From an uncultured Bacteroidales bacterium (lineage in GTDB: Bacteria; Bacteroidota; Bacteroidia; Bacteroidales; Muribaculaceae): a stretch of DNA of 64,000 nucleotides. The notes below the pieces were generated by a model. That model saw only the letters and a list, made by a program, of their open reading frames with translations. It was not told the DNA's origin and did not search any database. Position numbers and translations under genes: made by a program. The stretch spans positions 1-64,000 of the forward strand of contig CACYRK010000011.1 of assembly GCA_902776835.1 (NCBI GenBank), written 5' to 3'. Positions 1 to 64,000 of this stretch are shown piece after piece. Within the stretch, counting starts at the first letter, position 1. Each line of letters opens with the position of its first letter.

Positions 1-33
1 CAATATCGCTCGCAGTAATTCCTCTGTTTTCAT
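1..33 (-). CDS. N-terminal fragment of an unidentified gene
   Basis: Only the first eleven codons lie in the window, reading MKTEELLRAIL on the minus strand from an ATG at 31-33. The fragment is too short to name. A TAnnTTTG promoter box sits only about five bases upstream, which supports a real gene start. The rest of the gene lies to the left of the window. Confidence 0.5.
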   Translation of the reverse strand, partial: MKTEELLRAIL

Positions 34-37
34 AATG

Positions 38-68
38 CAAAGCTACACTATATTCGTGAACTTGACAA
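38..68 (-). promoter_or_regulatory. Possible promoter of the cut gene at the left edge
   Basis: On the minus strand a TAGCTTTG box (38-45) lies five bases before the start codon, with a partial TTG about 20 bases further up. Spacing this tight would make the transcript nearly leaderless. It is seen in sequence only. Confidence 0.35.
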
Positions 69-274
69 GACTCACCAACCGGAAATATCCGCTGACCCCC
101 ATTTAGGGCATAAATGCCCTAAATGAATAGCATGCACGACGGCGCGTGTGATGCAAAAAATGGAGGCCGGCGATGGTGGTGTGACAGTTTTTTTGTAATT
201 TCGCCACCTGAAAGCGCTGTGTGCGCCACTTTGCGGCACGCACGGCTAAAGATAAATAGTTAATACACTGAACA

Positions 275-1366
275 ATGAACAAATATCTCTCATTATTGCT
301 TGCGGCATTTCTGGTGATGATTTTGGCCGCGTGCACCGAAAACAAGTTTAAGGTAGCCGGCACGGTAAGTGGTGCCAGCGACACGACGCAGATTCTGCTG
401 GAGTCGTCGTACAGCGGCATGTGGTACGTCATCGACTCGACACGCGTCGACGCGTCGGGCAATTTCAGTTTTGCCGAGGATGCCCCCGAGTTTCCGAGCG
501 TGTATCGCCTTCGCTTGGGCGACCGCGTGATTTGCTTCCCGATCGACAGCATCGACAACCTCACCATCAGCACCACGCTGAAGGGCTTCGACACCGACTA
601 TACGCTGAAGGGCACCCAGGCCGCCGAGCAGGTTATGCAAATCGACAAGGAGGCCATCAAATATGCCGCCCTGCCGCGCACCTCGCCGGAGTTTGTGGCG
701 TGGAAGCGCAAGGTGAGCGAGCGCATCGTTGCCGACCCGAGCGGCATCGTGGCTTACTACACCATCAGCAAGTACATTGGCAACCAGCCGCTATATGACC
801 CGGTCGACGACAACGACCTGCGCATCATCGGCGCCGTGGCCAACGCCTTTAACACCTTCCGGCCCAACGACCCGCGCACACGCTACCTGGTGGAGGTGCT
901 GCTTGCCGGACAGCAACGTCGCCGCTCGGCCAACGCTGTTGCCGACACCGTGTATGCCGACGTGGCATCGATTATCGACATCAAGTTGCAAGACAACACC
1001 GGCAAGGAGCAAGTCCTGTCGCAGGTGACCCAGCAGCACAACGTGGTGATTCTCAACTTTACCATGTACCAGGGACAGTTCTCGCCCATGTTCAACAAGA
1101 TGCTCAACGACCTGTACACACAATATCACAGCCGCGGCATGGAGATATACCAGGTGTCGCTCGACGAGAATGCCGCCGATTGGCGCCAGGCCGCCCAGCC
1201 GCTGCCGTGGATTACCGTGTACGACGGCATGGGGCAAAACTCGGCCAACGTAGGGGCCTACCAAGTGAATGGCGTTCCCACCACATTTATCATCAAGAAT
1301 GGGGAAATTGTGGAGCGCATCGAGGACGGCACGCAACTCAAGGCTGCCGTTGCCCGTCAGTTTTGA
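275..1366 (+). CDS. DUF4369/TlpA-like thioredoxin-fold lipoprotein lacking the CXXC motif
   Basis: This is a 363-residue lipoprotein. Its signal peptide ends in the lipobox LAAC (Cys20). Residues about 25-120 resemble the DUF4369 beta domain that precedes TlpA-like thioredoxin domains in Bacteroidetes. Residues about 250-363 keep the thioredoxin pattern, with a VVILNF strand and a VNGVPTTFI cis-proline loop. The usual WCxxC site is replaced by MYQGQFSPMF (264-273), with no cysteine. A redox role is therefore unlikely; binding or scaffolding is an inference. The protein probably sits on the outer or inner membrane facing the periplasm. Its 3' end overlaps the convergent glycosyltransferase gene by 29 bases. 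Confidence 0.8.
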   Translation: MNKYLSLLLAAFLVMILAACTENKFKVAGTVSGASDTTQILLESSYSGMWYVIDSTRVDASGNFSFAEDAPEFPSVYRLRLGDRVICFPIDSIDNLTISTTLKGFDTDYTLKGTQAAEQVMQIDKEAIKYAALPRTSPEFVAWKRKVSERIVADPSGIVAYYTISKYIGNQPLYDPVDDNDLRIIGAVANAFNTFRPNDPRTRYLVEVLLAGQQRRRSANAVADTVYADVASIIDIKLQDNTGKEQVLSQVTQQHNVVILNFTMYQGQFSPMFNKMLNDLYTQYHSRGMEIYQVSLDENAADWRQAAQPLPWITVYDGMGQNSANVGAYQVNGVPTTFIIKNGEIVERIEDGTQLKAAVARQF

Positions 1367-2183
1367 CGATGCCAGCCCGGGCAATGCTCGGGTGGAAAAT
1401 CATATAGAACACACCCTCAAGCATATATCGCACGGCGTGCCAATAAGGTACGCCGTGTGCTTTATGCAACTGGCGTGCGATAGTGAAAGGGCGCACGAGC
1501 ATCGATCGGCGGTATCCGCCAGCATAGAGAAACGCCCCTCGCCCACGCAGCACAGCGGGTTCTCCGGCACGGCTGCTCTGTGTGGTGGCATGGTCGTGGC
1601 GCACCACGGTGATGGGAAAAAACCGCACGTCCATGCCCAACTGCAGCGCGTTGTGCACCAGCAGTTCCTCCTCGCCGCAACGAAATAGCGGCGCTCCCAG
1701 CCCGAAGTGCTCGTTGAACTGTAGCCTGCCCTGTATGGAGGTGCGTCGTATTGCCAACTCGAACGATGTCACATAGTAGCCGCGCGGCGAGTCGCCGAGC
1801 GGGAAACTGTGGTCGGGATACTGCTTGGGCTGCGCCTCGCTCTGCATCATGAATGCGGCAATGTCGACCTGCGGATGGCTCTCGAAGGTGTCGATAATCG
1901 CCTGCAGCCACTCGGCCTTGTAGCGGCAGTCGTCGTCGACGATAAGCAGCACATCGGCTGTGGCATGGCGCAGGCAGTTGTTGCGATTACGGCTCAAGCC
2001 CCGCCCGTCCATGTGCAGCACCTGCACGTCGTCGCGCTCCAGCGCCGCGGGCAGCGCACGCCGGGCACCGTCGGTATGCTGCCACGACACCAGATAACTG
2101 ATGCCCGCGCTGGCTGGAAGCAGCAACTGGGCAACACTGTCGATGCCGCCGTCGAGGGTGGATATGAGCAGTTGCAGTGTCAT
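1338..2183 (-). CDS. Family 2-like glycosyltransferase
   Basis: This 281-residue protein has a GT-A fold signature. An N-terminal strand (LQLLISTL) is followed by LSRNRNNCLRHATADVLLIVDDDC, in which VDDD is the metal- and nucleotide-sugar-binding DxD-type motif. There is no signal peptide or obvious transmembrane segment, so it likely acts on the cytoplasmic face of the membrane. The start overlaps the stop of the upstream glycosyltransferase in an ATGA, so the two are translationally coupled and probably act in one glycan pathway. The sugar and acceptor are unknown. Confidence 0.8.
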   Translation of the reverse strand: MTLQLLISTLDGGIDSVAQLLLPASAGISYLVSWQHTDGARRALPAALERDDVQVLHMDGRGLSRNRNNCLRHATADVLLIVDDDCRYKAEWLQAIIDTFESHPQVDIAAFMMQSEAQPKQYPDHSFPLGDSPRGYYVTSFELAIRRTSIQGRLQFNEHFGLGAPLFRCGEEELLVHNALQLGMDVRFFPITVVRHDHATTQSSRAGEPAVLRGRGAFLYAGGYRRSMLVRPFTIARQLHKAHGVPYWHAVRYMLEGVFYMIFHPSIARAGIVKTDGQRQP

Positions 2184-3304
2184 GACTCAAAAAGTTTTTT
2201 CCAAAAATCAAGATATCGCTGTGCCACCACGGGTGCCGCGTTGTGCTTCTCGACAAAGGCCCTGCTGGCGCGCGACAACTCAGGCAACTTGTCGCGGTGG
2301 TTGATGAGCCACTCCAACTGGCTGTCGATGCTGCCCTCGGTGGTGGGGTCGACGTTGAAAATCGGCTTATTCGCCTTCTCGCCAATGAGTTCGTAATACT
2401 CGGGTTCGGCTCCCGACACCGCCACCAGGCCTTGCGCCATGGCCAGCAGCGCGTTGGTTGCCGGCGTGTAACTGTAGAGTTGGTCGAGAATCACGTGCGA
2501 CGAGCGCATGCGCTGGGTGTACTCGGCATACGGCACATTCTCCACCACCTCCATCTCACACAGGTGCGGATATCGCTCGTGGATGCGCTTGAGTGCCGCC
2601 AGCAGCAGGTCGGTGCCCTTGATCACGTTGCGGTCGCGCTGGATGCCTATGAAGAATCTCACACGCTCAGGCGCCTCGTCGAGCGGCCGCAATGTTAGCG
2701 CCGCGGTGTCGATAGGGATGCCGGCGTAGGCCAAAGGCACGCCGGAGCAGTGCTGCTTGTAGGCCGCATAATACTCCCACAGACAGGCCACCACGCCATC
2801 GATATGGTCGAGCACATAACTCTGGTAGTCGTGCATGATGGGCAACTTCCAGTTGTCCTGATGCTGGGCGATGTATTCGCTCGAGCCGACGTAGGGGCTG
2901 GGCTGACTGCCAATGCGGTAGTCGCTATAGCGATAAGTCACGCCGTCGTGGCACGCCGTATAGTAAGTGAAGTCGGTGTTTAATGCCGAGAGCACAACCT
3001 TGCCGTTGTGACGGCGAAGATAGTCGAGCACAAGTCGCATCCGCTCGGGCTTAAGTTGCAAGAAGATGGGCCCGGCCAGTTGCACGACGTCGAACCCTCG
3101 CATTTGCGGCAGCGCAGCCATAATGCGAGCCACGTATCGCACGGCGCCCCAGCGGCCCGCCTCGCGGTGCAGGTCGATGTCGCGCCCGGTGTTCATCCAG
3201 TTCGAGCCGTGACTGGCCACCACAGCAGTGTGTCCTTGACGTCGCAGTTCTTGCGCCAGGCTGTTGTGCATGTTGCTTGCGTCGCCAGCAAAGAGTATCT
3301 TCAT
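2180..3304 (-). CDS. GT-B fold glycosyltransferase (group 1/GT4-like)
   Basis: This 374-residue protein starts at MKILFAGDASNMHNSL, the typical first strand of a Rossmann-like GT-B enzyme. The C-terminal half contains a weak GT4-like donor region (SYTPATNALLAMAQGLVAVSGAEPEYYEL, followed by a conserved-type acidic pair). The frame is open further upstream, but the ATG at 3302-3304 matches the family start and lies 38 bases from a minus-strand promoter box at 3343-3350. It is coupled to the next glycosyltransferase by a four-base overlap. Donor and acceptor cannot be told from sequence. Confidence 0.8.
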   Translation of the reverse strand: MKILFAGDASNMHNSLAQELRRQGHTAVVASHGSNWMNTGRDIDLHREAGRWGAVRYVARIMAALPQMRGFDVVQLAGPIFLQLKPERMRLVLDYLRRHNGKVVLSALNTDFTYYTACHDGVTYRYSDYRIGSQPSPYVGSSEYIAQHQDNWKLPIMHDYQSYVLDHIDGVVACLWEYYAAYKQHCSGVPLAYAGIPIDTAALTLRPLDEAPERVRFFIGIQRDRNVIKGTDLLLAALKRIHERYPHLCEMEVVENVPYAEYTQRMRSSHVILDQLYSYTPATNALLAMAQGLVAVSGAEPEYYELIGEKANKPIFNVDPTTEGSIDSQLEWLINHRDKLPELSRASRAFVEKHNAAPVVAQRYLDFWKKLFES

Positions 3305-3342
3305 ATTGTAATCTGTGCCCCCTAAAAGGCGGTAACAACGCG

Positions 3343-3374
3343 CAAAGTTACCGCTTTTTTTGTCTATAATCAAA
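3343..3374 (-). promoter_or_regulatory. Promoter of the minus-strand glycosyltransferase pair
   Basis: On the minus strand, TTTG (3371-3374), 20 bases and TAACTTTG (3343-3350) match the Bacteroidetes housekeeping promoter pattern. It lies back to back with, and interleaves, the plus-strand promoter of the neighbouring glycosyltransferase gene. Confidence 0.6.
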
Positions 3375-3390
3375 AAAAAACCTACCTTTG
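3359..3390 (+). promoter_or_regulatory. Promoter of the plus-strand glycosyltransferase gene
   Basis: TTTG (3359-3362), 20 bases and TACCTTTG (3383-3390), 21 bases before the ATG. It overlaps the divergent promoter, so the two may compete for polymerase (inference). Confidence 0.6.
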
Positions 3391-3411
3391 TAATCGCAAC
3401 AAATAATATCG

Positions 3412-4377
3412 ATGAAGGTAAGTATCGTCATACCAGTGTATAACCGCGCCACGGTGGTTGGCCGCACGCTTGACAGCGTGCTTGCGCAGACCCACCGCCC
3501 CCTGCAACTGGTGCTCGTGGACAACTGCAGCGACGACAACACGCTGCAGGTGCTCGACGACTTCAAGCGCGCCCATGCCGCCGCCGACTTTGAGGTGCTG
3601 GTCGTGCAGGAGGCTCGCCACACAGCCGGTGCGGCTCGCAACCGCGGCCTGGAGCATGCCACGGCCGACTGGGTGATGTTTTTCGACAGCGACGACGTGA
3701 TGAAGCCCCGCCTGGTGGAGCGCTACGTGAGCCGCATCGAGCGCGAGGGCGGCGAGGTCGACATGGTTGCTGCCCGCGGCCGCCTGGTCCTGCCCGACGG
3801 CGCCAGCCGCGAATTGCCGTTTTACCGCCGCGACATCTTTGCGCGCCACATCCTGCATGGCATCATTGCCACGCAGCGCTACATCGTACGCCGCGACTTT
3901 GTCAACGCTGCCGACGCCTGGAACATCGAGTTGCCCGGGTGGAACGACTGGGAGATGGGCATGCGCCTGCTGCTGGCACGGCCCCGGCTGGCGTTCCTCA
4001 CCTGCCGGCCGCTCATCGAGGTGAACCATAGTGGCGACGACTCGATCACGGGCACCGAGTTTCACTCGCGCGCCGGGCAGTGGGAGCGCGTGATCGACAT
4101 CGTAGAGAACGAGGTGCGCTGCTCCATGCTGAAGGGGCGCGAACGCTATTACCGGTTGCTCGACTACCGGCGCCTCGTGCTCGCCGCACACTACGAGCGC
4201 GAGGGCCATCCCGAGTTGGCCAAGCCGCTGTGCCGCGCCGCCTACGCCTCGCTTGCGCAGAGTTACGACAACTCGAGGCGATGGCGATGGTTCGTGGCAC
4301 CGACAGTGCGCCGCCTCTTTGCCCGCATCGTGGCCGGCAAGCGCGGCAGTGCCCAGGTGGCTCGACTGATATTTTAA
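3412..4377 (+). CDS. Family 2 glycosyltransferase
   Basis: A 321-residue GT2 enzyme. It opens with VSIVIPVYNRATVVGRTLDS, followed by the donor-binding VDNCSDDNT and the GAARNRGLEHA...FFDSDDVM segment, in which DSDD is the metal-binding DxD. There is no transmembrane segment, so a cytoplasmic or peripheral location is expected. It is divergent from the glycosyltransferase pair to its left, and the three may build one surface glycan. A short spacer separates it from the zinc-ribbon gene. Confidence 0.88.
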   Translation: MKVSIVIPVYNRATVVGRTLDSVLAQTHRPLQLVLVDNCSDDNTLQVLDDFKRAHAAADFEVLVVQEARHTAGAARNRGLEHATADWVMFFDSDDVMKPRLVERYVSRIEREGGEVDMVAARGRLVLPDGASRELPFYRRDIFARHILHGIIATQRYIVRRDFVNAADAWNIELPGWNDWEMGMRLLLARPRLAFLTCRPLIEVNHSGDDSITGTEFHSRAGQWERVIDIVENEVRCSMLKGRERYYRLLDYRRLVLAAHYEREGHPELAKPLCRAAYASLAQSYDNSRRWRWFVAPTVRRLFARIVAGKRGSAQVARLIF

Positions 4378-4417
4378 GGTTAAGGAGGAATTTTGCAACA
4401 ATAAAGAATTTACGAAT

Positions 4418-5398
4418 ATGGAAATGATTTATTGCGGCCGATGTGGCCAGGAATTGCCAAAAGAAGCCAAGTTTTGCAAGAAGTGCGGCGCGCCAGTGCC
4501 ACAGAACAACGCCCTGCCGACGCCTGTGTCGCAGGAGACTGTAATCCAGGGCAATCAGGTGGTCCCCGTGCACGAGGTGGTTGTTAATCCTGACGACAAA
4601 AGCAAGAAACTAAAAACGGGGCTCATCGCTTTTCTCGCCACGCTGCTGGTGATAGGTTTGGCGTTTCTGGGCTACACCACCTACCGCGACAAGCAGGAGC
4701 GCGACCTATGGGCCACGTTGCAGAATTCGCACGACCTGACGGCAATCCAAGCCTTTGTCAACGGCTATCCTGACGGCCAGTTCATCACCGAGGCACAGTC
4801 GCGCCTGGCCTACGTCACCGAGGAGGCCCAGCAGTGGAACTCTATCAGCACCACCACCGACAGTGTGCTGCTAATCAACTTTACGACAAAATATACCGAG
4901 GGAAATTACCACGACCTCGCCTCCAAGGCGCTGGACGACCTTCGTGCCAACGCCTACGCCCAGTTGCACGACCCCGCCTATCTGGAATCGCTGATGAACC
5001 AGATGGCCAGTGCCCACAAGAGCGGCGATACCAAAGGCCTGATTAGCCGCTTTGGCTCAGACCGCCTCAAGAACACGTATAACAAGTATGCCAAGGGCTA
5101 CAAGAAACGCAACGAATATGGTTACGACGAATATTATGGGCTGTACCTGCTTGAGGTGATTTTCTCCGACGGCTACATGACCATCAAGGGCAACTCGGTG
5201 ACCGACCTCACCGACAATACCGGCACATTGCACTTCACCACCTACTATAATGGTCCTGAAGGTGTGGAACGATACGGTACAGCGACATTTAATATCATCC
5301 TTGAGCGCAACCAATGGCGTATCGACGACATCAAGATGAGCGACTACAAAAGTTCGTTCATGAGCAATCCGCAAAACTACATGGGATTCTTGCCTTGA
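4418..5398 (+). CDS. Zinc-ribbon single-pass membrane protein
   Basis: A 326-residue protein. The N-terminus forms a zinc ribbon with Cys6, Cys9, Cys20 and Cys23 (CGRC...CKKC). A transmembrane helix spans about 67-87. The rest (about 90-326) is a soluble, probably exported domain rich in alternating polar strands. It has two short related segments (AIQAFVNGYPDGQFITEAQS and LINFTTKYTEGNYHDLASK), suggesting an internal duplication. The layout is that of the zinc-ribbon-plus-TM proteins common in Bacteroidales. Function is unknown. A purine-rich AAGGAGG lies about 30 bases before the ATG. Met3 is an alternative start. Confidence 0.75.
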   Translation: MEMIYCGRCGQELPKEAKFCKKCGAPVPQNNALPTPVSQETVIQGNQVVPVHEVVVNPDDKSKKLKTGLIAFLATLLVIGLAFLGYTTYRDKQERDLWATLQNSHDLTAIQAFVNGYPDGQFITEAQSRLAYVTEEAQQWNSISTTTDSVLLINFTTKYTEGNYHDLASKALDDLRANAYAQLHDPAYLESLMNQMASAHKSGDTKGLISRFGSDRLKNTYNKYAKGYKKRNEYGYDEYYGLYLLEVIFSDGYMTIKGNSVTDLTDNTGTLHFTTYYNGPEGVERYGTATFNIILERNQWRIDDIKMSDYKSSFMSNPQNYMGFLP

Positions 5399-5462
5399 TG
5401 GCTTGGCACAATTTTTGCACCATTGCTTCGTTGTATATATAAATCACACAAATAGTTAGACT

Positions 5463-6101
5463 ATGAAAAAGATACTGATGGCAGCCTTAGGAGTTGCATT
5501 GATATTGACCACGAGTTGCACCACGAGCAACCAGTTTTATGGCACCATGACCGGCGCCTCGGTTGGCGGCCTGTTTGGTTCGGCCATTGGCGGCATTACT
5601 GGCGGTCCTCGCGGCCATGATGCTGGCACGATAATCGGCATGGCCGTTGGCGGAGCCATTGGCGCAGCAGCCACAGCCCCCAAGACGAGCGCCGAGAAGC
5701 GCTCGAGCGACTATGGCGAATACAGCGAATACGGCTACGACGGCTATTACAGCCCTTACGCCGATCTGGAAATCAGCAATCTGCGCCTGGTGGAGAGCAC
5801 GCGCGACAACTGCATCAACGCCGGCGAGCACGCCAAGTTGGTGTTTGAAATCCGCAATACGGGCCGCGACTACATCTACGACATAGCCCCGGTGATTACC
5901 GTCGAGGGCACTAAGCAAATCTACTTGTCGCCCACGGCCATTGTGAGCGAACTTGCCCCGGGGCGCGCCGTGCGCTACACCTCGGAGGTGGTAGCCACGA
6001 GCAAACTCAAGAGCGGCACGGCACGTTTTGCCATCGGCTTCAGCGACGGTGACCGTCTGTACACCGCCAGCACCTTCGACCTGGCCACGCGCGGCCGCTA
6101 A
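5463..6101 (+). CDS. Glycine-zipper lipoprotein
   Basis: A 212-residue exported protein with a lipoprotein-like signal (ILTTSC, Cys19). A glycine zipper follows (about 28-68) with repeated GGxxGxxxG spacing, of the kind that packs membrane-inserted helices in outer-membrane lipoproteins. The C-terminal half (about 98-212) looks like an immunoglobulin-like beta sandwich (LEISNLRLV, AKLVFEIRNTGRDYIYDI). It may be an envelope-stress or cell-surface protein. No partner is evident. A strong terminator follows directly. Confidence 0.75.
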   Translation: MKKILMAALGVALILTTSCTTSNQFYGTMTGASVGGLFGSAIGGITGGPRGHDAGTIIGMAVGGAIGAAATAPKTSAEKRSSDYGEYSEYGYDGYYSPYADLEISNLRLVESTRDNCINAGEHAKLVFEIRNTGRDYIYDIAPVITVEGTKQIYLSPTAIVSELAPGRAVRYTSEVVATSKLKSGTARFAIGFSDGDRLYTASTFDLATRGR

Positions 6102-6120
6102 CGCCCATAGGGTAAGAGCC

Positions 6121-6171
6121 AACACAAGAAACACCGCAGGGCCTGGCCCCACGGTGTTTCTTGTGTTTTCA
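6121..6171 (+). terminator. Strong terminator after the glycine-zipper lipoprotein gene
   Basis: A perfect 16-base inverted repeat (6121-6136 with 6152-6167) encloses a GC-rich loop and is followed by TTTTC. Confidence 0.8.
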
Positions 6172-6192
6172 GGCAAACCGGGCGAAAAAATT

Positions 6193-6546
6193 ATTGTTGT
6201 CCGATAAATATTTTTTAAACACTCACAATTCACTGAATGTCAAGCAAAAACATCAAGTTTATAAATAATGGGCTTGCTTTGTAGACCTTTTGGGCTGGCC
6301 AGGGTTTAGGAACGCGCCATGGAGGCAATGTTTCCAGACAATATGTAGGGACGCGCCATGGCGCGTAGTGGAGCAAAATGAGGGTTAAATGTGTTCATAT
6401 TCATGTTATTATTTTGATTGATATCGTTTTCGAACTACACGCCATGGCGCGTCCCTACATCTAAATCGTGCGTTCTTAGCCCCGTTAGGGGTGACAGAAC
6501 CAATTGAGTCTACATCTGCCACCCCTGGTTTTTATCGGACACCAAT
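6193..6546. mobile_element. MITE-like element with terminal inverted repeats
   Basis: The ends are inverted repeats: 6193-6208 reads attgttgtccgataaa and 6531-6546 matches its complement at 15 of 16 positions. The element is 354 bases and has no credible gene. Flanking GAAAAAA runs on both sides could be a target duplication, although in AT-rich DNA this is weak. Inside lies a palindrome doublet (6344-6459). A related end occurs at 25759-25775. Confidence 0.55.
6344..6459. repeat. Palindrome doublet (REPIN-like)
   Basis: Two 26-base arms (6344-6369 and 6434-6459) are inverted copies with one mismatch. Each contains the self-complementary core acgcgccatggcgcgt. The same doublet with a shorter spacer occurs at 29231-29314. 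A half-like fragment ending acgcgccatgg lies at 6311-6322. Confidence 0.7.
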
Positions 6547-6704
6547 AGAAAAAAATGATAGCCTTCACACTTACAGAAGGTTGTGATACACAATCTTATG
6601 TGTTTTATGTATTGCACTGATTATTAGTGCTTTTGAGGGGTAATTTTTATGGTGGATTATGTGCCATAAGCATGACTTGGTTGACTCAAGATTTAATTGT
6701 TGCT

Positions 6705-6767
6705 AGGTCGGACAGGTCGGACAGGTCGGACAGGTCGGACGGGGCGGACAGGGCGGACAGGTCGGGG
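6705..6767. repeat. Tandem array of seven 9-base units
   Basis: Units read aggtcggac four times, then two variants with GGGG/GGGCGG, then a final aggtcgggg. The array is in noncoding DNA between the lipoprotein gene and pckA. The variants suggest turnover by slippage or unequal exchange. Confidence 0.85.
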
Positions 6768-6997
6768 TGATTGGGTGTGGGCAAAACATGATTTGTTTAG
6801 GGAAGGCTAATGGCTGATTCGGGTTAAACCCAAATCGGTCATTAGATCGGTATTATGTTATTTTCTTTATTCCTAATTATATCATAACAGTTTTGTTTTG
6901 GCGTCTTGCCGCCACTGAAATCTCGCCATAGCCCGCTATGCCTTCGATTTCACTAACAGCAATACTCTCAAAACAAATTCTAGTGAATAATTATTGC

Positions 6998-7022
6998 TAA
7001 CTTTGCACTCTTGGTAGAGTGC
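6998..7022 (+). promoter_or_regulatory. pckA promoter box and leader hairpin
   Basis: TAACTTTG (6998-7005) matches the Bacteroidetes -7 box and is followed by a small hairpin (gcactc with gagtgc, 7005-7022) at the expected transcript start. The leader to pckA is about 80 bases. No good TTTG -33 element is seen. Confidence 0.55.
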
Positions 7023-7092
7023 GAAGCACTCATCAAGGGAAATTTTTATAATGACTATTGATATTCACTTAATTATAAAGGAGTAAAACATT

Positions 7093-8703
7093 ATGTTCGA
7101 CAAGTCAATTCTTGAGAAAAAGTACGGTATTACTGGTACTACCGAGGTCCTCTACAACCCCAGTTACGAAGTGCTGTTTGAAGAGGAAACCAAGCCGGGC
7201 CTGGAAGGCTACGACGTGGGTGTGCTTACCGAACTCGACGCCATCAATGTGATGACCGGTGAGTTCACGGGACGTTCGCCTAAGGACAAATTCATCGTTG
7301 ATGACGAGACCTCACACAACACCGTGTGGTGGACAAGCGAGGGATATAAGAACGACAACAAGCGCGCAAGTGTTGAGACTTGGAAAGCCGTGAAGAAAAT
7401 CGCCCAAAAGGAACTCTGCAACAAGAAACTCTATGTGGTGGACGGCTTCTGCGGCGCCAACAAGGACACCCGCATGAAGGTGCGCTTCATCATGGAGGTT
7501 GCTTGGCAGGCACACTTCGTGACCAACATGTTCATTCGCCCCACCAGCCAGGAAGAACTCGACCAAGAGCCCGACTTCGTGGTGTACAACGCCAGCAAGG
7601 CAAAAGTTGAGAACTTCAAGGAACTGGGCCTGAACAGCGACACCGCTGTGGTGTTCAACGTCACCAGCCGTGAGCAAGTAATCATCAACACCTGGTACGG
7701 CGGCGAGATGAAGAAGGGTCTGTTCTCGATGATGAACTACTACCTGCCGCTGAAGGGTATCGCAGCCATGCACTGCAGTGCCAACACCGACATGAACGGC
7801 GAGAACACCGCCATCTTCTTCGGCCTGTCGGGAACCGGCAAGACCACCCTGTCGACCGACCCCAAGCGCCTGCTCATTGGCGACGACGAGCACGGCTGGG
7901 ACGACAATGGCGTGTTTAACTTCGAGGGCGGCTGCTACGCCAAGGTTATCAACCTCGACAAGGACGCTGAGCCCGACATCTACAACGCTATCAAGCGCAA
8001 CGCACTGCTCGAGAACGTCACCGTTGACGAGAACGGCAAGATCGACTTCGCCGACAAGACCGTTACCGAAAACACCCGCGTGTCGTATCCTATCGACCAC
8101 ATCAAGAACATCGTGCGCCCCATCAGCCACGCTCCCGCTGCCAAGCAGGTGATTTTCTTGAGTGCCGATGCATTCGGCGTGCTGCCTCCCGTGTCGATTC
8201 TCGACAGCGAGCAGACCAAGTACTACTTCCTGAGCGGCTTCACCGCCAAACTCGCTGGTACCGAGCGCGGCATCACCGAGCCCACTCCCACCTTCAGCGC
8301 TTGCTTCGGCCAGGCCTTCCTCGAGTTGCATCCCACCAAGTATGCCGAGGAACTGGTTAAGCGCATGAAGCAGAGCGGCGCCAAGGCTTATCTGGTGAAC
8401 ACCGGCTGGAACGGCACAGGCAAGCGCATCTCGATTCGCGACACCCGCGGCATTATCGACGCTATCCTCGACCACAGCATCGACCAGGCGCCCACCAAGA
8501 AGATTCCGTTCTTCAACTTTGTGGTTCCCACCGAACTCAAGGGCGTGGACACCGGCATCCTTGACCCGCGCGACACCTACGCCGATCCCGCACAGTGGGA
8601 GGAGAAGGCCAAAGACCTGGCTTCGCGCTTCATCAAGAACTTTGTGAAGTACGAGGACAACGAGGCAGGCAAGGCTCTGGTAGCCGCCGGTCCGCAACTC
8701 TAA
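7093..8703 (+). CDS. pckA: Phosphoenolpyruvate carboxykinase (ATP type)
   Basis: A 536-residue cytoplasmic enzyme interconverting oxaloacetate + ATP and PEP + CO2 + ADP. Visible family marks are GRSPKDKF (60-67, substrate arginine), the kinase-1a P-loop GLSGTGKTT (244-252), and the metal-binding GDDEHGW (263-269). The length is normal for the ATP-dependent family. In gut Bacteroidales this enzyme usually runs in the carboxylating direction to feed oxaloacetate, malate and fumarate to succinate, with ATP gain. The dcuB and eno genes in this window fit that picture. It is monocistronic, with its own promoter and terminator. Confidence 0.97.
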
Positions 8704-8739
8704 TGAGCAAACCGCATTAAGCCCCACAGCAGGGCAATC

Positions 8740-8784
8740 AAAAACCACGCGCTGGCCACCGACGGCCTTCGCGTGGTTTTTTAT
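8740..8784 (+). terminator. pckA terminator
   Basis: A 12-base perfect stem (aaaaaccacgcg at 8740-8751 with 8770-8781) ends in a T run. Confidence 0.85.
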
Positions 8785-8819
8785 TATCGTTGTCGGAAAG
8801 GTGTACGAGGGGAATCGTG

Positions 8820-8966
8820 ATGGCCAAAAACAATTATGGATGTGACTGGTCAATCGTTGGTGGGTGTGGCTGCCTCTCCGGCTTTTTCTTTGGCTTCGTC
8901 GGCATTTTCTTGCTCCTTGCGCTTGCGCTCTTGTTGCTCAATAGCCATCTGATGGATTTTGGTTAA
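8820..8966 (+). CDS. Possible 48-residue membrane microprotein
   Basis: An ATG-started frame encodes a short polar head with three cysteines (MAKNNYGCDW then GGCGC). A continuous hydrophobic helix follows (about residues 20-40, with an LLLALALLLL core), then a short polar tail. It is a plausible single-pass small membrane protein lying between the pckA terminator and the convergent lysozyme gene. The opposite strand is also open here, giving a Lys/Glu-rich peptide of about 31 residues from an ATG at 8954-8952. One of the two may be only the shadow of the other. There is no clear ribosome site. Confidence 0.4.
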   Translation: MAKNNYGCDWSIVGGCGCLSGFFFGFVGIFLLLALALLLLNSHLMDFG

Positions 8967-9014
8967 ATTGAATCCATATTGTTCTTAAAGTCGATTTACT
9001 AAAATGTAAAATTA

Positions 9015-9755
9015 TCAGTTGAGGAGGATGCTGGACATGTCATGTCCGTCGACGAAGCGCGAGAGGTCGACGTAGGCATCGATGCCAGGGATGATACCCT
9101 CGTCGCTGAATTGCCACAGGGTGACCTTGCCCTCCCAGTTGATGCTTGGCTGCTGCGATGAGTAGCGCGCGATGTACAGGGGGAACTTGTTGAAGCGCGG
9201 CGCCAGATTTTCGTTGTAGAACTCCATGGTGGAGTAAATCATGGGGGTGCGGCCATAGTGTTCCTCGAGCAGGCGCGCCAGCAGAGCCACCGAGTCGTTG
9301 AGTTGCTGGCGTGACCACGAGCCGCGCGTCTCCACATCGATCATGGGGATAAGGTCCTGACTGGTGAGCACGGCAGTGCGTGTGAAGTTGTGGAATTGCT
9401 CGTTGATCGACGATGTGGTCTTCAGGTAGTGGTAACTGCCCACGGGCACTCCGGCCTGATGCGCCATGGTCACGTTGTAGGCATAGTGCGGCGACTGGTA
9501 GGTCGCGCCCTCGGTAGCCTTGATATAGATGAAGTGAATGTTTTTGTCGGCCGCCACGAGTTTCCAGTCGATGTGCCTCTGGTGACTCGAGATGTCGATG
9601 CCATGATAAGGCGCGTCGGCGTCGATGACGGTGTTGGTCGAGGTGTCGTACTCAGCGTCGTGGTTTCGACAGGAGGCACATGCCAGCAGCACAGCGGCCA
9701 CTATTGCGGCCTGCTTCCAGTTGAAAACATTGCTAATAAATGCTGGTGTGTGCAT
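9015..9755 (-). CDS. GH25-family lysozyme lipoprotein
   Basis: A 246-residue muramidase that should cut the MurNAc-GlcNAc bond of peptidoglycan. The signal region carries a lipobox LLAC (Cys26). The GH25 barrel runs from about 49 to 240 and shows the conserved HGIDISSHQ (Asp54), FIYIKATEG and MIDVE (Asp140, Glu142) segments expected of the catalytic site, with a final TLWQFS strand. It is six bases downstream of a second GH25 gene and co-transcribed with it. It may serve envelope remodelling or attack on other bacteria; the lipid anchor suggests it acts at the producer's own envelope. Confidence 0.9.
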   Translation of the reverse strand: MHTPAFISNVFNWKQAAIVAAVLLACASCRNHDAEYDTSTNTVIDADAPYHGIDISSHQRHIDWKLVAADKNIHFIYIKATEGATYQSPHYAYNVTMAHQAGVPVGSYHYLKTTSSINEQFHNFTRTAVLTSQDLIPMIDVETRGSWSRQQLNDSVALLARLLEEHYGRTPMIYSTMEFYNENLAPRFNKFPLYIARYSSQQPSINWEGKVTLWQFSDEGIIPGIDAYVDLSRFVDGHDMSSILLN

Positions 9756-9761
9756 GATGCG

Positions 9762-11147
9762 TCAGTCGTTGTCGGCCGAACTTTTGTTGGTACGCTCCGT
9801 GTTAGAGTTGTTTTTTTGCTGCTGGCTCTGTTGCCGTTGGTTTTGGCGTTGCTGCTGCTGGCGTGCTCGCTGGCTTTGCCGGCGTTGTTGCTGCTTCGAC
9901 GGCTGCGCCTGCTGTTTCTTGGCCCGCTCCTCAAGTTCTTTTTGCTTCTTTTCGGCGGCGGCTTTCTCGGCTTCGGCGGCGGCTTTCTCGGCTTCGGCCT
10001 TACGCACCTCCTCCTCGGCTTTCAGTCGCTCCTCTTCTTGGGCGCGTTTTTGCGCCTCGGCGGCCCGCCTTTCGGCCTCGAGGGCTTTCTTCTCGGCCTC
10101 AGCAGCGCGTTTCTCGGCCTCGTGCTGCTCTTTTTCTAACTTCGCCTTCTCTTCGGCGGCACGCTTTTCGGCCTCGCGTCTTGCCTTCTCTTCGGCGGCG
10201 CGCTGCTCTTTTTCACGCTTTGCTTTCTCTTGCTCGGCGGCGTGCTTGCGTTTCTTCTCTTGTTCGGCGGCTTGCTTGCGCTGCTTTTCCTCCTCTTCCT
10301 TTCGCAGTTTTTCGGCGCGCTCCTTGGCCTTCCGCTCCTTCTCGACCTTCTTCTTGTCCTCTTTCTCTTGATGTTTCGAAGGTTTCGGGGCCGCCTTGGC
10401 CTCTTTCTCGGTCTTCTCTTTTTTCTCGGTTGCCTCGTGGTGGCGCGATGAGCGCGAGTGGTTGTCCTTGATGAGGATGCTGTGCAGGCTGGTGCCCTTG
10501 TTGAAGCAACTCAGGTCGACCGGCGTGCTGATGCCCTCAACGCGCCCTTTCTCGCTGAATTGCCACAGCGTCCACGACGCGCCGTTGATCACGGGCGGCG
10601 TGTTGGCATAGCGGGCGATAAACAGCGGATAGTCGTTGAAGGCGCGTCCCAAGATATTGTTATAGAAGTATGCACCGGTGTAAACCATTGGCTTGCAGCC
10701 GTAATGCTTCTCAATCAGGTCGGCAAAGACCTTCAGCGAGTCACGGATTTGCTGGTTGGTCCATCCGTTATGCACCTCGATGTCGATGAGCGGCAGCAGG
10801 TCCTGCTCGCTCTTTTTCACCACGCTCTTGAAGTTCTCGAATTGGTCATGAACCGACGAGCCGGTGCGCATAAAGTGGTAACTGCCCACCTTGATGCCGT
10901 GTTTTCGGGCTTGCTCCAGATAGGAGCGGTAACGCTTTGACTTGTAGGTAACGCCCTCGGTAGCCTTGATGTAGACATACTTGATGCGCTTGTTGCGTGC
11001 TATCGCCTCCCAGTCGACATCCTTCTGGTAATCGCTTATGTCAAGGCCGTCGTAGGCGATGTCGGGGGTGGCATCGTCGGCGACAGCGACAAGCCCTGTG
11101 CCCATCAGTAGGCACAGCAGCAAAGTGAATATGACGAAATTACGCAT
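9762..11147 (-). CDS. GH25-family lysozyme with long charged coiled-coil tail
   Basis: A 461-residue protein. The start is set at MRNFVIFTLLL, which gives a clean signal peptide (1-23); an in-frame extension upstream lacks one. A GH25 domain (about 30-230) keeps DGLDISDYQ (Asp36), YIKATEG and LIDIE (Asp122, Glu124). Residues about 236-461 form a low-complexity tail of Lys, Glu, Ala, Arg and finally Gln, with heptad-like AEKAAAEAEK repeats. It probably forms a long single helix or coiled coil that could span the periplasm or bind the wall. It is the first gene of the pair with the lipoprotein lysozyme. Confidence 0.87.
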   Translation of the reverse strand: MRNFVIFTLLLCLLMGTGLVAVADDATPDIAYDGLDISDYQKDVDWEAIARNKRIKYVYIKATEGVTYKSKRYRSYLEQARKHGIKVGSYHFMRTGSSVHDQFENFKSVVKKSEQDLLPLIDIEVHNGWTNQQIRDSLKVFADLIEKHYGCKPMVYTGAYFYNNILGRAFNDYPLFIARYANTPPVINGASWTLWQFSEKGRVEGISTPVDLSCFNKGTSLHSILIKDNHSRSSRHHEATEKKEKTEKEAKAAPKPSKHQEKEDKKKVEKERKAKERAEKLRKEEEEKQRKQAAEQEKKRKHAAEQEKAKREKEQRAAEEKARREAEKRAAEEKAKLEKEQHEAEKRAAEAEKKALEAERRAAEAQKRAQEEERLKAEEEVRKAEAEKAAAEAEKAAAEKKQKELEERAKKQQAQPSKQQQRRQSQRARQQQQRQNQRQQSQQQKNNSNTERTNKSSADND

Positions 11148-11192
11148 GCGAGAATGACCGTGACTAAATGCCAAATCAAAGCAAAAATCACG

Positions 11193-11208
11193 CAAAATTA
11201 CAAAATTA
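11193..11208 (-). promoter_or_regulatory. Tandem promoter boxes upstream of the GH25 pair
   Basis: Two adjacent copies of TAATTTTG read on the minus strand (11193-11200 and 11201-11208), about 46 bases before the start. No convincing -33 element was found. The repetition could give two start points. Confidence 0.4.
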
Positions 11209-11290
11209 ATCGATACGCGCCCCTAAAAACGCCAAAATATTGCTCCCAAACGTGCTATAGCATCTATAGAGACTATTGATTCTGGGGCGG

Positions 11291-12793
11291 TTACTTCACC
11301 AGGCGGTTGAGGCCTGGGATGCGGGCGAGGATGCGAGTGAACATGCCACCCATGTGCTCGCGCTTGATGATAACACCGGCGAAGAGAAGCATCAGCACGG
11401 TGCGATAAGTCACAGCGAGCCAATTGTTGTCGATTTTCACCACAAGCATCATGGTGGTGAGCACGGCAGTCAGCAGCACATAAATGGCAAGGTCACGCAT
11501 CGGGTAAGGGATGGGGAGGTAATGCTGGCCCACGAAATAACTCAGCACCATCGCCGTGCCATAGCCCGCCACGCCAGCCCAGGCGCACGCCATGTAGCCG
11601 TACGAGGGCACGAAGATTATATTGATGGCTATCAGCGCTGCGCATCCCACACCTGAGAGGATGGCGCCCCAGATGGTGCGGTCTTTGAGTTTGTACCAAA
11701 ACGAGAGGTTGAAGTACACACCCATCATAATCTCTGCGGCCATGACGATGGGCACCACACGCAGGCCCTCCCAATAGTCGGGAGCGATGATATACTTCAG
11801 CACATCGATCCATGCCATCACGGCCAAGAATGCCAACAAGGTGAAAATCAAGAAATATTTCATGCCTTTTGCGAGCACCTCGGGGCTGTTTTTGTCGCTG
11901 CTTTCCGAAAACACAAACGGCTCGTAGGCATATCGGAACGCTTGCGTAATCATTGCCATTATCATCGCAATCTTTACCGCCGCGCCGTAGATGCCCAACT
12001 GAGTGCGAGCATCGTCGCCGGGGTAAATACGCGGGAAAGCCATCTTGTCGAACGTCTGGTTAAGAATGCCGGCAACGCCCAGCAGCACCAAGGGCCATGC
12101 ATATCGCAGCATCTCGCGGCACAACTTGGCGTCGAAGCGCCATGTGCACTGCTTCAATTCGGCCCATAGCAGCAGTGTGGTCACCAGCGTACAGAACAAG
12201 TTGATGTAGAACACATAACCCACGTCGAGGGTGAAATTGTCGTCGTAAATACCCAAGAAGTTGAATTTCATCGCCGGGAACGCGACGAGATACAGCAGGT
12301 TGAGCAGGACGTTCATTCCGATGTTCAGCAACTTGATGCCGGCAAACTTCAGAGGCCGTTTCTGATAACGCAAGTAGGCGAACGGGATGCACTGGAAGGC
12401 GTCGAAAGCCACGCAAATCGCCATCGAGCCCACCCACCAGGGGTGGTCGGGATAAGTCATCACCGAGGCGATGGGATTAAGGAACATCACCACCAGCAGG
12501 ATGAACAGCGACGTCACCGTGCCCACCATGATCAGCGAGGTGGAATAGACGCTGCTTGGGTTTTTGTCTTTTCGCGAGATGAAGCGGAACAGCGTCGTTT
12601 CCATGCCGAATGTAAGCAGCACGATTATCAACGCCGTGTAGGCATAGATGTTGGTCACCACGCCATATTCGCCGCCCGAAGCGGCAAACTTTGCCGTCTG
12701 CAGCGGCACCAGCAAATAGTTGATGAAACGCCCGGCAATGCTACTTAAGCCGTAGATTACGGAGTCTTTGGCAAGCGATTTAAAGTCAGCCAT
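11291..12793 (-). CDS. Polysaccharide/lipid-linked oligosaccharide flippase (MATE-like, Wzx type)
   Basis: A 500-residue integral membrane protein with about 12-14 hydrophobic helices along its whole length. It starts with a family-typical KDSVIYGLSSIAGRFINYLL segment. This is the pattern of O-antigen/teichoic-acid exporters, which flip undecaprenyl-linked glycans across the inner membrane. It ends an apparent minus-strand run queF-queC-flippase, lying eight bases after queC, although a functional link to queuosine is not implied. The glycosyltransferases at 1.3-4.4 kb may supply substrates (inference). Confidence 0.85.
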   Translation of the reverse strand: MADFKSLAKDSVIYGLSSIAGRFINYLLVPLQTAKFAASGGEYGVVTNIYAYTALIIVLLTFGMETTLFRFISRKDKNPSSVYSTSLIMVGTVTSLFILLVVMFLNPIASVMTYPDHPWWVGSMAICVAFDAFQCIPFAYLRYQKRPLKFAGIKLLNIGMNVLLNLLYLVAFPAMKFNFLGIYDDNFTLDVGYVFYINLFCTLVTTLLLWAELKQCTWRFDAKLCREMLRYAWPLVLLGVAGILNQTFDKMAFPRIYPGDDARTQLGIYGAAVKIAMIMAMITQAFRYAYEPFVFSESSDKNSPEVLAKGMKYFLIFTLLAFLAVMAWIDVLKYIIAPDYWEGLRVVPIVMAAEIMMGVYFNLSFWYKLKDRTIWGAILSGVGCAALIAINIIFVPSYGYMACAWAGVAGYGTAMVLSYFVGQHYLPIPYPMRDLAIYVLLTAVLTTMMLVVKIDNNWLAVTYRTVLMLLFAGVIIKREHMGGMFTRILARIPGLNRLVK

Positions 12794-12801
12794 AAAACAA
12801 G

Positions 12802-13458
12802 TTATTTCAAATACACTGTGTTATCGACCACACCGGCTTCGCGCATAGCCTGGCGTCGCTCGGTGCAGGTGCCGCAGGTGCCGCAGTGATACTCACCGCC
12901 CTTGTAGCACGAGTAAGTCTCGGCATAGTTAAGCCCTAACTTTGCCCCATGGCGCACAATATCGGTCTTGCTGATATTGGTGTAAGGGGCAAACACGGCA
13001 ATGTGCTCGTAGGTGCCGGCTTGCATGGCCGCGCTCATAGCATCGACAAACGGCGCGGTGCAGTCGGGGTAAATGGCATGGTCGCCGGCATGGTTGGCAA
13101 TCATCACACGCTTCAGTCCGTGGCTCTCGGCAATGCCACAGGCCACCGCCAGCATGATGCCGTTGCGGAACGGCACGACGGTGCTTTTCATGTTCTCGTC
13201 GTTGTAATTGCCGTCGGGGATTGCCTCGGCACTATCGAGCAACGCGCTCTTGAAGTAACGGTGCATAAAGTCGAGACGCACAATGATGTGCTTGATGCCC
13301 AAGCGCTGACAATGGGTGATGGCGCACTGGCGCTCGCGGCCGTTCTGCGTGCTGCCATAGTCGAAGGTGATTGCCAGGGCAATCTCGTCTTTGTACTCAT
13401 AGAGCATGGTCGTAGAGTCCATGCCACCCGAAATAATTATTACTGCATCGCGTGCCAT
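12802..13458 (-). CDS. queC: 7-cyano-7-deazaguanine (preQ0) synthase
   Basis: A 218-residue cytoplasmic enzyme converting 7-carboxy-7-deazaguanine to preQ0 with ATP and ammonia. It has the PP-loop SGGMDS (10-15) of N-type ATP pyrophosphatases and a C-terminal zinc site (Cys184, Cys192, Cys195, Cys198). Its length is typical. It sits 18 bases downstream of queF, so consecutive steps of queuosine synthesis are co-transcribed. The preceding steps (queD, queE) are encoded at 49.7-50.8 kb. Confidence 0.96.
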   Translation of the reverse strand: MARDAVIIISGGMDSTTMLYEYKDEIALAITFDYGSTQNGRERQCAITHCQRLGIKHIIVRLDFMHRYFKSALLDSAEAIPDGNYNDENMKSTVVPFRNGIMLAVACGIAESHGLKRVMIANHAGDHAIYPDCTAPFVDAMSAAMQAGTYEHIAVFAPYTNISKTDIVRHGAKLGLNYAETYSCYKGGEYHCGTCGTCTERRQAMREAGVVDNTVYLK

Positions 13459-13476
13459 AATCGATAATGTTATTAG

Positions 13477-13941
13477 TTAGGCGAAGTTGGCCAGAAGGCG
13501 TGCGCGCACCATGTCCTGGTGGTCGTCGTCGCCATAGTTTGCAAAAGGAATGATACTGATGCCCCCACGGGGATTGAAGTTGCCCACCACCTCGATGTAG
13601 CGCGGATCCATGAGCGCCACCAAGTCCTTGAGGATGATGTTCACACAATCCTCGTGAAAGTCGCCATGGTTGCGGAAACTGAACAGGTATAGTTTCAGGC
13701 TCTTGCTCTCGACCATGCGCTGCCGGGGGATGTAGCGGATGACGATGTGGCCGAAGTCGGGCTGTCCCGTCTTTGGGCACAGCGAGGTGAACTCCGGGCA
13801 GTCGAGAGTCACGATGTAATCGCGCTCGGGGTGCTTGTTGTCGAACGTCTCAAGCACCTCGGGCGTGTAGCCAAAATCATATTTTGTGCCCTGGTTGCCC
13901 AGGAGCGACAGTTGTTCTAATTCTTTTTCGTCGCGTGGCAT
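13477..13941 (-). CDS. queF: NADPH-dependent preQ0 reductase
   Basis: A 154-residue enzyme of the short (YkvM-type) QueF class. It reduces the nitrile of preQ0 to the aminomethyl group of preQ1. It shows the nucleophilic Cys55 in [10 protein letters not shown], the QueF motif [16 protein letters not shown] (78-93) and His96-Glu97. It is first in the queF-queC transcript. Its leader carries short heptamer repeats (13968-14000). Confidence 0.96.
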
Positions 13942-13967
13942 ATCTTTTTAATTTAATGCTTAATGAG

Positions 13968-14002
13968 TAATCTGTAATCTTTTATCTGTTATCTGTTATC
14001 TG
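13968..14002. repeat. Heptamer-like repeats in the queF leader
   Basis: The stretch repeats (t)atctgtt and variants (atctgtaatcttttatctgttatctgttatc). It lies 27 to 61 bases upstream of queF. The same word recurs upstream of queE. Confidence 0.7.
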
Positions 14003-14009
14003 GCAAATT

Positions 14010-15740
14010 TTATTTGCCGAGCAGGATGTTGATGAGGGCGTTGATGTCGCTGCCATCGACATCACCCTGGCCGTCAACGTTGGCGCGGCCGTCGTAGTTA
14101 GCGGCATTGTCCTTACCCAAGATGATGTTGATGAGGATGTTAAGGTCGGTACCCTCAACCGAGCCGTTGCCGTCCACGTCGCCCTGCAGTGCCGATGGCA
14201 CACTGAATTTCGCCAGGCCGTTGCCCACCTCCATCAGGATGTAGCCAGGATGACCTACCGGGGTGAGGAAAGGAACGTAGGTTGCCCACTCGTCGGTTGA
14301 GTAGCACCACTTCAGGTGGTAGCGGCCGTCGGCCAAGTTGGTGGCCGGCCTGTAAGACAAACCATCCCTCCAATAGTAAGAGGTAATCACGTAATCGTCC
14401 CTGTCGGTAAAGTCGCTATATGAACTGAAGCCTTTGATGCTCGTCTCGCTCTCATCGTAAACCACGGTAACCACATACATCTTATCCCAATACTTGTAAC
14501 TGGACATGCGATGGCGAATGTTGAGTTTCGCTACGTCGCCCAGCGTCACCTGCTCGCTGCCGGGCATAGGCTCGAAGACGGTGCAATAGCCCACCAGCGG
14601 TGCCATGCGGCCACTGCCGGTGTTGGGTTGGATGCCCATTACGCAGTTCTGCATAAAGTTGTACTGACGGCCTGTGCTACCGGCACCCTGCGTGACGGGT
14701 TCAAGAGCCGTCGAGGCATAGTGGCCGTCGGCATTGCCGCCCCAGCCCCAATTCACATGGAACAGGCCGTTGTTGTCGTAGCCGTCGAAGACAAAGGCAT
14801 GGCCGCCAGTAACCTCGTCGGGCTGACCTGAATAGTAGATGGGGCGATGCTTGTCGAGTTCGGCGCGCAGCATGGCGTCCCAAGTCGATGATTTATAGAA
14901 GTTGCGGTAGAAAATTTGCATCTCGCCGTCGTAGTCGAAGTGGTCATAGAGGGCCAGCACCACGCGCTGCGATGGCGCGCTGCTGCCGTCGGAACCATAA
15001 TTCATGTGCAAGGCATGACCCACATCGCGCATCAGCGTGCCCACGGCGATAGCCTGCTCAACCGAATAGTTAACGTGGGCATAAGTGTCGAGCATATTGT
15101 TCCACTCATAAGTGGTGTTGAAAGTGCACGAAAGTGTGGAATTGTTGTTCTTGCCCCACTCGTAGGTCTCACTGCCGCTTCCCATGTCAGGATAGTTGTA
15201 GTACTTCATGATTTGTGCCACAGCGGTTGCCACACATCCCGTGTAAGTATCGTCGCCATTAAGCGTTGGGCACATCACGTTGTAAGGCACATTCTGGTTC
15301 CACGTGGTGGCCAGCAGTGGCGACACGCTGTTAGCCAAGCGCGGCGGCTGGTAGGCCCACTCGGGATGGCTGCGAAGCAGCAACAGTTGCTCTTGGTATT
15401 GCTCGAGCCACCACTGCGCGTTGGCTGGCAGGTCGTCCATATCGAGGTTGCCATGGTCGCTATAAGCGAGCACCGGAGTGCACGCGTCGTCGCCCGAGAC
15501 GACCACGAAGCCGTTGCCGCCATGACGGTTAAAGACGTAGAAGTCGACGCAATTGTCGGCCTTGCTGACAACGGTTTTGCTCAGCGCCAACGGGCCGGCT
15601 ACGGCGTTTTGGGCGCGATGTGCCGGTTGTGACATAAAATCGCTCGCAATGGCCAAAGCGCGGTCAGGGCCGACGGGGCCTGCCCACACCGCCAAAGCCA
15701 CCACAAGCAGCATTGCAGTGGTTATGATTCTAGTTTTCAT
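14010..15740 (-). CDS. C10-family (streptopain-like) cysteine peptidase with C-terminal dockerin
   Basis: A 576-residue secreted protease. Signal peptide 1-20; a propeptide of the Spi/C10 type at about 25-130; the catalytic domain at about 135-370 with nucleophile Cys169 (YTGCVATAVAQ) and His314 (TGGHAFVFDGY), followed by the conserved WGWGG. A beta-rich segment follows. Residues about 515-576 are a dockerin-like pair of calcium loops (GDVDGNGSVEGTDLNILI and a second GDVDGSDIN copy). C10 enzymes of gut Bacteroides are SpeB-like. The dockerin could attach it to a surface partner. It is a single gene with a TAATTTTG box at 15795-15802. Confidence 0.92.
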   Translation of the reverse strand: MKTRIITTAMLLVVALAVWAGPVGPDRALAIASDFMSQPAHRAQNAVAGPLALSKTVVSKADNCVDFYVFNRHGGNGFVVVSGDDACTPVLAYSDHGNLDMDDLPANAQWWLEQYQEQLLLLRSHPEWAYQPPRLANSVSPLLATTWNQNVPYNVMCPTLNGDDTYTGCVATAVAQIMKYYNYPDMGSGSETYEWGKNNNSTLSCTFNTTYEWNNMLDTYAHVNYSVEQAIAVGTLMRDVGHALHMNYGSDGSSAPSQRVVLALYDHFDYDGEMQIFYRNFYKSSTWDAMLRAELDKHRPIYYSGQPDEVTGGHAFVFDGYDNNGLFHVNWGWGGNADGHYASTALEPVTQGAGSTGRQYNFMQNCVMGIQPNTGSGRMAPLVGYCTVFEPMPGSEQVTLGDVAKLNIRHRMSSYKYWDKMYVVTVVYDESETSIKGFSSYSDFTDRDDYVITSYYWRDGLSYRPATNLADGRYHLKWCYSTDEWATYVPFLTPVGHPGYILMEVGNGLAKFSVPSALQGDVDGNGSVEGTDLNILINIILGKDNAANYDGRANVDGQGDVDGSDINALINILLGK

Positions 15741-15794
15741 GCTGTTTTGTATTATTAGTTGTGATTAAAATCTATTGTTTAACACGTATAAATG

Positions 15795-15802
15795 CAAAAT
15801 TA
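15795..15802 (-). promoter_or_regulatory. Promoter -7 box of the C10 peptidase gene
   Basis: TAATTTTG on the minus strand, 54 bases before the ATG. No clear TTTG partner. Confidence 0.45.
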
Positions 15803-15928
15803 CCACTTTTTTCGGCAAGCATGGCGCTGAATCGCCAAGGTTACGAATTTTTAACTATTCAACAAGGCTTCATCGCACTGCCTGGGCGGGGAAATGGCAT
15901 GGTTCTTGCGAGAATTAGATTTATTGTG

Positions 15929-15936
15929 TACTTTTG
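15929..15936 (+). promoter_or_regulatory. Promoter -7 box of the secreted-protein gene
   Basis: TACTTTTG, 26 bases before the ATG at 15963, with a CTTG about 20 bases upstream. Confidence 0.45.
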
Positions 15937-15962
15937 TGCCCTATTCAATTGAAACGACTACG

Positions 15963-16814
15963 ATGAAACGATTCTTTATAGCACTTGTGTGGCTCGCCGC
16001 GGCGCTCGGCTCGGGGGCCACGACCATCGAAAACGACTACTTCGCCCTCACCACGCCCGACGACAGTTGGGCAGTGAGCGACGACGGTGGCGCCCTGCGC
16101 AAGGTTGGCGGGCGTGCGATGATTTCGCGCAGCGACGCTGCCGGCGCAGCCATCGACCTGGCGCGCATCGACTACCTAGAGATGGCGTTCACGCCGCAGT
16201 CCTACCTGACAACCCAGATTGTGGAGCGCCGCGACCTCTTCGCACAAGCCGCCACGACGATGGGCACCGTGGGCGACACGACGCTGCTGGGCTTGCCGGC
16301 CAAGTGTGTGCACTTCGACAAGGAGGCGCACGGCTACACCTACCGCTGCACAGCCATCGCGCTGAATGCCGGCTACGGCACACTGCTCACCATCCAGGCC
16401 CACCGCGACGGCAAGCCGCGCGTCATCGGCCGCGTGGTCAGCGCCTTGCAACTTAAGTGCGACACCACGCAATTGCGCACCACGGCAAGCATAGTGGAGG
16501 TCTTGGCGCCGCGCCTGCGCCAGAAGACGCTGCCCATCAACAGCAACGACGCCCTGGGCGGCGTGGCTATGCCCGACGCGCAGACGCTTGAACTCACCGT
16601 GATTGTGCCTTACATCACCCGCGACGTGGTGGATGTGCCGCGCTTTGTGCAGGTCAAGCGCGACGAGTGGATGCGCTCGCACGCAAAGGACCAACTCTTC
16701 ACCTTGCTCGAGGCCACGGCGATGGCCGAAAAGAAAAACCTGCGCTACGTCTACGTTGACGACAAGCGCCACGAGATAGGCACACTGCTGATTATGCCTG
16801 AGGAATATGAGTGA
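15963..16814 (+). CDS. Secreted protein of unknown function
   Basis: A 283-residue protein. The start is chosen at MKRFFIALVWLAAALG, which gives a signal peptide cut near residue 19-20; the longer frame lacks one and would begin inside the promoter. The mature part is mixed alpha/beta (YFALTTPDDSWAVSDDGG, then YLEMAFTPQSYLTTQIVERR). I do not recognise a family. A 15-base perfect hairpin overlaps its stop codon. It is followed after a repeat-containing spacer by the Smr-domain gene. Confidence 0.65.
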   Translation: MKRFFIALVWLAAALGSGATTIENDYFALTTPDDSWAVSDDGGALRKVGGRAMISRSDAAGAAIDLARIDYLEMAFTPQSYLTTQIVERRDLFAQAATTMGTVGDTTLLGLPAKCVHFDKEAHGYTYRCTAIALNAGYGTLLTIQAHRDGKPRVIGRVVSALQLKCDTTQLRTTASIVEVLAPRLRQKTLPINSNDALGGVAMPDAQTLELTVIVPYITRDVVDVPRFVQVKRDEWMRSHAKDQLFTLLEATAMAEKKNLRYVYVDDKRHEIGTLLIMPEEYE

Positions 16815-16842
16815 TAATTCGGCCCGGATTATCACTCATATT
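16804..16842 (+). terminator. Hairpin overlapping the stop codon
   Basis: A perfect 15-base stem (16804-16818 with 16828-16842) and a nine-base GC loop. It includes the TGA at 16812-16814. No T run follows, so it may be a processing or protection hairpin instead of a classic terminator. Confidence 0.6.
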
Positions 16843-16844
16843 CC

Positions 16845-16876
16845 AGATTAGAGATTATAGATTAGAGATTATAGAT
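16845..16876. repeat. Heptamer repeat (agattag/agattat) in the Smr gene leader
   Basis: The 14-base pair agattagagattat occurs about twice, ending roughly 24 bases before the next ATG. Related arrays lie before queE and, inverted, before pyrH. Confidence 0.75.
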
Positions 16877-16899
16877 TTTTTCCTTGATAGAATATTGAT

Positions 16900-17973
16900 A
16901 TGGTGAAAGTTAACGATATAGTGAGGTTTCTCAATGATGTGGGTGGCGGCCGCGTGTCGCGCATCGACGGCAAAACGGTATACGTCGAGGACAGCGACGG
17001 CTTTGAGCGCCCGGCACTTGCCTCGCAAGTGGTGGTCGTGGGCCAGGCTGGCACTAAAGCCGAGGCCTATGAGCGGCCTTTCGACATCAAGAGCAAACTC
17101 GTGGTGCCCGACAAGCCGGCACCCAAGCCAGCAGCGAAACCCGCACCGGTGTTTGAGACCACCGAGGGCGAAAAACTCAACATTGTGCTGGCCTACGAGC
17201 CGCGCGAAGTCAAGCACCTGAACACCACCACGTTCTGCCCTATTCTGGTGAACGACAGTAACTACTACCTGAGTTTCGCCTACATGACGCGTGGCGACGA
17301 CACCGACTGGACGACGCGGCATCACGCCGTGGTGGAGCCGAACATGCAAGTCGAACTCGACGAGTTTGGCCACGACGACCTGAACCTGATGACGCACATC
17401 GCTCTGCAATACATCGCCTTCAAGCAGGACCGTCACTTCAAACTGAAGAATCCCGCCCTGGTTGAGCGCCGTCTCGACGTGACGAAGTTTCACAAACTGC
17501 ACTGCTTTCACGAGACCGAATACTTCGACACACCAGTGCTGAGCATCGACATCACCCGCAACGACCTGCCTGCGCAGCCCATGATCATCGACAGCAGCGC
17601 CCTGGAACGCGCCATGAAGGAAAAACGCCGCAGCGAGCGCCAGGGCAAACCAGTGGCGCACAACACCCCCAAGCCGAAGAATGAGATTGTGGTGCAAGAC
17701 CTGCACATCAGCGAGTTGCTCGACAATCTCAACGGCCTGTCGCACAGCGATATGCTCAACTACCAACTCGACAAGTTCAACGAGGTGATGCAAGACCACA
17801 TGGGCACACCGGGCCAGCGCATCGTCTTTATCCACGGCAAGGGCGAGGGCGTGCTGCGCAAGGCCATTCTCGATGAACTCAAGCGCCATTACCCGGCTTG
17901 CGAGGTGCAGGACGCCAGTTTTAAGGAATACGGCTTCGGTGCCACCCAAGTCACCATCCACCGCCCCAAATAA
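16900..17973 (+). CDS. DUF2027/Smr-domain protein
   Basis: A 357-residue cytoplasmic protein. The N-terminal part (1-65) is a small beta domain with VKVNDIVRFLNDVGGGRVSRI, resembling the start of DUF2027. A proline/alanine linker (70-90) and a central beta domain (about 95-235) follow. The C-terminal Smr domain (about 270-357) shows LDKFNEVMQ and the IVFIHGKGEGVLR motif, typical of MutS2-like nicking or RNA-cleaving Smr domains. The exact role in Bacteroidetes is unknown. It is followed after about 60 bases by a porin gene with its own promoter. Confidence 0.82.
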   Translation: MVKVNDIVRFLNDVGGGRVSRIDGKTVYVEDSDGFERPALASQVVVVGQAGTKAEAYERPFDIKSKLVVPDKPAPKPAAKPAPVFETTEGEKLNIVLAYEPREVKHLNTTTFCPILVNDSNYYLSFAYMTRGDDTDWTTRHHAVVEPNMQVELDEFGHDDLNLMTHIALQYIAFKQDRHFKLKNPALVERRLDVTKFHKLHCFHETEYFDTPVLSIDITRNDLPAQPMIIDSSALERAMKEKRRSERQGKPVAHNTPKPKNEIVVQDLHISELLDNLNGLSHSDMLNYQLDKFNEVMQDHMGTPGQRIVFIHGKGEGVLRKAILDELKRHYPACEVQDASFKEYGFGATQVTIHRPK

Positions 17974-18016
17974 CCATTTTCAGGCACTACAGCCCTTAAT
18001 CTTGGATTTTTTGTTG

Positions 18017-18024
18017 TACTTTTG
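18017..18024 (+). promoter_or_regulatory. Promoter -7 box of the putative porin gene
   Basis: TACTTTTG lies ten bases before the ATG at 18035, giving a very short leader. It supports the ATG chosen for the porin. Confidence 0.5.
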
Positions 18025-18034
18025 CAGCAACATT

Positions 18035-20008
18035 ATGGGTCAACGATTTTTCATATATATTTTTTTGGCGGTGCTGCTGGCACTGCCGCTTGACGCTAAA
18101 CAAAAGGTTAAGATTGAGCCGTCGCGCGCGTGGGGACTGACCGAGCCGTTGGGCCAGCACACCGAGGCCACCATCGACACGCTGTTTGAGGACTACCACC
18201 GCATCGCCGTGGGCAACATGGTGAGCCCGGCGTGGGCCACCACGGGCAACTATGGCGCGCCGGGGCAGGACCAGGTGTTCTTTAACCGCGCCGAGACGTC
18301 GCAGTTCTTCTTCGAGGACTGCTTGGCACCATGGCTTCACAACATCAGCGACCAGTTGTTTTACAACACCCGCATCCCCATGACGCTGCTTGGCCACACC
18401 ACCGGCGGCGACAAGTACAGCAACCAGGACCGCACTAAGGCGCTGTTTTCGGGCAACGTCAACTCACGGCTTCAAGTGGGAGCCGGCATCGACTACATAT
18501 ACTCCAAGGGTTCGTACGACAACCAGGCCAACAAAAACTTCGCCTGGCAGGGCTTCGGCTCCTACATGGGCGACCGCTATGAGTTGCAGGCGTTTTTCAA
18601 CCACTACAGTTACACCACCAAGGAGAGCGGCGGCATCACCGACGACCGCTTCATCACCGACCCCGCCGAGGTGCAGGGCGGCGTGACGCGCGTCGACAAC
18701 AAGAGCATCCTTACCCTGCTGAACAGCGCGCAGAACTCGCTCAATGGCAGCCAGTTCTACATGAACCACCGCTACAAGGTGGGCTTTTACCGCTATCAGC
18801 GCGACTCAATAACCGACACCATCGTGTCGAAGACTTATGTGCCCGTGACCAGTTTTATCTGGACCATGGATTACAAAAACGTGCGGCACCACTACATCGA
18901 CGAGGGCGGCTTGGAGGACTCGACCTTCTATGCCCACACCTATTTGAAGTTGGGCGGCACCGATGAGGGCACGCGCTATTGGCGTTTGCGCAACACCGTA
19001 GGTGTGGCCCTGCTCGAGGGCTTCAACCGCTGGGCCAAGGCTGGGCTGTCGATTTATGGCACTCACGAGGTGCGCCACTTTAAGCAGGTGGTCGACACCA
19101 TCACCGGCAGCGGCATTGAACTGCCCGAGGGCTTAGAGGCGCTCACCACCAGCATTCCGGCCACCAAGACACAACACCTGGCATGGGTGGGCGGCGAACT
19201 CACCAAGCAACAAGGCGCCCTGCTGCGCTACCGCGCCACGGCACAGTTTGGCATCGTGGGCGACGCGGCGGGCGACATCGACATTTCTGGCGACCTGACG
19301 ACGCGATTCAAATTGCTGGGCGACAGTGTGGCGCTGCGCGCCTACGGCTATATCCACAACCTTGAGGTGCCTTACCTGCTGCAAAACTTCGTTTCGAACC
19401 ACTTCGCCTGGCAAAACAGTTTCTCGAAGCAGAAGCGTGTGAGACTGGGCGGCGAACTGAATGTGGCACGCACGGGCACCGGCCTCAACGTGGGCTATGA
19501 GACGCTTAAGGACTATGTGTACTTCGGCCCGGAAGCCCTGCCGCTGCAGCACGGCTCGCCGGTGCATGTGCTCAGTGCGACGCTTACGCAGAACTTCCAC
19601 TTCAAGGCATTCCATTTCGACAATACCCTGGTGTACCAAACCACCAGCAACAGCGACGTGTTGCCACTGCCCAAACTGGCGGTGACCAGCGACTTGTATG
19701 TGAAATTCCTCATCGCGAAAGTGCTGCATGTGCAACTGGGTGTCGACGGCAACTGGTACAGCAAATACCACGCACCAAACTACGCGCCGGCAACCATGAC
19801 GTTCTACCGCCAAGATGAGAGCAAGTGCGGCAACTTCCTGTGGATGAACGCCTACGCCAACTTCAAACTCAAGCGCGCACGATTCTTTGTCACCTACACC
19901 CACGCCAATGGCAAAATCTTCGGTGGTGACAACTACTTCGCCATCCCGCACTACCCCCTGAATCCGCGCCGCTTCCAGATAGGCGTCAGCGTCGACTTCG
20001 CCAACTAA
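18035..20008 (+). CDS. Putative outer-membrane porin (Bacteroidetes putative-porin family)
   Basis: A 657-residue protein with signal peptide MGQRFFIYIFLAVLLALPLDA. The mature chain is dominated by alternating amphipathic strands (YRYQRDSITDTIVSKTYVPV, FKLKRARFFVTYTHANG) and ends in FQIGVSVDFAN, a terminal strand with the aromatic residue common in beta barrels. Length and composition match the Bacteroidetes putative-porin family. The longer open frame upstream lacks a signal sequence. It sits alone, convergent with the ABC uptake operon. Substrate unknown. Confidence 0.8.
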   Translation: MGQRFFIYIFLAVLLALPLDAKQKVKIEPSRAWGLTEPLGQHTEATIDTLFEDYHRIAVGNMVSPAWATTGNYGAPGQDQVFFNRAETSQFFFEDCLAPWLHNISDQLFYNTRIPMTLLGHTTGGDKYSNQDRTKALFSGNVNSRLQVGAGIDYIYSKGSYDNQANKNFAWQGFGSYMGDRYELQAFFNHYSYTTKESGGITDDRFITDPAEVQGGVTRVDNKSILTLLNSAQNSLNGSQFYMNHRYKVGFYRYQRDSITDTIVSKTYVPVTSFIWTMDYKNVRHHYIDEGGLEDSTFYAHTYLKLGGTDEGTRYWRLRNTVGVALLEGFNRWAKAGLSIYGTHEVRHFKQVVDTITGSGIELPEGLEALTTSIPATKTQHLAWVGGELTKQQGALLRYRATAQFGIVGDAAGDIDISGDLTTRFKLLGDSVALRAYGYIHNLEVPYLLQNFVSNHFAWQNSFSKQKRVRLGGELNVARTGTGLNVGYETLKDYVYFGPEALPLQHGSPVHVLSATLTQNFHFKAFHFDNTLVYQTTSNSDVLPLPKLAVTSDLYVKFLIAKVLHVQLGVDGNWYSKYHAPNYAPATMTFYRQDESKCGNFLWMNAYANFKLKRARFFVTYTHANGKIFGGDNYFAIPHYPLNPRRFQIGVSVDFAN

Positions 20009-20028
20009 CAGATTGATTTTCAAGCGAA

Positions 20029-20056
20029 AATAGCCAAGTAAAAATTTGGCTAAAAA
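20029..20056 (+). terminator. Weak terminator hairpin after the porin gene
   Basis: tagccaa and ttggcta pair around an AT loop and are followed by AAAAATAGG, so only a weak signal in either direction. Confidence 0.35.
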
Positions 20057-20125
20057 TAGGAGCATTCGTGTCGCCTAAAAAACTCGAGCATTCGAACATT
20101 CGAGATGTTTTTGGGGGGCGTGAGT

Positions 20126-20908
20126 TTATTCGGTGTATTGGTAGTCGAGGATGTCGGGGTTGAAGGTTACCTGGCGGTTGGCGAAAATTTGGTTCATGGC
20201 CCCCGATTCAATGAGTTCTTTGGTGTTTCCCACGATCATGCGCCGGTCGTGGGTGATGAGCCACAGTTCGTCGGCCAGCAGCAATGCTTGCGACACGTCG
20301 TGGCTGGAGAGGAGCACTGCCTTGTCGCGCTCGCGCGTGAGTTGGTGCAGCAGGTGCATGGTCTCGATGCGGCTTGCCACGTCGAGGAACGCCGTGGGCT
20401 CGTCGAGCACGATTACCGGCGTAGCCTGCGCCAAAGCCCTCGCTATCATCGCTTTCTGCCGCTCGCCATCGCTGAGTTCGGCCACATAACTTTGTGCCTT
20501 GTGTGCGATGCCCACGTCGTCGATGGCCTGCTTCACGGCCTCGTGGTCGCTCTCGCTAAGTCGACCCAGAAAGCCTGTGTGCGGCTGCCGTCCCAAGGCC
20601 ACCAGTTCGTAGAGTGTCAAAGCCCCGGCCTGTATGCGGTCGGTCGACACCAATCCGATGAGCCGCGCACGCTGCAGTTGCGGGATATCGGCCAGCGAGC
20701 GCCCGTCGAGCATGATGGTGCCCGACAGCGGCGGGGCGGCGCACGTGAGGGCACGAAGCAGCGTCGACTTGCCAGCACCATTGGCACCGAGAAGCACCAC
20801 CAGCCGTCCGCGTTGCAAACTCAGGTTAAGGTCGCGCAAGATTGCGATGTCGTTGCCACCCTGACGATAGCCTACGGTCAAATCTTGTGTTTCAAGGATT
20901 GCAGCCAT
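20126..20908 (-). CDS. ABC transporter ATP-binding subunit (BtuD/FecE-like)
   Basis: A 260-residue cytoplasmic ATPase energising uptake of an iron chelate, haem or cobalamin. It shows Walker A GANGAGKS, the signature LSDGERQK and Walker B VIVLDEPTAFLD. The start is the ATG at 20906-20908 because it begins a canonical first strand (AAILETQDLTVGY); a longer TTG-started frame would overlap the permease gene. One base separates it from the permease, and the binding-protein gene overlaps that in turn, so the three form a tight operon. Confidence 0.93.
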   Translation of the reverse strand: MAAILETQDLTVGYRQGGNDIAILRDLNLSLQRGRLVVLLGANGAGKSTLLRALTCAAPPLSGTIMLDGRSLADIPQLQRARLIGLVSTDRIQAGALTLYELVALGRQPHTGFLGRLSESDHEAVKQAIDDVGIAHKAQSYVAELSDGERQKAMIARALAQATPVIVLDEPTAFLDVASRIETMHLLHQLTRERDKAVLLSSHDVSQALLLADELWLITHDRRMIVGNTKELIESGAMNQIFANRQVTFNPDILDYQYTE

Positions 20909-20909
20909 A

Positions 20910-21956
20910 TCAGTTGAAATAATTGATTCGAACTCTATTAACAATAATGTAAATAATGATGGGCACGCCTATTACGGGCGTGATGGCATTGATGGGAATC
21001 AGTCCCTTGCCACCCGTCACGCTCACGAGGGTGCACAGCAGCGCCACGTCGGCCCCGGCCAGTATGGTGGTGGGCAGCAATCGGCTGTGATTGCTCGTTC
21101 CGGTCATGAATCGCGCCACATGAGGCACCACGAGTCCCAGGAAGCCGATGGGCCCGCAGAATGCGGTCACTACGGCGGTGAGCACACCGGTGATGAGCAG
21201 CAAGATGTTGCGCGTGCGGTGGGTGTTCACGCCCAAGTTCTCGGCATAGCGGGTGCCCAGCAGCAAGGCATTCAGCGGCTTCACCATGAGGCACGACGCC
21301 GCCAGGGCTGCCACGATTACCGCCACATACACCGGCAACTGGTCGACGCCCACGCCCTGGAAGTTTCCGAAGCCCCACGTCACGTAGCGGTGGATGCCCT
21401 CCTCGTTGGCCGCCGAACTGAGCAACTGTATCACGCTCGAGGTGAGATAACTCACCAAGATGCCGATAATCAGCAGCATGGTGCTGCTTCGCACCACCGT
21501 CGAGAAGGCGATGAGCAGCGCCAGCACGGCACCGGCACCCAGCAGTGCGCCCACGAGGGTGGCTATGTAACTCCCGGCACCACCGCCAAGCACGCCGCCC
21601 AATGTGCCGCCAAGCGCCAGCATGACGATGGCCACGCCCAGTCCGGCACCGGCCGACACGCCGAGTATCGACGGCCCGGCGAGCGGGTTGTTGAAGGTGG
21701 TCTGCAACAACAGTCCGGCCACGGCAAGCGCGGCACCGGCCAGTGCGGCAGTGGCCACCATGGGCAGTCGTGACTGCAGGATGATGATTTCCCACGCCCG
21801 GTTGCTGTGGCCACGACCCAGCACGATGTCGGCCACGGCATCGGCGGGGATGTCGACCGACCCCATGACAACACAAGCCACCGCCAGGCCAATCATGATG
21901 ACAATCAACACTACGGTAGTGATGGTGAAGCGCAAGGCGTGTCGTTGTTGTTTCAT
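20910..21956 (-). CDS. ABC transporter permease (FecCD/BtuC family)
   Basis: A 348-residue integral membrane protein with nine or ten helices. It carries a central GPSILGVSAGAGLGVAIVML segment and CGPIGFLGLVVPHVARFM, the conserved FecCD coupling region. It pairs with the adjacent ATPase and lipoprotein to import an iron complex or corrinoid. Its start overlaps the stop of the upstream binding-protein gene by one base (TGATG), so the two are translationally coupled. Confidence 0.93.
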   Translation of the reverse strand: MKQQRHALRFTITTVVLIVIMIGLAVACVVMGSVDIPADAVADIVLGRGHSNRAWEIIILQSRLPMVATAALAGAALAVAGLLLQTTFNNPLAGPSILGVSAGAGLGVAIVMLALGGTLGGVLGGGAGSYIATLVGALLGAGAVLALLIAFSTVVRSSTMLLIIGILVSYLTSSVIQLLSSAANEEGIHRYVTWGFGNFQGVGVDQLPVYVAVIVAALAASCLMVKPLNALLLGTRYAENLGVNTHRTRNILLLITGVLTAVVTAFCGPIGFLGLVVPHVARFMTGTSNHSRLLPTTILAGADVALLCTLVSVTGGKGLIPINAITPVIGVPIIIYIIVNRVRINYFN

Positions 21957-23086
21957 CAGTTGAGCAAACGTTTATAATACACTGTGTTGGCCTGTTGGTT
22001 GCCAGTCACGTCGCTGAAGATGTTATAGTAGTCGAGCAACAGCCTGTCGGGGTGGAAGGGGAATTGCTCGAAGAGCCGCGTGGCATTGGTGTCGCACACA
22101 TAGATTCGCTTGGTGGCATAGGCCTTGAACTGTTCGTTCAGCGCATTGGCGCCACGCACGTCGGCGAGCGAGTGGACGTAGAACGACTTGATGAGCCACA
22201 CGTCGGCCTGCTGCGCCACGGCGAGCACCTGGTTGAAGTCGAGGTTCAGCGACCCCATGCTCTTGTCGTCGGCCCAGGGATGAATGCCGCCGGCATCCTG
22301 AATCAGGCGCGCCATGTAACTCTGTCCGCCAGGCACATTCCACACGCCGCTAATCACCATCTCGGTGAGCACCAGCGGCTTGTGCGGCAATTTGGCAGCC
22401 TGCTGGCAGATGCTGTCGTAGCGGGCGCACACCTGGTTGAAGATGCTGTCGGCCAGTGCGTCCTTGCCCATCAGTGCGCCATAGAACTTAATCCATTCGG
22501 CCCGTCCAAGCGGCGTGGTCTCCATATAGTCGGCACACTCGATGATGGGGATGTTGAGCGTGGTGATTTGTCCGTAAGACGCGTCCTGATAGGGCGACAG
22601 CAGTATTCCGTCGGGATTCATCTCGATGACTTTCTCGATCGTGGGCCCCATCGACGAGCCACAGTCGGCGATGTCGCCGCTGGCCACACGCTGTGTGATG
22701 TCGGGGTCGGTGAAGAACTGCGCGTCGCACACGCCACCCACCGATGCACCCATGCCCAATTCCTTCATCACGCTGGTATGCACGCTCGAGTAGACCAGCG
22801 CGTTTTTCAGCGGCGTGCGCACCAGTGTGCCCTCGGGCAGTTGCGCGGGCACTTCGGCGTCGCGCGGCACGAGCACATAGCGCTGCAGCGCGCCGTGATT
22901 GCTGTCCCATGGGTTGAGCACAGTCACGAGGGTGTAGCCCTCGCCACGCTCGATGGTGAGCAGTTTAGCCTGCGTGATGAGCGAGTCGGACGCCGTGCCC
23001 ACATGGTCAACGGCTGCCTGCCGGCAACTTGCAAAGACAGTGACGACAAGCAGACTTAACGCCCACGATAAAATATGATGTTTCAT
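21956..23086 (-). CDS. Substrate-binding lipoprotein of the iron/corrinoid ABC transporter
   Basis: A 376-residue lipoprotein (signal peptide ending VFASC, Cys21). It has the helical-backbone periplasmic binding fold (BtuF/FhuD type), with GMGASVGGVCDAQFF and VLTEMVISGVWNVPGGQSYM. The ligand is unclear; no TonB-dependent receptor or riboswitch is next to the operon to decide. The ATG at 23084-23086 gives the signal peptide. A TAACTTTG box lies 32 bases upstream. Confidence 0.88.
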   Translation of the reverse strand: MKHHILSWALSLLVVTVFASCRQAAVDHVGTASDSLITQAKLLTIERGEGYTLVTVLNPWDSNHGALQRYVLVPRDAEVPAQLPEGTLVRTPLKNALVYSSVHTSVMKELGMGASVGGVCDAQFFTDPDITQRVASGDIADCGSSMGPTIEKVIEMNPDGILLSPYQDASYGQITTLNIPIIECADYMETTPLGRAEWIKFYGALMGKDALADSIFNQVCARYDSICQQAAKLPHKPLVLTEMVISGVWNVPGGQSYMARLIQDAGGIHPWADDKSMGSLNLDFNQVLAVAQQADVWLIKSFYVHSLADVRGANALNEQFKAYATKRIYVCDTNATRLFEQFPFHPDRLLLDYYNIFSDVTGNQQANTVYYKRLLN

Positions 23087-23117
23087 GCTTTTACGATGTA
23101 AAATGTTGTACAACTTA

Positions 23118-23125
23118 CAAAGTTA
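23118..23125 (-). promoter_or_regulatory. Promoter -7 box of the ABC uptake operon
   Basis: TAACTTTG on the minus strand, 32 bases before the lipoprotein start. I see no cobalamin-box-like leader between them. Confidence 0.5.
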
Positions 23126-23254
23126 GCAATAATTATCGAGACTGCGGCCCGCCAAGGCACATTTTTTTGGAATTACTCGGCATGGCGCCGCAGGTTTGGC
23201 AATATTAGGCAAAATTACTAACTTTACGGCAAATTTCAATTTTACTTCACAACG

Positions 23255-23998
23255 ATGATACTGTGGTTTAGTGGAACGGGCAACAGTCGCTGGGTTGCCG
23301 AAGAATTGGCCAAAAAGTTGGGCGACAGAGCATTGCCCCTGCTCGAAGGCGAGAAGACGCTGACCCCTGGCGAGGCGCTTGGATGGGTTTTCCCCACGCA
23401 CTCCTGGGGCCCGCCGCCCGTGGTGGTGGACTGGGTGCGCAGTCACGACATCGAGGGCTGGAACGAGGACACCTACTGCTACATGGTGACCACGTGCGGC
23501 GACGATATCGGGCAGTGCGTGCAACTGTGGCGCGAGGCGCTGGGCCCGCGACAGTGCCAGGCGGCCTTCTCGGTGCAGATGCCAAACTCCTACGTGTGCC
23601 TGCCGGGCTTCGACGTCGACAGCAGCGAGGTGGAGGCCGCCAAATTAGCGGCTGCCCCGGCGCGCATCGACGCTGTGGCCCAAGCCATTGCGGCCCGCCA
23701 AGCCACGTGCGACGTGGTGACCGGGCGATGGACGTGGCTCAAGAGCCGCGTGGTGAGGCCCTGGTTTGCCAAGCACGGCGTTGACGACAGCCGCTTTGTG
23801 GTCGACGAGAACGCCTGCACACACTGCGGTGTGTGCGTGCGCTCGTGCCCGATGCACAACATCACGCTCGACGACCGCCAGATGCCGTGTTGGCACGGCA
23901 ATTGCGCCATGTGCCTGGGATGCCTGCACCGCTGCCCGGCGCGCGCCATCGACAACGGCAAAGCCACGCGAAGCAAAGGTCGATACCACCATCCATAA
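23255..23998 (+). CDS. EFR1-type flavodoxin-ferredoxin fusion
   Basis: A 247-residue cytoplasmic electron carrier. Residues 1-150 are flavodoxin-like, with the FMN phosphate loop WFSGTGNSRWVA at the start. Residues 185-230 carry two [4Fe-4S] motifs: Cys188, Cys191, Cys194, Cys198 and Cys217, Cys220, Cys223, Cys227. This matches EFR1-family ferredoxins of anaerobes; the partner enzyme is unknown. It is 12 bases upstream of the helicase gene and probably co-transcribed, without an obvious functional reason. Confidence 0.9.
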   Translation: MILWFSGTGNSRWVAEELAKKLGDRALPLLEGEKTLTPGEALGWVFPTHSWGPPPVVVDWVRSHDIEGWNEDTYCYMVTTCGDDIGQCVQLWREALGPRQCQAAFSVQMPNSYVCLPGFDVDSSEVEAAKLAAAPARIDAVAQAIAARQATCDVVTGRWTWLKSRVVRPWFAKHGVDDSRFVVDENACTHCGVCVRSCPMHNITLDDRQMPCWHGNCAMCLGCLHRCPARAIDNGKATRSKGRYHHP

Positions 23999-24010
23999 AA
24001 ATCAGATGCC

Positions 24011-25480
24011 ATGAACGTCAACCCCCAGCCATTGCGCAACACCAACAAGTTGCCTGTACTCAAGCAGCAAGACGCGGCGACACAGGCCTTGGCAACCGAG
24101 GTGCTCAGCCAGTTGCCCTACGACCCCAACGAGGAGCAGATGCTGCTCATTGTCGCCGTGGCCCACTTTGTGCTGCATTGCGACGACCGCTCGGTGTTTG
24201 TACTCAGCGGATATGCCGGCACGGGCAAGACATCGCTCATGGGCGCCATGGTGCGTGCGCTGTCGCAAGCGGGCCGCAAGACGGTGCTGATGGCTCCCAC
24301 GGGGCGCGCGGCGCACATCTTCAGCGAGTATGCCGGCCACACGGCATCGACGATTCACCGCAAGATTTACCGGCAGCACAGTTACGGCAGCGACATCTAC
24401 GGCCTTGCCGAGAACAAGCATGCCGACACGCTCTTTATCGTCGACGAGGCGTCGATGATTTCCAACTCGGGCGGCGACGGCCTGGCGAGTTTCGGCACGG
24501 GTCGCCTGCTCGACGACCTTATCACCTACGTGTACAGTGGCACTGGTTGCCGCCTGCTGCTCATGGGCGACGCGGCGCAGTTGCCTCCTGTGGGCAGTTT
24601 GGAAAGCCCGGCGCTGAGCGTGAGCGTGTTGCAAAACTACGGGCTGACGGCCTACGAGATGGTGCTGCGGCAAATCGCACGGCAACAGTTGCAAAGCGGC
24701 ATCCTTCACAACGCCACCCTGCTGCGCAACATGATGGAGCGCGAAAACATCGACACGCCACAACTTGAGTTGTCGCCATTCGACGACATCGACAACGTGT
24801 CGAGCGAGTGGTTGCTCGAGTGCATCAGCGACTGCTACGACCGCGACGGCCTGGCGCAAACCATAGTGATTACGCGCAGCAATCGCCGCGCGACGATGTT
24901 CAACCAGGGAATACGCAACCGCATCCTCTATCGCGAGGACGAGTTGGTGAGCGACGACATGCTGCTGGTGGCCCGCAACAACTACTACTGGGCGCGCGAG
25001 TGCGACGAATTGGACTTTATCGCCAACGGCGACGTGCTGCGCGTGCAGCGAGTGCGCGGCGAGATTGAGCACCGCTACGGCCTACGCTTCGCCACGGCCA
25101 CCGTCGAGTTGCCCGACCACGGCCTGGAACTGGACGTAAAAATCGTGCTCGACTGCCTCAGCAGCGACGGCCCGGCACTCACTGCCGAGCAGAGCGAGCG
25201 TCTGTTTCAGCAAGTGATGGACGAGTTGCCTGGCAACAAACGCGAGCGCTACCAGGCGCTGAAGCAGCACCCCTATTTCAATGCACTGCAGGTGAAATAT
25301 GCCTATGCTGTGACGTGCCACAAGGCGCAGGGCGGACAGTGGCGCAATGTGCTCATCGACATGGGCGCCATAATGCCCGAGGCCACGCAGACCCTCGACT
25401 ACTTGCGGTGGCTCTACACCGCCCTCACGCGCGCACGCGAGCGCGTGTACCTAATCAACTATTTTCCACCACAGGAATAA
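24011..25480 (+). CDS. RecD-like ATP-dependent DNA helicase
   Basis: A 489-residue superfamily 1 helicase of the Bacteroidetes RecD2-like short type. It shows Walker A SGYAGTGKTS (66-75), motif Ia APTGRAAH, Walker B FIVDEASM, motif III MGDAAQLPPVG, and the C-terminal UvrD/RecD-like YAVTCHKAQGGQW (motif V) and LYTALTRARERVYLI (motif VI). It likely unwinds DNA 5'-3' in repair or replication. No RecB/RecC partner or N-terminal RecD2 extension is seen. It follows the flavodoxin-ferredoxin gene closely and ends at a clear terminator. Confidence 0.9.
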   Translation: MNVNPQPLRNTNKLPVLKQQDAATQALATEVLSQLPYDPNEEQMLLIVAVAHFVLHCDDRSVFVLSGYAGTGKTSLMGAMVRALSQAGRKTVLMAPTGRAAHIFSEYAGHTASTIHRKIYRQHSYGSDIYGLAENKHADTLFIVDEASMISNSGGDGLASFGTGRLLDDLITYVYSGTGCRLLLMGDAAQLPPVGSLESPALSVSVLQNYGLTAYEMVLRQIARQQLQSGILHNATLLRNMMERENIDTPQLELSPFDDIDNVSSEWLLECISDCYDRDGLAQTIVITRSNRRATMFNQGIRNRILYREDELVSDDMLLVARNNYYWARECDELDFIANGDVLRVQRVRGEIEHRYGLRFATATVELPDHGLELDVKIVLDCLSSDGPALTAEQSERLFQQVMDELPGNKRERYQALKQHPYFNALQVKYAYAVTCHKAQGGQWRNVLIDMGAIMPEATQTLDYLRWLYTALTRARERVYLINYFPPQE

Positions 25481-25508
25481 CCGCCCCACCCTATTTATAA
25501 TAGCAACT

Positions 25509-25775
25509 ATTGCTGTCTTCTAAAAGTTGAAATTGGGTGAATTAGGCGTCCGCAATGCCGATAAACAAGCGTTGCGGATGTTTTTTTGAAAAAGTAAGCC
25601 CCCTCAGTCGAAAAGCAATGGTTCTCGGGGTGGCGGCTCGGCGATGAAAAGGGGACGGTCCTTTTTTCATCATTCTCATCACGCACGACGAGCCGTGGCG
25701 CGTCCCCACAGGCGGCTATCGATGCGCGCAAAAAACAAAACTGCAATATCCCTTGGACTTTTACCGGACAGTAAT
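25509..25775. mobile_element. Decayed MITE-like element related to that at 6193-6546
   Basis: The right end (25759-25775) is ttttaccggacagtaat; the left end (25509-25525) matches its complement at 13 of 17 positions. The word gcaactat occurs just outside on both sides (25503-25510 and 25781-25788), a possible target duplication. Inside are a fragment of the REPIN-like arm (about 25685-25710) and a near-palindrome with a GGGGACGGTCC core (25644-25670). There is no gene. The helicase terminator lies within it. Confidence 0.4.
25546..25587 (+). terminator. Terminator after the helicase gene
   Basis: A stem of tccgcaatgc with gcgttgcgga (one non-Watson-Crick pair), followed by a run of seven T. 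Confidence 0.75.
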
Positions 25776-25796
25776 AAATTGCAACTATAGCATATA

Positions 25797-25830
25797 AAAA
25801 ATCGCCCGCCATGATGGCGAGCGATTTTTG
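25797..25830 (-). terminator. Terminator of the TPR-protein gene
   Basis: An aaaatcgc/gcgatttt stem with inner cgcca/tggcg pairing; the A run at the left gives a U tract on the minus strand. It is nearly symmetric and could work both ways. Confidence 0.75.
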
Positions 25831-25861
25831 TTGTTGCAGAGTGCGTTGCGCGGCTGGCCGA

Positions 25862-26548
25862 TTACTTGCCAGCGAGTGCGTTGGCGCGCTCAATGTATTT
25901 GTCGATGAAAATACGGTTCTGGTTCACGAAGTTGGGATACTCATCCTTAATCTTCTGATACATAGCAGCCTCTTCGGCATAGTTCTTCTTGGCGTGAAGC
26001 ACTGTGGCCTTCTTCATCATGAAGGTGGGCGCATAGAGTTCGTTGTTGTTGGTCAGCGTGATGGCCTTGTCGAATGCTGCGAGCGCCTTGTCGAGTTGGT
26101 CGAGGTTGACGTAGCAGTCGCCGAGGAGCGATTGTGCTGCGGGACCCACGAGGTCGCCGTGAGGATCGTAGTTCTCAAGTTTGGCGGCAGCCTCTTTGTA
26201 CTTGCCCTGACGATACAGGATGATAGCCGAACTGAGCGCTGCACGCTCGGCGGGCTTGTAGTTGTACTCTTTCTCTACCTTCTCGTAGGCGGCGAGTGCC
26301 GTGCTGTCGTTGCCACGCAGCAGCAACTCAATGTCGGCCTTACCGATGGCCTCTTTGGCCTTCTCGATACCCGGCTGACGGATGCCATAGATGTAACCTA
26401 CTACCAGAAGAACAATCACTGCAGCGGCACCTGCCACCCAGTAGATGTATTTCTTGTTGCTCTCCAGCTTTTGTGCGGCTGTCGAGAGTGATTCGTTGAC
26501 CTCTTCAAGTTTTGTGCGCGAAGTCAAGTTGTTTTGTTTCTTTGCCAT
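25862..26548 (-). CDS. Membrane-anchored tetratricopeptide protein
   Basis: A 228-residue protein. It has a short cytoplasmic head, one transmembrane helix (about 36-56, VAGAAAVIVLLVVGYIYG), then helical TPR-like repeats (AALAAYEKVEKEYNYKPAER, KYKEAAAKLENY, KALAAFDKAITL, YAEEAAMYQKI) facing the periplasm. The layout resembles YfgM-type proteins, but the relationship is an inference. The ATG at 26546-26548 is chosen because it follows a TACCTTTG box by 46 bases; the longer frame starts upstream of the promoter. Confidence 0.82.
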   Translation of the reverse strand: MAKKQNNLTSRTKLEEVNESLSTAAQKLESNKKYIYWVAGAAAVIVLLVVGYIYGIRQPGIEKAKEAIGKADIELLLRGNDSTALAAYEKVEKEYNYKPAERAALSSAIILYRQGKYKEAAAKLENYDPHGDLVGPAAQSLLGDCYVNLDQLDKALAAFDKAITLTNNNELYAPTFMMKKATVLHAKKNYAEEAAMYQKIKDEYPNFVNQNRIFIDKYIERANALAGK

Positions 26549-26594
26549 TTGATATTTTTTGTTTGTTATTTTCAAAAAATTGCATTTCAGCCTG

Positions 26595-26602
26595 CAAAGG
26601 TA
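26595..26602 (-). promoter_or_regulatory. Promoter -7 box of the TPR-protein gene
   Basis: TACCTTTG on the minus strand, 46 bases before the start codon. Confidence 0.5.
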
Positions 26603-26754
26603 ATACCATTTCTGCAAACGAGAAAACAATTATCGACAAAAAATAAAAAAAAGGAGGAAAACACCCCTTTTGAGGGCGCAACTTGGGCCATAACAGCCGC
26701 CATTTTCGGGCAAAAACCTCAAATCACATGACGGCGCAGCCAATCGTGGGCCGG

Positions 26755-27510
26755 TCAGACTTCGGTGGCAGGAGTAAGGCCGACCAAGTCCTTTATCACT
26801 TCGCTGCCAAGGATCAGTCCTGCGGCGGCGGGCACCCATGCGTTGCTTGGCGGCACACGCTGGGGCACCTCGCTGGGCCCAGCCTCGGCCTCGGCGCAGG
26901 CCGCCACCTCGTCGGGCAGCGGCTCGATGGGCTTTTCGGGGCTGTAGACGCACTTGAAGTGACGTATTCCCTCTCGACGCAAGCGCTTGCGAATGACTTT
27001 GGCCAGCGGGTCCATGATGGTCTTGGTGATGTCGGCCACGCGAAACTGTGTAGCGTCCATCTTGTAGGCGGCTCCCATTGAGCAGATTATGGGCACGCCC
27101 AGGCGCGTGCATCGCCTGATCAGTTCCATCTTGGCACTCACGGTGTCGATGCAGTCGACCACGTAGTCATATACGCTCAGGTCGATCTCGTCGGCATTGC
27201 TCACCAGGTAGAACATGCGCCACTTGGTGACCACACACTGCGGGTTGATGGCCTGGATGCGCTCTTCGGCCACGTCGACTTTATAGCGTCCGACGTTGGT
27301 TGTCAGGGCGATAATCTGTCGGTTGATATTGCTTGGCGACACGCAGTCGTTGTCAATGACGTCGATGGCGCCCACGCCGCTTCGCGCGAGCACCTCCACG
27401 GCATATCCACCCACGCCGCCCACGCCGAACACCGCCACGCGGCTTGCTGCCAGCGTGTCCATGGCGGCTTGGCCAAGCATCATCTGAGTGCGTGAAAACT
27501 GGTTTTGCAT
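26755..27510 (-). CDS. tcdA: tRNA threonylcarbamoyladenosine dehydratase (TcdA/CsdL)
   Basis: A 251-residue ThiF/E1-like ATP-dependent enzyme that cyclises t6A37 of tRNA to ct6A. It has the Rossmann loop GVGGVGGYAVEVL, the R-Q-x-x-x-L-like NRQIIAL, VDCIDTVSAKMELI, and a GAAYKMDATQFRVADI segment. The length is usual for the family. The ATG at 27508-27510 starts MQNQFSRTQMMLG; a GTG nine codons upstream is less likely because it would begin inside the TAATTTTG promoter box. The promoter reaches into a tandem-repeat block. Confidence 0.9.
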   Translation of the reverse strand: MQNQFSRTQMMLGQAAMDTLAASRVAVFGVGGVGGYAVEVLARSGVGAIDVIDNDCVSPSNINRQIIALTTNVGRYKVDVAEERIQAINPQCVVTKWRMFYLVSNADEIDLSVYDYVVDCIDTVSAKMELIRRCTRLGVPIICSMGAAYKMDATQFRVADITKTIMDPLAKVIRKRLRREGIRHFKCVYSPEKPIEPLPDEVAACAEAEAGPSEVPQRVPPSNAWVPAAAGLILGSEVIKDLVGLTPATEV

Positions 27511-27534
27511 AAGTGTCGATTCTTTTTCTGGTGA

Positions 27535-27566
27535 CAAAATTAGTGCAAGGTGAGCGCAAATGCAAA
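27535..27566 (-). promoter_or_regulatory. tcdA promoter
   Basis: TTTG (27563-27566), 20 bases and TAATTTTG (27535-27542) on the minus strand, 24 bases before the tcdA ATG. The upstream half lies in the first tandem-repeat unit. Confidence 0.6.
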
Positions 27567-27741
27567 TTTATTTGCGATTTGCCGAGCCGCAGCCTAATTT
27601 CGCTGCTTTTTTGCAGCAACATTAGTGCAAGGTGAGCGCAAATGCAAATTTATTTGCGATTTGCCGAGCCGCAGCCTAATTTCGCTGCTTTTGCAGCAAC
27701 ATTAGTGCAAGGTGAGCGCAAATGCAAATTTATTTGCGATT
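27539..27741. repeat. Tandem repeat of about 80 bases, two full copies and a half
   Basis: Copies start at 27539, 27621 and 27701, each with attagtgcaaggtgagcgca. They are 82 and 80 bases, then 41. Copy 1 differs from copy 2 mainly by two extra T in a T run. Each unit holds two small inverted repeats (cgcaaat/atttgcg and gcagc/gctgc). The array separates the divergent tcdA and alcohol dehydrogenase promoters. Confidence 0.9.
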
Positions 27742-27762
27742 GGGTGATTTTTGGGGCGAATG

Positions 27763-27793
27763 TTTGTTTTATTGGTTAAAAAAGCGTAACTTT
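27763..27793 (+). promoter_or_regulatory. Promoter of the iron alcohol dehydrogenase gene
   Basis: TTTG (27763-27766), 19 bases and TAACTTTG (27786-27793): a full match to the Bacteroidetes pattern. The leader to the start codon is about 130 bases and can form a CCUGCC/GGUAGG hairpin. Confidence 0.7.
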
Positions 27794-27930
27794 GCAAACT
27801 TGCAGAAGTCTCGGGTCGTGGCGTGCAACGCGCGCCTGCCGAGGCCGGTAGGAGCAAGTAGACAAACGTTATTCACCCTGGCTGGGGCAGCGCCCTGGCC
27901 GTCAAAAACGATAACACTATGAGAGGACAA

Positions 27931-29094
27931 ATGAAATTCGGCCTGAACATCCCCACCAAACTGGTGTTTGGTGCGGGAGAACTTAAGAACCTGTCGGCCA
28001 TGACGTTGCCTGGCAAGCGGGCGCTCATCGTAATTTCGGCTGGCACATCGATGAAAAAACACGGTTATCTCGACATGCTCGTCGAGCAACTCGACAAGGC
28101 CGGTGTGGCTCACACCACCTTTGACAAAATATCACCCAACCCCACTCATGCGCACGTGATGCAAGGCTCGCAAGTGTGTCTTGACCATCAGTGCGATTTT
28201 GTTATTGGGCTGGGCGGCGGCAGTAGCATCGACACTGCCAAGGCTATTGCCATCACCGCCGCCATGGGCGGCGACTTCTGGGACTACGTGAGCGGCGGCA
28301 CCGGCGGCGGCAAGCCCGTGGAACGCGCCCTGCCCATCGTTGCCATCCCCACCACGGCAGGCACGGGCACCGAGGTCGACCTGTGGGGCGTGGTCACCAA
28401 CGAGACCACGCACGAAAAGATGGGCTTCGGCTCGCCACACATCTTCCCCACGCTGGCCATCGTCGACCCGGAACTGATGATGAGCGTTCCGCCACGCCTG
28501 ACGGCCTATCAGGGCTTCGACGCCTTCTTCCACGCTGCCGAGGGCTACATCAGCCGCGCCCACACACCCATCAGCGACCTCTATGCCCTCGAGGCCATAC
28601 GCCTGCTTTACAAATATCTGCCTGTTGCCGTCGCCGACCCCGCCAACCGCTGGGCACGCATCAAGGTGGCATGGGCAAGCACGCTGGCCGGCATGGTCGA
28701 GAGCACCAGTTGCTGCACCGGCGAGCACGCCATGGAGCACGCACTGAGCGCCCTCAAGCCCGAGTTGCCTCACGGCGCCGGACTGATTGCGCTGTCGGGG
28801 CACTATTTCAAAGCGTTTAAGAACGACTCGATGAAGCGCTACATGAAGATGGCCGAAAAGATGCGCCAAGTGAAGAGCGCACGTCCCAGCGACTTCCTCG
28901 ACGCGCTGGAGGTGATGAAACGCGCCTGTGCCGTCGACGATGTGCGGCTGGCTGACTGGGGATTCACCGGAGCCGATGCCGAGGCGCTGGCCGACAACGC
29001 CATAGCCACCGGCAGCGCGATGCTCGACCTCGACCCGCGATTCCTCACCCGCGAGGAAATCATCCAAATCTACATCGACACCATCAACGCATAG
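27931..29094 (+). CDS. Iron-containing alcohol dehydrogenase
   Basis: A 387-residue group III alcohol dehydrogenase, NAD(P)-dependent. The nucleotide-binding region is GLGGGSSIDTAKA. Metal ligands are expected in PTTAGTGTEVD, FFHAAEGY and GEHAMEHAL, all intact. It probably reduces an aldehyde during fermentation; the substrate cannot be read from sequence. The start is taken at MKFGLNIPTKLVFG because an AGAGGA stretch lies at good distance before it; an ATG four codons earlier is possible. It is monocistronic, divergent from tcdA. Confidence 0.92.
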   Translation: MKFGLNIPTKLVFGAGELKNLSAMTLPGKRALIVISAGTSMKKHGYLDMLVEQLDKAGVAHTTFDKISPNPTHAHVMQGSQVCLDHQCDFVIGLGGGSSIDTAKAIAITAAMGGDFWDYVSGGTGGGKPVERALPIVAIPTTAGTGTEVDLWGVVTNETTHEKMGFGSPHIFPTLAIVDPELMMSVPPRLTAYQGFDAFFHAAEGYISRAHTPISDLYALEAIRLLYKYLPVAVADPANRWARIKVAWASTLAGMVESTSCCTGEHAMEHALSALKPELPHGAGLIALSGHYFKAFKNDSMKRYMKMAEKMRQVKSARPSDFLDALEVMKRACAVDDVRLADWGFTGADAEALADNAIATGSAMLDLDPRFLTREEIIQIYIDTINA

Positions 29095-29132
29095 CCCCCA
29101 CTAACGCGCAAGTCACACACCAATAACCATAA

Positions 29133-29173
29133 CGGCGTCCCAGACGAGCCTTTTTCGCTCCTCTGGGACGCCG
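29133..29173 (+). terminator. Long hairpin after the alcohol dehydrogenase gene
   Basis: A 12-base stem (29133-29144 with 29162-29173) with an inner gagc/gctc pairing and a T-rich loop. No T run follows, so termination strength is uncertain. Confidence 0.6.
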
Positions 29174-29230
29174 CCTTCTCCAGGTGAAGTGTCATAATGG
29201 TGGTTAAACATAAAAGGGCGGTATCAACAA

Positions 29231-29314
29231 TGTAGGGACGCGCCATGGCACGTCGTGCACAATCACAGGTTTTTACGACCTTTACTCCACGACGCGCCAT
29301 GGCGCGTCCCTACA
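29231..29314. repeat. Palindrome doublet (REPIN-like), second copy
   Basis: 26-base arms (29231-29256 and 29289-29314) are inverted with one mismatch and nearly identical to those at 6344-6459, but the spacer is 32 bases and unrelated. A ctgtccggcaaaa word related to the element ends lies at 29326-29338. Confidence 0.75.
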
Positions 29315-29386
29315 AATTTACATCGCTGTCCGGCAAAACCAATGTGCGAACCTTATTGAGGGTGATTTTGACACCCTTGTGGGGTA

Positions 29387-29429
29387 AAAAAAGCGATGCT
29401 CGCCAGGATGGTGGGCATCGCCTTTTTTA
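29387..29429 (-). terminator. Terminator of the large secreted-protein gene
   Basis: gcgatgc pairs with gcatcgc around a partly paired loop, flanked by an A run on the left and a T run on the right. It can act on either strand. Confidence 0.75.
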
Positions 29430-29464
29430 CTATAGGATAATTAGGTTAACTAATCATCTTATTG

Positions 29465-32080
29465 TTACTTGACTAACTTCATGGTGTTCTTGCTGCCGTC
29501 GGGCATCTCAAGAACTACGATGTTAAAGCCATCGAATGGAGTAGCGCTTTCTACGCCCTGCAGGTTGTAGTAGCGTACGCTCTTAGCATTGACGAACTTG
29601 AGGTCGGAAACGCCAGTCAGTGTATTTCCATCAATGGTGAGTTTCATGTTCTCCAAGTCAACAGTAAGTTGATAGTAGCCCTCGGGAATCTTAAAGGCTT
29701 GACCATTATCGGCCGTCAACGATAATTCTTGACCGAACATGTCCTCGTTGACGACGAAGTCACCATTGCTCACAGCGCCAAAGCGATAAGGCGCAATACC
29801 GTCCCAATCCTCGGCACCGTCCATAAGTTTGGTGGTAAACGCAAAGAAGCCATAACCTTCGTCGTTGTCGGCCAACTTCACAGCCGGAGCGAATTCAGTG
29901 ACAATTACATAAACGTCCTTGGTGTAGATCTTGCCGTCGGTGGTTTCCATCTCCACGCCTACGTTAGTTGCCCAATCGTTACTATTCACATTGCCAAGAA
30001 TATAAACCGTTTCGAAGATTTCCTCTACGAGAGTGAGGGTGCCAAGCACCTCGTTGTTCTCGGGGTTGTATGTAACATTCAGTGTGTAGACACCCTTCTT
30101 ATCGGCGTTAACCGCAACGTTGTCGACGGGATAATTGACATCCCAGCCGTGGTCTTGAACAACCTTGAACTCAACCGTGGTGTTTGCCTCGAGTTCAGTC
30201 TCCTCGCTTGTCCACTCATAGATGCCGTTGTCGTTCATCTGCATCTCAGGAGCAGCAACAGGATCCCAGTCGTTCTCCATGCCGAACAGAGCGGCGGGCT
30301 TACCGGTAACGGCGTAGGTGTGCTCAACAGGAACCTCCTTCTTGATGAGATTACCAAGCACCTCGTTGTTCTCGGGGTTATAGGTAACATTCAGTGTGTA
30401 GACACCATCCTCCTGGGCGATTATCGAAACGTTGTCGACGGGATAACTGACGTCCCAGCCGTGGTCTTGAACGACCTTGAACTCAACCGTGGTGTTTGCC
30501 TCGAGTTCAGTCTCCTCGCTTGTCCACTCATAGAGGCCGTCGTCGTTCATCTGCATCTCAGGAGCAGCAACAGGATCCCAGTCGTTCTCCATGCCGAACA
30601 GAGCAGCGGGCGCACCGGCAACAGCGTAGGTGTGCTCCTCAGGATTGGGAGCAGCGATGGTTTCCATATACATCTTCGGCAAGAACTTGTCATAGGCTAC
30701 ACTAAGATCAGAACTCCAACTTGAGGTGTAAGCGTAGTATGCGCATTCATTATCCTGGTTTTTACCATACCAATATACGCCCTTGTAGCCACCGTTCTCA
30801 ACAACGTAGGTCTCAAATGCCAGATTTCCGCCATTGTAGATGAATGGCTCATTGAAATCAAACACCATTTCAGTTCCTGTTCCAGAAGGAACAATAGTTG
30901 CCACTACGGTCATTTCGGTGACTTGATTGGTGGGCAAAGATATCGCTGACTCGTGCTCGAAGGTGGTGTAGTCAACCTCCTTGACCGAGAGTTGGAGCGT
31001 TCCATTCGTAAGGCCAATGTTACCCGTCGCGAAGAACTTCACGCTTGAGATAGCACGGCCATTGAGATCGCTAAGCATCTCTTTTGGATAGATAAACTGT
31101 GTGGTCGTGCCCTGCGTGTCATAGTACAGGCCATACAATGGAACATGGCTGTTGGACTCGCTGCCATCACACAAAGTGATTTCACTACCAGCCTCTATAG
31201 CCTTTCCACTGATGTTAACCGTGAAGTTGCCTGCCTCGCCGCAGTCAATCGTCATAGTCCCAGAATAGAAGCCTTCGGCAGTAGGAGCGATTGTCACAGG
31301 AATATCAACGGCCTCATCGGTAGCCAGTTGAACAGGCTCGTAAGCCACGCTGAAAGGAGCCTCAGGGGCGGTCACAGCCGGCGTGAAACTGTTGAGACCA
31401 CGATTCTTAACCGTAACATTGAGGGTTGTTTCCTCGCCAATGTTAACGGTGCCGAAGTTAAGATTCAGGGGAGAAACTTTAGCATCCCAGGCTTTGGCTT
31501 CATTGGTGTATTCCATCGTGATTTTTGGCACGAAACTCACAAAATAATGACTTGATGAGCCATAATGAGTTGCTGATGGGTTCACCCCTGCAGACTTTTT
31601 AACGCCATAAGCATTAAAGTTTGCATAACCATCTGATTTAGTAATGACTCTGACCTCTACGAGAAGGTTCGCTTCGCCGCTATAGTCAAACGGTTCGTCG
31701 AATTCAAAAGGCAGAGTTGTTTCGTTACCAACAATGGTATAAGTGCCACACACGGTAAATCCGTCGTAAGTAGTCGTGGTAGCAGGGATGGCATCATCGG
31801 CTATTTCCCTGAGCGAAAGTTGAAGAACGCAACCAGAATTATTACTGCTCATTGGATCAATATGGAACGCGATCTTACTGATTTGGCCACCAGCAACCTC
31901 CGCAAGGCTGTCGGCGTGATAAATCATGTAACCATGCGTTCCCTCGGTGTCACAATAGGTGCCTTTTACAGGCAGGTCCGTAGTCTTTTCGGTACCGTCA
32001 GCAATGACGAGTTCAGTGGCTGTTGCACCCACGAAGCAGGCAACAAAAGCCAACATCAAAATTAGTAGTTTTTTCTTCAT
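29465..32080 (-). CDS. Large secreted modular protein with tandem 104-residue repeats and a C-terminal sorting-like domain
   Basis: An 871-residue exported protein (signal peptide in the first 25 residues). The N-terminal part has two related beta domains (GTYCDTEGTHGYMIY and GLYYDTQGTTTQFIY) flanking an immunoglobulin-like 'choice-of-anchor' domain with LNFGTVNIGEETTLNVTVKN. Then come two tandem 104-residue repeats starting HTYAV, sharing AALFGMENDWDPVAAPEMQM, that resemble starch- or glycan-binding outer-membrane modules. The end, VRYYNLQGVESATPF to KLVK, resembles a type IX secretion sorting domain. It likely works at the cell surface. The start at 32078-32080 gives the signal peptide. Confidence 0.78.
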   Translation of the reverse strand: MKKKLLILMLAFVACFVGATATELVIADGTEKTTDLPVKGTYCDTEGTHGYMIYHADSLAEVAGGQISKIAFHIDPMSSNNSGCVLQLSLREIADDAIPATTTTYDGFTVCGTYTIVGNETTLPFEFDEPFDYSGEANLLVEVRVITKSDGYANFNAYGVKKSAGVNPSATHYGSSSHYFVSFVPKITMEYTNEAKAWDAKVSPLNLNFGTVNIGEETTLNVTVKNRGLNSFTPAVTAPEAPFSVAYEPVQLATDEAVDIPVTIAPTAEGFYSGTMTIDCGEAGNFTVNISGKAIEAGSEITLCDGSESNSHVPLYGLYYDTQGTTTQFIYPKEMLSDLNGRAISSVKFFATGNIGLTNGTLQLSVKEVDYTTFEHESAISLPTNQVTEMTVVATIVPSGTGTEMVFDFNEPFIYNGGNLAFETYVVENGGYKGVYWYGKNQDNECAYYAYTSSWSSDLSVAYDKFLPKMYMETIAAPNPEEHTYAVAGAPAALFGMENDWDPVAAPEMQMNDDGLYEWTSEETELEANTTVEFKVVQDHGWDVSYPVDNVSIIAQEDGVYTLNVTYNPENNEVLGNLIKKEVPVEHTYAVTGKPAALFGMENDWDPVAAPEMQMNDNGIYEWTSEETELEANTTVEFKVVQDHGWDVNYPVDNVAVNADKKGVYTLNVTYNPENNEVLGTLTLVEEIFETVYILGNVNSNDWATNVGVEMETTDGKIYTKDVYVIVTEFAPAVKLADNDEGYGFFAFTTKLMDGAEDWDGIAPYRFGAVSNGDFVVNEDMFGQELSLTADNGQAFKIPEGYYQLTVDLENMKLTIDGNTLTGVSDLKFVNAKSVRYYNLQGVESATPFDGFNIVVLEMPDGSKNTMKLVK
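30016..30640. repeat. In-frame direct duplication (about 312 bases each)
   Basis: The two halves, divided near 30327, are nearly identical over long stretches. Differences cluster in the last third of each unit. It encodes the 104-residue repeat of the secreted protein. Confidence 0.85.
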
Positions 32081-32308
32081 GGTAGAAAATAGCATTATGA
32101 CCCGTTGGCTGAATTAAGCGAGCGCACACTTGATTCTACCGAAAGGTCGGTTATTAATGGTGTTTGAAGATTGTGATACGGTAAAGGCGCTCACTTTACC
32201 GTTATTCCTTGCATGTGCGGCCTTGCGCCGTTGCGCACGCGGCGATTTGTACACAAGGCCTCCACCATCGCAAAATCACTAAATTTTGCAGTTTCTATAA
32301 TATCCGCA
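32081..32308 (-). other. Long structured leader of the secreted-protein gene
   Basis: Between the promoter and the start codon lie about 230 transcribed bases. They hold a nine-base perfect hairpin (32178-32186 with 32194-32202) and a nested hairpin (ggccttg/caaggcc around cgccg/cggcg, 32219-32260). I do not recognise a known riboswitch. Confidence 0.5.
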
Positions 32309-32339
32309 CAAAGATAATCTTTTTCCTCCAAACCGCAAA
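32309..32339 (-). promoter_or_regulatory. Promoter of the large secreted-protein gene
   Basis: On the minus strand TTTG (32336-32339), 19 bases and TATCTTTG (32309-32316): a full match to the Bacteroidetes pattern. Confidence 0.65.
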
Positions 32340-32437
32340 AAAATGGGAAATGTTTATTATTCGACTTAAAAAATAATTGTTCGCAAATGTAAGAGAGAAA
32401 AATGGCGGGGTTTTTAGGTCGCTATCGCTTTTTTTCG

Positions 32438-32445
32438 TAATTTTG
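32438..32445 (+). promoter_or_regulatory. Promoter -7 box of the lolD-like operon
   Basis: TAATTTTG, 57 bases before the ATG at 32503. No good -33 element. Confidence 0.45.
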
Positions 32446-32502
32446 CCACAAAATAGTGCCGACGCAGGTCGTTTTGTCTTGCGCCGGGCAAACTTGACGA
32501 CG

Positions 32503-33153
32503 ATGATAGAGGCAAAAAACATAGTAAAACGCTACGGCACGCTGGAGGTGCTGCGCGGTGTCGACCTGACGATTGAGCGCGGCGAGGTGGTCTCGATAGT
32601 GGGAGCCAGCGGCGCCGGCAAGACGACGCTGCTGCAAATCATTGGCACGCTCGACACGCCCAATGGCGGCACGGTGAGTTACGACGGCGTTGACGTGCTC
32701 GCCCTCAAGGGCAAGGAGTTGGCGCGTTTCCGCAACCGCAACATCGGCTTCGTGTTTCAGTTGCACCAGTTGTTGCCCGAGTTCACCACGCTGGAGAATG
32801 TCGCAATACCGGCACTGATAGGCGGCGCGTCGCGCGACGAGGCTTATGGCCGTGCTCGCGAGATCCTCGAATATTTAGGCTTAGGCGACCGCCTGACGCA
32901 CAAGCCGGCGCAACTCAGTGGCGGCGAGCGACAGCGCACCGCCGTGGCCCGCGCACTGGTCAACAAGCCTCAAGTGGTGCTCGCCGACGAGCCCAGCGGC
33001 AGCCTCGACACGCACAATAAGCAAGAACTGCACCGCCTGTTCTTTCAGTTGCGCGACGAGATGCAGCAGACGTTTGTCATCGTTACACACGACGAGCAGT
33101 TGGCCGCGCAAGCCGACCGCACCCTGCGCATGCAGGACGGACTCATTGTTTAA
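32503..33153 (+). CDS. lolD: LolD-like ABC transporter ATP-binding protein
   Basis: A 216-residue ATPase of the LolD/MacB family, which powers extraction of lipoproteins from the inner membrane or other periplasmic export. It has Walker [10 protein letters not shown] (34-42), the signature [15 protein letters not shown] and Walker [13 protein letters not shown]. The matching LolCE permease is not in this window. The ATG is chosen over a longer frame because that frame begins before the promoter. It leads a run of five genes (NigD-like lipoprotein, DUF3467, cysS, glycosyltransferase). Confidence 0.88.
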
Positions 33154-33171
33154 CGCACGAGGTGATTTTCT

Positions 33172-33849
33172 GTGAAACGACTGTTACATATTGCACTGCT
33201 GGTGCTGGGGGCAACGATGCTCCTTGCCAGTTGCGACGATGAGGAGCAGATTGCCGACTCGCTCACCCATTACCGCTACGATATCGTCACCTACATGGGC
33301 AGCGATGCCGCCGGCAATGCTCGCTTTGAACTTGTTGGGCGCGACGACAGCGCCAGCGTGATGCTCACCGCTCGCTACACCATGGCCAGCACGGTGCAGC
33401 CTTGGCAACGCGTGCTGCTGCGCTACGACTGGGCGGATGCGCGCAGCGGCGGCGCCGAGCGGGCCGTCGAGGTGTACGGCTGCACGAGCATCCTCAGCGA
33501 CTCGCTGCGTTACACGGCACAGCCGCTGGAGCATTATCTGGTCGACATTGAGCCGCTGAAGATGCGGTCGATATGGCGCACCGGCGAGTTCATCAACCTG
33601 CACTGCCAGTTGCCATACACCGGCAAGAGCCGCCACTTCTACCTGCTGCTCGACAGCACCACCTGGCGCCACGACACCGTGCATTGCCACCTGGTGCACC
33701 GCATCTACACCGACACCACCTACCACTGGCGCGACGCCTACGCGTCGTTCAACGTGGGAAACATCTGGAAACTGCCGTCGTGCCGCACGTTGCGCCTCCA
33801 CATCACCGAGGACCGCAACGCCGACGCCATCTATGATTTCAACAAATAA
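33172..33849 (+). CDS. NigD-like lipoprotein
   Basis: A 225-residue lipoprotein with a signal peptide ending LLASC (Cys21). It uses a GTG start; no ATG lies nearby with a signal peptide. The rest fits the two-domain NigD-like layout: an OB-like beta domain (about 35-110) and a beta-sandwich (about 120-225, FINLHCQLPYTGKSRHFYLL). Bacteroides NigD was described with a bacteriocin-type locus, but NigD-like proteins are widespread and mostly uncharacterised. It is 18 bases after lolD. Confidence 0.7.
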   Translation: MKRLLHIALLVLGATMLLASCDDEEQIADSLTHYRYDIVTYMGSDAAGNARFELVGRDDSASVMLTARYTMASTVQPWQRVLLRYDWADARSGGAERAVEVYGCTSILSDSLRYTAQPLEHYLVDIEPLKMRSIWRTGEFINLHCQLPYTGKSRHFYLLLDSTTWRHDTVHCHLVHRIYTDTTYHWRDAYASFNVGNIWKLPSCRTLRLHITEDRNADAIYDFNK

Positions 33850-33876
33850 ACAATAACATTTAAACACATCACAACG

Positions 33877-34200
33877 ATGGAAAACAACAAAAACAAAACA
33901 AATAAGGAGATTCAAATCGAAGTTCCCAACGACGAGATGCAGGGTCGTTACGCCAATCTGGCCGTGATCACCCACAGCCCCAACGACTTTTTCCTGGACA
34001 TGATTTTGCTGGCTCCCAACACGCCGAAGGCCCGCGTGCAGTCGCGCATCATCATGACCCCCGAGAACGCCAAGCAACTGCTCATCGCCCTGAACGAGAA
34101 CATCCGCAAATATGAGGCCACCTTCGGACAAATCACTCCGCGCACGCCGGGCAACGGCAACGGTCCCATCAACTTCCCCATTCCCCAAGGCCAAGCATAA
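33877..34200 (+). CDS. DUF3467 protein
   Basis: A 107-residue protein matching the small DUF3467 family: EIQIEVPNDEMQGRYANLAV, SPNDFFLDM, ARVQSRIIMTPENAKQLL. The fold is a compact beta-alpha domain and the function is not known. The lysine/asparagine-rich head and proline/glycine tail are probably disordered. It lies between the NigD-like gene (27 bases) and cysS (nine bases), so it is co-transcribed with them. Confidence 0.88.
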   Translation: MENNKNKTNKEIQIEVPNDEMQGRYANLAVITHSPNDFFLDMILLAPNTPKARVQSRIIMTPENAKQLLIALNENIRKYEATFGQITPRTPGNGNGPINFPIPQGQA

Positions 34201-34209
34201 CACACGATT

Positions 34210-35685
34210 ATGGACAATCCATTATTCATCTATAACACCCTCACGCGCCGCAAGGAGCGCTTCGTGCCCCTGAACGAGGGCCGCGTGGGCATGTACGTGT
34301 GCGGTCCCACCGTCTACGGCGACCCGCACCTGGGCCACGCTCGCCCATCAATCACGTTCGACGTGCTGTTCCGATACCTCAAGCACTTGGGCTACAAGGT
34401 GCGCTATGTGCGCAACATCACCGATGTGGGCCATCTGGAGCACGATGCCGACGAGGGCGAGGACAAGATTGCAAAGAAAGCCCGCGTCGAGCAACTCGAG
34501 CCCATGGAGGTGGCGCAATACTATACCAACCGCTACCACAGCGCCATGGAGGCCCTGAACGTGCTGCCACCCAGCATCGAGCCGCACGCCACCGGACACA
34601 TCATCGAGCAGGAAGAACTGGTGAAGGAAATCCTCGCCAACGGCTACGCCTACGAGAGCAACGGCAGCGTGTACTTCGACATCGAGAAGTATAACCGCGA
34701 CCACCACTACGGCGTGCTCAGCGGCCGCAACCTCGACGAGGTGATGAACGCCAGCCGCGAACTCGACGGCGTTGGCGAGAAGCACAACCAGGCCGACTTC
34801 GCCCTGTGGAAGAAGGCACAGCCCGAGCACATCATGCGCTGGCCCTCGCCATGGAGCGACGGCTTCCCCGGCTGGCACTGCGAGTGCACCGCCATGGGAC
34901 GCAAATATCTGGGCAGCCACTTCGACATCCACGGCGGTGGCATGGACCTGGTGTTCCCGCACCACGAGTGCGAGATCGCGCAGGCCGTAGCCAGCCAGGG
35001 CGACGAGATGGTGCACTACTGGATGCACAACAACATGATTACCATCAACGGCAAGAAGATGGGCAAGTCGCTGGGCAACTTCATCACGCTGGAGCAATTC
35101 TTCACCGGCGACCACGAGTTGCTAAGCCAAGCCTACACGGCAATGACGATACGCTTCTTTATTCTTCAGGCACACTATCGCGGCACCGTCGACTTCTCGA
35201 ACGACGCCCTGCAAGCCGCCGAAAAGGCCTACGAGCGCATCATCGACGGCTGGCACCGCCTGCAGGAACTCAAGCCGGCCGACAAGAGCACCGTCGACGT
35301 GGCCGACTACGCCACACGGTGTGCCGAGGCGATGAACGACGACCTGAACACGCCCATGGTGATTGCCACGCTCTTCGACGCTTGCCGGCTCATCAACCAG
35401 GTGAACGACGGCACAGCCAGCATCACCCAGGAGCAGATCGACGAACTAAAGCAGGTGTTCACCACCTATCTCTTCGATGTGCTGGGCGTACGCGATGACT
35501 CGGTGGGCGGCGGAAACGTCGACCTGGAGCCTTATCGCAAAGCCGTGGACTTGCTGCTGGAAATCCGCAAAAACGCCAAGGCCGCCAAGGACTGGGCCAC
35601 CAGCGACCTGATTCGCAACAAGTTGGCCGAGGCAGGCTTTGACGTGAAAGACACCAAAGATGGCTTTGAGTGGAAAGTAAAATGA
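34210..35685 (+). CDS. cysS: Cysteinyl-tRNA synthetase
   Basis: A 491-residue class I synthetase charging tRNA-Cys. It has the zinc/cysteine site [17 protein letters not shown] (Cys31; HLGH at 40-43), the [10 protein letters not shown] and [17 protein letters not shown] zinc motifs, and the KMGKSLGN loop (KMSKS variant). The C-terminal DALR-like helical domain is complete. The following glycosyltransferase gene overlaps its stop by four bases (ATGA). Confidence 0.97.
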
Positions 35686-36689
35686 ACATTGGCACCGGCG
35701 TCACGTCACCATTGGGCGAAAACCCTTTGGTGACGGTCGTCATGCCCGTGTTTAACGTAGCGCCATACTTCGAGCGGTGCATCGGCAGCGTCGTTGGCCA
35801 GACTTATAGCAACCTTCAGATTGTTCTGGTGGATGACGGCAGCGACGACGGCAGCAGCGACTTGTGCGACGAGTGGGCGAGCCGCGACAGCCGCATCGAG
35901 GTCACGCACCTGCCGCAAAACATGGGGCAGGCTCATGCACGCAATGTCGCGTTGCGTGCGGCACGCGGCGAACTGTATGCCTTTGTCGACAGCGACGACT
36001 ACGTGGTGCCGCACTTCATCGCCACACTGCTGCAAGTGCTGCGCAACACCGATGCCGATATCGCCGAGTGCGCCTGGAAGGAGACGCAAGCCAGCCAATT
36101 CACACCGCCCACACCGGCACAAGCCGGCCGGCCGCCACGGGTGACAGTGTTCAGCGGCGACGAGGCAATCATCGACTCGTTCTACCAGCGCACGCTCACC
36201 TGCTCACTGTGTCGCCGCCTCTATCGCGCGCACGTGCTCGCCGGTTACAAGTTTCACGAGGGTAAGATATTTGAGGATCTTGCCGCCGAATATCCCACGT
36301 TGTCGGCTTGCCGGCGCGTGGCATATGTCGACGGCACCTTATATTATTATTTGCATCACACCACAAGCACCATGGGAGCCTTCACCAGCAAGCGCACCGT
36401 GGTTATCGATGTGCTTGAGCAACTCGAGCACGATGTCGCGTCGCAACACCCGTCGCACTTGGGCGCTGTGCGGTCGCGCTTGCTGAGTGCCTACTTCAAT
36501 ATTTTGATGCTGTGCCCCGGCAGCGGCGAGTATCGCGCCATCGTCGAGCGCTGCTGGCAGGGCATCTGTCGTCTGCGATGGGGTTGCCTGTGCGACTCAA
36601 ATGTGCGCGTCAAAAACAAGGCCGCAATCCTTGCCAGCGTGTTTGGGTGCAGAATTTTCCGCATAATCAGCACAGGAAAACGTGTTTAA
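35682..36689 (+). CDS. Family 2 glycosyltransferase
   Basis: A 335-residue GT2 enzyme. [18 protein letters not shown] opens the fold, then VDDGSDDGS and the DxD motif in [10 protein letters not shown]. The C-terminal part is helical and has no clear membrane segment. It is translationally coupled to cysS through an ATGA overlap. It last-gene-ends the lolD-led run. The acceptor is unknown. Confidence 0.87.
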
Positions 36690-36764
36690 TTGGCTAATTT
36701 TAAAACACAAATCTAATATTTGGACAAATTTGGGTAAAAAAATGCGTTTTTCCTTGAAAAATAT

Positions 36765-36795
36765 TTTGCCAATTCAAAAACTTATTGTACCTTTG
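36765..36795 (+). promoter_or_regulatory. Strong promoter of an apparent small RNA
   Basis: TTTG (36765-36768), 19 bases and TACCTTTG (36788-36795): a full match to the Bacteroidetes promoter, with no protein gene for 1.5 kb downstream. Confidence 0.7.
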
Positions 36796-36799
36796 CATT

Positions 36800-36915
36800 G
36801 TCAAAACATCCGTTTTGACTACCATGGACATTTGGGTTTAGTTAAAAGTTTTAGGCTTCAGAAACACTGAAAAACAGTGAGAATAGGCTAGATGTGAATC
36901 TCGCCTATTTTTTTG
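36800..36915 (+). ncRNA. Candidate small RNA of about 110-115 nt
   Basis: Just downstream of a full promoter lie three hairpins. The first is gtcaaaac/gttttgac with a four-base loop (36800-36819). The second is cactg/cagtg (36865-36879). The third is aataggc/gcctatt (36882-36909), which runs into a seven-T tract and so makes a terminator. Possible peptides in this stretch are AT-rich and unlike the neighbouring genes. I do not recognise the RNA as 6S, tmRNA, SRP or RNase P. Function unknown. Confidence 0.6.
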
Positions 36916-36922
36916 TGTTATT

Positions 36923-37114
36923 TTGAACCGCCCCGCCCCGTGCCACACCATCCCCAGCAACCCCTCCGCCCTCAGCCCGAATCGGCCCCATGTGGGCATG
37001 CCCGACGGCGCATACATCTCGCCGTGGGTGATGATGTTTGTCCCCACCGATGTGCCCCAGAACTTTCAAGGACGCCTCGACATGCCACCACACGTCGTGG
37101 TTGTGAACCTTTGA
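36923..37114 (+). pseudogene. Possible gene remnant
   Basis: A 63-codon frame has GC-rich third positions like true genes here, ending MPPHVVVVNL, after a proline-rich start. It has no promoter of its own and begins just behind the small-RNA terminator. It may be the tail of a lost gene. I cannot name the family. Confidence 0.25.
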
Positions 37115-37336
37115 TGACACCGACATCACCACCAGCACGCCACAGAATCCCACAGCAACCTCTTAGCGGAGCAACCCGGCACATCACGCGCCACACTGCA
37201 TCGCCGAAAAGCACTGAAAATAAATATTGCTGTCCGGGCAAACATTCTCAGCAAGGCCACAACATGTTCATCCTAAACTATCGTGAGTTCGGCATAAGAA
37301 AATGCATACTTAGCGCATGTAAATGGCTGAGGTACA

Positions 37337-37467
37337 GTTCCTCCCCTAACTTAGGGGAGGTGGCCCGAAGGGCCGGAGGAGTGTGTGATAACACACTGGT
37401 TGGCAATTGTTTGTTGTTGACACACGCTCCCGCCCTTCGGGCACCCCCTCTAACCCAGAGGGAAACT
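37337..37467. repeat. Long imperfect inverted-repeat element
   Basis: The left arm (37337-37386) has cctcccctaacttaggggag and the tggcccgaagggccggagga block. The right arm (about 37420-37467) is an inverted diverged copy (gcccttcgggc, ccctctaacccagaggg). Each arm has its own small palindromes. The element is of the MITE or REPIN type and holds no gene. A ctgtccgggcaaac word lies about 100 bases to the left. Confidence 0.7.
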
Positions 37468-37655
37468 TACTAACTCATTGATTATGTGGTAATTTTATAC
37501 CAAACTCACGTTAAACCATCGCCGTGCAGCAAAAGCCAATAAGATTATTTCAGTTTGTATTTGGCATGCGACGGAGACCCGTCAAGGTCATATTCGGTTT
37601 AAGGTGACCTCAAAACTGATTTTCCCAACAAATGCGTCCATTTTGACCATCAAAA

Positions 37656-37900
37656 GTGTGGTCAAAGGGACAGTCCCTTTGACCACACCTAATTATTACC
37701 ATAAACTATATTTAACAAATAGGCATGAACACGCCCAAGATTACCCTGTCCAACCTCAATACTGATAACAGACTAATATATAAACGATTTATACAAATAC
37801 AACCTCAAATAAATAAATTAACTCATTTTATATCTTAAAACGTTTTTGTGAATTAGATATAATATTAGTGTGGTCAAAGGGACTGTCCCTTTGACCACAC
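37656..37900. repeat. Pair of 33-base palindromes flanking 179 AT-rich bases
   Basis: Both 37656-37688 and 37868-37900 read gtgtggtcaaagggac, one central base, then its exact complement. The centre is A in the left copy and T in the right, so they are the same unit in opposite orientations. Between them is AT-rich DNA with no gene. Confidence 0.85.
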
Positions 37901-38076
37901 TTTGGCTAAAAAGGGAAGTATTTTTTGTGTTGGCGGCGGCGCTGGCTTAGAGGTCGCGATTGACGTGGCTGGAAGAACGTGCATGGAGCGAATAGGGGGT
38001 AACTTAGATATTATGTTCGCAACCGGAAAACGCTCATTAGGGTGGACTTTGATTTCGCCTCATTTGTTTTTTGTCA
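37901..38076. other. Gene-free stretch
   Basis: Short open frames occur but lack codon bias, a ribosome site or recognisable motifs. I see nothing else here. Confidence 0.5.
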
Positions 38077-38234
38077 CACCGTCGTAGTGGAGCAGACTGA
38101 CACATCGTCTCAGTGGAGCAGCAGGACACATCGTCGCAGCGGTGCAGCACGGCACACCGTCACAGCGGTGCAGCAGGACACACCGTCGCAGCGGAGCAGA
38201 CCGACACCCACCGTCGCAGCGGTGCAGCAGGACA
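38077..38234. repeat. Six-unit 26-base tandem array
   Basis: The consensus is about cacCGTCGCAGCGGTGCAGCAGGACA, with substitutions in each copy and two extra bases before the last full unit. A seventh, partial unit runs into catcgtgcgccacactgcat, which is also found, slightly changed, at 37183-37202. No codon bias suggests a gene. Confidence 0.85.
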
Positions 38235-38327
38235 CATCGTGCGCCACACTGCATCGCTGAAAATGCCGAAAGTCGAAAAAAAACGAACAAAATTCGAGAT
38301 TATTTCTATGTTTTAAAAATTATTTAT

Positions 38328-38335
38328 TACCTTTG
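38328..38335 (+). promoter_or_regulatory. Promoter -7 box of the porin gene
   Basis: TACCTTTG, 44 bases before the ATG at 38380. Confidence 0.5.
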
Positions 38336-38379
38336 TGTTTTGAATTGATATTGTTTATTAATCGTAATATCACAATACT

Positions 38380-39498
38380 ATGAAACGGCTACTTGCAACA
38401 ATGGCGATGACACTGATTCTGTGTTTGGGCATCAGTGCTCAAGACAACGATAAAAATGCGATTTTCACCAAGCCGAAGTTCAGCGGATTTGCAATGGCCA
38501 CATATCAGGCCACCTTCCAGGATTCCGGCAACAGCAACTCGTTTGATTTAAGGCTAATAAGGGCATCTTTTGAAGGTCGCATTCTCAACGATTTCTATTA
38601 TAAGATTCAGGGGCAACTCAATGGCAACCAGACCACGCTTGGCAGCAGTCCGCGCCTGGTCGACTACTTTATGGAGTGGCAAAAACTGGATTATCTCAAG
38701 GTGCGCCTCGGGCAATTCAAGCGGCCGTTCACCTTCGAGAATCCGATGAATCCCATCGACCAGGGCTTCATGTCGTATTCGCAACCCGTGTCGAAGTTGG
38801 CGGGATTCAGCGACCGCTGTGGCGAGCATGCCTGCAATGGTCGCGACATCGGCCTGCAGTTGCAGGGCGACCTGCTGAAAAACTCTGCCGGCCGCTACCT
38901 GCTGCACTACCAGGTGGGCGTTTTCAATGGCCAGGGCGTCAACATGAAGGACGTCGATGAGAAGAAAGACATCATTGGCGGCGTATGGGTGATGCCCATC
39001 GCCGGGCTGCGCATTGGCGCTTTCGGCTGGGAAGGGTCGTACGCCCGCAAGAGTGGCGGCGAGATTGTCAGCCTCAACAAGCATCGCTACGCCCTCAGTG
39101 GTGAATACAAGAAGGGCGACCTGCAGTTGCGAGCCGAGTACGTCCACTCGACCGGCCTGGGCTTCGCCACCACTTATCAGAAGTCGGAGAACGCCAGCGA
39201 TGTGACCATCAAGACCTACAGCAAAGACGGCGTGCCGGTGGCCAACGACAAGGCCGACGCCTTCTACGCCCTTGCCATCGTGCCGGTGGTGGCCGACAAA
39301 CTGATGGCCAAGGCCCGCTACGACATCTACCGCCCAACGGCAAGTTCGGTGGCGGCAAAGACCAACTATGAGATAGGATTTAACTATCGTTTCTGCAAAT
39401 ACTTGGAGGTGCAGTCAGAGTACGTGCTCACCAACGACCGCTCGCTCGACAAGCACAACTACAGCAGTGTGTTTTTGCAGGTAAGCATCCGTTACTAA
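38380..39498 (+). CDS. Phosphate-selective porin O/P-like outer-membrane protein
   Basis: A 372-residue barrel protein with signal peptide MKRLLATMAMTLILCLGISA. The mature part shows the OprO/OprP-like pattern FDLRLIRASFEGRILNDFYYKIQGQL, VRLGQFKRPFTFENP, and ends VFLQVSIRY with a terminal aromatic residue. It is 24 bases upstream of dcuB, so the outer-membrane pore and the inner-membrane dicarboxylate carrier are likely co-expressed. That makes C4-dicarboxylates a possible cargo (inference from context). Confidence 0.85.
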   Translation: MKRLLATMAMTLILCLGISAQDNDKNAIFTKPKFSGFAMATYQATFQDSGNSNSFDLRLIRASFEGRILNDFYYKIQGQLNGNQTTLGSSPRLVDYFMEWQKLDYLKVRLGQFKRPFTFENPMNPIDQGFMSYSQPVSKLAGFSDRCGEHACNGRDIGLQLQGDLLKNSAGRYLLHYQVGVFNGQGVNMKDVDEKKDIIGGVWVMPIAGLRIGAFGWEGSYARKSGGEIVSLNKHRYALSGEYKKGDLQLRAEYVHSTGLGFATTYQKSENASDVTIKTYSKDGVPVANDKADAFYALAIVPVVADKLMAKARYDIYRPTASSVAAKTNYEIGFNYRFCKYLEVQSEYVLTNDRSLDKHNYSSVFLQVSIRY

Positions 39499-39522
39499 TA
39501 AACAAATAAATACCTTCTAACC

Positions 39523-40986
39523 ATGTCACTACTAATGATTTTACAACTCTGCATCGTACTTGCAGCGTTGTGGCTGGGCTCAAAATACGGGAGTTTGGCA
39601 CTGGGAGCAATATCAGGCATCGGACTTGCGATTCTGGTGTTTGGTTTTGGAATGAAACCGGGCAGTCCGCCCACCGACGTTATCTACATCATCATTGCCG
39701 CGGTAACTTGCGCCGGCATCTTGCAGGCGTCGGGCGGCATGGACTGGTTGATTCAGTTGGCCGAGAAACTGCTGCGCAAACACCCGGCGCGTATCACCTT
39801 CCTGGCTCCGCTGTGCACGTTCTTCCTGACTGTGCTTGTGGGAACCGGACACGTGGTTTACACGCTGATGCCCATCATCTGCGACATTGCGATAAGGAAG
39901 GGCATCAGGCCTGAGCGCCCCTGCGGAATCGCCAGCATTGCTTCGCAGATTGGTATCACCTGCTCGCCCATCGCGGCTGCCGTGGTGGCCTTCATTACCA
40001 TCTCAGGCGCGAATGGTTACACAATCAGCATCCCGCAAGTGCTCATGGTTACCTTCCCCGCGTGCCTGCTGGGTATTTTCATGGCTTCGGTGGCTTCGTA
40101 CAAGCGTGGCAAAGACCTGGACAAGGATCCAGAGTTCCAGAAGAAGATTGCCGACCCTGAGCAGCGCGAGTTCATCTATGGCAGTTCTGCCACCACGCTC
40201 GACAAGAAGATTGCTCCCGAGAGCAAGCGTGCGGTGCTTATCTTCCTGATTGCCCTGGTGGTGATTGTGCTCTTTGCAATCTTCCAGGAACTGCTACCGG
40301 CCTACAATGCTGTAAAAGCGATAAAAAATGCGCACGATGTCGCAGTGGTAGGATCGTCAACCGCTATCACAGCCGAGCAACTCGCCAAGGCGGGCTTTGC
40401 CTACAATGGTGTTACAGAGGTGGTTTCGGCGCCTCTGAAAATGAACGTCGTTATCCAGATTGTAATGATTACGGCAGCGGCATTGATGATAATATTCTGC
40501 AAGGTGTCGCCCAAGAAGGCCGTCGCAGGCCCGGTGTGGCAAAGCGGTATGGTCGCCGTGGTGGCTATTTACGGCATCGCCTGGCTCGCCGACACCTATT
40601 TCGCCAATTATCTGTCGGAGATACAGAGCATGCTTGCCGGCATGGTTGAGAACTATCCGTGGTCAATCGCCTTCGCATTCTTCATCGTTTCGGTGCTGGT
40701 CAACTCGCAGGGAGCCGTGGTTGTGGCCATGGTGCCGCTGGCCTATAAACTGGGTATCGACGGATGGATTTTGCTGGGCGTGCTCCCGTCGGTTTACGGC
40801 TATTTCTTCATCCCCAACTATCCCTCAGACATCGCCACGGTGAACTTCGACCGCACAGGCACCACAGTGATTGGCAAATACCTGCTGAACCACTCATTTA
40901 TGATGCCTGGCCTCATACACACAGCGGTAGCCAGTGTGACTGGCTACCTACTCGCTTATTTCTTCCACACGATGGGTGTAATATAA
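39523..40986 (+). CDS. dcuB: Anaerobic C4-dicarboxylate transporter (DcuA/DcuB family)
   Basis: A 487-residue inner-membrane protein with about 12 helices. Family marks include TFFLTVLVGTGHVVYTLMPI, ITCSPIAAAVVAF and FFIPNYPSDIATVNFDRTGTT. Dcu carriers exchange fumarate, malate or aspartate for succinate during anaerobic fumarate respiration. That fits succinate-producing Bacteroidales and the pckA gene at 7 kb. The DcuA and DcuB subtypes cannot be separated safely from sequence alone. It is downstream of a porin gene and convergent with ddl. Confidence 0.93.
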   Translation: MSLLMILQLCIVLAALWLGSKYGSLALGAISGIGLAILVFGFGMKPGSPPTDVIYIIIAAVTCAGILQASGGMDWLIQLAEKLLRKHPARITFLAPLCTFFLTVLVGTGHVVYTLMPIICDIAIRKGIRPERPCGIASIASQIGITCSPIAAAVVAFITISGANGYTISIPQVLMVTFPACLLGIFMASVASYKRGKDLDKDPEFQKKIADPEQREFIYGSSATTLDKKIAPESKRAVLIFLIALVVIVLFAIFQELLPAYNAVKAIKNAHDVAVVGSSTAITAEQLAKAGFAYNGVTEVVSAPLKMNVVIQIVMITAAALMIIFCKVSPKKAVAGPVWQSGMVAVVAIYGIAWLADTYFANYLSEIQSMLAGMVENYPWSIAFAFFIVSVLVNSQGAVVVAMVPLAYKLGIDGWILLGVLPSVYGYFFIPNYPSDIATVNFDRTGTTVIGKYLLNHSFMMPGLIHTAVASVTGYLLAYFFHTMGVI

Positions 40987-41004
40987 CCCTGTGTGAGTGA
41001 ATTA

Positions 41005-42006
41005 TCAGAACTGGTTCTCGATGATGTCGGTGAGCACATCGCGCATCTCGAGACCAGCGGCGCGCACCTGCTGCGGAATAAAACTGGTGGCCGTCATGCC
41101 CGGTGTGGTGTTGACCTCCAGCATATTGATGCGGTCGGTGCCGTCGTCGTTCTTGGTGACGATGAAGTCGATGCGGATGATGCCGTTGCAGTGCAGGATG
41201 TCGTAGATGCGCGACGTCTCGGCCTGCAGGGCCGCCGTGAGTTCGGGCGAGATGCGCGCGGGGGTGATCTCCTCCACCTCGCCGTTGTACTTGGCATTAT
41301 AGTCGAAAAACTCGTTGTGCGTCACCACCTCGGTGATGGGGAACACCACACTCTTGTTGCGAGTCTTGTAGCAACCCACGGTCACCTCGGTGCCGTCGAG
41401 ATAATGCTCAATCATCACCTGGTTGAACTGCTTGAAAGCGTTCTCGATGGCCGGGGCCAACTGGCTCTTGTCCTTGACCTTGGTGACGCCGAAACTCGAG
41501 CCGTCGTCGGTGGGCTTGACGAAGCACGGAATGCCCAACTGCGCCTCGATGTCGTCCTCGGTAATCGAGCGGTCGACGTCCTTGAGAAGCAAGATGCTGT
41601 CGGGCACCGTCACGTTGAACGAGCGCAGGTAGTTGTTGAGCATGTATTTGTTGAAGGTCAGCGACTCAACCAGCACGCCGCACGTTGAGTAAGGCATGCC
41701 GATGAGGTCGAAGTAGCCTTGCAAGATGCCATTCTCGCCCGGAGTGCCGTGGATGGTGATATAGGCGTAGTCGAAGGTAGTCTTCACGCCATTGTGGGTA
41801 AACGAGAAGTCGTTCTTGTCGATTTGCGCCTGCTCGTCGTCGCCAATTTTCACGTGCCAGTCCTGGCCACGCATCACCACTATGTTGACATTATAACGCT
41901 CGCGGTCGAACCATGAGTAGAGCCCTTGGGCCGAGCGCAGCGACACCTCGTGTTCCATCGAGTCGCCACCGCACACAATTGCTATGTTTCTCTTTTTGCT
42001 TTCCAT
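41005..42006 (-). CDS. ddl: D-alanine--D-alanine ligase
   Basis: A 333-residue ATP-grasp enzyme making the D-Ala-D-Ala dipeptide of peptidoglycan. It has GGDSMEHEVSLRSAQ at the N-terminus, IPCFVKPTDDGSSFGVTKV (ATP-binding) and RIDFIVTKNDDG...MLEVNTTPGMTATSF (metal and product loop). The start at 42004-42006 gives the family-typical N-terminus. Its leader contains a ten-C run (42086-42095). Convergent with dcuB, with only 18 bases between the stop codons. Confidence 0.95.
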   Translation of the reverse strand: MESKKRNIAIVCGGDSMEHEVSLRSAQGLYSWFDRERYNVNIVVMRGQDWHVKIGDDEQAQIDKNDFSFTHNGVKTTFDYAYITIHGTPGENGILQGYFDLIGMPYSTCGVLVESLTFNKYMLNNYLRSFNVTVPDSILLLKDVDRSITEDDIEAQLGIPCFVKPTDDGSSFGVTKVKDKSQLAPAIENAFKQFNQVMIEHYLDGTEVTVGCYKTRNKSVVFPITEVVTHNEFFDYNAKYNGEVEEITPARISPELTAALQAETSRIYDILHCNGIIRIDFIVTKNDDGTDRINMLEVNTTPGMTATSFIPQQVRAAGLEMRDVLTDIIENQF

Positions 42007-42085
42007 TAATAATCGATTATTGAAATATCGTGCAAAATTACACAAACTCTGCGACATTCCCCCTCAAAACCCCATTTTTTTTGCA

Positions 42086-42170
42086 CCCCCCCCCCGTAAG
42101 AGAGGCGTCATAAGAGCCGTCACTTTGATTATCGAACCATCGATTGCTCGAACACTCGAACGCTCGAGTT
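42086..42170. repeat. Ten-C homopolymer and TCGAAC-type short repeats upstream of ddl
   Basis: C10 occupies 42086-42095. At about 42132-42170, tcgaac words recur every nine bases and end ctcgag. A similar run lies at 20083-20107 (ctcgagcattcgaacattcg). Confidence 0.7.
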
Positions 42171-42307
42171 TAAATAGACATGATACATTATCCAAGGATT
42201 TCGTAGCGAATGCCGCCCAACTGGCCACACACGTAGGCCGTAGGCTGGCGGTCATGCTGGCGCAAGTCGTCGAGATATAGCGGCTCCTTCGGCAAATCAA
42301 AGGGGCG

Positions 42308-43012
42308 TTATTGGTTGCGGAGGAGTTTGATGAGGTCGGCGACGCCTTCGGTGGCTTTCTTGGGGATGACGTGCACCCAACTGGGCACGCTGGCGGGGTT
42401 GGGGTCGATGTAGTAGACCTCGGTGCCTCGGCGCGCGTATTGCAGCAGTGCCGCGGCGGGATAAACCACCAGCGAGGTGCCGATGACCACCAGTATGTCG
42501 GCTTGCTGAACCAGGCCTACCGCGGGCTCAAACTCGGGCACGCTCTCGCCGAAGAACACGATGTGCGGGCGCACGGGGTCGCCGTAGGGGTCGCGGGTGT
42601 CGACGGTGGTCGTCAACCCCTTGTCGGTGAGTTGGTCGCAAGGCAGTTGGTAGATGCGCTCGGGGTGGCGCATTGAGCGCACCTTCATCAGTTCGCCGTG
42701 CAGGTGCAGCACATGCTTGCTGCCGGCTCGCTCGTGCAGGTCGTCGACGTTCTGTGTGATAATGCGCACGTCGAAGTCTTTCTCCAGGTCCACCAGGCCC
42801 AGGTGTGCGGCATTGGGATGGACAGTATCCTGCATCTTCTTGCGCATATTGCTGTAAAACTCGTGAATCAGCGGCGGGTTAGCGGCAAAGCCCTCGGCAC
42901 TGGCCACTTCCATCACGGGATAGGTGTCCCACAGGCCTCCCGCATCGCGATAGGTCATCATTCCACTCTCGGCACTTATGCCGGCTCCACTCGATACAAC
43001 TAATTTTTTCAT
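42308..43012 (-). CDS. cobB: Sirtuin-type NAD-dependent protein deacylase without zinc cysteines
   Basis: A 234-residue sirtuin. It has the NAD-binding SGAGISAESG, then TYRDAGGLW, TQNVDDLHERAG and LHLHGEL with the catalytic histidine; VIGTSLVVYPAA and YIDPNP close the Rossmann fold. Only one cysteine is present in the whole protein, so the four-cysteine zinc knuckle is missing. It probably removes acyl groups from lysines in cytoplasmic proteins. The start at the ATG 43010-43012 fits the family; the longer frame begins beyond a TACTTTTG box. Confidence 0.88.
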   Translation of the reverse strand: MKKLVVSSGAGISAESGMMTYRDAGGLWDTYPVMEVASAEGFAANPPLIHEFYSNMRKKMQDTVHPNAAHLGLVDLEKDFDVRIITQNVDDLHERAGSKHVLHLHGELMKVRSMRHPERIYQLPCDQLTDKGLTTTVDTRDPYGDPVRPHIVFFGESVPEFEPAVGLVQQADILVVIGTSLVVYPAAALLQYARRGTEVYYIDPNPASVPSWVHVIPKKATEGVADLIKLLRNQ

Positions 43013-43035
43013 GACGATTATTTTTTTAAACCGTA

Positions 43036-43043
43036 CAAAAGTA
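43036..43043 (-). promoter_or_regulatory. Promoter -7 box of the sirtuin gene
   Basis: TACTTTTG on the minus strand, 23 bases before the start. Confidence 0.45.
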
Positions 43044-43289
43044 GGAATAATTTTGCAATTTTCCAATAGGTGAATACACTTTTTCAATGGAGTTTTTGCT
43101 GCAAAGTTACGAATCTCCCGCAGGTCTCGCCATGTCACCCACACTGTCTCGCAGATTACACAGATAATAATTAGTTTAATTTGTTTAATTCGTTGATTGA
43201 TAACAAACTACGAATTTATCTGATATGATGTTTTACGCCCCAAGGTCATTGATGCTTGCTTTTATATGATATTAAACACGAATGCCCAT

Positions 43290-43360
43290 GAATTATCCAT
43301 TAATTAATTTTGATTCAATATATTGCACATCAAAAATTTAATGGATAATTTGTGGATAAT
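43290..43360. repeat. DnaA-box-like words in an AT-rich spacer
   Basis: tgtggataa (43351-43359) is a perfect TTATCCACA on the minus strand. Near-matches TTATCCATT lie at 43292 on the plus strand and at 43341-43349 on the minus strand. They form an inverted arrangement. Related words fill 49281-49442. The rest of 43145-43550 holds no gene that I can see. Confidence 0.6.
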
Positions 43361-43550
43361 TCATATTTATGTTTACCACCTACATAGCCAATAATTCATG
43401 TTTTGCAACATTCAAGGACCGTCAGCAGATGTTTCAAAATTGCCGCTGGAACTCTGTGTGTTGGGGGCAAAGAGGGTCGTAATAGGGACGCAAGGAGGGT
43501 ATATTAGCATTTTTTTAATAAAAAAGTGCCGTTGTGATTGTGAAAAGCAT

Positions 43551-43558
43551 TAACTTTG
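43551..43558 (+). promoter_or_regulatory. Promoter -7 box of the FKBP gene pair
   Basis: TAACTTTG, 37 bases before the ATG at 43596. Confidence 0.5.
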
Positions 43559-43595
43559 CACGAAATTTGCAAGTGAAAATGCTAAACATTTGATA

Positions 43596-44186
43596 ATGGA
43601 CAAATTAAGTTATGCATTAGGCTTGAGTATGGGCCAGAATTTTCGTGGCTCGGGTATTCAGGACCTTAATATTGAAGATTTTGCTGCCGGTCTGCGCGCT
43701 GTTTATTGTGGCGAGGAGAAGCAGATGGGCTACGACGAGGCAAAGCGTGTGGTAACCGAGTTTTTCACCAAACTCGAGCAGGCTGGTGCCGAGGATAACG
43801 CTCGCCTTGGCCGCGAGTTTTTGGAGAACAATGCCAAGCAAGAGGGCGTGCATGTCACTGCCAGCGGCTTGCAATACCAGGTTGTTAAGCCTGGCGACGG
43901 CCCCAAGCCGGGTCCGAAAGATGTGGTGATTGTTCACTACACTGGCCGCCTGATCGACGGCACGGTGTTCGACTCGTCGGTCGAGCGCGGTGAGCCTGCA
44001 GAGTTCGCTGTGGGCCAGGTGATTCCCGGTTGGGTCGAGGGTTTGCAGTTGATGAACGAGGGTGCCGCTTGGCGCCTGTTTATCCCCTCAGAGTTGGCCT
44101 ATGGCAAGCATGGCGCGGGCCCGATCCAGCCCAATAGCACGCTCATCTTCGATGTGCAACTCATCAAAATCAAGGACAAAAAGTAA
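43596..44186 (+). CDS. FKBP-type peptidyl-prolyl cis-trans isomerase, no signal peptide
   Basis: A 196-residue isomerase accelerating proline cis-trans change. Residues 1-90 are the helical FkpA-like dimerisation part (LSYALGLSMGQNFRGSGI). Residues 95-196 are the FKBP domain (YTGRLIDGTVFDSS, FAVGQVIPGWVEGLQLM, YGKHGAGPIQPNSTLIFDVQL). There is no signal sequence, so it appears cytoplasmic. The start is the ATG at 43596, two codons inside the open frame. It is 43 bases upstream of a lipoprotein FKBP gene. Confidence 0.9.
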   Translation: MDKLSYALGLSMGQNFRGSGIQDLNIEDFAAGLRAVYCGEEKQMGYDEAKRVVTEFFTKLEQAGAEDNARLGREFLENNAKQEGVHVTASGLQYQVVKPGDGPKPGPKDVVIVHYTGRLIDGTVFDSSVERGEPAEFAVGQVIPGWVEGLQLMNEGAAWRLFIPSELAYGKHGAGPIQPNSTLIFDVQLIKIKDKK

Positions 44187-44229
44187 AACAGGAAACACAC
44201 ATATTTATATAATATTTTAGAAACTTATT

Positions 44230-45132
44230 ATGAAGAAATTTTTCACAATGGCAATGGTTGCTGTCATGGGCCTCTCGCTCCTGAGTTGCAACCAAAAGGG
44301 TGGCAGCGCAACAAGTAATGTCAGCGCCGCCATGAAGGACTCGGTAAGCACTGCATTTGGCGACTTTGCCGGTAGCATTTTCAACTTCCAGAGCGCTCAA
44401 GACTCGACGCTCAACAAGGAGGCTTTCTTGCGTGGCATGAACGCTGTTCTCAACAGCGACACCGCAAAGAGTTATCAGGCTGGTATGCAGGTGGCTATGC
44501 AGATGATGCAGGAAATCGACCGCATGCAGAAGGAAGGCATCGGCTTCGACAAGGCCAAATTTATGCAGCACTTCAAGAAAGCCTTTATGGCCGACAGCGC
44601 TGTTTCTGAGATGGCTCTGCAGCAGATGCAGACCGAATACACTGGCCTGATGAGCCGCGCCGCTTCGGAGGCTAAGAAGAACGACCCCGAGGCTATCAAG
44701 CACAAGAAGGCCGGCGAGGCTTTCGTCAACAAGAAAGCCGCTGAGCCCGGTTACATCAAGACCAAGAGCGGCATCGTTTACAAGGTGATTGCTCCGGGTG
44801 CTGGCGAGAACTTCAAGGACGGCGACGCCATCATGACCAAGTACAAAGGCACACACATCGACGGCAAGGTGTTCGACGAGAGCAAAGATGCTGTGCCATT
44901 CAAGACCAACGGTGTGATCCCCGGCTTTGCCGAGGTGCTCAAGTTGATGAAGCCCGGCTCGAAGGTCGAGGTCATCATCCCCGGCGACCAGGCTTATGGC
45001 GACGAGGGTCAGCGTAACCCGATGACTGGCGAATACACCATCTATCCCAACGAGACGCTGGTGTTCGAACTCGAGACCGTGGGTCTGCAGAAGCCTGAGG
45101 ATGCCAAGAAGCCTCAGACGCCCACTCGCTAA
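44230..45132 (+). CDS. FKBP-type peptidyl-prolyl isomerase lipoprotein
   Basis: A 300-residue lipoprotein (signal peptide ending SLLSC, Cys20). A long helical N-terminal dimerisation region (about 30-170) precedes an FKBP domain (about 175-290: GDAIMTKYKGTHIDGKVFDES, GVIPGFAEVLKLMKPGSKVE, YPNETLVFELETV). It probably helps fold outer-membrane or secreted proteins in the periplasm. It follows the cytoplasmic paralogue. A strong terminator is shortly downstream. Confidence 0.92.
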   Translation: MKKFFTMAMVAVMGLSLLSCNQKGGSATSNVSAAMKDSVSTAFGDFAGSIFNFQSAQDSTLNKEAFLRGMNAVLNSDTAKSYQAGMQVAMQMMQEIDRMQKEGIGFDKAKFMQHFKKAFMADSAVSEMALQQMQTEYTGLMSRAASEAKKNDPEAIKHKKAGEAFVNKKAAEPGYIKTKSGIVYKVIAPGAGENFKDGDAIMTKYKGTHIDGKVFDESKDAVPFKTNGVIPGFAEVLKLMKPGSKVEVIIPGDQAYGDEGQRNPMTGEYTIYPNETLVFELETVGLQKPEDAKKPQTPTR

Positions 45133-45201
45133 GGCACACACCGACGCGGCACTACCGATTCGGGTAGTGAGTGTATGATATTGCGCGTCAACGACTTTCA
45201 G

Positions 45202-45246
45202 AGTGTCAAAAACCACATTTTTATGGTTTTTGACACTTTTTTTTTG
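45202..45246 (+). terminator. Strong terminator of the FKBP operon
   Basis: A 14-base perfect stem (45202-45215 with 45224-45237) and a run of nine T. Confidence 0.88.
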
Positions 45247-45265
45247 CAAAAAATATCATTTTTTC

Positions 45266-45296
45266 TTGGATTGCACGGAATTTTGTTATATATTTG
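45266..45296 (+). promoter_or_regulatory. Promoter of the Lrp/AsnC gene
   Basis: TTGG (45266-45269), 19 bases and TATATTTG (45289-45296), 32 bases before the first ATG. Confidence 0.55.
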
Positions 45297-45328
45297 CGCT
45301 TAAATTATATTTATCACTTTCAATCATA

Positions 45329-45808
45329 ATGACGATGGAAAAAATCGACAATCTTGACCGCAAAATTTTGGAAATAATCATGCGCAACGCGCGCATCCCC
45401 TCGAAGGATGTAGCAGTGGCATGTGGCGTGTCGCGTGCGGCAATTCACCAGCGCATTCAGCGCATGGTAGATATGAAAGTAATCACCGGGTCGGGCTACC
45501 GCGTCAATCCCAAGGTGCTCGGCTATGCTACTTGCACCTACATCGGCATCAAGTTGGAACGCAGTTCGATGTACCGCAAGGTGGTGCCCGAACTTGAGAA
45601 AATCAACGAGGTGGTCGAGTGCCACTTCACCACGGGAAGTTACACCATCCTTATCAAACTATTCGCGCGTGACAACGAGCACCTGATGGAACTGCTCAAC
45701 GACCGCATCCAGCACATCCCGGGCGTGACGGCCACCGAGACGCTCATCTCGCTCGAGCAGAGCATCAACCGCGAGGTGCCCATCCACTACCTCGACAATG
45801 GCAAGTGA
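45329..45808 (+). CDS. Lrp/AsnC-family transcriptional regulator
   Basis: A 159-residue DNA-binding regulator. The N-terminal helix-turn-helix (LDRKILEIIMRNARIPSKDVAVACGVSRAAIHQRI) is followed by a RAM/AsnC ligand domain (YIGIKLERSSMYRKV, GSYTILIKLFARDNEHLMELL). Such proteins sense amino acids and control their metabolism. No target gene is adjacent; autoregulation is possible. Two ATGs lie close together (45329 and 45335); the first is annotated. A longer open frame starts inside the preceding terminator and is rejected. Confidence 0.93.
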   Translation: MTMEKIDNLDRKILEIIMRNARIPSKDVAVACGVSRAAIHQRIQRMVDMKVITGSGYRVNPKVLGYATCTYIGIKLERSSMYRKVVPELEKINEVVECHFTTGSYTILIKLFARDNEHLMELLNDRIQHIPGVTATETLISLEQSINREVPIHYLDNGK

Positions 45809-45928
45809 TAGACGAAATCAAACACCATCACCCAGTAACATATTTGCAACTTTGAGCAACAAATCAGAGGTACCAACTAATGTCGGCACCACTGATTGTA
45901 TGTGGTAAGATCAACTGTAGTTCGATTG

Positions 45929-46690
45929 TTAGAACGTTTGTATTATTTTTTTGTTAGCTTTGATATAAATGGACCCTTTGCTTGGTGTGGTAACTTTTCT
46001 GCCGAATAAATCATATATTGCTTCATTTGATGAATCGGTTTTTACAGTTGATATGGAAGAATAGGGTATACCGAAGTCGCTGCTTGTGAAAATTACTTTA
46101 CCGTCCTCAATGCAGGATGTCATGCTGCAATACTCATTGTCGTTTGCAATTCCAAGTCCACCATCAATTATCCATTTGTCTTTGTTTATACCAATTCCCT
46201 CCACAATGTAGTAGAGATAATCTTCGCCAGATGAATCCACACCAGAATCTATTAATAATCTTTTCCTTTGTGTTCCGTTAACACAGATAACATCTTCCGC
46301 TATGACATATCCTGCATCAACCTGGTCACCTATAGTCAAACTCATGTCTAGCAATAAGGTTTGTGAACCGTCCTCATTGATTCTCCACACTTTTCCATTC
46401 TCCTCACGAGCAATGGCTGTCGCAAGTTCCAAGCGGCTTCCTATCATAACAATCTCAATTTTTTTGCAGTTAATATCATTTACGATGGTATCACCGATTA
46501 CCGTGACGCGGAATCGGCCGGTAGTGTCGTTGGGCTCGTTGGGCTCATTATGATAGCGATTAATTGTAGCAGCCTCCCATATCTTGCCATTTGATAGTAT
46601 CGGCTTGTATGTCGTTTGAGCCATAGACGATATAAAACACAAAGTGATGAAAAAAAATGCTGTTTTAATGTGGCGGGTATTCATAATCAT
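45929..46690 (-). CDS. AT-rich secreted protein with a type IX-like C-terminal tail
   Basis: A 253-residue exported protein (signal peptide ending near MAQ, residue 25). The body is beta-rich (KIWEAATINRYHNEP, RFRVTVIGDTIVNDINCKKI) and I do not recognise a named family. The end EAIYDLFGRKVTTPSKGSIYIK resembles the type IX secretion sorting domain of Bacteroidetes. Codon use is clearly more AT-rich than neighbouring genes, suggesting recent transfer. A promoter at 46768-46799 is on the same strand. Confidence 0.72.
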   Translation of the reverse strand: MIMNTRHIKTAFFFITLCFISSMAQTTYKPILSNGKIWEAATINRYHNEPNEPNDTTGRFRVTVIGDTIVNDINCKKIEIVMIGSRLELATAIAREENGKVWRINEDGSQTLLLDMSLTIGDQVDAGYVIAEDVICVNGTQRKRLLIDSGVDSSGEDYLYYIVEGIGINKDKWIIDGGLGIANDNEYCSMTSCIEDGKVIFTSSDFGIPYSSISTVKTDSSNEAIYDLFGRKVTTPSKGSIYIKANKKIIQTF

Positions 46691-46767
46691 AATATTTAAA
46701 TTTGTTGATAAATTTGAACTCTGTACCTCTCTCTATTGTTTGTTTAACATCTTTTGTTCTCGTGTTA

Positions 46768-46799
46768 CAAAGATACTGATTTGTTTTGTGGATTCCAAA
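46768..46799 (-). promoter_or_regulatory. Promoter of the AT-rich secreted-protein gene
   Basis: TTTG (46796-46799), 20 bases and TATCTTTG (46768-46775) on the minus strand, 77 bases before the start. Confidence 0.55.
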
Positions 46800-47132
46800 C
46801 AAAATAACCAGAATTAACCGATATTAACACTTATTGTTGTTTCTTTTTGTTTCTGTTCTTTGTCCTATTGTCTTTAATCCGATTCGGTTTTAATCATATG
46901 CAATGGTTTTAGCAATTGGTCGTTGAGGAAAACATAGAAAAAGTGCAGAATTCTTTTGTTCTGCGCTCGACTTTTCGCGACTTTGCACCCAAGAAAAGGA
47001 CGAAGTATTTGACATGCGAAACTAGCAGATGGAGACCGACTAGGACTTTAAGCGTACCTTGCGACCAATGCGCTTCGTCGTTTTTGCAGTCGTTTTTGCA
47101 GTAGACGATAATGATTGGCAACAACAATAATT
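46800..47132. other. AT-rich spacer with possible decayed frames
   Basis: Short frames are open on both strands (46916-47104 plus; 46909-47127 minus), but neither has a promoter, start context or recognisable motif. A small hairpin gcagaa/ttctgc is at about 46945-46964. I call no gene. Confidence 0.4.
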
Positions 47133-47165
47133 ATCTCATGACTTTTATGCCATGAGATTTTTTTT
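47133..47165 (+). terminator. Isolated terminator-like hairpin
   Basis: atctcatg (47133-47140) pairs with catgagat (47151-47158) and a run of eight T follows. It would end a transcript arriving from the spacer to the left. A TAACTTTG box starts two bases later. Confidence 0.6.
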
Positions 47166-47166
47166 G

Positions 47167-47174
47167 TAACTTTG
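47167..47174 (+). promoter_or_regulatory. Promoter -7 box of the dockerin-FGE gene
   Basis: TAACTTTG, 67 bases before the ATG at 47242. A cagctaaatgc/gcttagccgag partial repeat is in the leader. Confidence 0.45.
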
Positions 47175-47241
47175 TAGCCGCAAATTATTTCCTCAGCTAA
47201 ATGCTTAGCCGAGGGTTTTAAATGTTGAAATATTCATAATC

Positions 47242-48213
47242 ATGAAACGTATTCTTCTTTTATTCGCTGCTATCGCATTTATATCGGTTGGCGCTTTTGC
47301 ACAAGTGCAGACCCAGCCATTGCCTGTAATTGGCGATGTGACTGGCGAAGGAGACGTGGATGGTAGCGATATAAACACTCTGATTAACATCCTTTTAGGC
47401 AAGGATTCGCAGGACTACAATGGCCGCGACAATGTGGACGGCGAAGGTGGTGTGGATGGTAGCGACCTGAACTACCTCATCAACATCGTCTTGGGTAAAG
47501 TCAACCCCAATCAACCACAAACCGAGGTTATCGTTGCCAACGGCGTCGCTTTCACGATGGTGACTGTGGAGGGTGGCACCTACACCATGGGTGCCACGGC
47601 CGAGCAGGGCGACGATGGCGACACTGATGAGTTCCCGACCCACCAAGTGACATTGAGCGGCTTCACCATCGGTGAGACCGAGGTCACCCATGCATTGTGG
47701 GAGGCCGTGATGGGCAGTAATCACAGCCGATATAGCGGCGACCCGCAGCGTCCCGTCGACAGCGTCACCTGGGACGAATGCCAGGAGTTTATCACAAAAC
47801 TTAATGAAGTAACCGGTCTTACGTTCCGCTTGCCCACTGAGGCCGAGTGGGAGTTTGCGGCTCGCGGAGGCAACAAGAGCAATGGCTTCAAGTACGCTGG
47901 CAGCAACACCATTGACGATGTCGCTTGGTATGAAGACAATAGCGGCACCTCAAGCCACGCAGTCGCCACAAAGGCCCCCAACGAGCTGGGCCTCTACGAT
48001 ATGAACGGCAACGTGTGGGAGTGGTGCTTGGACTGGTACGGCGATTACAGCAGTGACGCGCAGACCGACCCCACGGGTCCCGCTTCGGGCGAAGTCCGAG
48101 TGGTCCGTGGCGGCGGTTGGCCCGACAGCGCTTATTATTGTCGCGTGACGATTCGAGGAGGCCTCGACCCATCGGACGCGTTTAGCTGCTTCGGCCTGCG
48201 CCTCGCGCGTTAA
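47242..48213 (+). CDS. Secreted dockerin plus formylglycine-generating-enzyme-like (SUMF1) protein
   Basis: A 323-residue exported protein. Signal peptide 1-20; a dockerin-like calcium-loop pair at about 30-86 ([20 protein letters not shown] and a second copy); then a C-type-lectin-like SUMF1/FGE fold at about 93-323 with [59 protein letters not shown] and GLRLAR. In secreted Bacteroidetes proteins the fold is often noncatalytic. The N-terminal dockerin is unusual for this window, where other dockerins are C-terminal. ruvB follows after 25 bases. Confidence 0.9.
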
Positions 48214-48238
48214 CACGCATCTGAATTTAATTGAGATT

Positions 48239-49264
48239 ATGGATCAAGATTTTGACATACGCAACGAGCGGCTAAAAACCGACCAGGACTTTGAGCGCGC
48301 CTTGCGCCCCATGCGTTTCGACGACTTTGCCGGGCAGGATAAAATCATCGACAACCTGCGCGTGTTTGTCGCGGCGGCACGCATGCGCGGCGAGGCGCTG
48401 GACCACATCCTGTTCCACGGCCCTCCAGGCCTGGGCAAGACCACGCTAAGCAACATCATTGCCAACGAACTGGGGGTGGGCTTTAAGGTCACCTCGGGCC
48501 CGGTGCTCGACAAGCCCGGCGACCTGGCCGGCCTGCTAACCTCGCTCGACGAGAATGACGTGCTTTTCATCGACGAGATACACCGCCTGAGCCCCATCGT
48601 CGAGGAGTACCTCTACAGCGCTATGGAGGACTACCGCATCGACATCATGATTGACAAGGGCCCCGGCGCTCGCACCGTGCAACTCACGCTTGCGCCGTTC
48701 ACCCTCATCGGTGCCACCACGCGCAGCGGCCTGCTGACGTCGCCGTTGCGTGCGCGCTTCGGCATAAACTGCCACCTGGAGTACTACGGCCACGAGGTGC
48801 TCGAGGGCATCGTCAAGCGGTCGGCAAGGCTGCTCGCTGTGCCCATCAGCGACGAGGCGGCCCTGGAGATTGCCATGCGCAGCCGTGGCACGCCACGCAT
48901 CGCCAACTCGCTGCTGCGACGCGTGCGCGACTTCGCTCAGGTGAAAGGCTCCGGAAAAATCGACACCGCGATAGCAAAATACGCTCTCGAGGCACTGAAT
49001 ATCGACAAATACGGCCTCGACGAGATCGACAACAAAATCCTCACCACCATCATCGACAAGTTCGGCGGCGGCCCCGTGGGCATCACCACCATCGCCACAG
49101 CTATGAGCGAGGACCCCGGCACCGTCGAGGAGGTCTACGAGCCTTACTTGATTAAGGAGGGCTTCATCCAGCGCACCCCGCGCGGCCGCGAAGTGACACA
49201 ACTGGCTTATGACCACCTGCGGCGCCACCGCCCCAACTCCCCCAGCTCGCTCTTCGACAATTAA
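48239..49264 (+). CDS. ruvB: Holliday junction branch migration helicase RuvB
   Basis: A 341-residue AAA+ ATPase that drives branch migration with RuvA. It has Walker [11 protein letters not shown] (60-69), Walker B FIDEIHRL, the sensor 1 region [20 protein letters not shown], and the C-terminal winged helix with [29 protein letters not shown] and [10 protein letters not shown]. The length is normal. ruvA is not adjacent. It is downstream of the dockerin-FGE gene with a short gap. Confidence 0.97.
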
Positions 49265-49280
49265 AAACCCTCTCTCAACA

Positions 49281-49485
49281 TGAATTATCCACTATTGATG
49301 TGGGTTGTCATATTGGCTATATGTAAGGTTAACATGAATTATCCACGAATTATCCATAAATTATTTATGTGTAATCCTTTGAATACTAAATAATTGATGG
49401 CTATATGTAAGGTTAACATGAATTATCCACGAATTATCCATAAATTTGTTTATGTGTAATTCTTTGAATATTAAATAATTGATGG
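49281..49485. repeat. 84-base direct repeat carrying DnaA-box-like words
   Basis: Copies start at 49315 and 49399 (ggctatatgtaaggttaacatg). Each contains ttatccacg and ttatccata 11 bases apart; ttatccact lies at 49285 just before the array. Confidence 0.85.
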
Positions 49486-49665
49486 TTAATTCGTGAGTAT
49501 TCGTGTTGAACATCATATCAAAGCAGGCATCAAAGCATGCATCACAATGAGAAAATTGATGGTTAATTCGTGAGTATTCGTGTTGAGCGTCATATCAAAG
49601 CAGGCATCGCAAAAGAATATGGTTAATTCGTGAGTATTTGTGTTAACCGTCATATCAAGGCAAAG
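49477..49665. repeat. Second direct repeat (attcgtgagtattcgtg type)
   Basis: Three diverged units share ggttaattcgtgagtatt and catatcaa(a/g)gca, starting near 49482, 49560 and 49620. They join the 84-base repeat and end about 40 bases before queD. No gene is seen. Confidence 0.8.
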
Positions 49666-49702
49666 TTGCTTATCTTAGAAACTTTAAGAAAATAATTTCG
49701 GA

Positions 49703-50035
49703 ATGTATTACGTAAAAAAAACTTTGGAGATTTCGTCGTGCCACCAACTCTATCTCGACTATGAGAGCAAGTGCGAGTCGCTGCACGGCCACAACTGGAT
49801 GATTAACGTGTGCTGCCGCTCGCGTGAACTCGACAGCAACGGCATGGTGTGTGATTTCACCGCCATCAAGCGCATGATTCACGACCACATCGACCACAAA
49901 AACCTCAACGAGGTGTTGAAGTTCAACCCCACGGCCGAGAACATCGCACGCTGGATTGTGGACACCGTGCCCAATTGCTACCGTGCCGAGGTGTGGGAGA
50001 GCCGCGACAACATGGCGGCATATGAGAAAGATTGA
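49703..50035 (+). CDS. queD: 6-carboxy-5,6,7,8-tetrahydropterin synthase
   Basis: A 110-residue enzyme forming 6-carboxytetrahydropterin from dihydroneopterin triphosphate, the first committed step of queuosine synthesis. It has the zinc histidines in SCHQLYL and LHGHNW, Cys in the ESKCESLHGH loop, DFTAIKRMIH, and the LDHKNLNE-like HIDHKNLNEV with PTAENIARWI. Its length is slightly short but complete. queE follows after 171 bases with heptamer repeats between. Confidence 0.94.
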   Translation: MYYVKKTLEISSCHQLYLDYESKCESLHGHNWMINVCCRSRELDSNGMVCDFTAIKRMIHDHIDHKNLNEVLKFNPTAENIARWIVDTVPNCYRAEVWESRDNMAAYEKD

Positions 50036-50043
50036 CATCTTTC

Positions 50044-50203
50044 AGATTATAGATTATAGATTATAGATTATAGATTTGTACGCCCTGCTAATCAAAGCCT
50101 TACCTAGCCATAACTCAGGAAAGGAAACAAGTAGCCGCCCCAACAAAATCTGTTATCTGTTATCTGTTATCTGTAATCTGTTATCTGTTATCTGTCATCT
50201 GTA
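50044..50203. repeat. Two heptamer arrays between queD and queE
   Basis: agattat repeats four times at 50044-50075. tgttatc and variants repeat about eight times at 50149-50203, ending four bases before the queE start codon. They would occupy the leader and ribosome-binding region of queE. Confidence 0.85.
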
Positions 50204-50206
50204 ATT

Positions 50207-50794
50207 ATGTATAAGATCAACGAGATTTTCTACTCGCTTCAGGGCGAGGGCTTTCACACCGGCACGCCGAGCGTGTTTGTGCGCTTCAGTGGCTGCAACC
50301 TGCGTTGTGGCTTCTGCGACACGCACCACGAGCCGGGCACGGTGATGTCGCTGCCCGAAATCGTTGACGCCGTCGCGTCGCATCCCGTGGCGGCACTGGT
50401 GGTGCTCACGGGTGGCGAGCCCACGCTGTGGGCCGACGAGCCGCTGGTGCGCGCGCTGCAGATGACTGGCAAGCGCATCGCAATCGAGACCAACGGCACC
50501 CGCCCAGTGCTGCCAGGCATCGACTGGGTGACGCTGTCGCCAAAATCAGGGTTCCCCGGTGGCGACACGGTGCCGTGCGTGCTCACGCGTTGCGACGAAC
50601 TCAAGGTGGTGTACCTCGGGCAAGACCTGAGCCAGTACGACACCATCGAGGCTCGCCACCGCTTTCTGCAGCCTTGCTATAGCGACAATCCCGCTGAGCG
50701 CGAGCAGCATTTGCGGGCTTGCATCGATGCGGTGATGAATAATCCTGGGTGGCGCCTGTCGTTGCAGACACACCGCACCCTTGGGTTGCGATAA
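50207..50794 (+). CDS. queE: 7-carboxy-7-deazaguanine synthase (radical SAM)
   Basis: A 195-residue radical SAM enzyme converting 6-carboxytetrahydropterin to 7-carboxy-7-deazaguanine. It has the SLQGEGFHTGTP start and the cluster-binding CNLRCGFC (CxxxCxxC variant seen as Cys-3-Cys-2-Cys) and VLTGGEPT for SAM. It follows queD and completes the set with queF and queC elsewhere in the window. No Shine-Dalgarno-like site is possible within its repeat leader. Confidence 0.95.
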   Translation: MYKINEIFYSLQGEGFHTGTPSVFVRFSGCNLRCGFCDTHHEPGTVMSLPEIVDAVASHPVAALVVLTGGEPTLWADEPLVRALQMTGKRIAIETNGTRPVLPGIDWVTLSPKSGFPGGDTVPCVLTRCDELKVVYLGQDLSQYDTIEARHRFLQPCYSDNPAEREQHLRACIDAVMNNPGWRLSLQTHRTLGLR

Positions 50795-50849
50795 CAGTGA
50801 GAATGACGTTTTTTAACCATCGTTTCACTTTATTCTCGCTATTTTTGTG

Positions 50850-50857
50850 TAATTTTG
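50850..50857 (+). promoter_or_regulatory. Promoter -7 box of the M6 peptidase gene
   Basis: TAATTTTG, 48 bases before the ATG at 50906. Confidence 0.5.
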
Positions 50858-50905
50858 CGACCCAAAAATCTCTTGAAAACACAAAAGAGTTATTATACGA
50901 CATTT

Positions 50906-53434
50906 ATGAAAAAGTTATTCACACTGATGGCTGCGGCATTGATTTGCTTTGCAGCAAGTGCCGTGCCCGCCAAGCCGGGTACACACACGTTCACCCAGAG
51001 CGACGGCTCCACAATTACGTTGAAGATGGTGGGTGATGAGTTTCATCACAGTTTCATGACCCTCGACAACCTCACTGTTGACCTCGACGAGAATGGCGAC
51101 GTGTACTATCGCAACATTATGGGCCTCACCGCCGTGCGGGCTCATGACCCTGGACAGCGTAGCGCAGCCGAGGCAAGTTTTGTCGCCCAAAACGCTGCGT
51201 CGCTCACTTTGCAGGCGCTTATTCCCGCCAACGACAACCGTCGTCGCGCCAGCGCGAACGCCCGTCGCCGCACACAGGTGCCTCAGTTGGGCACTCCGCA
51301 CATTCCCATCATCTTGGTGAATTATATCGACTACAAGTTTAAGAGCCAGAATCCTGTAGAGGTGTTCGAGACTCAGTTCAATTCTGGCGACAAGTCGTGT
51401 CTGGCCTATTTCACCGACCAGTCGCGCGGCATGTTCACCCCGCAATTCGACATCCTGGGCCCCGTGAACCTCTCCCACAACCGTTCGTACTACGGTGGCA
51501 ATGTCGGTGGCAACGACAAGGGCGTGGGCTTGATGGTCAAGGAAGCCTGCGACAGTCTGCTTGCCCAAGGCGTTGACTTCTCGGTGTATAACAACGACAC
51601 TGACGAATTTGTGGATGTGGTTGTTGTCCTTTATGCCGGAGTGGGCGAGGCACAGGCCTATGGCATAGTCCCCAATTCGGTGTGGCCCTGCCAATGGGAA
51701 CTGAGCAATAGCGAGGTTGGCGAGGCACTTAGGGCCGGCGATGGACTCTGGATCGACAAGTTTGCCGTATTCAACGAGTTGTCGGGCTCGAGCGATGCCA
51801 CCACGGTCATCGACGGTGTCGGCACCTTCTGCCACGAGTTCTCGCACTGCTTGGGTCTTCCCGACTATTACGACACTCGCTACGGAGGCCATTATGGCAT
51901 GGGCAACTGGTCGCTGATGGACAGCGGCTGCTACAACGACGATGGCAACACCCCCTGCGGCTACAGCGCCTACGACCGCAACTTCATGGGTTGGTTAGAC
52001 CTCATCACCCCCGAAGTTGATACGCAATATGACCTCGCACCGCTCAATACCGACGAGGGCACTGCAGTGAAAATCGTCAACGACGCCGACCCCAACGAGT
52101 ACTACATCCTTGAGAACCGCCAAAAAACGGGTTGGGACCTCTACAATCCCGCCGCCGGCATGATGGTTAACCACATCACCTACTCACGGGCAGCATGGGA
52201 TGGCAACTATGTCAACGACTACAATCCGCAGCGCATGACCATCATCCCGGCTGACAACACCCTGAATAGTTATAGCGAATCTGGCGACTTGTACCCCTAC
52301 AACGGTCTCGACTCGCTTACCGACAATTCACGTCCGGCCGCAAAGGTCAACACCGGCTCATTGATGCACAAGCCTGTCACCGAAATCACCAAGGTGGGCG
52401 ACCACATCACCTTCTACTTCATGAAGGCCTTCCTGCAGAAGGATACGCCTCAATTGACCGACACGACGCAAATCGACAGCACCTCGTTCATGGCACACTG
52501 GACTCCGGTGGAGAACGTGTTGAGTTACACCCTGCAACTCAACCGCGTGAAAGAGGGCGACGAACTCCATTATGTTGAGCACATCAAGGAGACCTTCCCT
52601 GCCGAGAAGTTCACCTCGCCGGGCTCAATCGACATCAGCGGCGAACTCGACAATTACATGGACAACGCTGGCTGGACCGGAAAGGCTCTGTTCCGCGACA
52701 CAGAGGCAATTCGCATCGGTAAGTCGCAAGGCACCGGCTCGCTCGTGAGCCCGCAACTCGACATCGACGCCGACGTGGATGAAATCACCGTCGTTCTCGA
52801 TGCACACGCTTACAACAACGACAACAATGTGGAACTCACCATATCGTGTGGCGAGAACACCCAGACGGTGTCAATCGCCAATTCCAACACGCAGCATTTC
52901 TCGGTCACACTCGATGTCGACCACGAGAACCCCGTTGTTACGTTTGCCACCACAACCAACCGCAAGCGCGCGGTTGTGAGCAGCATCCTGGTGTATTCGG
53001 GCGAGATGCCTGAGGTGCAAGGTGCACCGCGCCGTGCTATCGAAGAAACTGGCGACTCGCTGTCGCGCACCATCACCGGCATTACCGACACCTGCTACCT
53101 GGCAACCGACTTGGTTGCAAACGGCATGTACAAGGTGAAAGTGAAAGCCGTCTATACCGACGAGACCGAAAGCAACTGGAGCGACACGTGGTGGGTGCGC
53201 CTGCACAGCAATGGCGACACTCCGCAGCCCCAGCCACTGGCTGGCGATGTGAATCTGGATGGCAAAGTCGACGGCATGGATTTGAACATCTTGATCAACA
53301 TCGTTTTAGGCATGGACCAGGCCGAGAATTACGACGGTCGTGCCAATGTCGACGGCGATGAACTGGGTCAAGTCAATGGCTCAGACATCAACACGCTGAT
53401 CAACATACTCTTAGGCATAATCCCCACCGAGTAA
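50906..53434 (+). CDS. M6-family (immune inhibitor A-like) metalloprotease with C-terminal dockerin
   Basis: An 842-residue secreted zinc protease. Signal peptide 1-19; a propeptide to about 125; an M6 catalytic domain at about 128-510 with HEFSHCLGLPD (His310, Glu311, His314, Asp320). Beta-rich accessory domains follow (about 520-770, with a cleaved-adhesin-like segment at 600-690). Residues about 778-842 are a dockerin-like calcium-loop pair (GDVNLDGKVDGMDLNILINI, then GQVNGSDIN). The chosen ATG gives the signal peptide. It could degrade host or dietary proteins on a surface platform (inference). Confidence 0.92.
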   Translation: MKKLFTLMAAALICFAASAVPAKPGTHTFTQSDGSTITLKMVGDEFHHSFMTLDNLTVDLDENGDVYYRNIMGLTAVRAHDPGQRSAAEASFVAQNAASLTLQALIPANDNRRRASANARRRTQVPQLGTPHIPIILVNYIDYKFKSQNPVEVFETQFNSGDKSCLAYFTDQSRGMFTPQFDILGPVNLSHNRSYYGGNVGGNDKGVGLMVKEACDSLLAQGVDFSVYNNDTDEFVDVVVVLYAGVGEAQAYGIVPNSVWPCQWELSNSEVGEALRAGDGLWIDKFAVFNELSGSSDATTVIDGVGTFCHEFSHCLGLPDYYDTRYGGHYGMGNWSLMDSGCYNDDGNTPCGYSAYDRNFMGWLDLITPEVDTQYDLAPLNTDEGTAVKIVNDADPNEYYILENRQKTGWDLYNPAAGMMVNHITYSRAAWDGNYVNDYNPQRMTIIPADNTLNSYSESGDLYPYNGLDSLTDNSRPAAKVNTGSLMHKPVTEITKVGDHITFYFMKAFLQKDTPQLTDTTQIDSTSFMAHWTPVENVLSYTLQLNRVKEGDELHYVEHIKETFPAEKFTSPGSIDISGELDNYMDNAGWTGKALFRDTEAIRIGKSQGTGSLVSPQLDIDADVDEITVVLDAHAYNNDNNVELTISCGENTQTVSIANSNTQHFSVTLDVDHENPVVTFATTTNRKRAVVSSILVYSGEMPEVQGAPRRAIEETGDSLSRTITGITDTCYLATDLVANGMYKVKVKAVYTDETESNWSDTWWVRLHSNGDTPQPQPLAGDVNLDGKVDGMDLNILINIVLGMDQAENYDGRANVDGDELGQVNGSDINTLINILLGIIPTE

Positions 53435-53457
53435 CATTCTCAACTACAATAACTAAG

Positions 53458-53493
53458 CGGCTCCCTGCCACCACTCACGGTGACAGGGAGCCG
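53458..53493 (+). terminator. Hairpin between the M6 peptidase and portal genes
   Basis: A ten-base perfect stem (cggctccctg with cagggagccg) and an inner cacc/ggtg pairing. No T run, so activity is uncertain; it could serve both convergent genes. Confidence 0.55.
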
Positions 53494-53512
53494 TCGCTAT
53501 CCCCCACCCTCA

Positions 53513-54913
53513 CTATTGTTGGGGGTGGAGGTTGTCGAGCAGGCGGTCGCGGCAGCGGCGGAATGCGGTGAACGTGTCGAAGATGTCGGCCAGGGCGAGT
53601 TCGGAGTTGTGCGACTGCGTCTCGTAGAGCGTCGCCGACCCGCCGGTGGCCACATTGCGGCCCTGCAGGGCACCGCTCACGCCACTCACCTCCTCCAGCA
53701 TCTTGAGTTGCAACTGAATCATCTCATAGGCGCCGATATTGGTGCCGTTGTGGCTGATTTGCTCGGGGCGCGCGTCGCTCAGCGCCGGCGAGTAGGGCAA
53801 GATGCCGCTGGAGTTGCTCCAGATGCGGCGCACATCGCCCCATGTGAAGCCGTCGGGCAAGGCCGTCTCGGGATAAAGCAGCACGCCCTTGGCGCTCGAT
53901 GCCATGATGTGGTCTACCAGCGTGACAAGGCGGTTGACAAACTTCTGCTGGTCGATGATGTCCTCCACCATCGAGTGGACCTCGCCGTCGGTGAGCGGAT
54001 AAAACTTCACCGCGAATGGATGGCGGCCGTGAGCCCACGGCGAGTCGTACTCGCAGAGCAGGTCGCCCATGGGCGAGAACCATCGGCAGTGCCAGGTGCC
54101 CACGATGTCCCAGCGCATCTTTACGTCGGCGTCTTGCCGCAGTTTGCGCGCTGCCGCCAGAGGCACCACGGTGAGTTGTGCCGTGCGCCGGTTGTGGCAC
54201 ACCATCACCTCGCGGCTCTCGAGCGTCCACACCTCGATGGCTCGGCATTTGCCGGGCGCTGTGGCGTGCCAAAAGTTGGTGCCGCTCATCGTGTCGGCTC
54301 CCAGGCGCGTGGCCACTGCGGCGATGCGCTCGTCGAGTTGCTGGCTGTAGAGTCGCCGCACCCATGCCGCCTTGCGCGCCGAGCCGCCCGCCACACGCTG
54401 CATGAGTTGCGCCACGCTGAGTTCGTGCAACTGCCCCACAATGTCGCAGTCCCAGCCACGGCAGTCGCCGATGGCATTGATAAAGAAGCGGTTCACGTTC
54501 ACATTGTCGACACGCGGCTTGCACTCCCCTACGCCCGCCTGCTCATCGACGCGCTGGATGCAGCAGCCCGAAATCAGGAACTCCTCCAGCGCGCGGCTGT
54601 CGAGTTCGTCGAGTTGGTTGTCACGCGCCACGTCGCTGGGCGACTCTTTGTCGATTACCTGCGAGCGATAGCGGCCCACCACGGTTTTCACCAGTTGGCG
54701 AATCAGGTTGTTGGTGATAGGTGCCGGTCCGTTCTCGCTGTAGCGTTGCCATTCGGTCACCTGTCGGCCTGATGCGTCGGTGGTGACATCGCTCCACTGG
54801 TCGCCATAGGTAAACCGCTTGTTGCGCAGCCGCGACTGGCGCAGCGCACTGCCGGCGCTCCACGCCTGATAGGCCGCGCCCAGGACAATTAGGTTTTCAT
54901 TCAGGTTTTCCAT
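53513..54913 (-). CDS. Phage portal-like protein
   Basis: A 466-residue protein resembling P22-type phage portal proteins, the dodecameric DNA entry gate of tailed phages. Visible features are the N-terminal RLRNKRFTYGDQW, PITNNLIRQLVKTVVGRYRSQ, a helical stem region with FVNRLVTLVDHIMASSAKGV, and SGVSGALQGRNVATGGSATL. It is in the same direction and six bases after an amidase gene. No terminase, capsid or tail gene is nearby, so it is an isolated prophage part. GC content matches the host. Confidence 0.72.
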   Translation of the reverse strand: MENLNENLIVLGAAYQAWSAGSALRQSRLRNKRFTYGDQWSDVTTDASGRQVTEWQRYSENGPAPITNNLIRQLVKTVVGRYRSQVIDKESPSDVARDNQLDELDSRALEEFLISGCCIQRVDEQAGVGECKPRVDNVNVNRFFINAIGDCRGWDCDIVGQLHELSVAQLMQRVAGGSARKAAWVRRLYSQQLDERIAAVATRLGADTMSGTNFWHATAPGKCRAIEVWTLESREVMVCHNRRTAQLTVVPLAAARKLRQDADVKMRWDIVGTWHCRWFSPMGDLLCEYDSPWAHGRHPFAVKFYPLTDGEVHSMVEDIIDQQKFVNRLVTLVDHIMASSAKGVLLYPETALPDGFTWGDVRRIWSNSSGILPYSPALSDARPEQISHNGTNIGAYEMIQLQLKMLEEVSGVSGALQGRNVATGGSATLYETQSHNSELALADIFDTFTAFRRCRDRLLDNLHPQQ

Positions 54914-54919
54914 GGTGAT

Positions 54920-55336
54920 TTAAGATTTAGAGGTTGGAAATTCGCGCTGCACGTCGAAGCAGGGACAGGCCTTGTCGGCAAACTCGCTGTGGCCGTGCAC
55001 CGTGGCACCCGGAAACTCAGCGAGCAATCGCGCGATAAGGTCGCGCAACGCTTGCTTCTGTGCTGGCGTGCGCGTGTCGGCCGGGCGGCCGGCGCTGTCC
55101 AGCCCGCCGATGTAGCACACGCCCACACTGTGCGCGTTGTGCCCCTTGCAGTGAGCCCCCACTTGCTCCAGCGGGCGGCCACGATGCACACTGCCGTCGA
55201 GGTAAATCACATAGTGGTAGCCGATGTCGCGCCATCCGCGCTCCTGCACATGGTAGCGGCGTATCGACTCCACCGTGACGTGTTGCCCGGCGCGCGTGGC
55301 GCTGCAGTGCACAATAATTTCATTAATAGTTCGCAT
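54920..55336 (-). CDS. N-acetylmuramoyl-L-alanine amidase (phage endolysin type)
   Basis: A 138-residue zinc amidase (amidase_2/PGRP-like) cutting the link between MurNAc and the stem peptide. It has IIVHCSATRAGQHVTVESI at the start, YHYVIYLDGSVHRGRP in the middle and ATVHGHSEFADKACPCFDV with the last zinc ligands. It has no signal peptide, as in phage endolysins that rely on holins. It is followed by the portal-like gene. The start is the ATG at 55334-55336; a longer frame lacks support. Confidence 0.88.
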   Translation of the reverse strand: MRTINEIIVHCSATRAGQHVTVESIRRYHVQERGWRDIGYHYVIYLDGSVHRGRPLEQVGAHCKGHNAHSVGVCYIGGLDSAGRPADTRTPAQKQALRDLIARLLAEFPGATVHGHSEFADKACPCFDVQREFPTSKS

Positions 55337-55541
55337 AACAATCAGTTGTTTAGTGAGTTTGAATTTGTTGAGAAGTTTGGCCAAACGGCCAATTTTGCCG
55401 CAAAGTAACTAAAGCCAGCCGCACCGCGTCAACGTCAATCAATAACACCAAACGCATCGTGGCTCACTTGAGATGGGTGACTTGAGCGACTTTTTCACAC
55501 AAATTGGGAGAATGTGCGATGGTAGTGTCAATAATAAGTAG

Positions 55542-55549
55542 TAACTTTG
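55542..55549 (+). promoter_or_regulatory. Promoter -7 box of the cvpA-suf operon
   Basis: TAACTTTG, 24 bases before the ATG at 55574. No clear -33 element or IscR-like site is recognisable. Confidence 0.5.
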
Positions 55550-55573
55550 CACCTTGGATTAAAAACTACGAGA

Positions 55574-56131
55574 ATGACGATTTTCGACACTTGCTTGCTG
55601 CTCATTTTGCTGGGCTCGCTGGTGGTGGGCTGGCGCAAGGGGCTCATCAAGCAAGCCGCTTCGCTGGTGAGTTGGGTATTGGGTATTGTGATTACCCTGT
55701 TCTTGCGCGAGCCGGTCACACAGTTGTATCTGGCCATCAATCCCGATGCCGCCAACTGGCCGCTGGCCGGAGTCACGGTGCAGACTGTGGCGCTTGCCGT
55801 CACCTTCCTGGTGATTACCCTCATCATCCGCGTTGTGGCCTACTTGCTGCGCAAGGCGGTGAAGGTGACCCACATGGGCTGCCTGGACCGTGCCAGCGGT
55901 GCCGCGCTGTTCGCGTTCAAGTACATTTTCATCTTGTCGATAGTGCTCAACCTGTTGTTTGCCCTGCGCCCCACCTCATCGACGTTCACGACCGAGCATG
56001 CGCTGAACAACAAGCCTTACGAGTTTACCCTCGACCTGATGCCGCGCCTGCTGGGGGCCGAGAAATTGCCCAGCGACTCGCTCAAGGTGCTCAAGCAGCA
56101 AGCGGCCCTCGAGCAGCAAAAAAATGAGTAA
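55574..56131 (+). CDS. cvpA: CvpA-family membrane protein
   Basis: A 185-residue inner-membrane protein with four hydrophobic helices: [53 protein letters not shown] and [17 protein letters not shown]. It has the short charged GWRKGLIKQ loop typical of CvpA (colicin V production) proteins. Role uncertain; often linked to envelope stress. It is two bases upstream of sufB, so probably transcribed with the iron-sulfur genes. The ATG is chosen over a TTG in the promoter box. Confidence 0.85.
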
Positions 56132-56133
56132 GT

Positions 56134-57579
56134 ATGGAGAATAACGACAATAACATAATCAACCAGGCGGCCAACGAGGAGTATCGCTATGGCTTTGTGA
56201 CCGACATCGACACCACGGTGATTCCCAAGGGACTCAACGAGGATGTGGTGCGCCGCATCTCGGCCCTGAAGGGCGAGCCGGAGTGGCTGCTGGAGTTCCG
56301 CCTGAAGGCTTACCGCCACTGGCTCACGCTCAAGGCCCCCACATGGGGTCATGTGAATGTGCCCGAAATCGACTTCCAGGACATCAGTTATTATGCCGCG
56401 CCCAAGCAGAAAAAGGCTGCCGAGGGCGGTGAAATCGACCCGGAACTGAAGCGCACCTTCGACAAACTTGGCATCCCCCTGGAGGAGCAACTGCGGCTCA
56501 GCGGCATGGCCGTCGACGCCGTGATGGACAGCGTGAGCGTGAAAACCACCTATCGCGAGAAACTCGCCGAACTCGGCGTGATATTCTGCTCGATGAGCGA
56601 GGCCGTGAAGGATTATCCCGACCTGGTGCGCAAGTATCTGGGCCGTGTGGTGCCGTATACCGACAATTTCTACGCCGCGCTCAACTCGGCAGTGTTCAGC
56701 GACGGCTCGTTCGTTTACATCCCCAAGGGTGTGCGTTGCCCCATGGAACTGAGCACCTATTTCCGCATCAATGCTGCGCAAACCGGCCAGTTTGAGCGCA
56801 CGCTCATCGTGGCCGACGACGATGCCTACGTGTCGTACCTCGAAGGTTGCACAGCGCCCATGCGCGACGAGAACCAACTGCATGCCGCGATAGTCGAAAT
56901 CATCGTTGAAGACCGCGCCGAGGTGAAATACAGCACCGTGCAAAACTGGTATCCCGGCGACAAGGACGGCAAGGGCGGCATCTACAACCTGGTCACCAAG
57001 CGCGCCCTATGCCGTGGCGACCACAGCAAGGTGTCGTGGACACAGGTGGAGACGGGCAGCGCAATCACGTGGAAATACCCCAGTTGTGTGCTCAAGGGCG
57101 ACTACTCGGTGGGCGAATTCTACAGTGTGGCGCTCACCCGCAACTATCAGGAGGCCGACACGGGCACCAAGATGATACACCTGGGCAAGCATTCCAGCAG
57201 CACCATCGTGAGCAAGGGCATCAGCGCCGGCCACAGCCAGAACAGTTACCGCGGCCTGGTGCGCGTGGCCCCGCAGGCCACCGGATGCCGCAATTACACA
57301 CAGTGCGACAGCCTCTTGCTGAGCGACACCAGCGGTGCGCACACCTTCCCAGTGATCGAGGTGGGCAACGACACCAGCGTGGTCGAGCACGAGGCCACCA
57401 CCAGCAAAATCAACGAGGAGCAAATCTTCTACTGCAACCAGCGCGGCATCTCGACCGAGGACGCCGTGGGCCTCATCGTCAACGGCTACGCCAAGGAGGT
57501 GATGGCCAAGTTGCCCATGGAGTTTGCCGTCGAGGCGCAGAAACTGCTCAGCGTCTCGCTCGAGGGGTCAATAGGCTGA
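56134..57579 (+). CDS. sufB: SUF iron-sulfur scaffold subunit SufB
   Basis: A 481-residue subunit of the SufBC2D complex, on which Fe-S clusters are built. It has the SufB-typical [28 protein letters not shown] region, [20 protein letters not shown], and the [24 protein letters not shown] cysteine region, followed by [21 protein letters not shown]. It is second in cvpA-sufB-sufC-sufD-sufS. The gap to sufC is 49 bases. Confidence 0.97.
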
Positions 57580-57628
57580 CACACAACTTAAAACAAGAAT
57601 TTGATAATCGTTTAACACCAAGATATAG

Positions 57629-58378
57629 ATGTTACAAATTAAAGATCTTCATGCCTCGGTCGAAGGCAAAGAAATACTTAAAGGCATCGACCTCACAGTT
57701 CGCCCTGGCGAGGTACACGCCATCATGGGTCCCAACGGCAGCGGCAAGAGCACGCTCAGCGCCGTGCTTACGGGCAATCCGGCATTCACCGTCACTGGCG
57801 GCTCGGTGGATTTCTATGGCAAGGACTTGCTGGCCCTGTCGCCCGAAGACCGCGCCCACGAGGGCGTGTTCCTGAGTTTCCAATATCCGGTGGAGATTCC
57901 GGGTGTGTCGATGGTGAACTTCATGCGCGCCGCCATCAACGAGAAGCGCAAATACCTCGGCCAGGAGCCCATCAGCGCCAGCGACTTCCTGAAGTTGATG
58001 CGCGAGAAACGCGCCGTCGTTCAACTCGACAACAAACTCGCGTCGCGTGCCGTGAACGAGGGGTTCAGCGGAGGTGAGAAAAAGCGCAACGAGATTTTCC
58101 AGATGGCCATGCTCGAGCCTCGCCTGAGCATCCTCGACGAGACCGACAGTGGCCTCGACATCGACGCACTGCGCATCGTGGCCTCAGGCGTGAACGCCCT
58201 CAAGAGCAAGGACAACGCCACCATCGTCATCACCCACTATCAGCGACTGCTCGACTACATCAAGCCCGACTTTGTGCACGTGCTCTACAAGGGCCGCATC
58301 GTAATGAGCGCCGGACCCGAGTTGGCGCTGGAACTTGAGGAAAAGGGCTACGACTGGATTAAGGAGAAATGGGATTGA
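57629..58378 (+). CDS. sufC: SUF ATPase subunit SufC
   Basis: A 249-residue ABC-type soluble ATPase that drives SufBC2D conformational change during cluster assembly. Walker A GPNGSGKST (34-42), the Q-loop SFQYPVEIPG, the signature FSGGEKKRNEI and Walker B-like SILDETDSGLD are all present, as is the conserved THYQRLLDYI. It lies between sufB and sufD, with ten bases before the sufD ATG. Confidence 0.98.
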   Translation: MLQIKDLHASVEGKEILKGIDLTVRPGEVHAIMGPNGSGKSTLSAVLTGNPAFTVTGGSVDFYGKDLLALSPEDRAHEGVFLSFQYPVEIPGVSMVNFMRAAINEKRKYLGQEPISASDFLKLMREKRAVVQLDNKLASRAVNEGFSGGEKKRNEIFQMAMLEPRLSILDETDSGLDIDALRIVASGVNALKSKDNATIVITHYQRLLDYIKPDFVHVLYKGRIVMSAGPELALELEEKGYDWIKEKWD

Positions 58379-58388
58379 GCCATCACTC

Positions 58389-59750
58389 ATGAGCAACAAC
58401 ATGAACGCATTACAACAATATATCGACCTATACACCGAGCACCGACAGGCTGTCGAGGCCAACTCGCCGGCGGCGCTTAACGCGCATCGCCCGGCAGCCC
58501 TCGCCGCGCTGGCCGACGCCCGGTTGCCGCGCAAGGGTCAGGACGACTATGAGGCCACCGACCTCGAGGCGGTCTTCGCGCCTGATTACGGCGTGAATCT
58601 TGGGCGTGTCGACTTCGACATCAACACCACCGAGGTGTTTCATTGCGACGTGCCCAACCTGAGCACCTGCCTCTACTTCAACTACAACGACATGTTCCAC
58701 GCCAGCACCACGGTGCGTCCGCAAGCCGGAGGTGTGGTGGTGGAGTCGCTGCGACAGGCGGCGGTGAATCATCCCGATGTGCTGCAGAAGTATTATGCCA
58801 CGGTGGCCGATGTCGCCGAGCCTACCGTAGCGCTGAACACCCTGCTGGCGCAGGACGGCGTGCTGGTATACGTGCCCGACGGCGTGACGGCGCCGCGTCC
58901 CATCCAACTGGTGAACATCATCAGCACCAACATGCCGCTGATGGCCGTGCGACGCGTGCTGGTGGTGATGGGCGAGAATGCCAAGGCCCAACTGCTGGTG
59001 TGCGACCACTCGCAGAGCGCCTCATCACAATGCCTCACCCTGCAAGTGGTGGAGGTCGTGGCCGGCGCCGGCTCGACACTCGACTATTACGACATGGAAG
59101 AGAGCAACGCCAGCACCCACCGCGTGAGCACCATCGCCGTGCGCCAGGAGCGCGACAGCAACGTGCTGGTCGACGGCATCACGCTGCTTAACGGCATGAC
59201 GCGCAACAACTACATCGTGGATGTGGATGGCGAGCACGCCACCACGCAGTTGCTGGGCATGACCATCGCCAGCGGCAGCCAGCACGTCGACACACACACG
59301 CTGATACGGCACAACGCGCCGCGCTGCAACAGCAACGAGATGTTCAAGTATGTTCTCGGCGACACCGCCGTGGGAGCCTTCTCCGGAAAAATTCTGGTGA
59401 ATCCCGACTGCCCGCGCGTAGAGGCCTATCAGGGCAACCGCAACATCTGCGCCAGCCCCGAGGCCAAGATGTACACCAAGCCCCAACTCGAGATTTACAC
59501 CGACGACGTGAAGTGCTCGCATGGCACCACCATCGGCCAACTCGACGAGGACGCCATGTTCTACATGCAGGCCCGCGGCATCTCGCGCGAAACGGCACGC
59601 ACGATGCTTATGCAGGCCTTCATGAGCGATGTGGTGGATGCCGTGCGACTCGACATCCTGCGCGACCGCCTGCACCACCTGGTGGAGAAGCGCTTCGCCG
59701 GTTCGCTCGCCACCTGCGCCGACTGTATCACGGCATGTAAACGCAAATAA
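58389..59750 (+). CDS. sufD: SUF scaffold subunit SufD
   Basis: A 453-residue protein forming the scaffold with SufB. The core beta-helix and C-terminal helical part are visible (NCPRVEAYQGNRNICASPEAKM-like region, VKCSHGTTIGQLDEDAMFYMQARGISRETARTML). The start is the ATG at 58389, with another at 58401; a longer frame would overlap sufC. It is six bases before sufS. Confidence 0.95.
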   Translation: MSNNMNALQQYIDLYTEHRQAVEANSPAALNAHRPAALAALADARLPRKGQDDYEATDLEAVFAPDYGVNLGRVDFDINTTEVFHCDVPNLSTCLYFNYNDMFHASTTVRPQAGGVVVESLRQAAVNHPDVLQKYYATVADVAEPTVALNTLLAQDGVLVYVPDGVTAPRPIQLVNIISTNMPLMAVRRVLVVMGENAKAQLLVCDHSQSASSQCLTLQVVEVVAGAGSTLDYYDMEESNASTHRVSTIAVRQERDSNVLVDGITLLNGMTRNNYIVDVDGEHATTQLLGMTIASGSQHVDTHTLIRHNAPRCNSNEMFKYVLGDTAVGAFSGKILVNPDCPRVEAYQGNRNICASPEAKMYTKPQLEIYTDDVKCSHGTTIGQLDEDAMFYMQARGISRETARTMLMQAFMSDVVDAVRLDILRDRLHHLVEKRFAGSLATCADCITACKRK

Positions 59751-59756
59751 ATTGCA

Positions 59757-60980
59757 ATGGACAACAACGTGTTAAACCTACAAAGCATTCGCGACGACTT
59801 CCCAATCTTGCAGCGCGAGATTGAGGGGCGCCCGCTCATCTACCTCGACAACGCCGCCACCAGCCAGACACCGCGCCAGGTGGTGGAGGCCATCGAGCAG
59901 ATGTACTACAAATATAAAGCCAATGTGCACCGCGGTGTGCACACCCTGTCGCAGGAAGCCACCGACCATGTGGAACTCACGCGCGAGCGGGTGAGGCAAT
60001 TCATCAACACGTCGTCGACACAAGAGGTGATTTTCACCCGCGGCACCACCGAGGGCATCAACCTGGTGGCCTCGTCGTTTGGCGACATGCTCGAGGGCGG
60101 CGATGAGGTGATTCTCACCGTCATGGAGCATCACAGCAACATCGTGCCTTGGCAACTCATCGGCCGCCGCAAGCGCATCCGCATCAATGTGGTGCCCATT
60201 ACCGATGAGGGCGCGCTCGACCTCGACGCCTACGACGACATGTTCACCGACAACACGCGCTTTGTCGCCCTGGCACATGTGAGCAACGTGCTCGGCACCG
60301 TCAACCCGGTGAAGCAAATGATTCAAATTGCCCACCGCCACGGAGTGCCCGTGCTGATCGACGGCGCCCAGGCAGCGCCACATCTGCCCGTCGACGTGCA
60401 AGACCTCGACTGCGACTTCTACACCTTCTCCAGCCACAAGATGTATGGCCCCGTAGGGGTGGGTGTGCTTTACGGCAAGAAGCACTGGCTCGACATGATG
60501 GCCCCCTATCAAGGCGGCGGCGAGATGATTGGCAATGTGACGTTTGAGCGTACCACGTTTGCCGAACTGCCGTTTAAATTCGAGGCTGGCACGCCCGATT
60601 TTGTGGGCATCTCGGCCCTGGGCGCCGCCATCGACTATGTCACATCGCTTCAGTTGCCGCGCATTGCCGCCCATGAGGACGCGCTGCTGCAGGCTGCCAC
60701 GCAAGGGCTGCTCGACATCGACGGCACACGCATCTTCGGCACAGTGCCCGGCAAGCAGGCCGTGCTGTCGTTCCTGGTGCGCGACATCAGCAGTTACGAC
60801 ATGGGCGTGCTGCTCGACAAGATGGGCGTGGCAGTGCGCACCGGTCACCATTGTGCACAGCCGCTCATGGCGCGATATGGCGTCAACGGCATGGTGCGCG
60901 CCTCGATGGCCGTCTACAACACGATTGACGAGGTCAACCGCTTTGTCGACGCCGTGCGGCGAGTCGCCTCAATGTTTTAA
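59757..60980 (+). CDS. sufS: SUF cysteine desulfurase SufS
   Basis: A 407-residue PLP enzyme supplying sulfur from cysteine. It has the SufS/group II pattern YLDNAATSQTP, EHHSNIVPW (His125-126), DGAQAAPH (Asp202), the PLP lysine Lys228 in SSHKMYGP, and the persulfide Cys366 in RTGHHCAQPLM. It ends the operon. No sufE or sufU gene is in the window; the sulfur acceptor must come from elsewhere. Confidence 0.97.
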   Translation: MDNNVLNLQSIRDDFPILQREIEGRPLIYLDNAATSQTPRQVVEAIEQMYYKYKANVHRGVHTLSQEATDHVELTRERVRQFINTSSTQEVIFTRGTTEGINLVASSFGDMLEGGDEVILTVMEHHSNIVPWQLIGRRKRIRINVVPITDEGALDLDAYDDMFTDNTRFVALAHVSNVLGTVNPVKQMIQIAHRHGVPVLIDGAQAAPHLPVDVQDLDCDFYTFSSHKMYGPVGVGVLYGKKHWLDMMAPYQGGGEMIGNVTFERTTFAELPFKFEAGTPDFVGISALGAAIDYVTSLQLPRIAAHEDALLQAATQGLLDIDGTRIFGTVPGKQAVLSFLVRDISSYDMGVLLDKMGVAVRTGHHCAQPLMARYGVNGMVRASMAVYNTIDEVNRFVDAVRRVASMF

Positions 60981-61026
60981 TACGCTTCCCGCACAATTTT
61001 TTGGCGATTAAGTCGTTATAGATAAA

Positions 61027-61077
61027 TAGAGAATATCAAAATAGAGAATATCAAAATAGAGAATATCAAAATAGACA
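61027..61077. repeat. 15-base tandem repeat upstream of eno
   Basis: tagagaatatcaaaa occurs three times (61027-61071) and then begins a fourth with one change. It ends about 33 bases before the eno ATG, so it lies in the leader or promoter of eno. Confidence 0.85.
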
Positions 61078-61091
61078 ATTTCTAAGTATAA

Positions 61092-62417
<1,326 letters not shown>

Positions 62418-62443
62418 GATTCCATCTTAACACACCATTACAT

Positions 62444-62490
62444 CGACTGCAGGCGTGGAGCATTAAATGCCCCCCTGCAGTCGTTTTTTT
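62444..62490 (+). terminator. eno terminator
   Basis: A ten-base perfect stem (cgactgcagg with cctgcagtcg), an inner gcatt/aatgc pairing and a seven-T run. Confidence 0.9.
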
Positions 62491-62582
62491 AATCCGATTT
62501 GCGCACTGTCGCAAAACCTAACAATACCTACTAAATATCAGAGACTTATAAAAAATCTCCAATCTCTAATCAACGAAATACT

Positions 62583-63299
62583 ATGGCTCCAATTTACAAA
62601 CGTGTGTTGCTAAAACTCAGCGGTGAATCGCTCGCTGGCGGACAAGGGCATGGCATCGACCCGCAACGCGTCGACGACTACGCCCGCCAAATCAAGGAAA
62701 TCGTGGATATGGGCGTGCAAGTGGGCATCGTGATTGGCGGCGGAAACATCTTCCGCGGTCTCGCTGGTGCCGCCCGTGGTGTCGACCGCGTGAAGGGCGA
62801 CCAGATGGGCATGCTCGCCACCGTCATCAACTCGCTGGCACTCTCGTCGGGGCTCGACGCTGTAGGGCAGCCGTCGCAGGTGCTTACAGCAATCGGCATG
62901 GTGCCCATCGGCGAACAGTACACCAAGTGGCGCGCCATCGATGCCATGAAGCAGGGCAAGGTGGTGATTATGTCGTGCGGCACCGGCAACCCCTTCTTCA
63001 CCACCGACACCGGCAGCGCCTTGCGAGGCATAGAGATTGAGGCCGACGTAATGCTCAAGGGCACGCGCGTCGACGGCATCTACACTGCCGACCCTGAGAA
63101 GGACCCCACGGCCACACGGTTCGACCGCATCAGTTACGACGAGATTTATCGCCGTGGCCTCAAGGTGATGGACATGACCGCCACCGTCATGTGCAAGGAG
63201 AACAACCTGCCCATTCACGTGTTTAACATGGATGTGGTGGGCAATCTGCGCAAGGTGATGATGGGCGAGCCCATCGGCACTGTCGTGTATCAGGACTGA
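62583..63299 (+). CDS. pyrH: UMP kinase
   Basis: A 238-residue amino-acid-kinase-fold enzyme phosphorylating UMP to UDP, inhibited by UTP in the bacterial family. It has VLLKLSGESLAGGQ, IVIGGGNIFRG, GTGNPFFTTDT, KGTRVDGIYTADPEKD and the VFNMDVVGNLRKVM end. The length is usual. The leader contains an inverted copy of the gattagagatt repeat (about 62548-62570). A radical SAM gene follows after 20 bases. Confidence 0.98.
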   Translation: MAPIYKRVLLKLSGESLAGGQGHGIDPQRVDDYARQIKEIVDMGVQVGIVIGGGNIFRGLAGAARGVDRVKGDQMGMLATVINSLALSSGLDAVGQPSQVLTAIGMVPIGEQYTKWRAIDAMKQGKVVIMSCGTGNPFFTTDTGSALRGIEIEADVMLKGTRVDGIYTADPEKDPTATRFDRISYDEIYRRGLKVMDMTATVMCKENNLPIHVFNMDVVGNLRKVMMGEPIGTVVYQD

Positions 63300-63319
63300 C
63301 GAGCGATTAGCAATCGACC

Positions 63320-64000
63320 ATGCGGGTAACTTTTGTAATTCCACCGGTGTTGCAAGGCAAGCGGCCGGCCGAACGCACGGCCGGTTGCACCCATGTGGTC
63401 TATCTCGCACCAAACATCTACGAACTCACCGTGGCGGCCGTTGTCGAGCAAGACCCACGCAACCAGGTGCGCTACGTCGACTGCGTCTACGACAAGTATT
63501 CGCACCGACGCTTTGAGCGCTTCCTCGACGGCGACGACTCTGAGGTGTACTGCGTGTGGATGGTTAACCTCTCGCTGGTCAACGACTTGGAGGCCATCAG
63601 CATCATGCTCGCTCGGCGCCCCGATTGCAAAGTGCTGCTCTTGGGTCCGGCACCCACGCATTTCGCGCAGATGTGCCTCATCGACCAGCGCATAATTGTG
63701 GTGCGCGGCGAGCCCGAGGCCACCGTGCGCGAGTTGCTGCAATGCCTCAACGACGGCACACCCTGGCAGCAGTTGCAAGGCGTTTCGTGCCTTAACGATG
63801 CCGGCGAGGTCGTTGAAAACCCGCCCAGGCCGCTCATCAAGCAACTCGACGAACTGCCGTTCCCGGCACGCCACTTTATCAAGGACCGACGGTACTACAA
63901 TCCCAAACTTCCCGCCGAGGGCTACACCACGGCGTTCACATCGCGAAACTGCCCCTATCAGTGCATCTACTGCGTGCCCAGTTCGCTCACTTTCGCACGC
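63320..64000 (+). CDS. B12-binding-domain radical SAM protein, N-terminal part
   Basis: The first 227 codons of a longer gene, cut by the window edge. The N-terminal half looks like the Rossmann B12-binding domain (MRVTFVIPPVLQGKRPAE, KVLLLGPAPTHFAQM). It ends with the start of the radical SAM core, where NCPYQCIYC gives the CxxxCxxC cluster motif. Such proteins (BchE-like) often methylate or cyclise lipids, hopanoids or pigments. The substrate is unknown. It may be co-transcribed with pyrH. Confidence 0.88.
   Translation, partial: MRVTFVIPPVLQGKRPAERTAGCTHVVYLAPNIYELTVAAVVEQDPRNQVRYVDCVYDKYSHRRFERFLDGDDSEVYCVWMVNLSLVNDLEAISIMLARRPDCKVLLLGPAPTHFAQMCLIDQRIIVVRGEPEATVRELLQCLNDGTPWQQLQGVSCLNDAGEVVENPPRPLIKQLDELPFPARHFIKDRRYYNPKLPAEGYTTAFTSRNCPYQCIYCVPSSLTFAR

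Follow-up and report, generated by a model that had tools for sequence, protein, structure and literature searches.

The window, by which we mean the whole stretch of 64,000 nucleotides that was analysed, carries on its forward strand the cysteinyl-tRNA synthetase gene cysS (34210..35685; Pfam PF01406) and a gene for a GT2 family glycosyltransferase (35670..36689; Pfam PF00535), both identified by synteny as conserved neighbours of an intergenic element that follows on the same strand. The element opens with a Bacteroidota promoter of the sigma-ABfr type, TTTG-N19-TACCTTTG (36765..36795), in which a TTTG box (36765-36768) and a 19-nt spacer precede the TACCTTTG box at -7 (36788-36795). The predicted sRNA transcript (36800..36915) is about 115 nt long from promoter to terminator, its 5' end being placed from the -7 box and its 3' end from a T-run. 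Within it lie a perfect 8-bp 5' hairpin, GTCAAAAC/GTTTTGAC (36800..36819), a conserved region, TACCATGGACATTTGGGTTTAGTTAAAAGTTTTAGGCTTCAGAAACACT (36820..36868), a middle 5-bp hairpin, CACTG-AAAAA-CAGTG (36865..36879), and an intrinsic terminator (36880..36915) comprising a hairpin with a GNRA (GUGA) loop (36880-36911) and the T-run. A 119-nt segment has a predicted minimum free energy of -32.4 kcal/mol (z -3.6), and none of 200 shuffled sequences was equally stable. A tRNA search of the element gave no match. The next confirmed protein gene on this strand, encoding a Porin_O_P protein, is at 38380, about 1.5 kb beyond the terminator. The original prediction had described a full Bacteroidetes promoter, an 8-base 5' hairpin, a 5-base hairpin and a terminator, with no nearby protein that the promoter could serve, and this anatomy proves to be exact.

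The promoter is retained among relatives. In the window it matches the motif at 10 of 10 positions, a score reached by only about 0.5% of shuffled upstream stretches, and a score of at least 9 of 10 is attained by 36 of the 38 distinct copies, compared with about 5% of shuffles. An extended, TAGAAAAGATTTG-like -33 region is also common to the promoters of relatives. A generic scan, with a promoter model of the E. coli type, missed both promoter and terminator, so that the support for these two signals is comparative. Judged by its motif, the element possesses a promoter of its own, as would befit an independently transcribed intergenic sRNA.

At least 35 Muribaculaceae genomes of the rumen type have a relative of the element, downstream of cysS and the GT2 gene and on the same strand; the original prediction had suggested looking for conserved copies near cysS or other loci. 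A BLASTN search of 60 genomes of the same genus found the part from 36820 onwards in about 29, in one place each (E about 1e-5 or better), and the window's own genome likewise holds one copy. When 84,980 species of bacteria and archaea were scanned for its pattern, the core of the element, described below, was located in 35 stretches; the record titles refer to MAGs of uncultured Bacteroidales, Muribaculaceae, Prevotellaceae or Porphyromonadaceae and, where they name a host, it is sheep, goat, roe deer or water buffalo. The bearers belong to a genus that we would guess to be Sodaliphilus-like. A covariance-model search of 297 genomes of the family gave 20 strong matches among 40 genomes of this genus, the window's own included, together with nine matches that form a second group (1e-6 to 5e-9) and two shortened variants. 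Within the window the model has a single match (36765-36930, 107.5 bits), to a copy that is itself a member of the model. On reading, the weak matches in other genera proved to be other stand-alone RNAs, which lie at different loci and have similar terminators, and viral contigs contained no copy of the element.

The genomic position is equally well defined. Of 37 loci, 35 have this GT2 glycosyltransferase gene as the preceding gene in the same orientation, across a predicted gap of 85-162 nt, and in 26 the GT2 gene is itself preceded by cysS. A divergent second clade has its element at the same position, about 1.2 kb past cysS, and because it is located at this same place we regard it as orthologous by position. 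One genome (G015) lacks the glycosyltransferase, yet carries a related element after cysS; in another (G370) the core is deleted and the 5' motif and terminator remain, and in two others (G005 and G016) nothing recognisable was found at the locus. Twenty loci from elsewhere in the family, outside the genus, have neither this GT2 gene nor the motif in an intergenic position in the flank downstream of cysS. The best explanation of this distribution is a putative sRNA family confined to a single genus of Muribaculaceae that is found mainly in the rumen. It is apparently undescribed, in agreement with the original prediction: at the gathering score, Rfam 15 has no match for the window or for 10 homologues, and no relevant match for the divergent copies, while relaxed thresholds returned chance matches to unrelated hairpins alone. 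The open-licence literature yielded no sRNA study of this lineage, Muribaculaceae included.

Covariance had been proposed for three stems, but it is found in the terminator and not in the other two. Double (compensatory) changes affect 11 of the 14 pairs of the terminator stem, which is the sole covarying stem; the covariation score for the whole structure is 0.283, where shuffles score 0.143 and slid controls no more than 0.119. Nearly every copy has a GNRA tetraloop at the apex of the terminator stem (the loop of L055 has five bases instead). The element thus ends in an intrinsic terminator that is conserved in structure, and in 28 of 36 loci this terminator faces a convergent gene, in which case it probably ends both transcripts. 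The 5' hairpin is particular to the window and a few other copies, such as L011 and L012. Over 33 relatives the 5' segment has a mean folding z of -0.23, with only four below -2, which rules out the hairpin as a conserved element and takes away the weight that had been placed on it as a protector of the RNA. The middle 5-bp hairpin is absent from most copies in the alignment of 38 distinct copies.

What matters is a near-invariant core at about 36829-36866, which had gone unnoticed in the original prediction. The strict core, CATTTGGGTTTAG-TTAAAAG-TTTTAGGCTTCAGAACAC, in which about 28 nt are strictly conserved, has a mean pairwise identity of 98.5% across the 38 distinct copies. For the same copies the figure falls to 32% for the 5' part, to 34% for the linker and to 36% for the stretch past the terminator (about 33% for the flanks of the core), and the upstream glycosyltransferase protein averages 61% identity. 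RNAalifold places a 10-pair stem within the core, and the conserved region around it could form a weak, wobble-rich stem, UUUGGGUUUA/UAGGCUUCAGA. The possible core stem varies too little for covariation to be seen; it contains G-U pairs in tandem and shows no double change, and in the divergent clade, whose sequences were read by eye, two of its pairs are retained through one-sided changes. In many copies TTTTAGGCTT recurs ahead of the core (TTTTTAGGCTTGTTTATT). Only this upstream occurrence survives in the shortened variants and in G015, and only the downstream one in the window. The best explanation of the core is that it would be the effector part of the RNA, acting by target pairing or by protein binding, and the best candidate for a seed is the UUUUAGGCUU stretch, which many relatives carry twice. 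We also observed, in two genomes of the second clade (L139 and L140, from G010 and G011), TTTAGGCTTCAA and a terminator with a GTGA loop after another, long gene; this element may be a 3'-UTR sRNA that has the motif in common with the family.

How, then, might such an RNA act? From its sequence, the element appears to be a genuine sRNA gene, with a family confined to one genus, and its conservation, its synteny and the kept promoter and terminator lend strong support to the proposal of a stand-alone small-RNA gene. It is non-coding and conserved by sequence or structure. We think it probable that it specifies an independently transcribed intergenic sRNA of about 115 nt, with its own promoter and terminator, that regulates in trans through the core. 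The promoter would drive the sRNA from its position downstream of cysS and the GT2 gene, the GNRA-capped intrinsic terminator would end it, and the core would regulate in trans with the UUUUAGGCUU stretch as seed, its UAGGC being loosely held by GUUUA through wobble pairs. The sequence, the promoter motif, conservation, synteny and terminator covariation are observed, whereas transcription, trans action, seed and regulation are inferred, the trans-pairing step from the kind of RNA to which the element would belong.

Searches for targets were made at several levels. A 20-nt complement, with up to three mismatches allowed, occurs nowhere but in the element itself, and the 12-nt core complement is not above control outside the sRNA. 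The start regions of SusC/TonB genes (n=19) show no enrichment (z -0.1 to +0.8 relative to shuffled sRNA), and no conserved complement in cis was found in the 8-kb loci or neighbouring genes. A search for AAGCCTAAAA ahead of an ATG gives, in the genome of the window itself, two overlapping matches only, which we take to be the sRNA's own antisense; several of the matches listed for the genus fall within GCCTAAA-like repeats, and we find AAGCCTAAAA before ATG unconvincing as the target of the seed. As a separate observation, AAGCCTAAAA followed by ATG is far commoner than in the reversed control in five genomes of the genus (G006, G009, G035, G033 and G045).

The main rival to a trans-pairing sRNA is an RNA that binds a protein or a ligand, in which the wobble-rich hairpin of the core would capture a protein or metabolite with no pairing to mRNA. 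The absence of complementary targets from our searches favours this, as do the length of the strictly conserved sequence, which at about 28 nt far exceeds a usual seed, the 10-pair stem placed by RNAalifold and the survival of two of the core-stem pairs in the divergent clade. The stem itself, however, has tandem G-U pairs with no double change, and an RRM_1 protein (PF00076, RbpB-like), the one known sRNA-binding RRM type of Bacteroides, was not detected in the window's own genome (97.6% complete), although the control, Bacteroides ihuae, was positive. We consider this explanation unlikely. Rather unlikely, too, is the idea that the core represents a new type of compact protein- or metabolite-binding module, with a sequence fixed by tertiary or protein contacts, serving as a sponge or riboregulator. 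If true, such a module would operate in a lineage without the known sRNA-binding protein of Bacteroides.

The constant position past the glycosyltransferase gene, always on the same strand and with a predicted gap of 85-162 nt, raises a second rival, that the element is the conserved 3' UTR and terminator of a cysS-GT2 transcript, perhaps processed to a 3'-derived sRNA, with the promoter incidental. A conserved terminator that faces a convergent gene at most loci would suit this. Against it, the promoter is kept in both position and sequence, the related element of G015 stands after cysS where there is no glycosyltransferase, and a terminator leaves the invariant core unexplained; we judge a 3' UTR to be quite unlikely. 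A DNA-level element, such as an intergenic protein binding site or a recombination site, would be compatible with invariance at the sequence level and with the repetition of TTTTAGGCTT, but on a single strand it is preceded by a conserved promoter and followed by a conserved terminator, and the element is single-copy, shows no sign of mobility and is absent from viral contigs, making this very improbable. Least credible of all is a gene for a short peptide, ATG-NNC-ATT-TGG-GTT-TAG, the conservation of which had been named as an outcome that would speak against an sRNA. Most copies do have an ATG ahead of the core, yet a one-base deletion shifts the frame in L013, L017, L024 and L026, no ATG is present in L023, L025, L028, L067 and L068, and codon 2 varies with no synonymous pattern; the relatives thus contradict a peptide reading.

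For the trans-acting sRNA that we favour, the closest systems in kind appear to be GibS, FopS and MasB of Bacteroides thetaiotaomicron (PMC11697453, PMC10994844). FopS exists in 14 copies, has the RRM-1 protein RbpB as partner and pairs with SusC start regions (PMC11697453). The window RNA resembles it as one of the short, mostly intergenic Bacteroidales sRNAs with sigma-ABfr promoters (PMC11697453), but is single-copy, in a genome with no detectable RRM_1 protein and no enrichment at SusC starts; copy number, partner and target class all speak against membership of the FopS family. MasB (BTnc201), which targets the BT_1675 mRNA, is likewise a single, narrowly conserved Bacteroidales sRNA of about 100 nt (PMC10994844), although its locus and target belong to Bacteroides. 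GibS is also a stand-alone sRNA, with a non-canonical promoter (PM2) and two seeds, R1 and R2 (PMC11697453); it acts at translation start sites, as the window RNA is assumed to do. MasB and GibS are set apart here by description, not by sequence. Muribaculaceae abound in the guts of ruminants and mice, and a single-copy sRNA with a near-invariant core of 28 nt, in a genome with no detectable RRM protein, offers a handle on sRNAs outside Bacteroides.

Finally, other elements were seen in relatives and near the locus. Elsewhere in the family, other genera carry at several unrelated loci (L127, L128, L129, L131, L132, L135 and L138) a distinct stand-alone RNA-like element, GTGTGTTTTTYATAGTATTAGATTAAGATAAAGGTTTA with a GTTGTGAAAC terminator, and in genus g70 (L126, L130, L133, L136 and L137) an RNA-like element, CATGATGTTAGGTTAGTTAAAAGTATTATGG with a terminator, is found at several loci; neither has an Rfam match among those scanned. 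In the window, positions 37342-37462 form a long imperfect inverted repeat of about 120 nt, to which microRNA models gave weak matches on both strands that are surely due to chance. Two copies of a 29-nt palindrome, GTGGTCAAAGGGACWGTCCCTTTGACCAC, lie 212 bp apart at 37656-37901; the palindrome is present at 16 places in the genome, several of them paired 212-214 bp apart, and these pairs resemble the termini of a small, non-autonomous repeat element. A tandem repeat with a period of 26/52 bp (38075-38240) lies directly upstream of the Porin_O_P gene.
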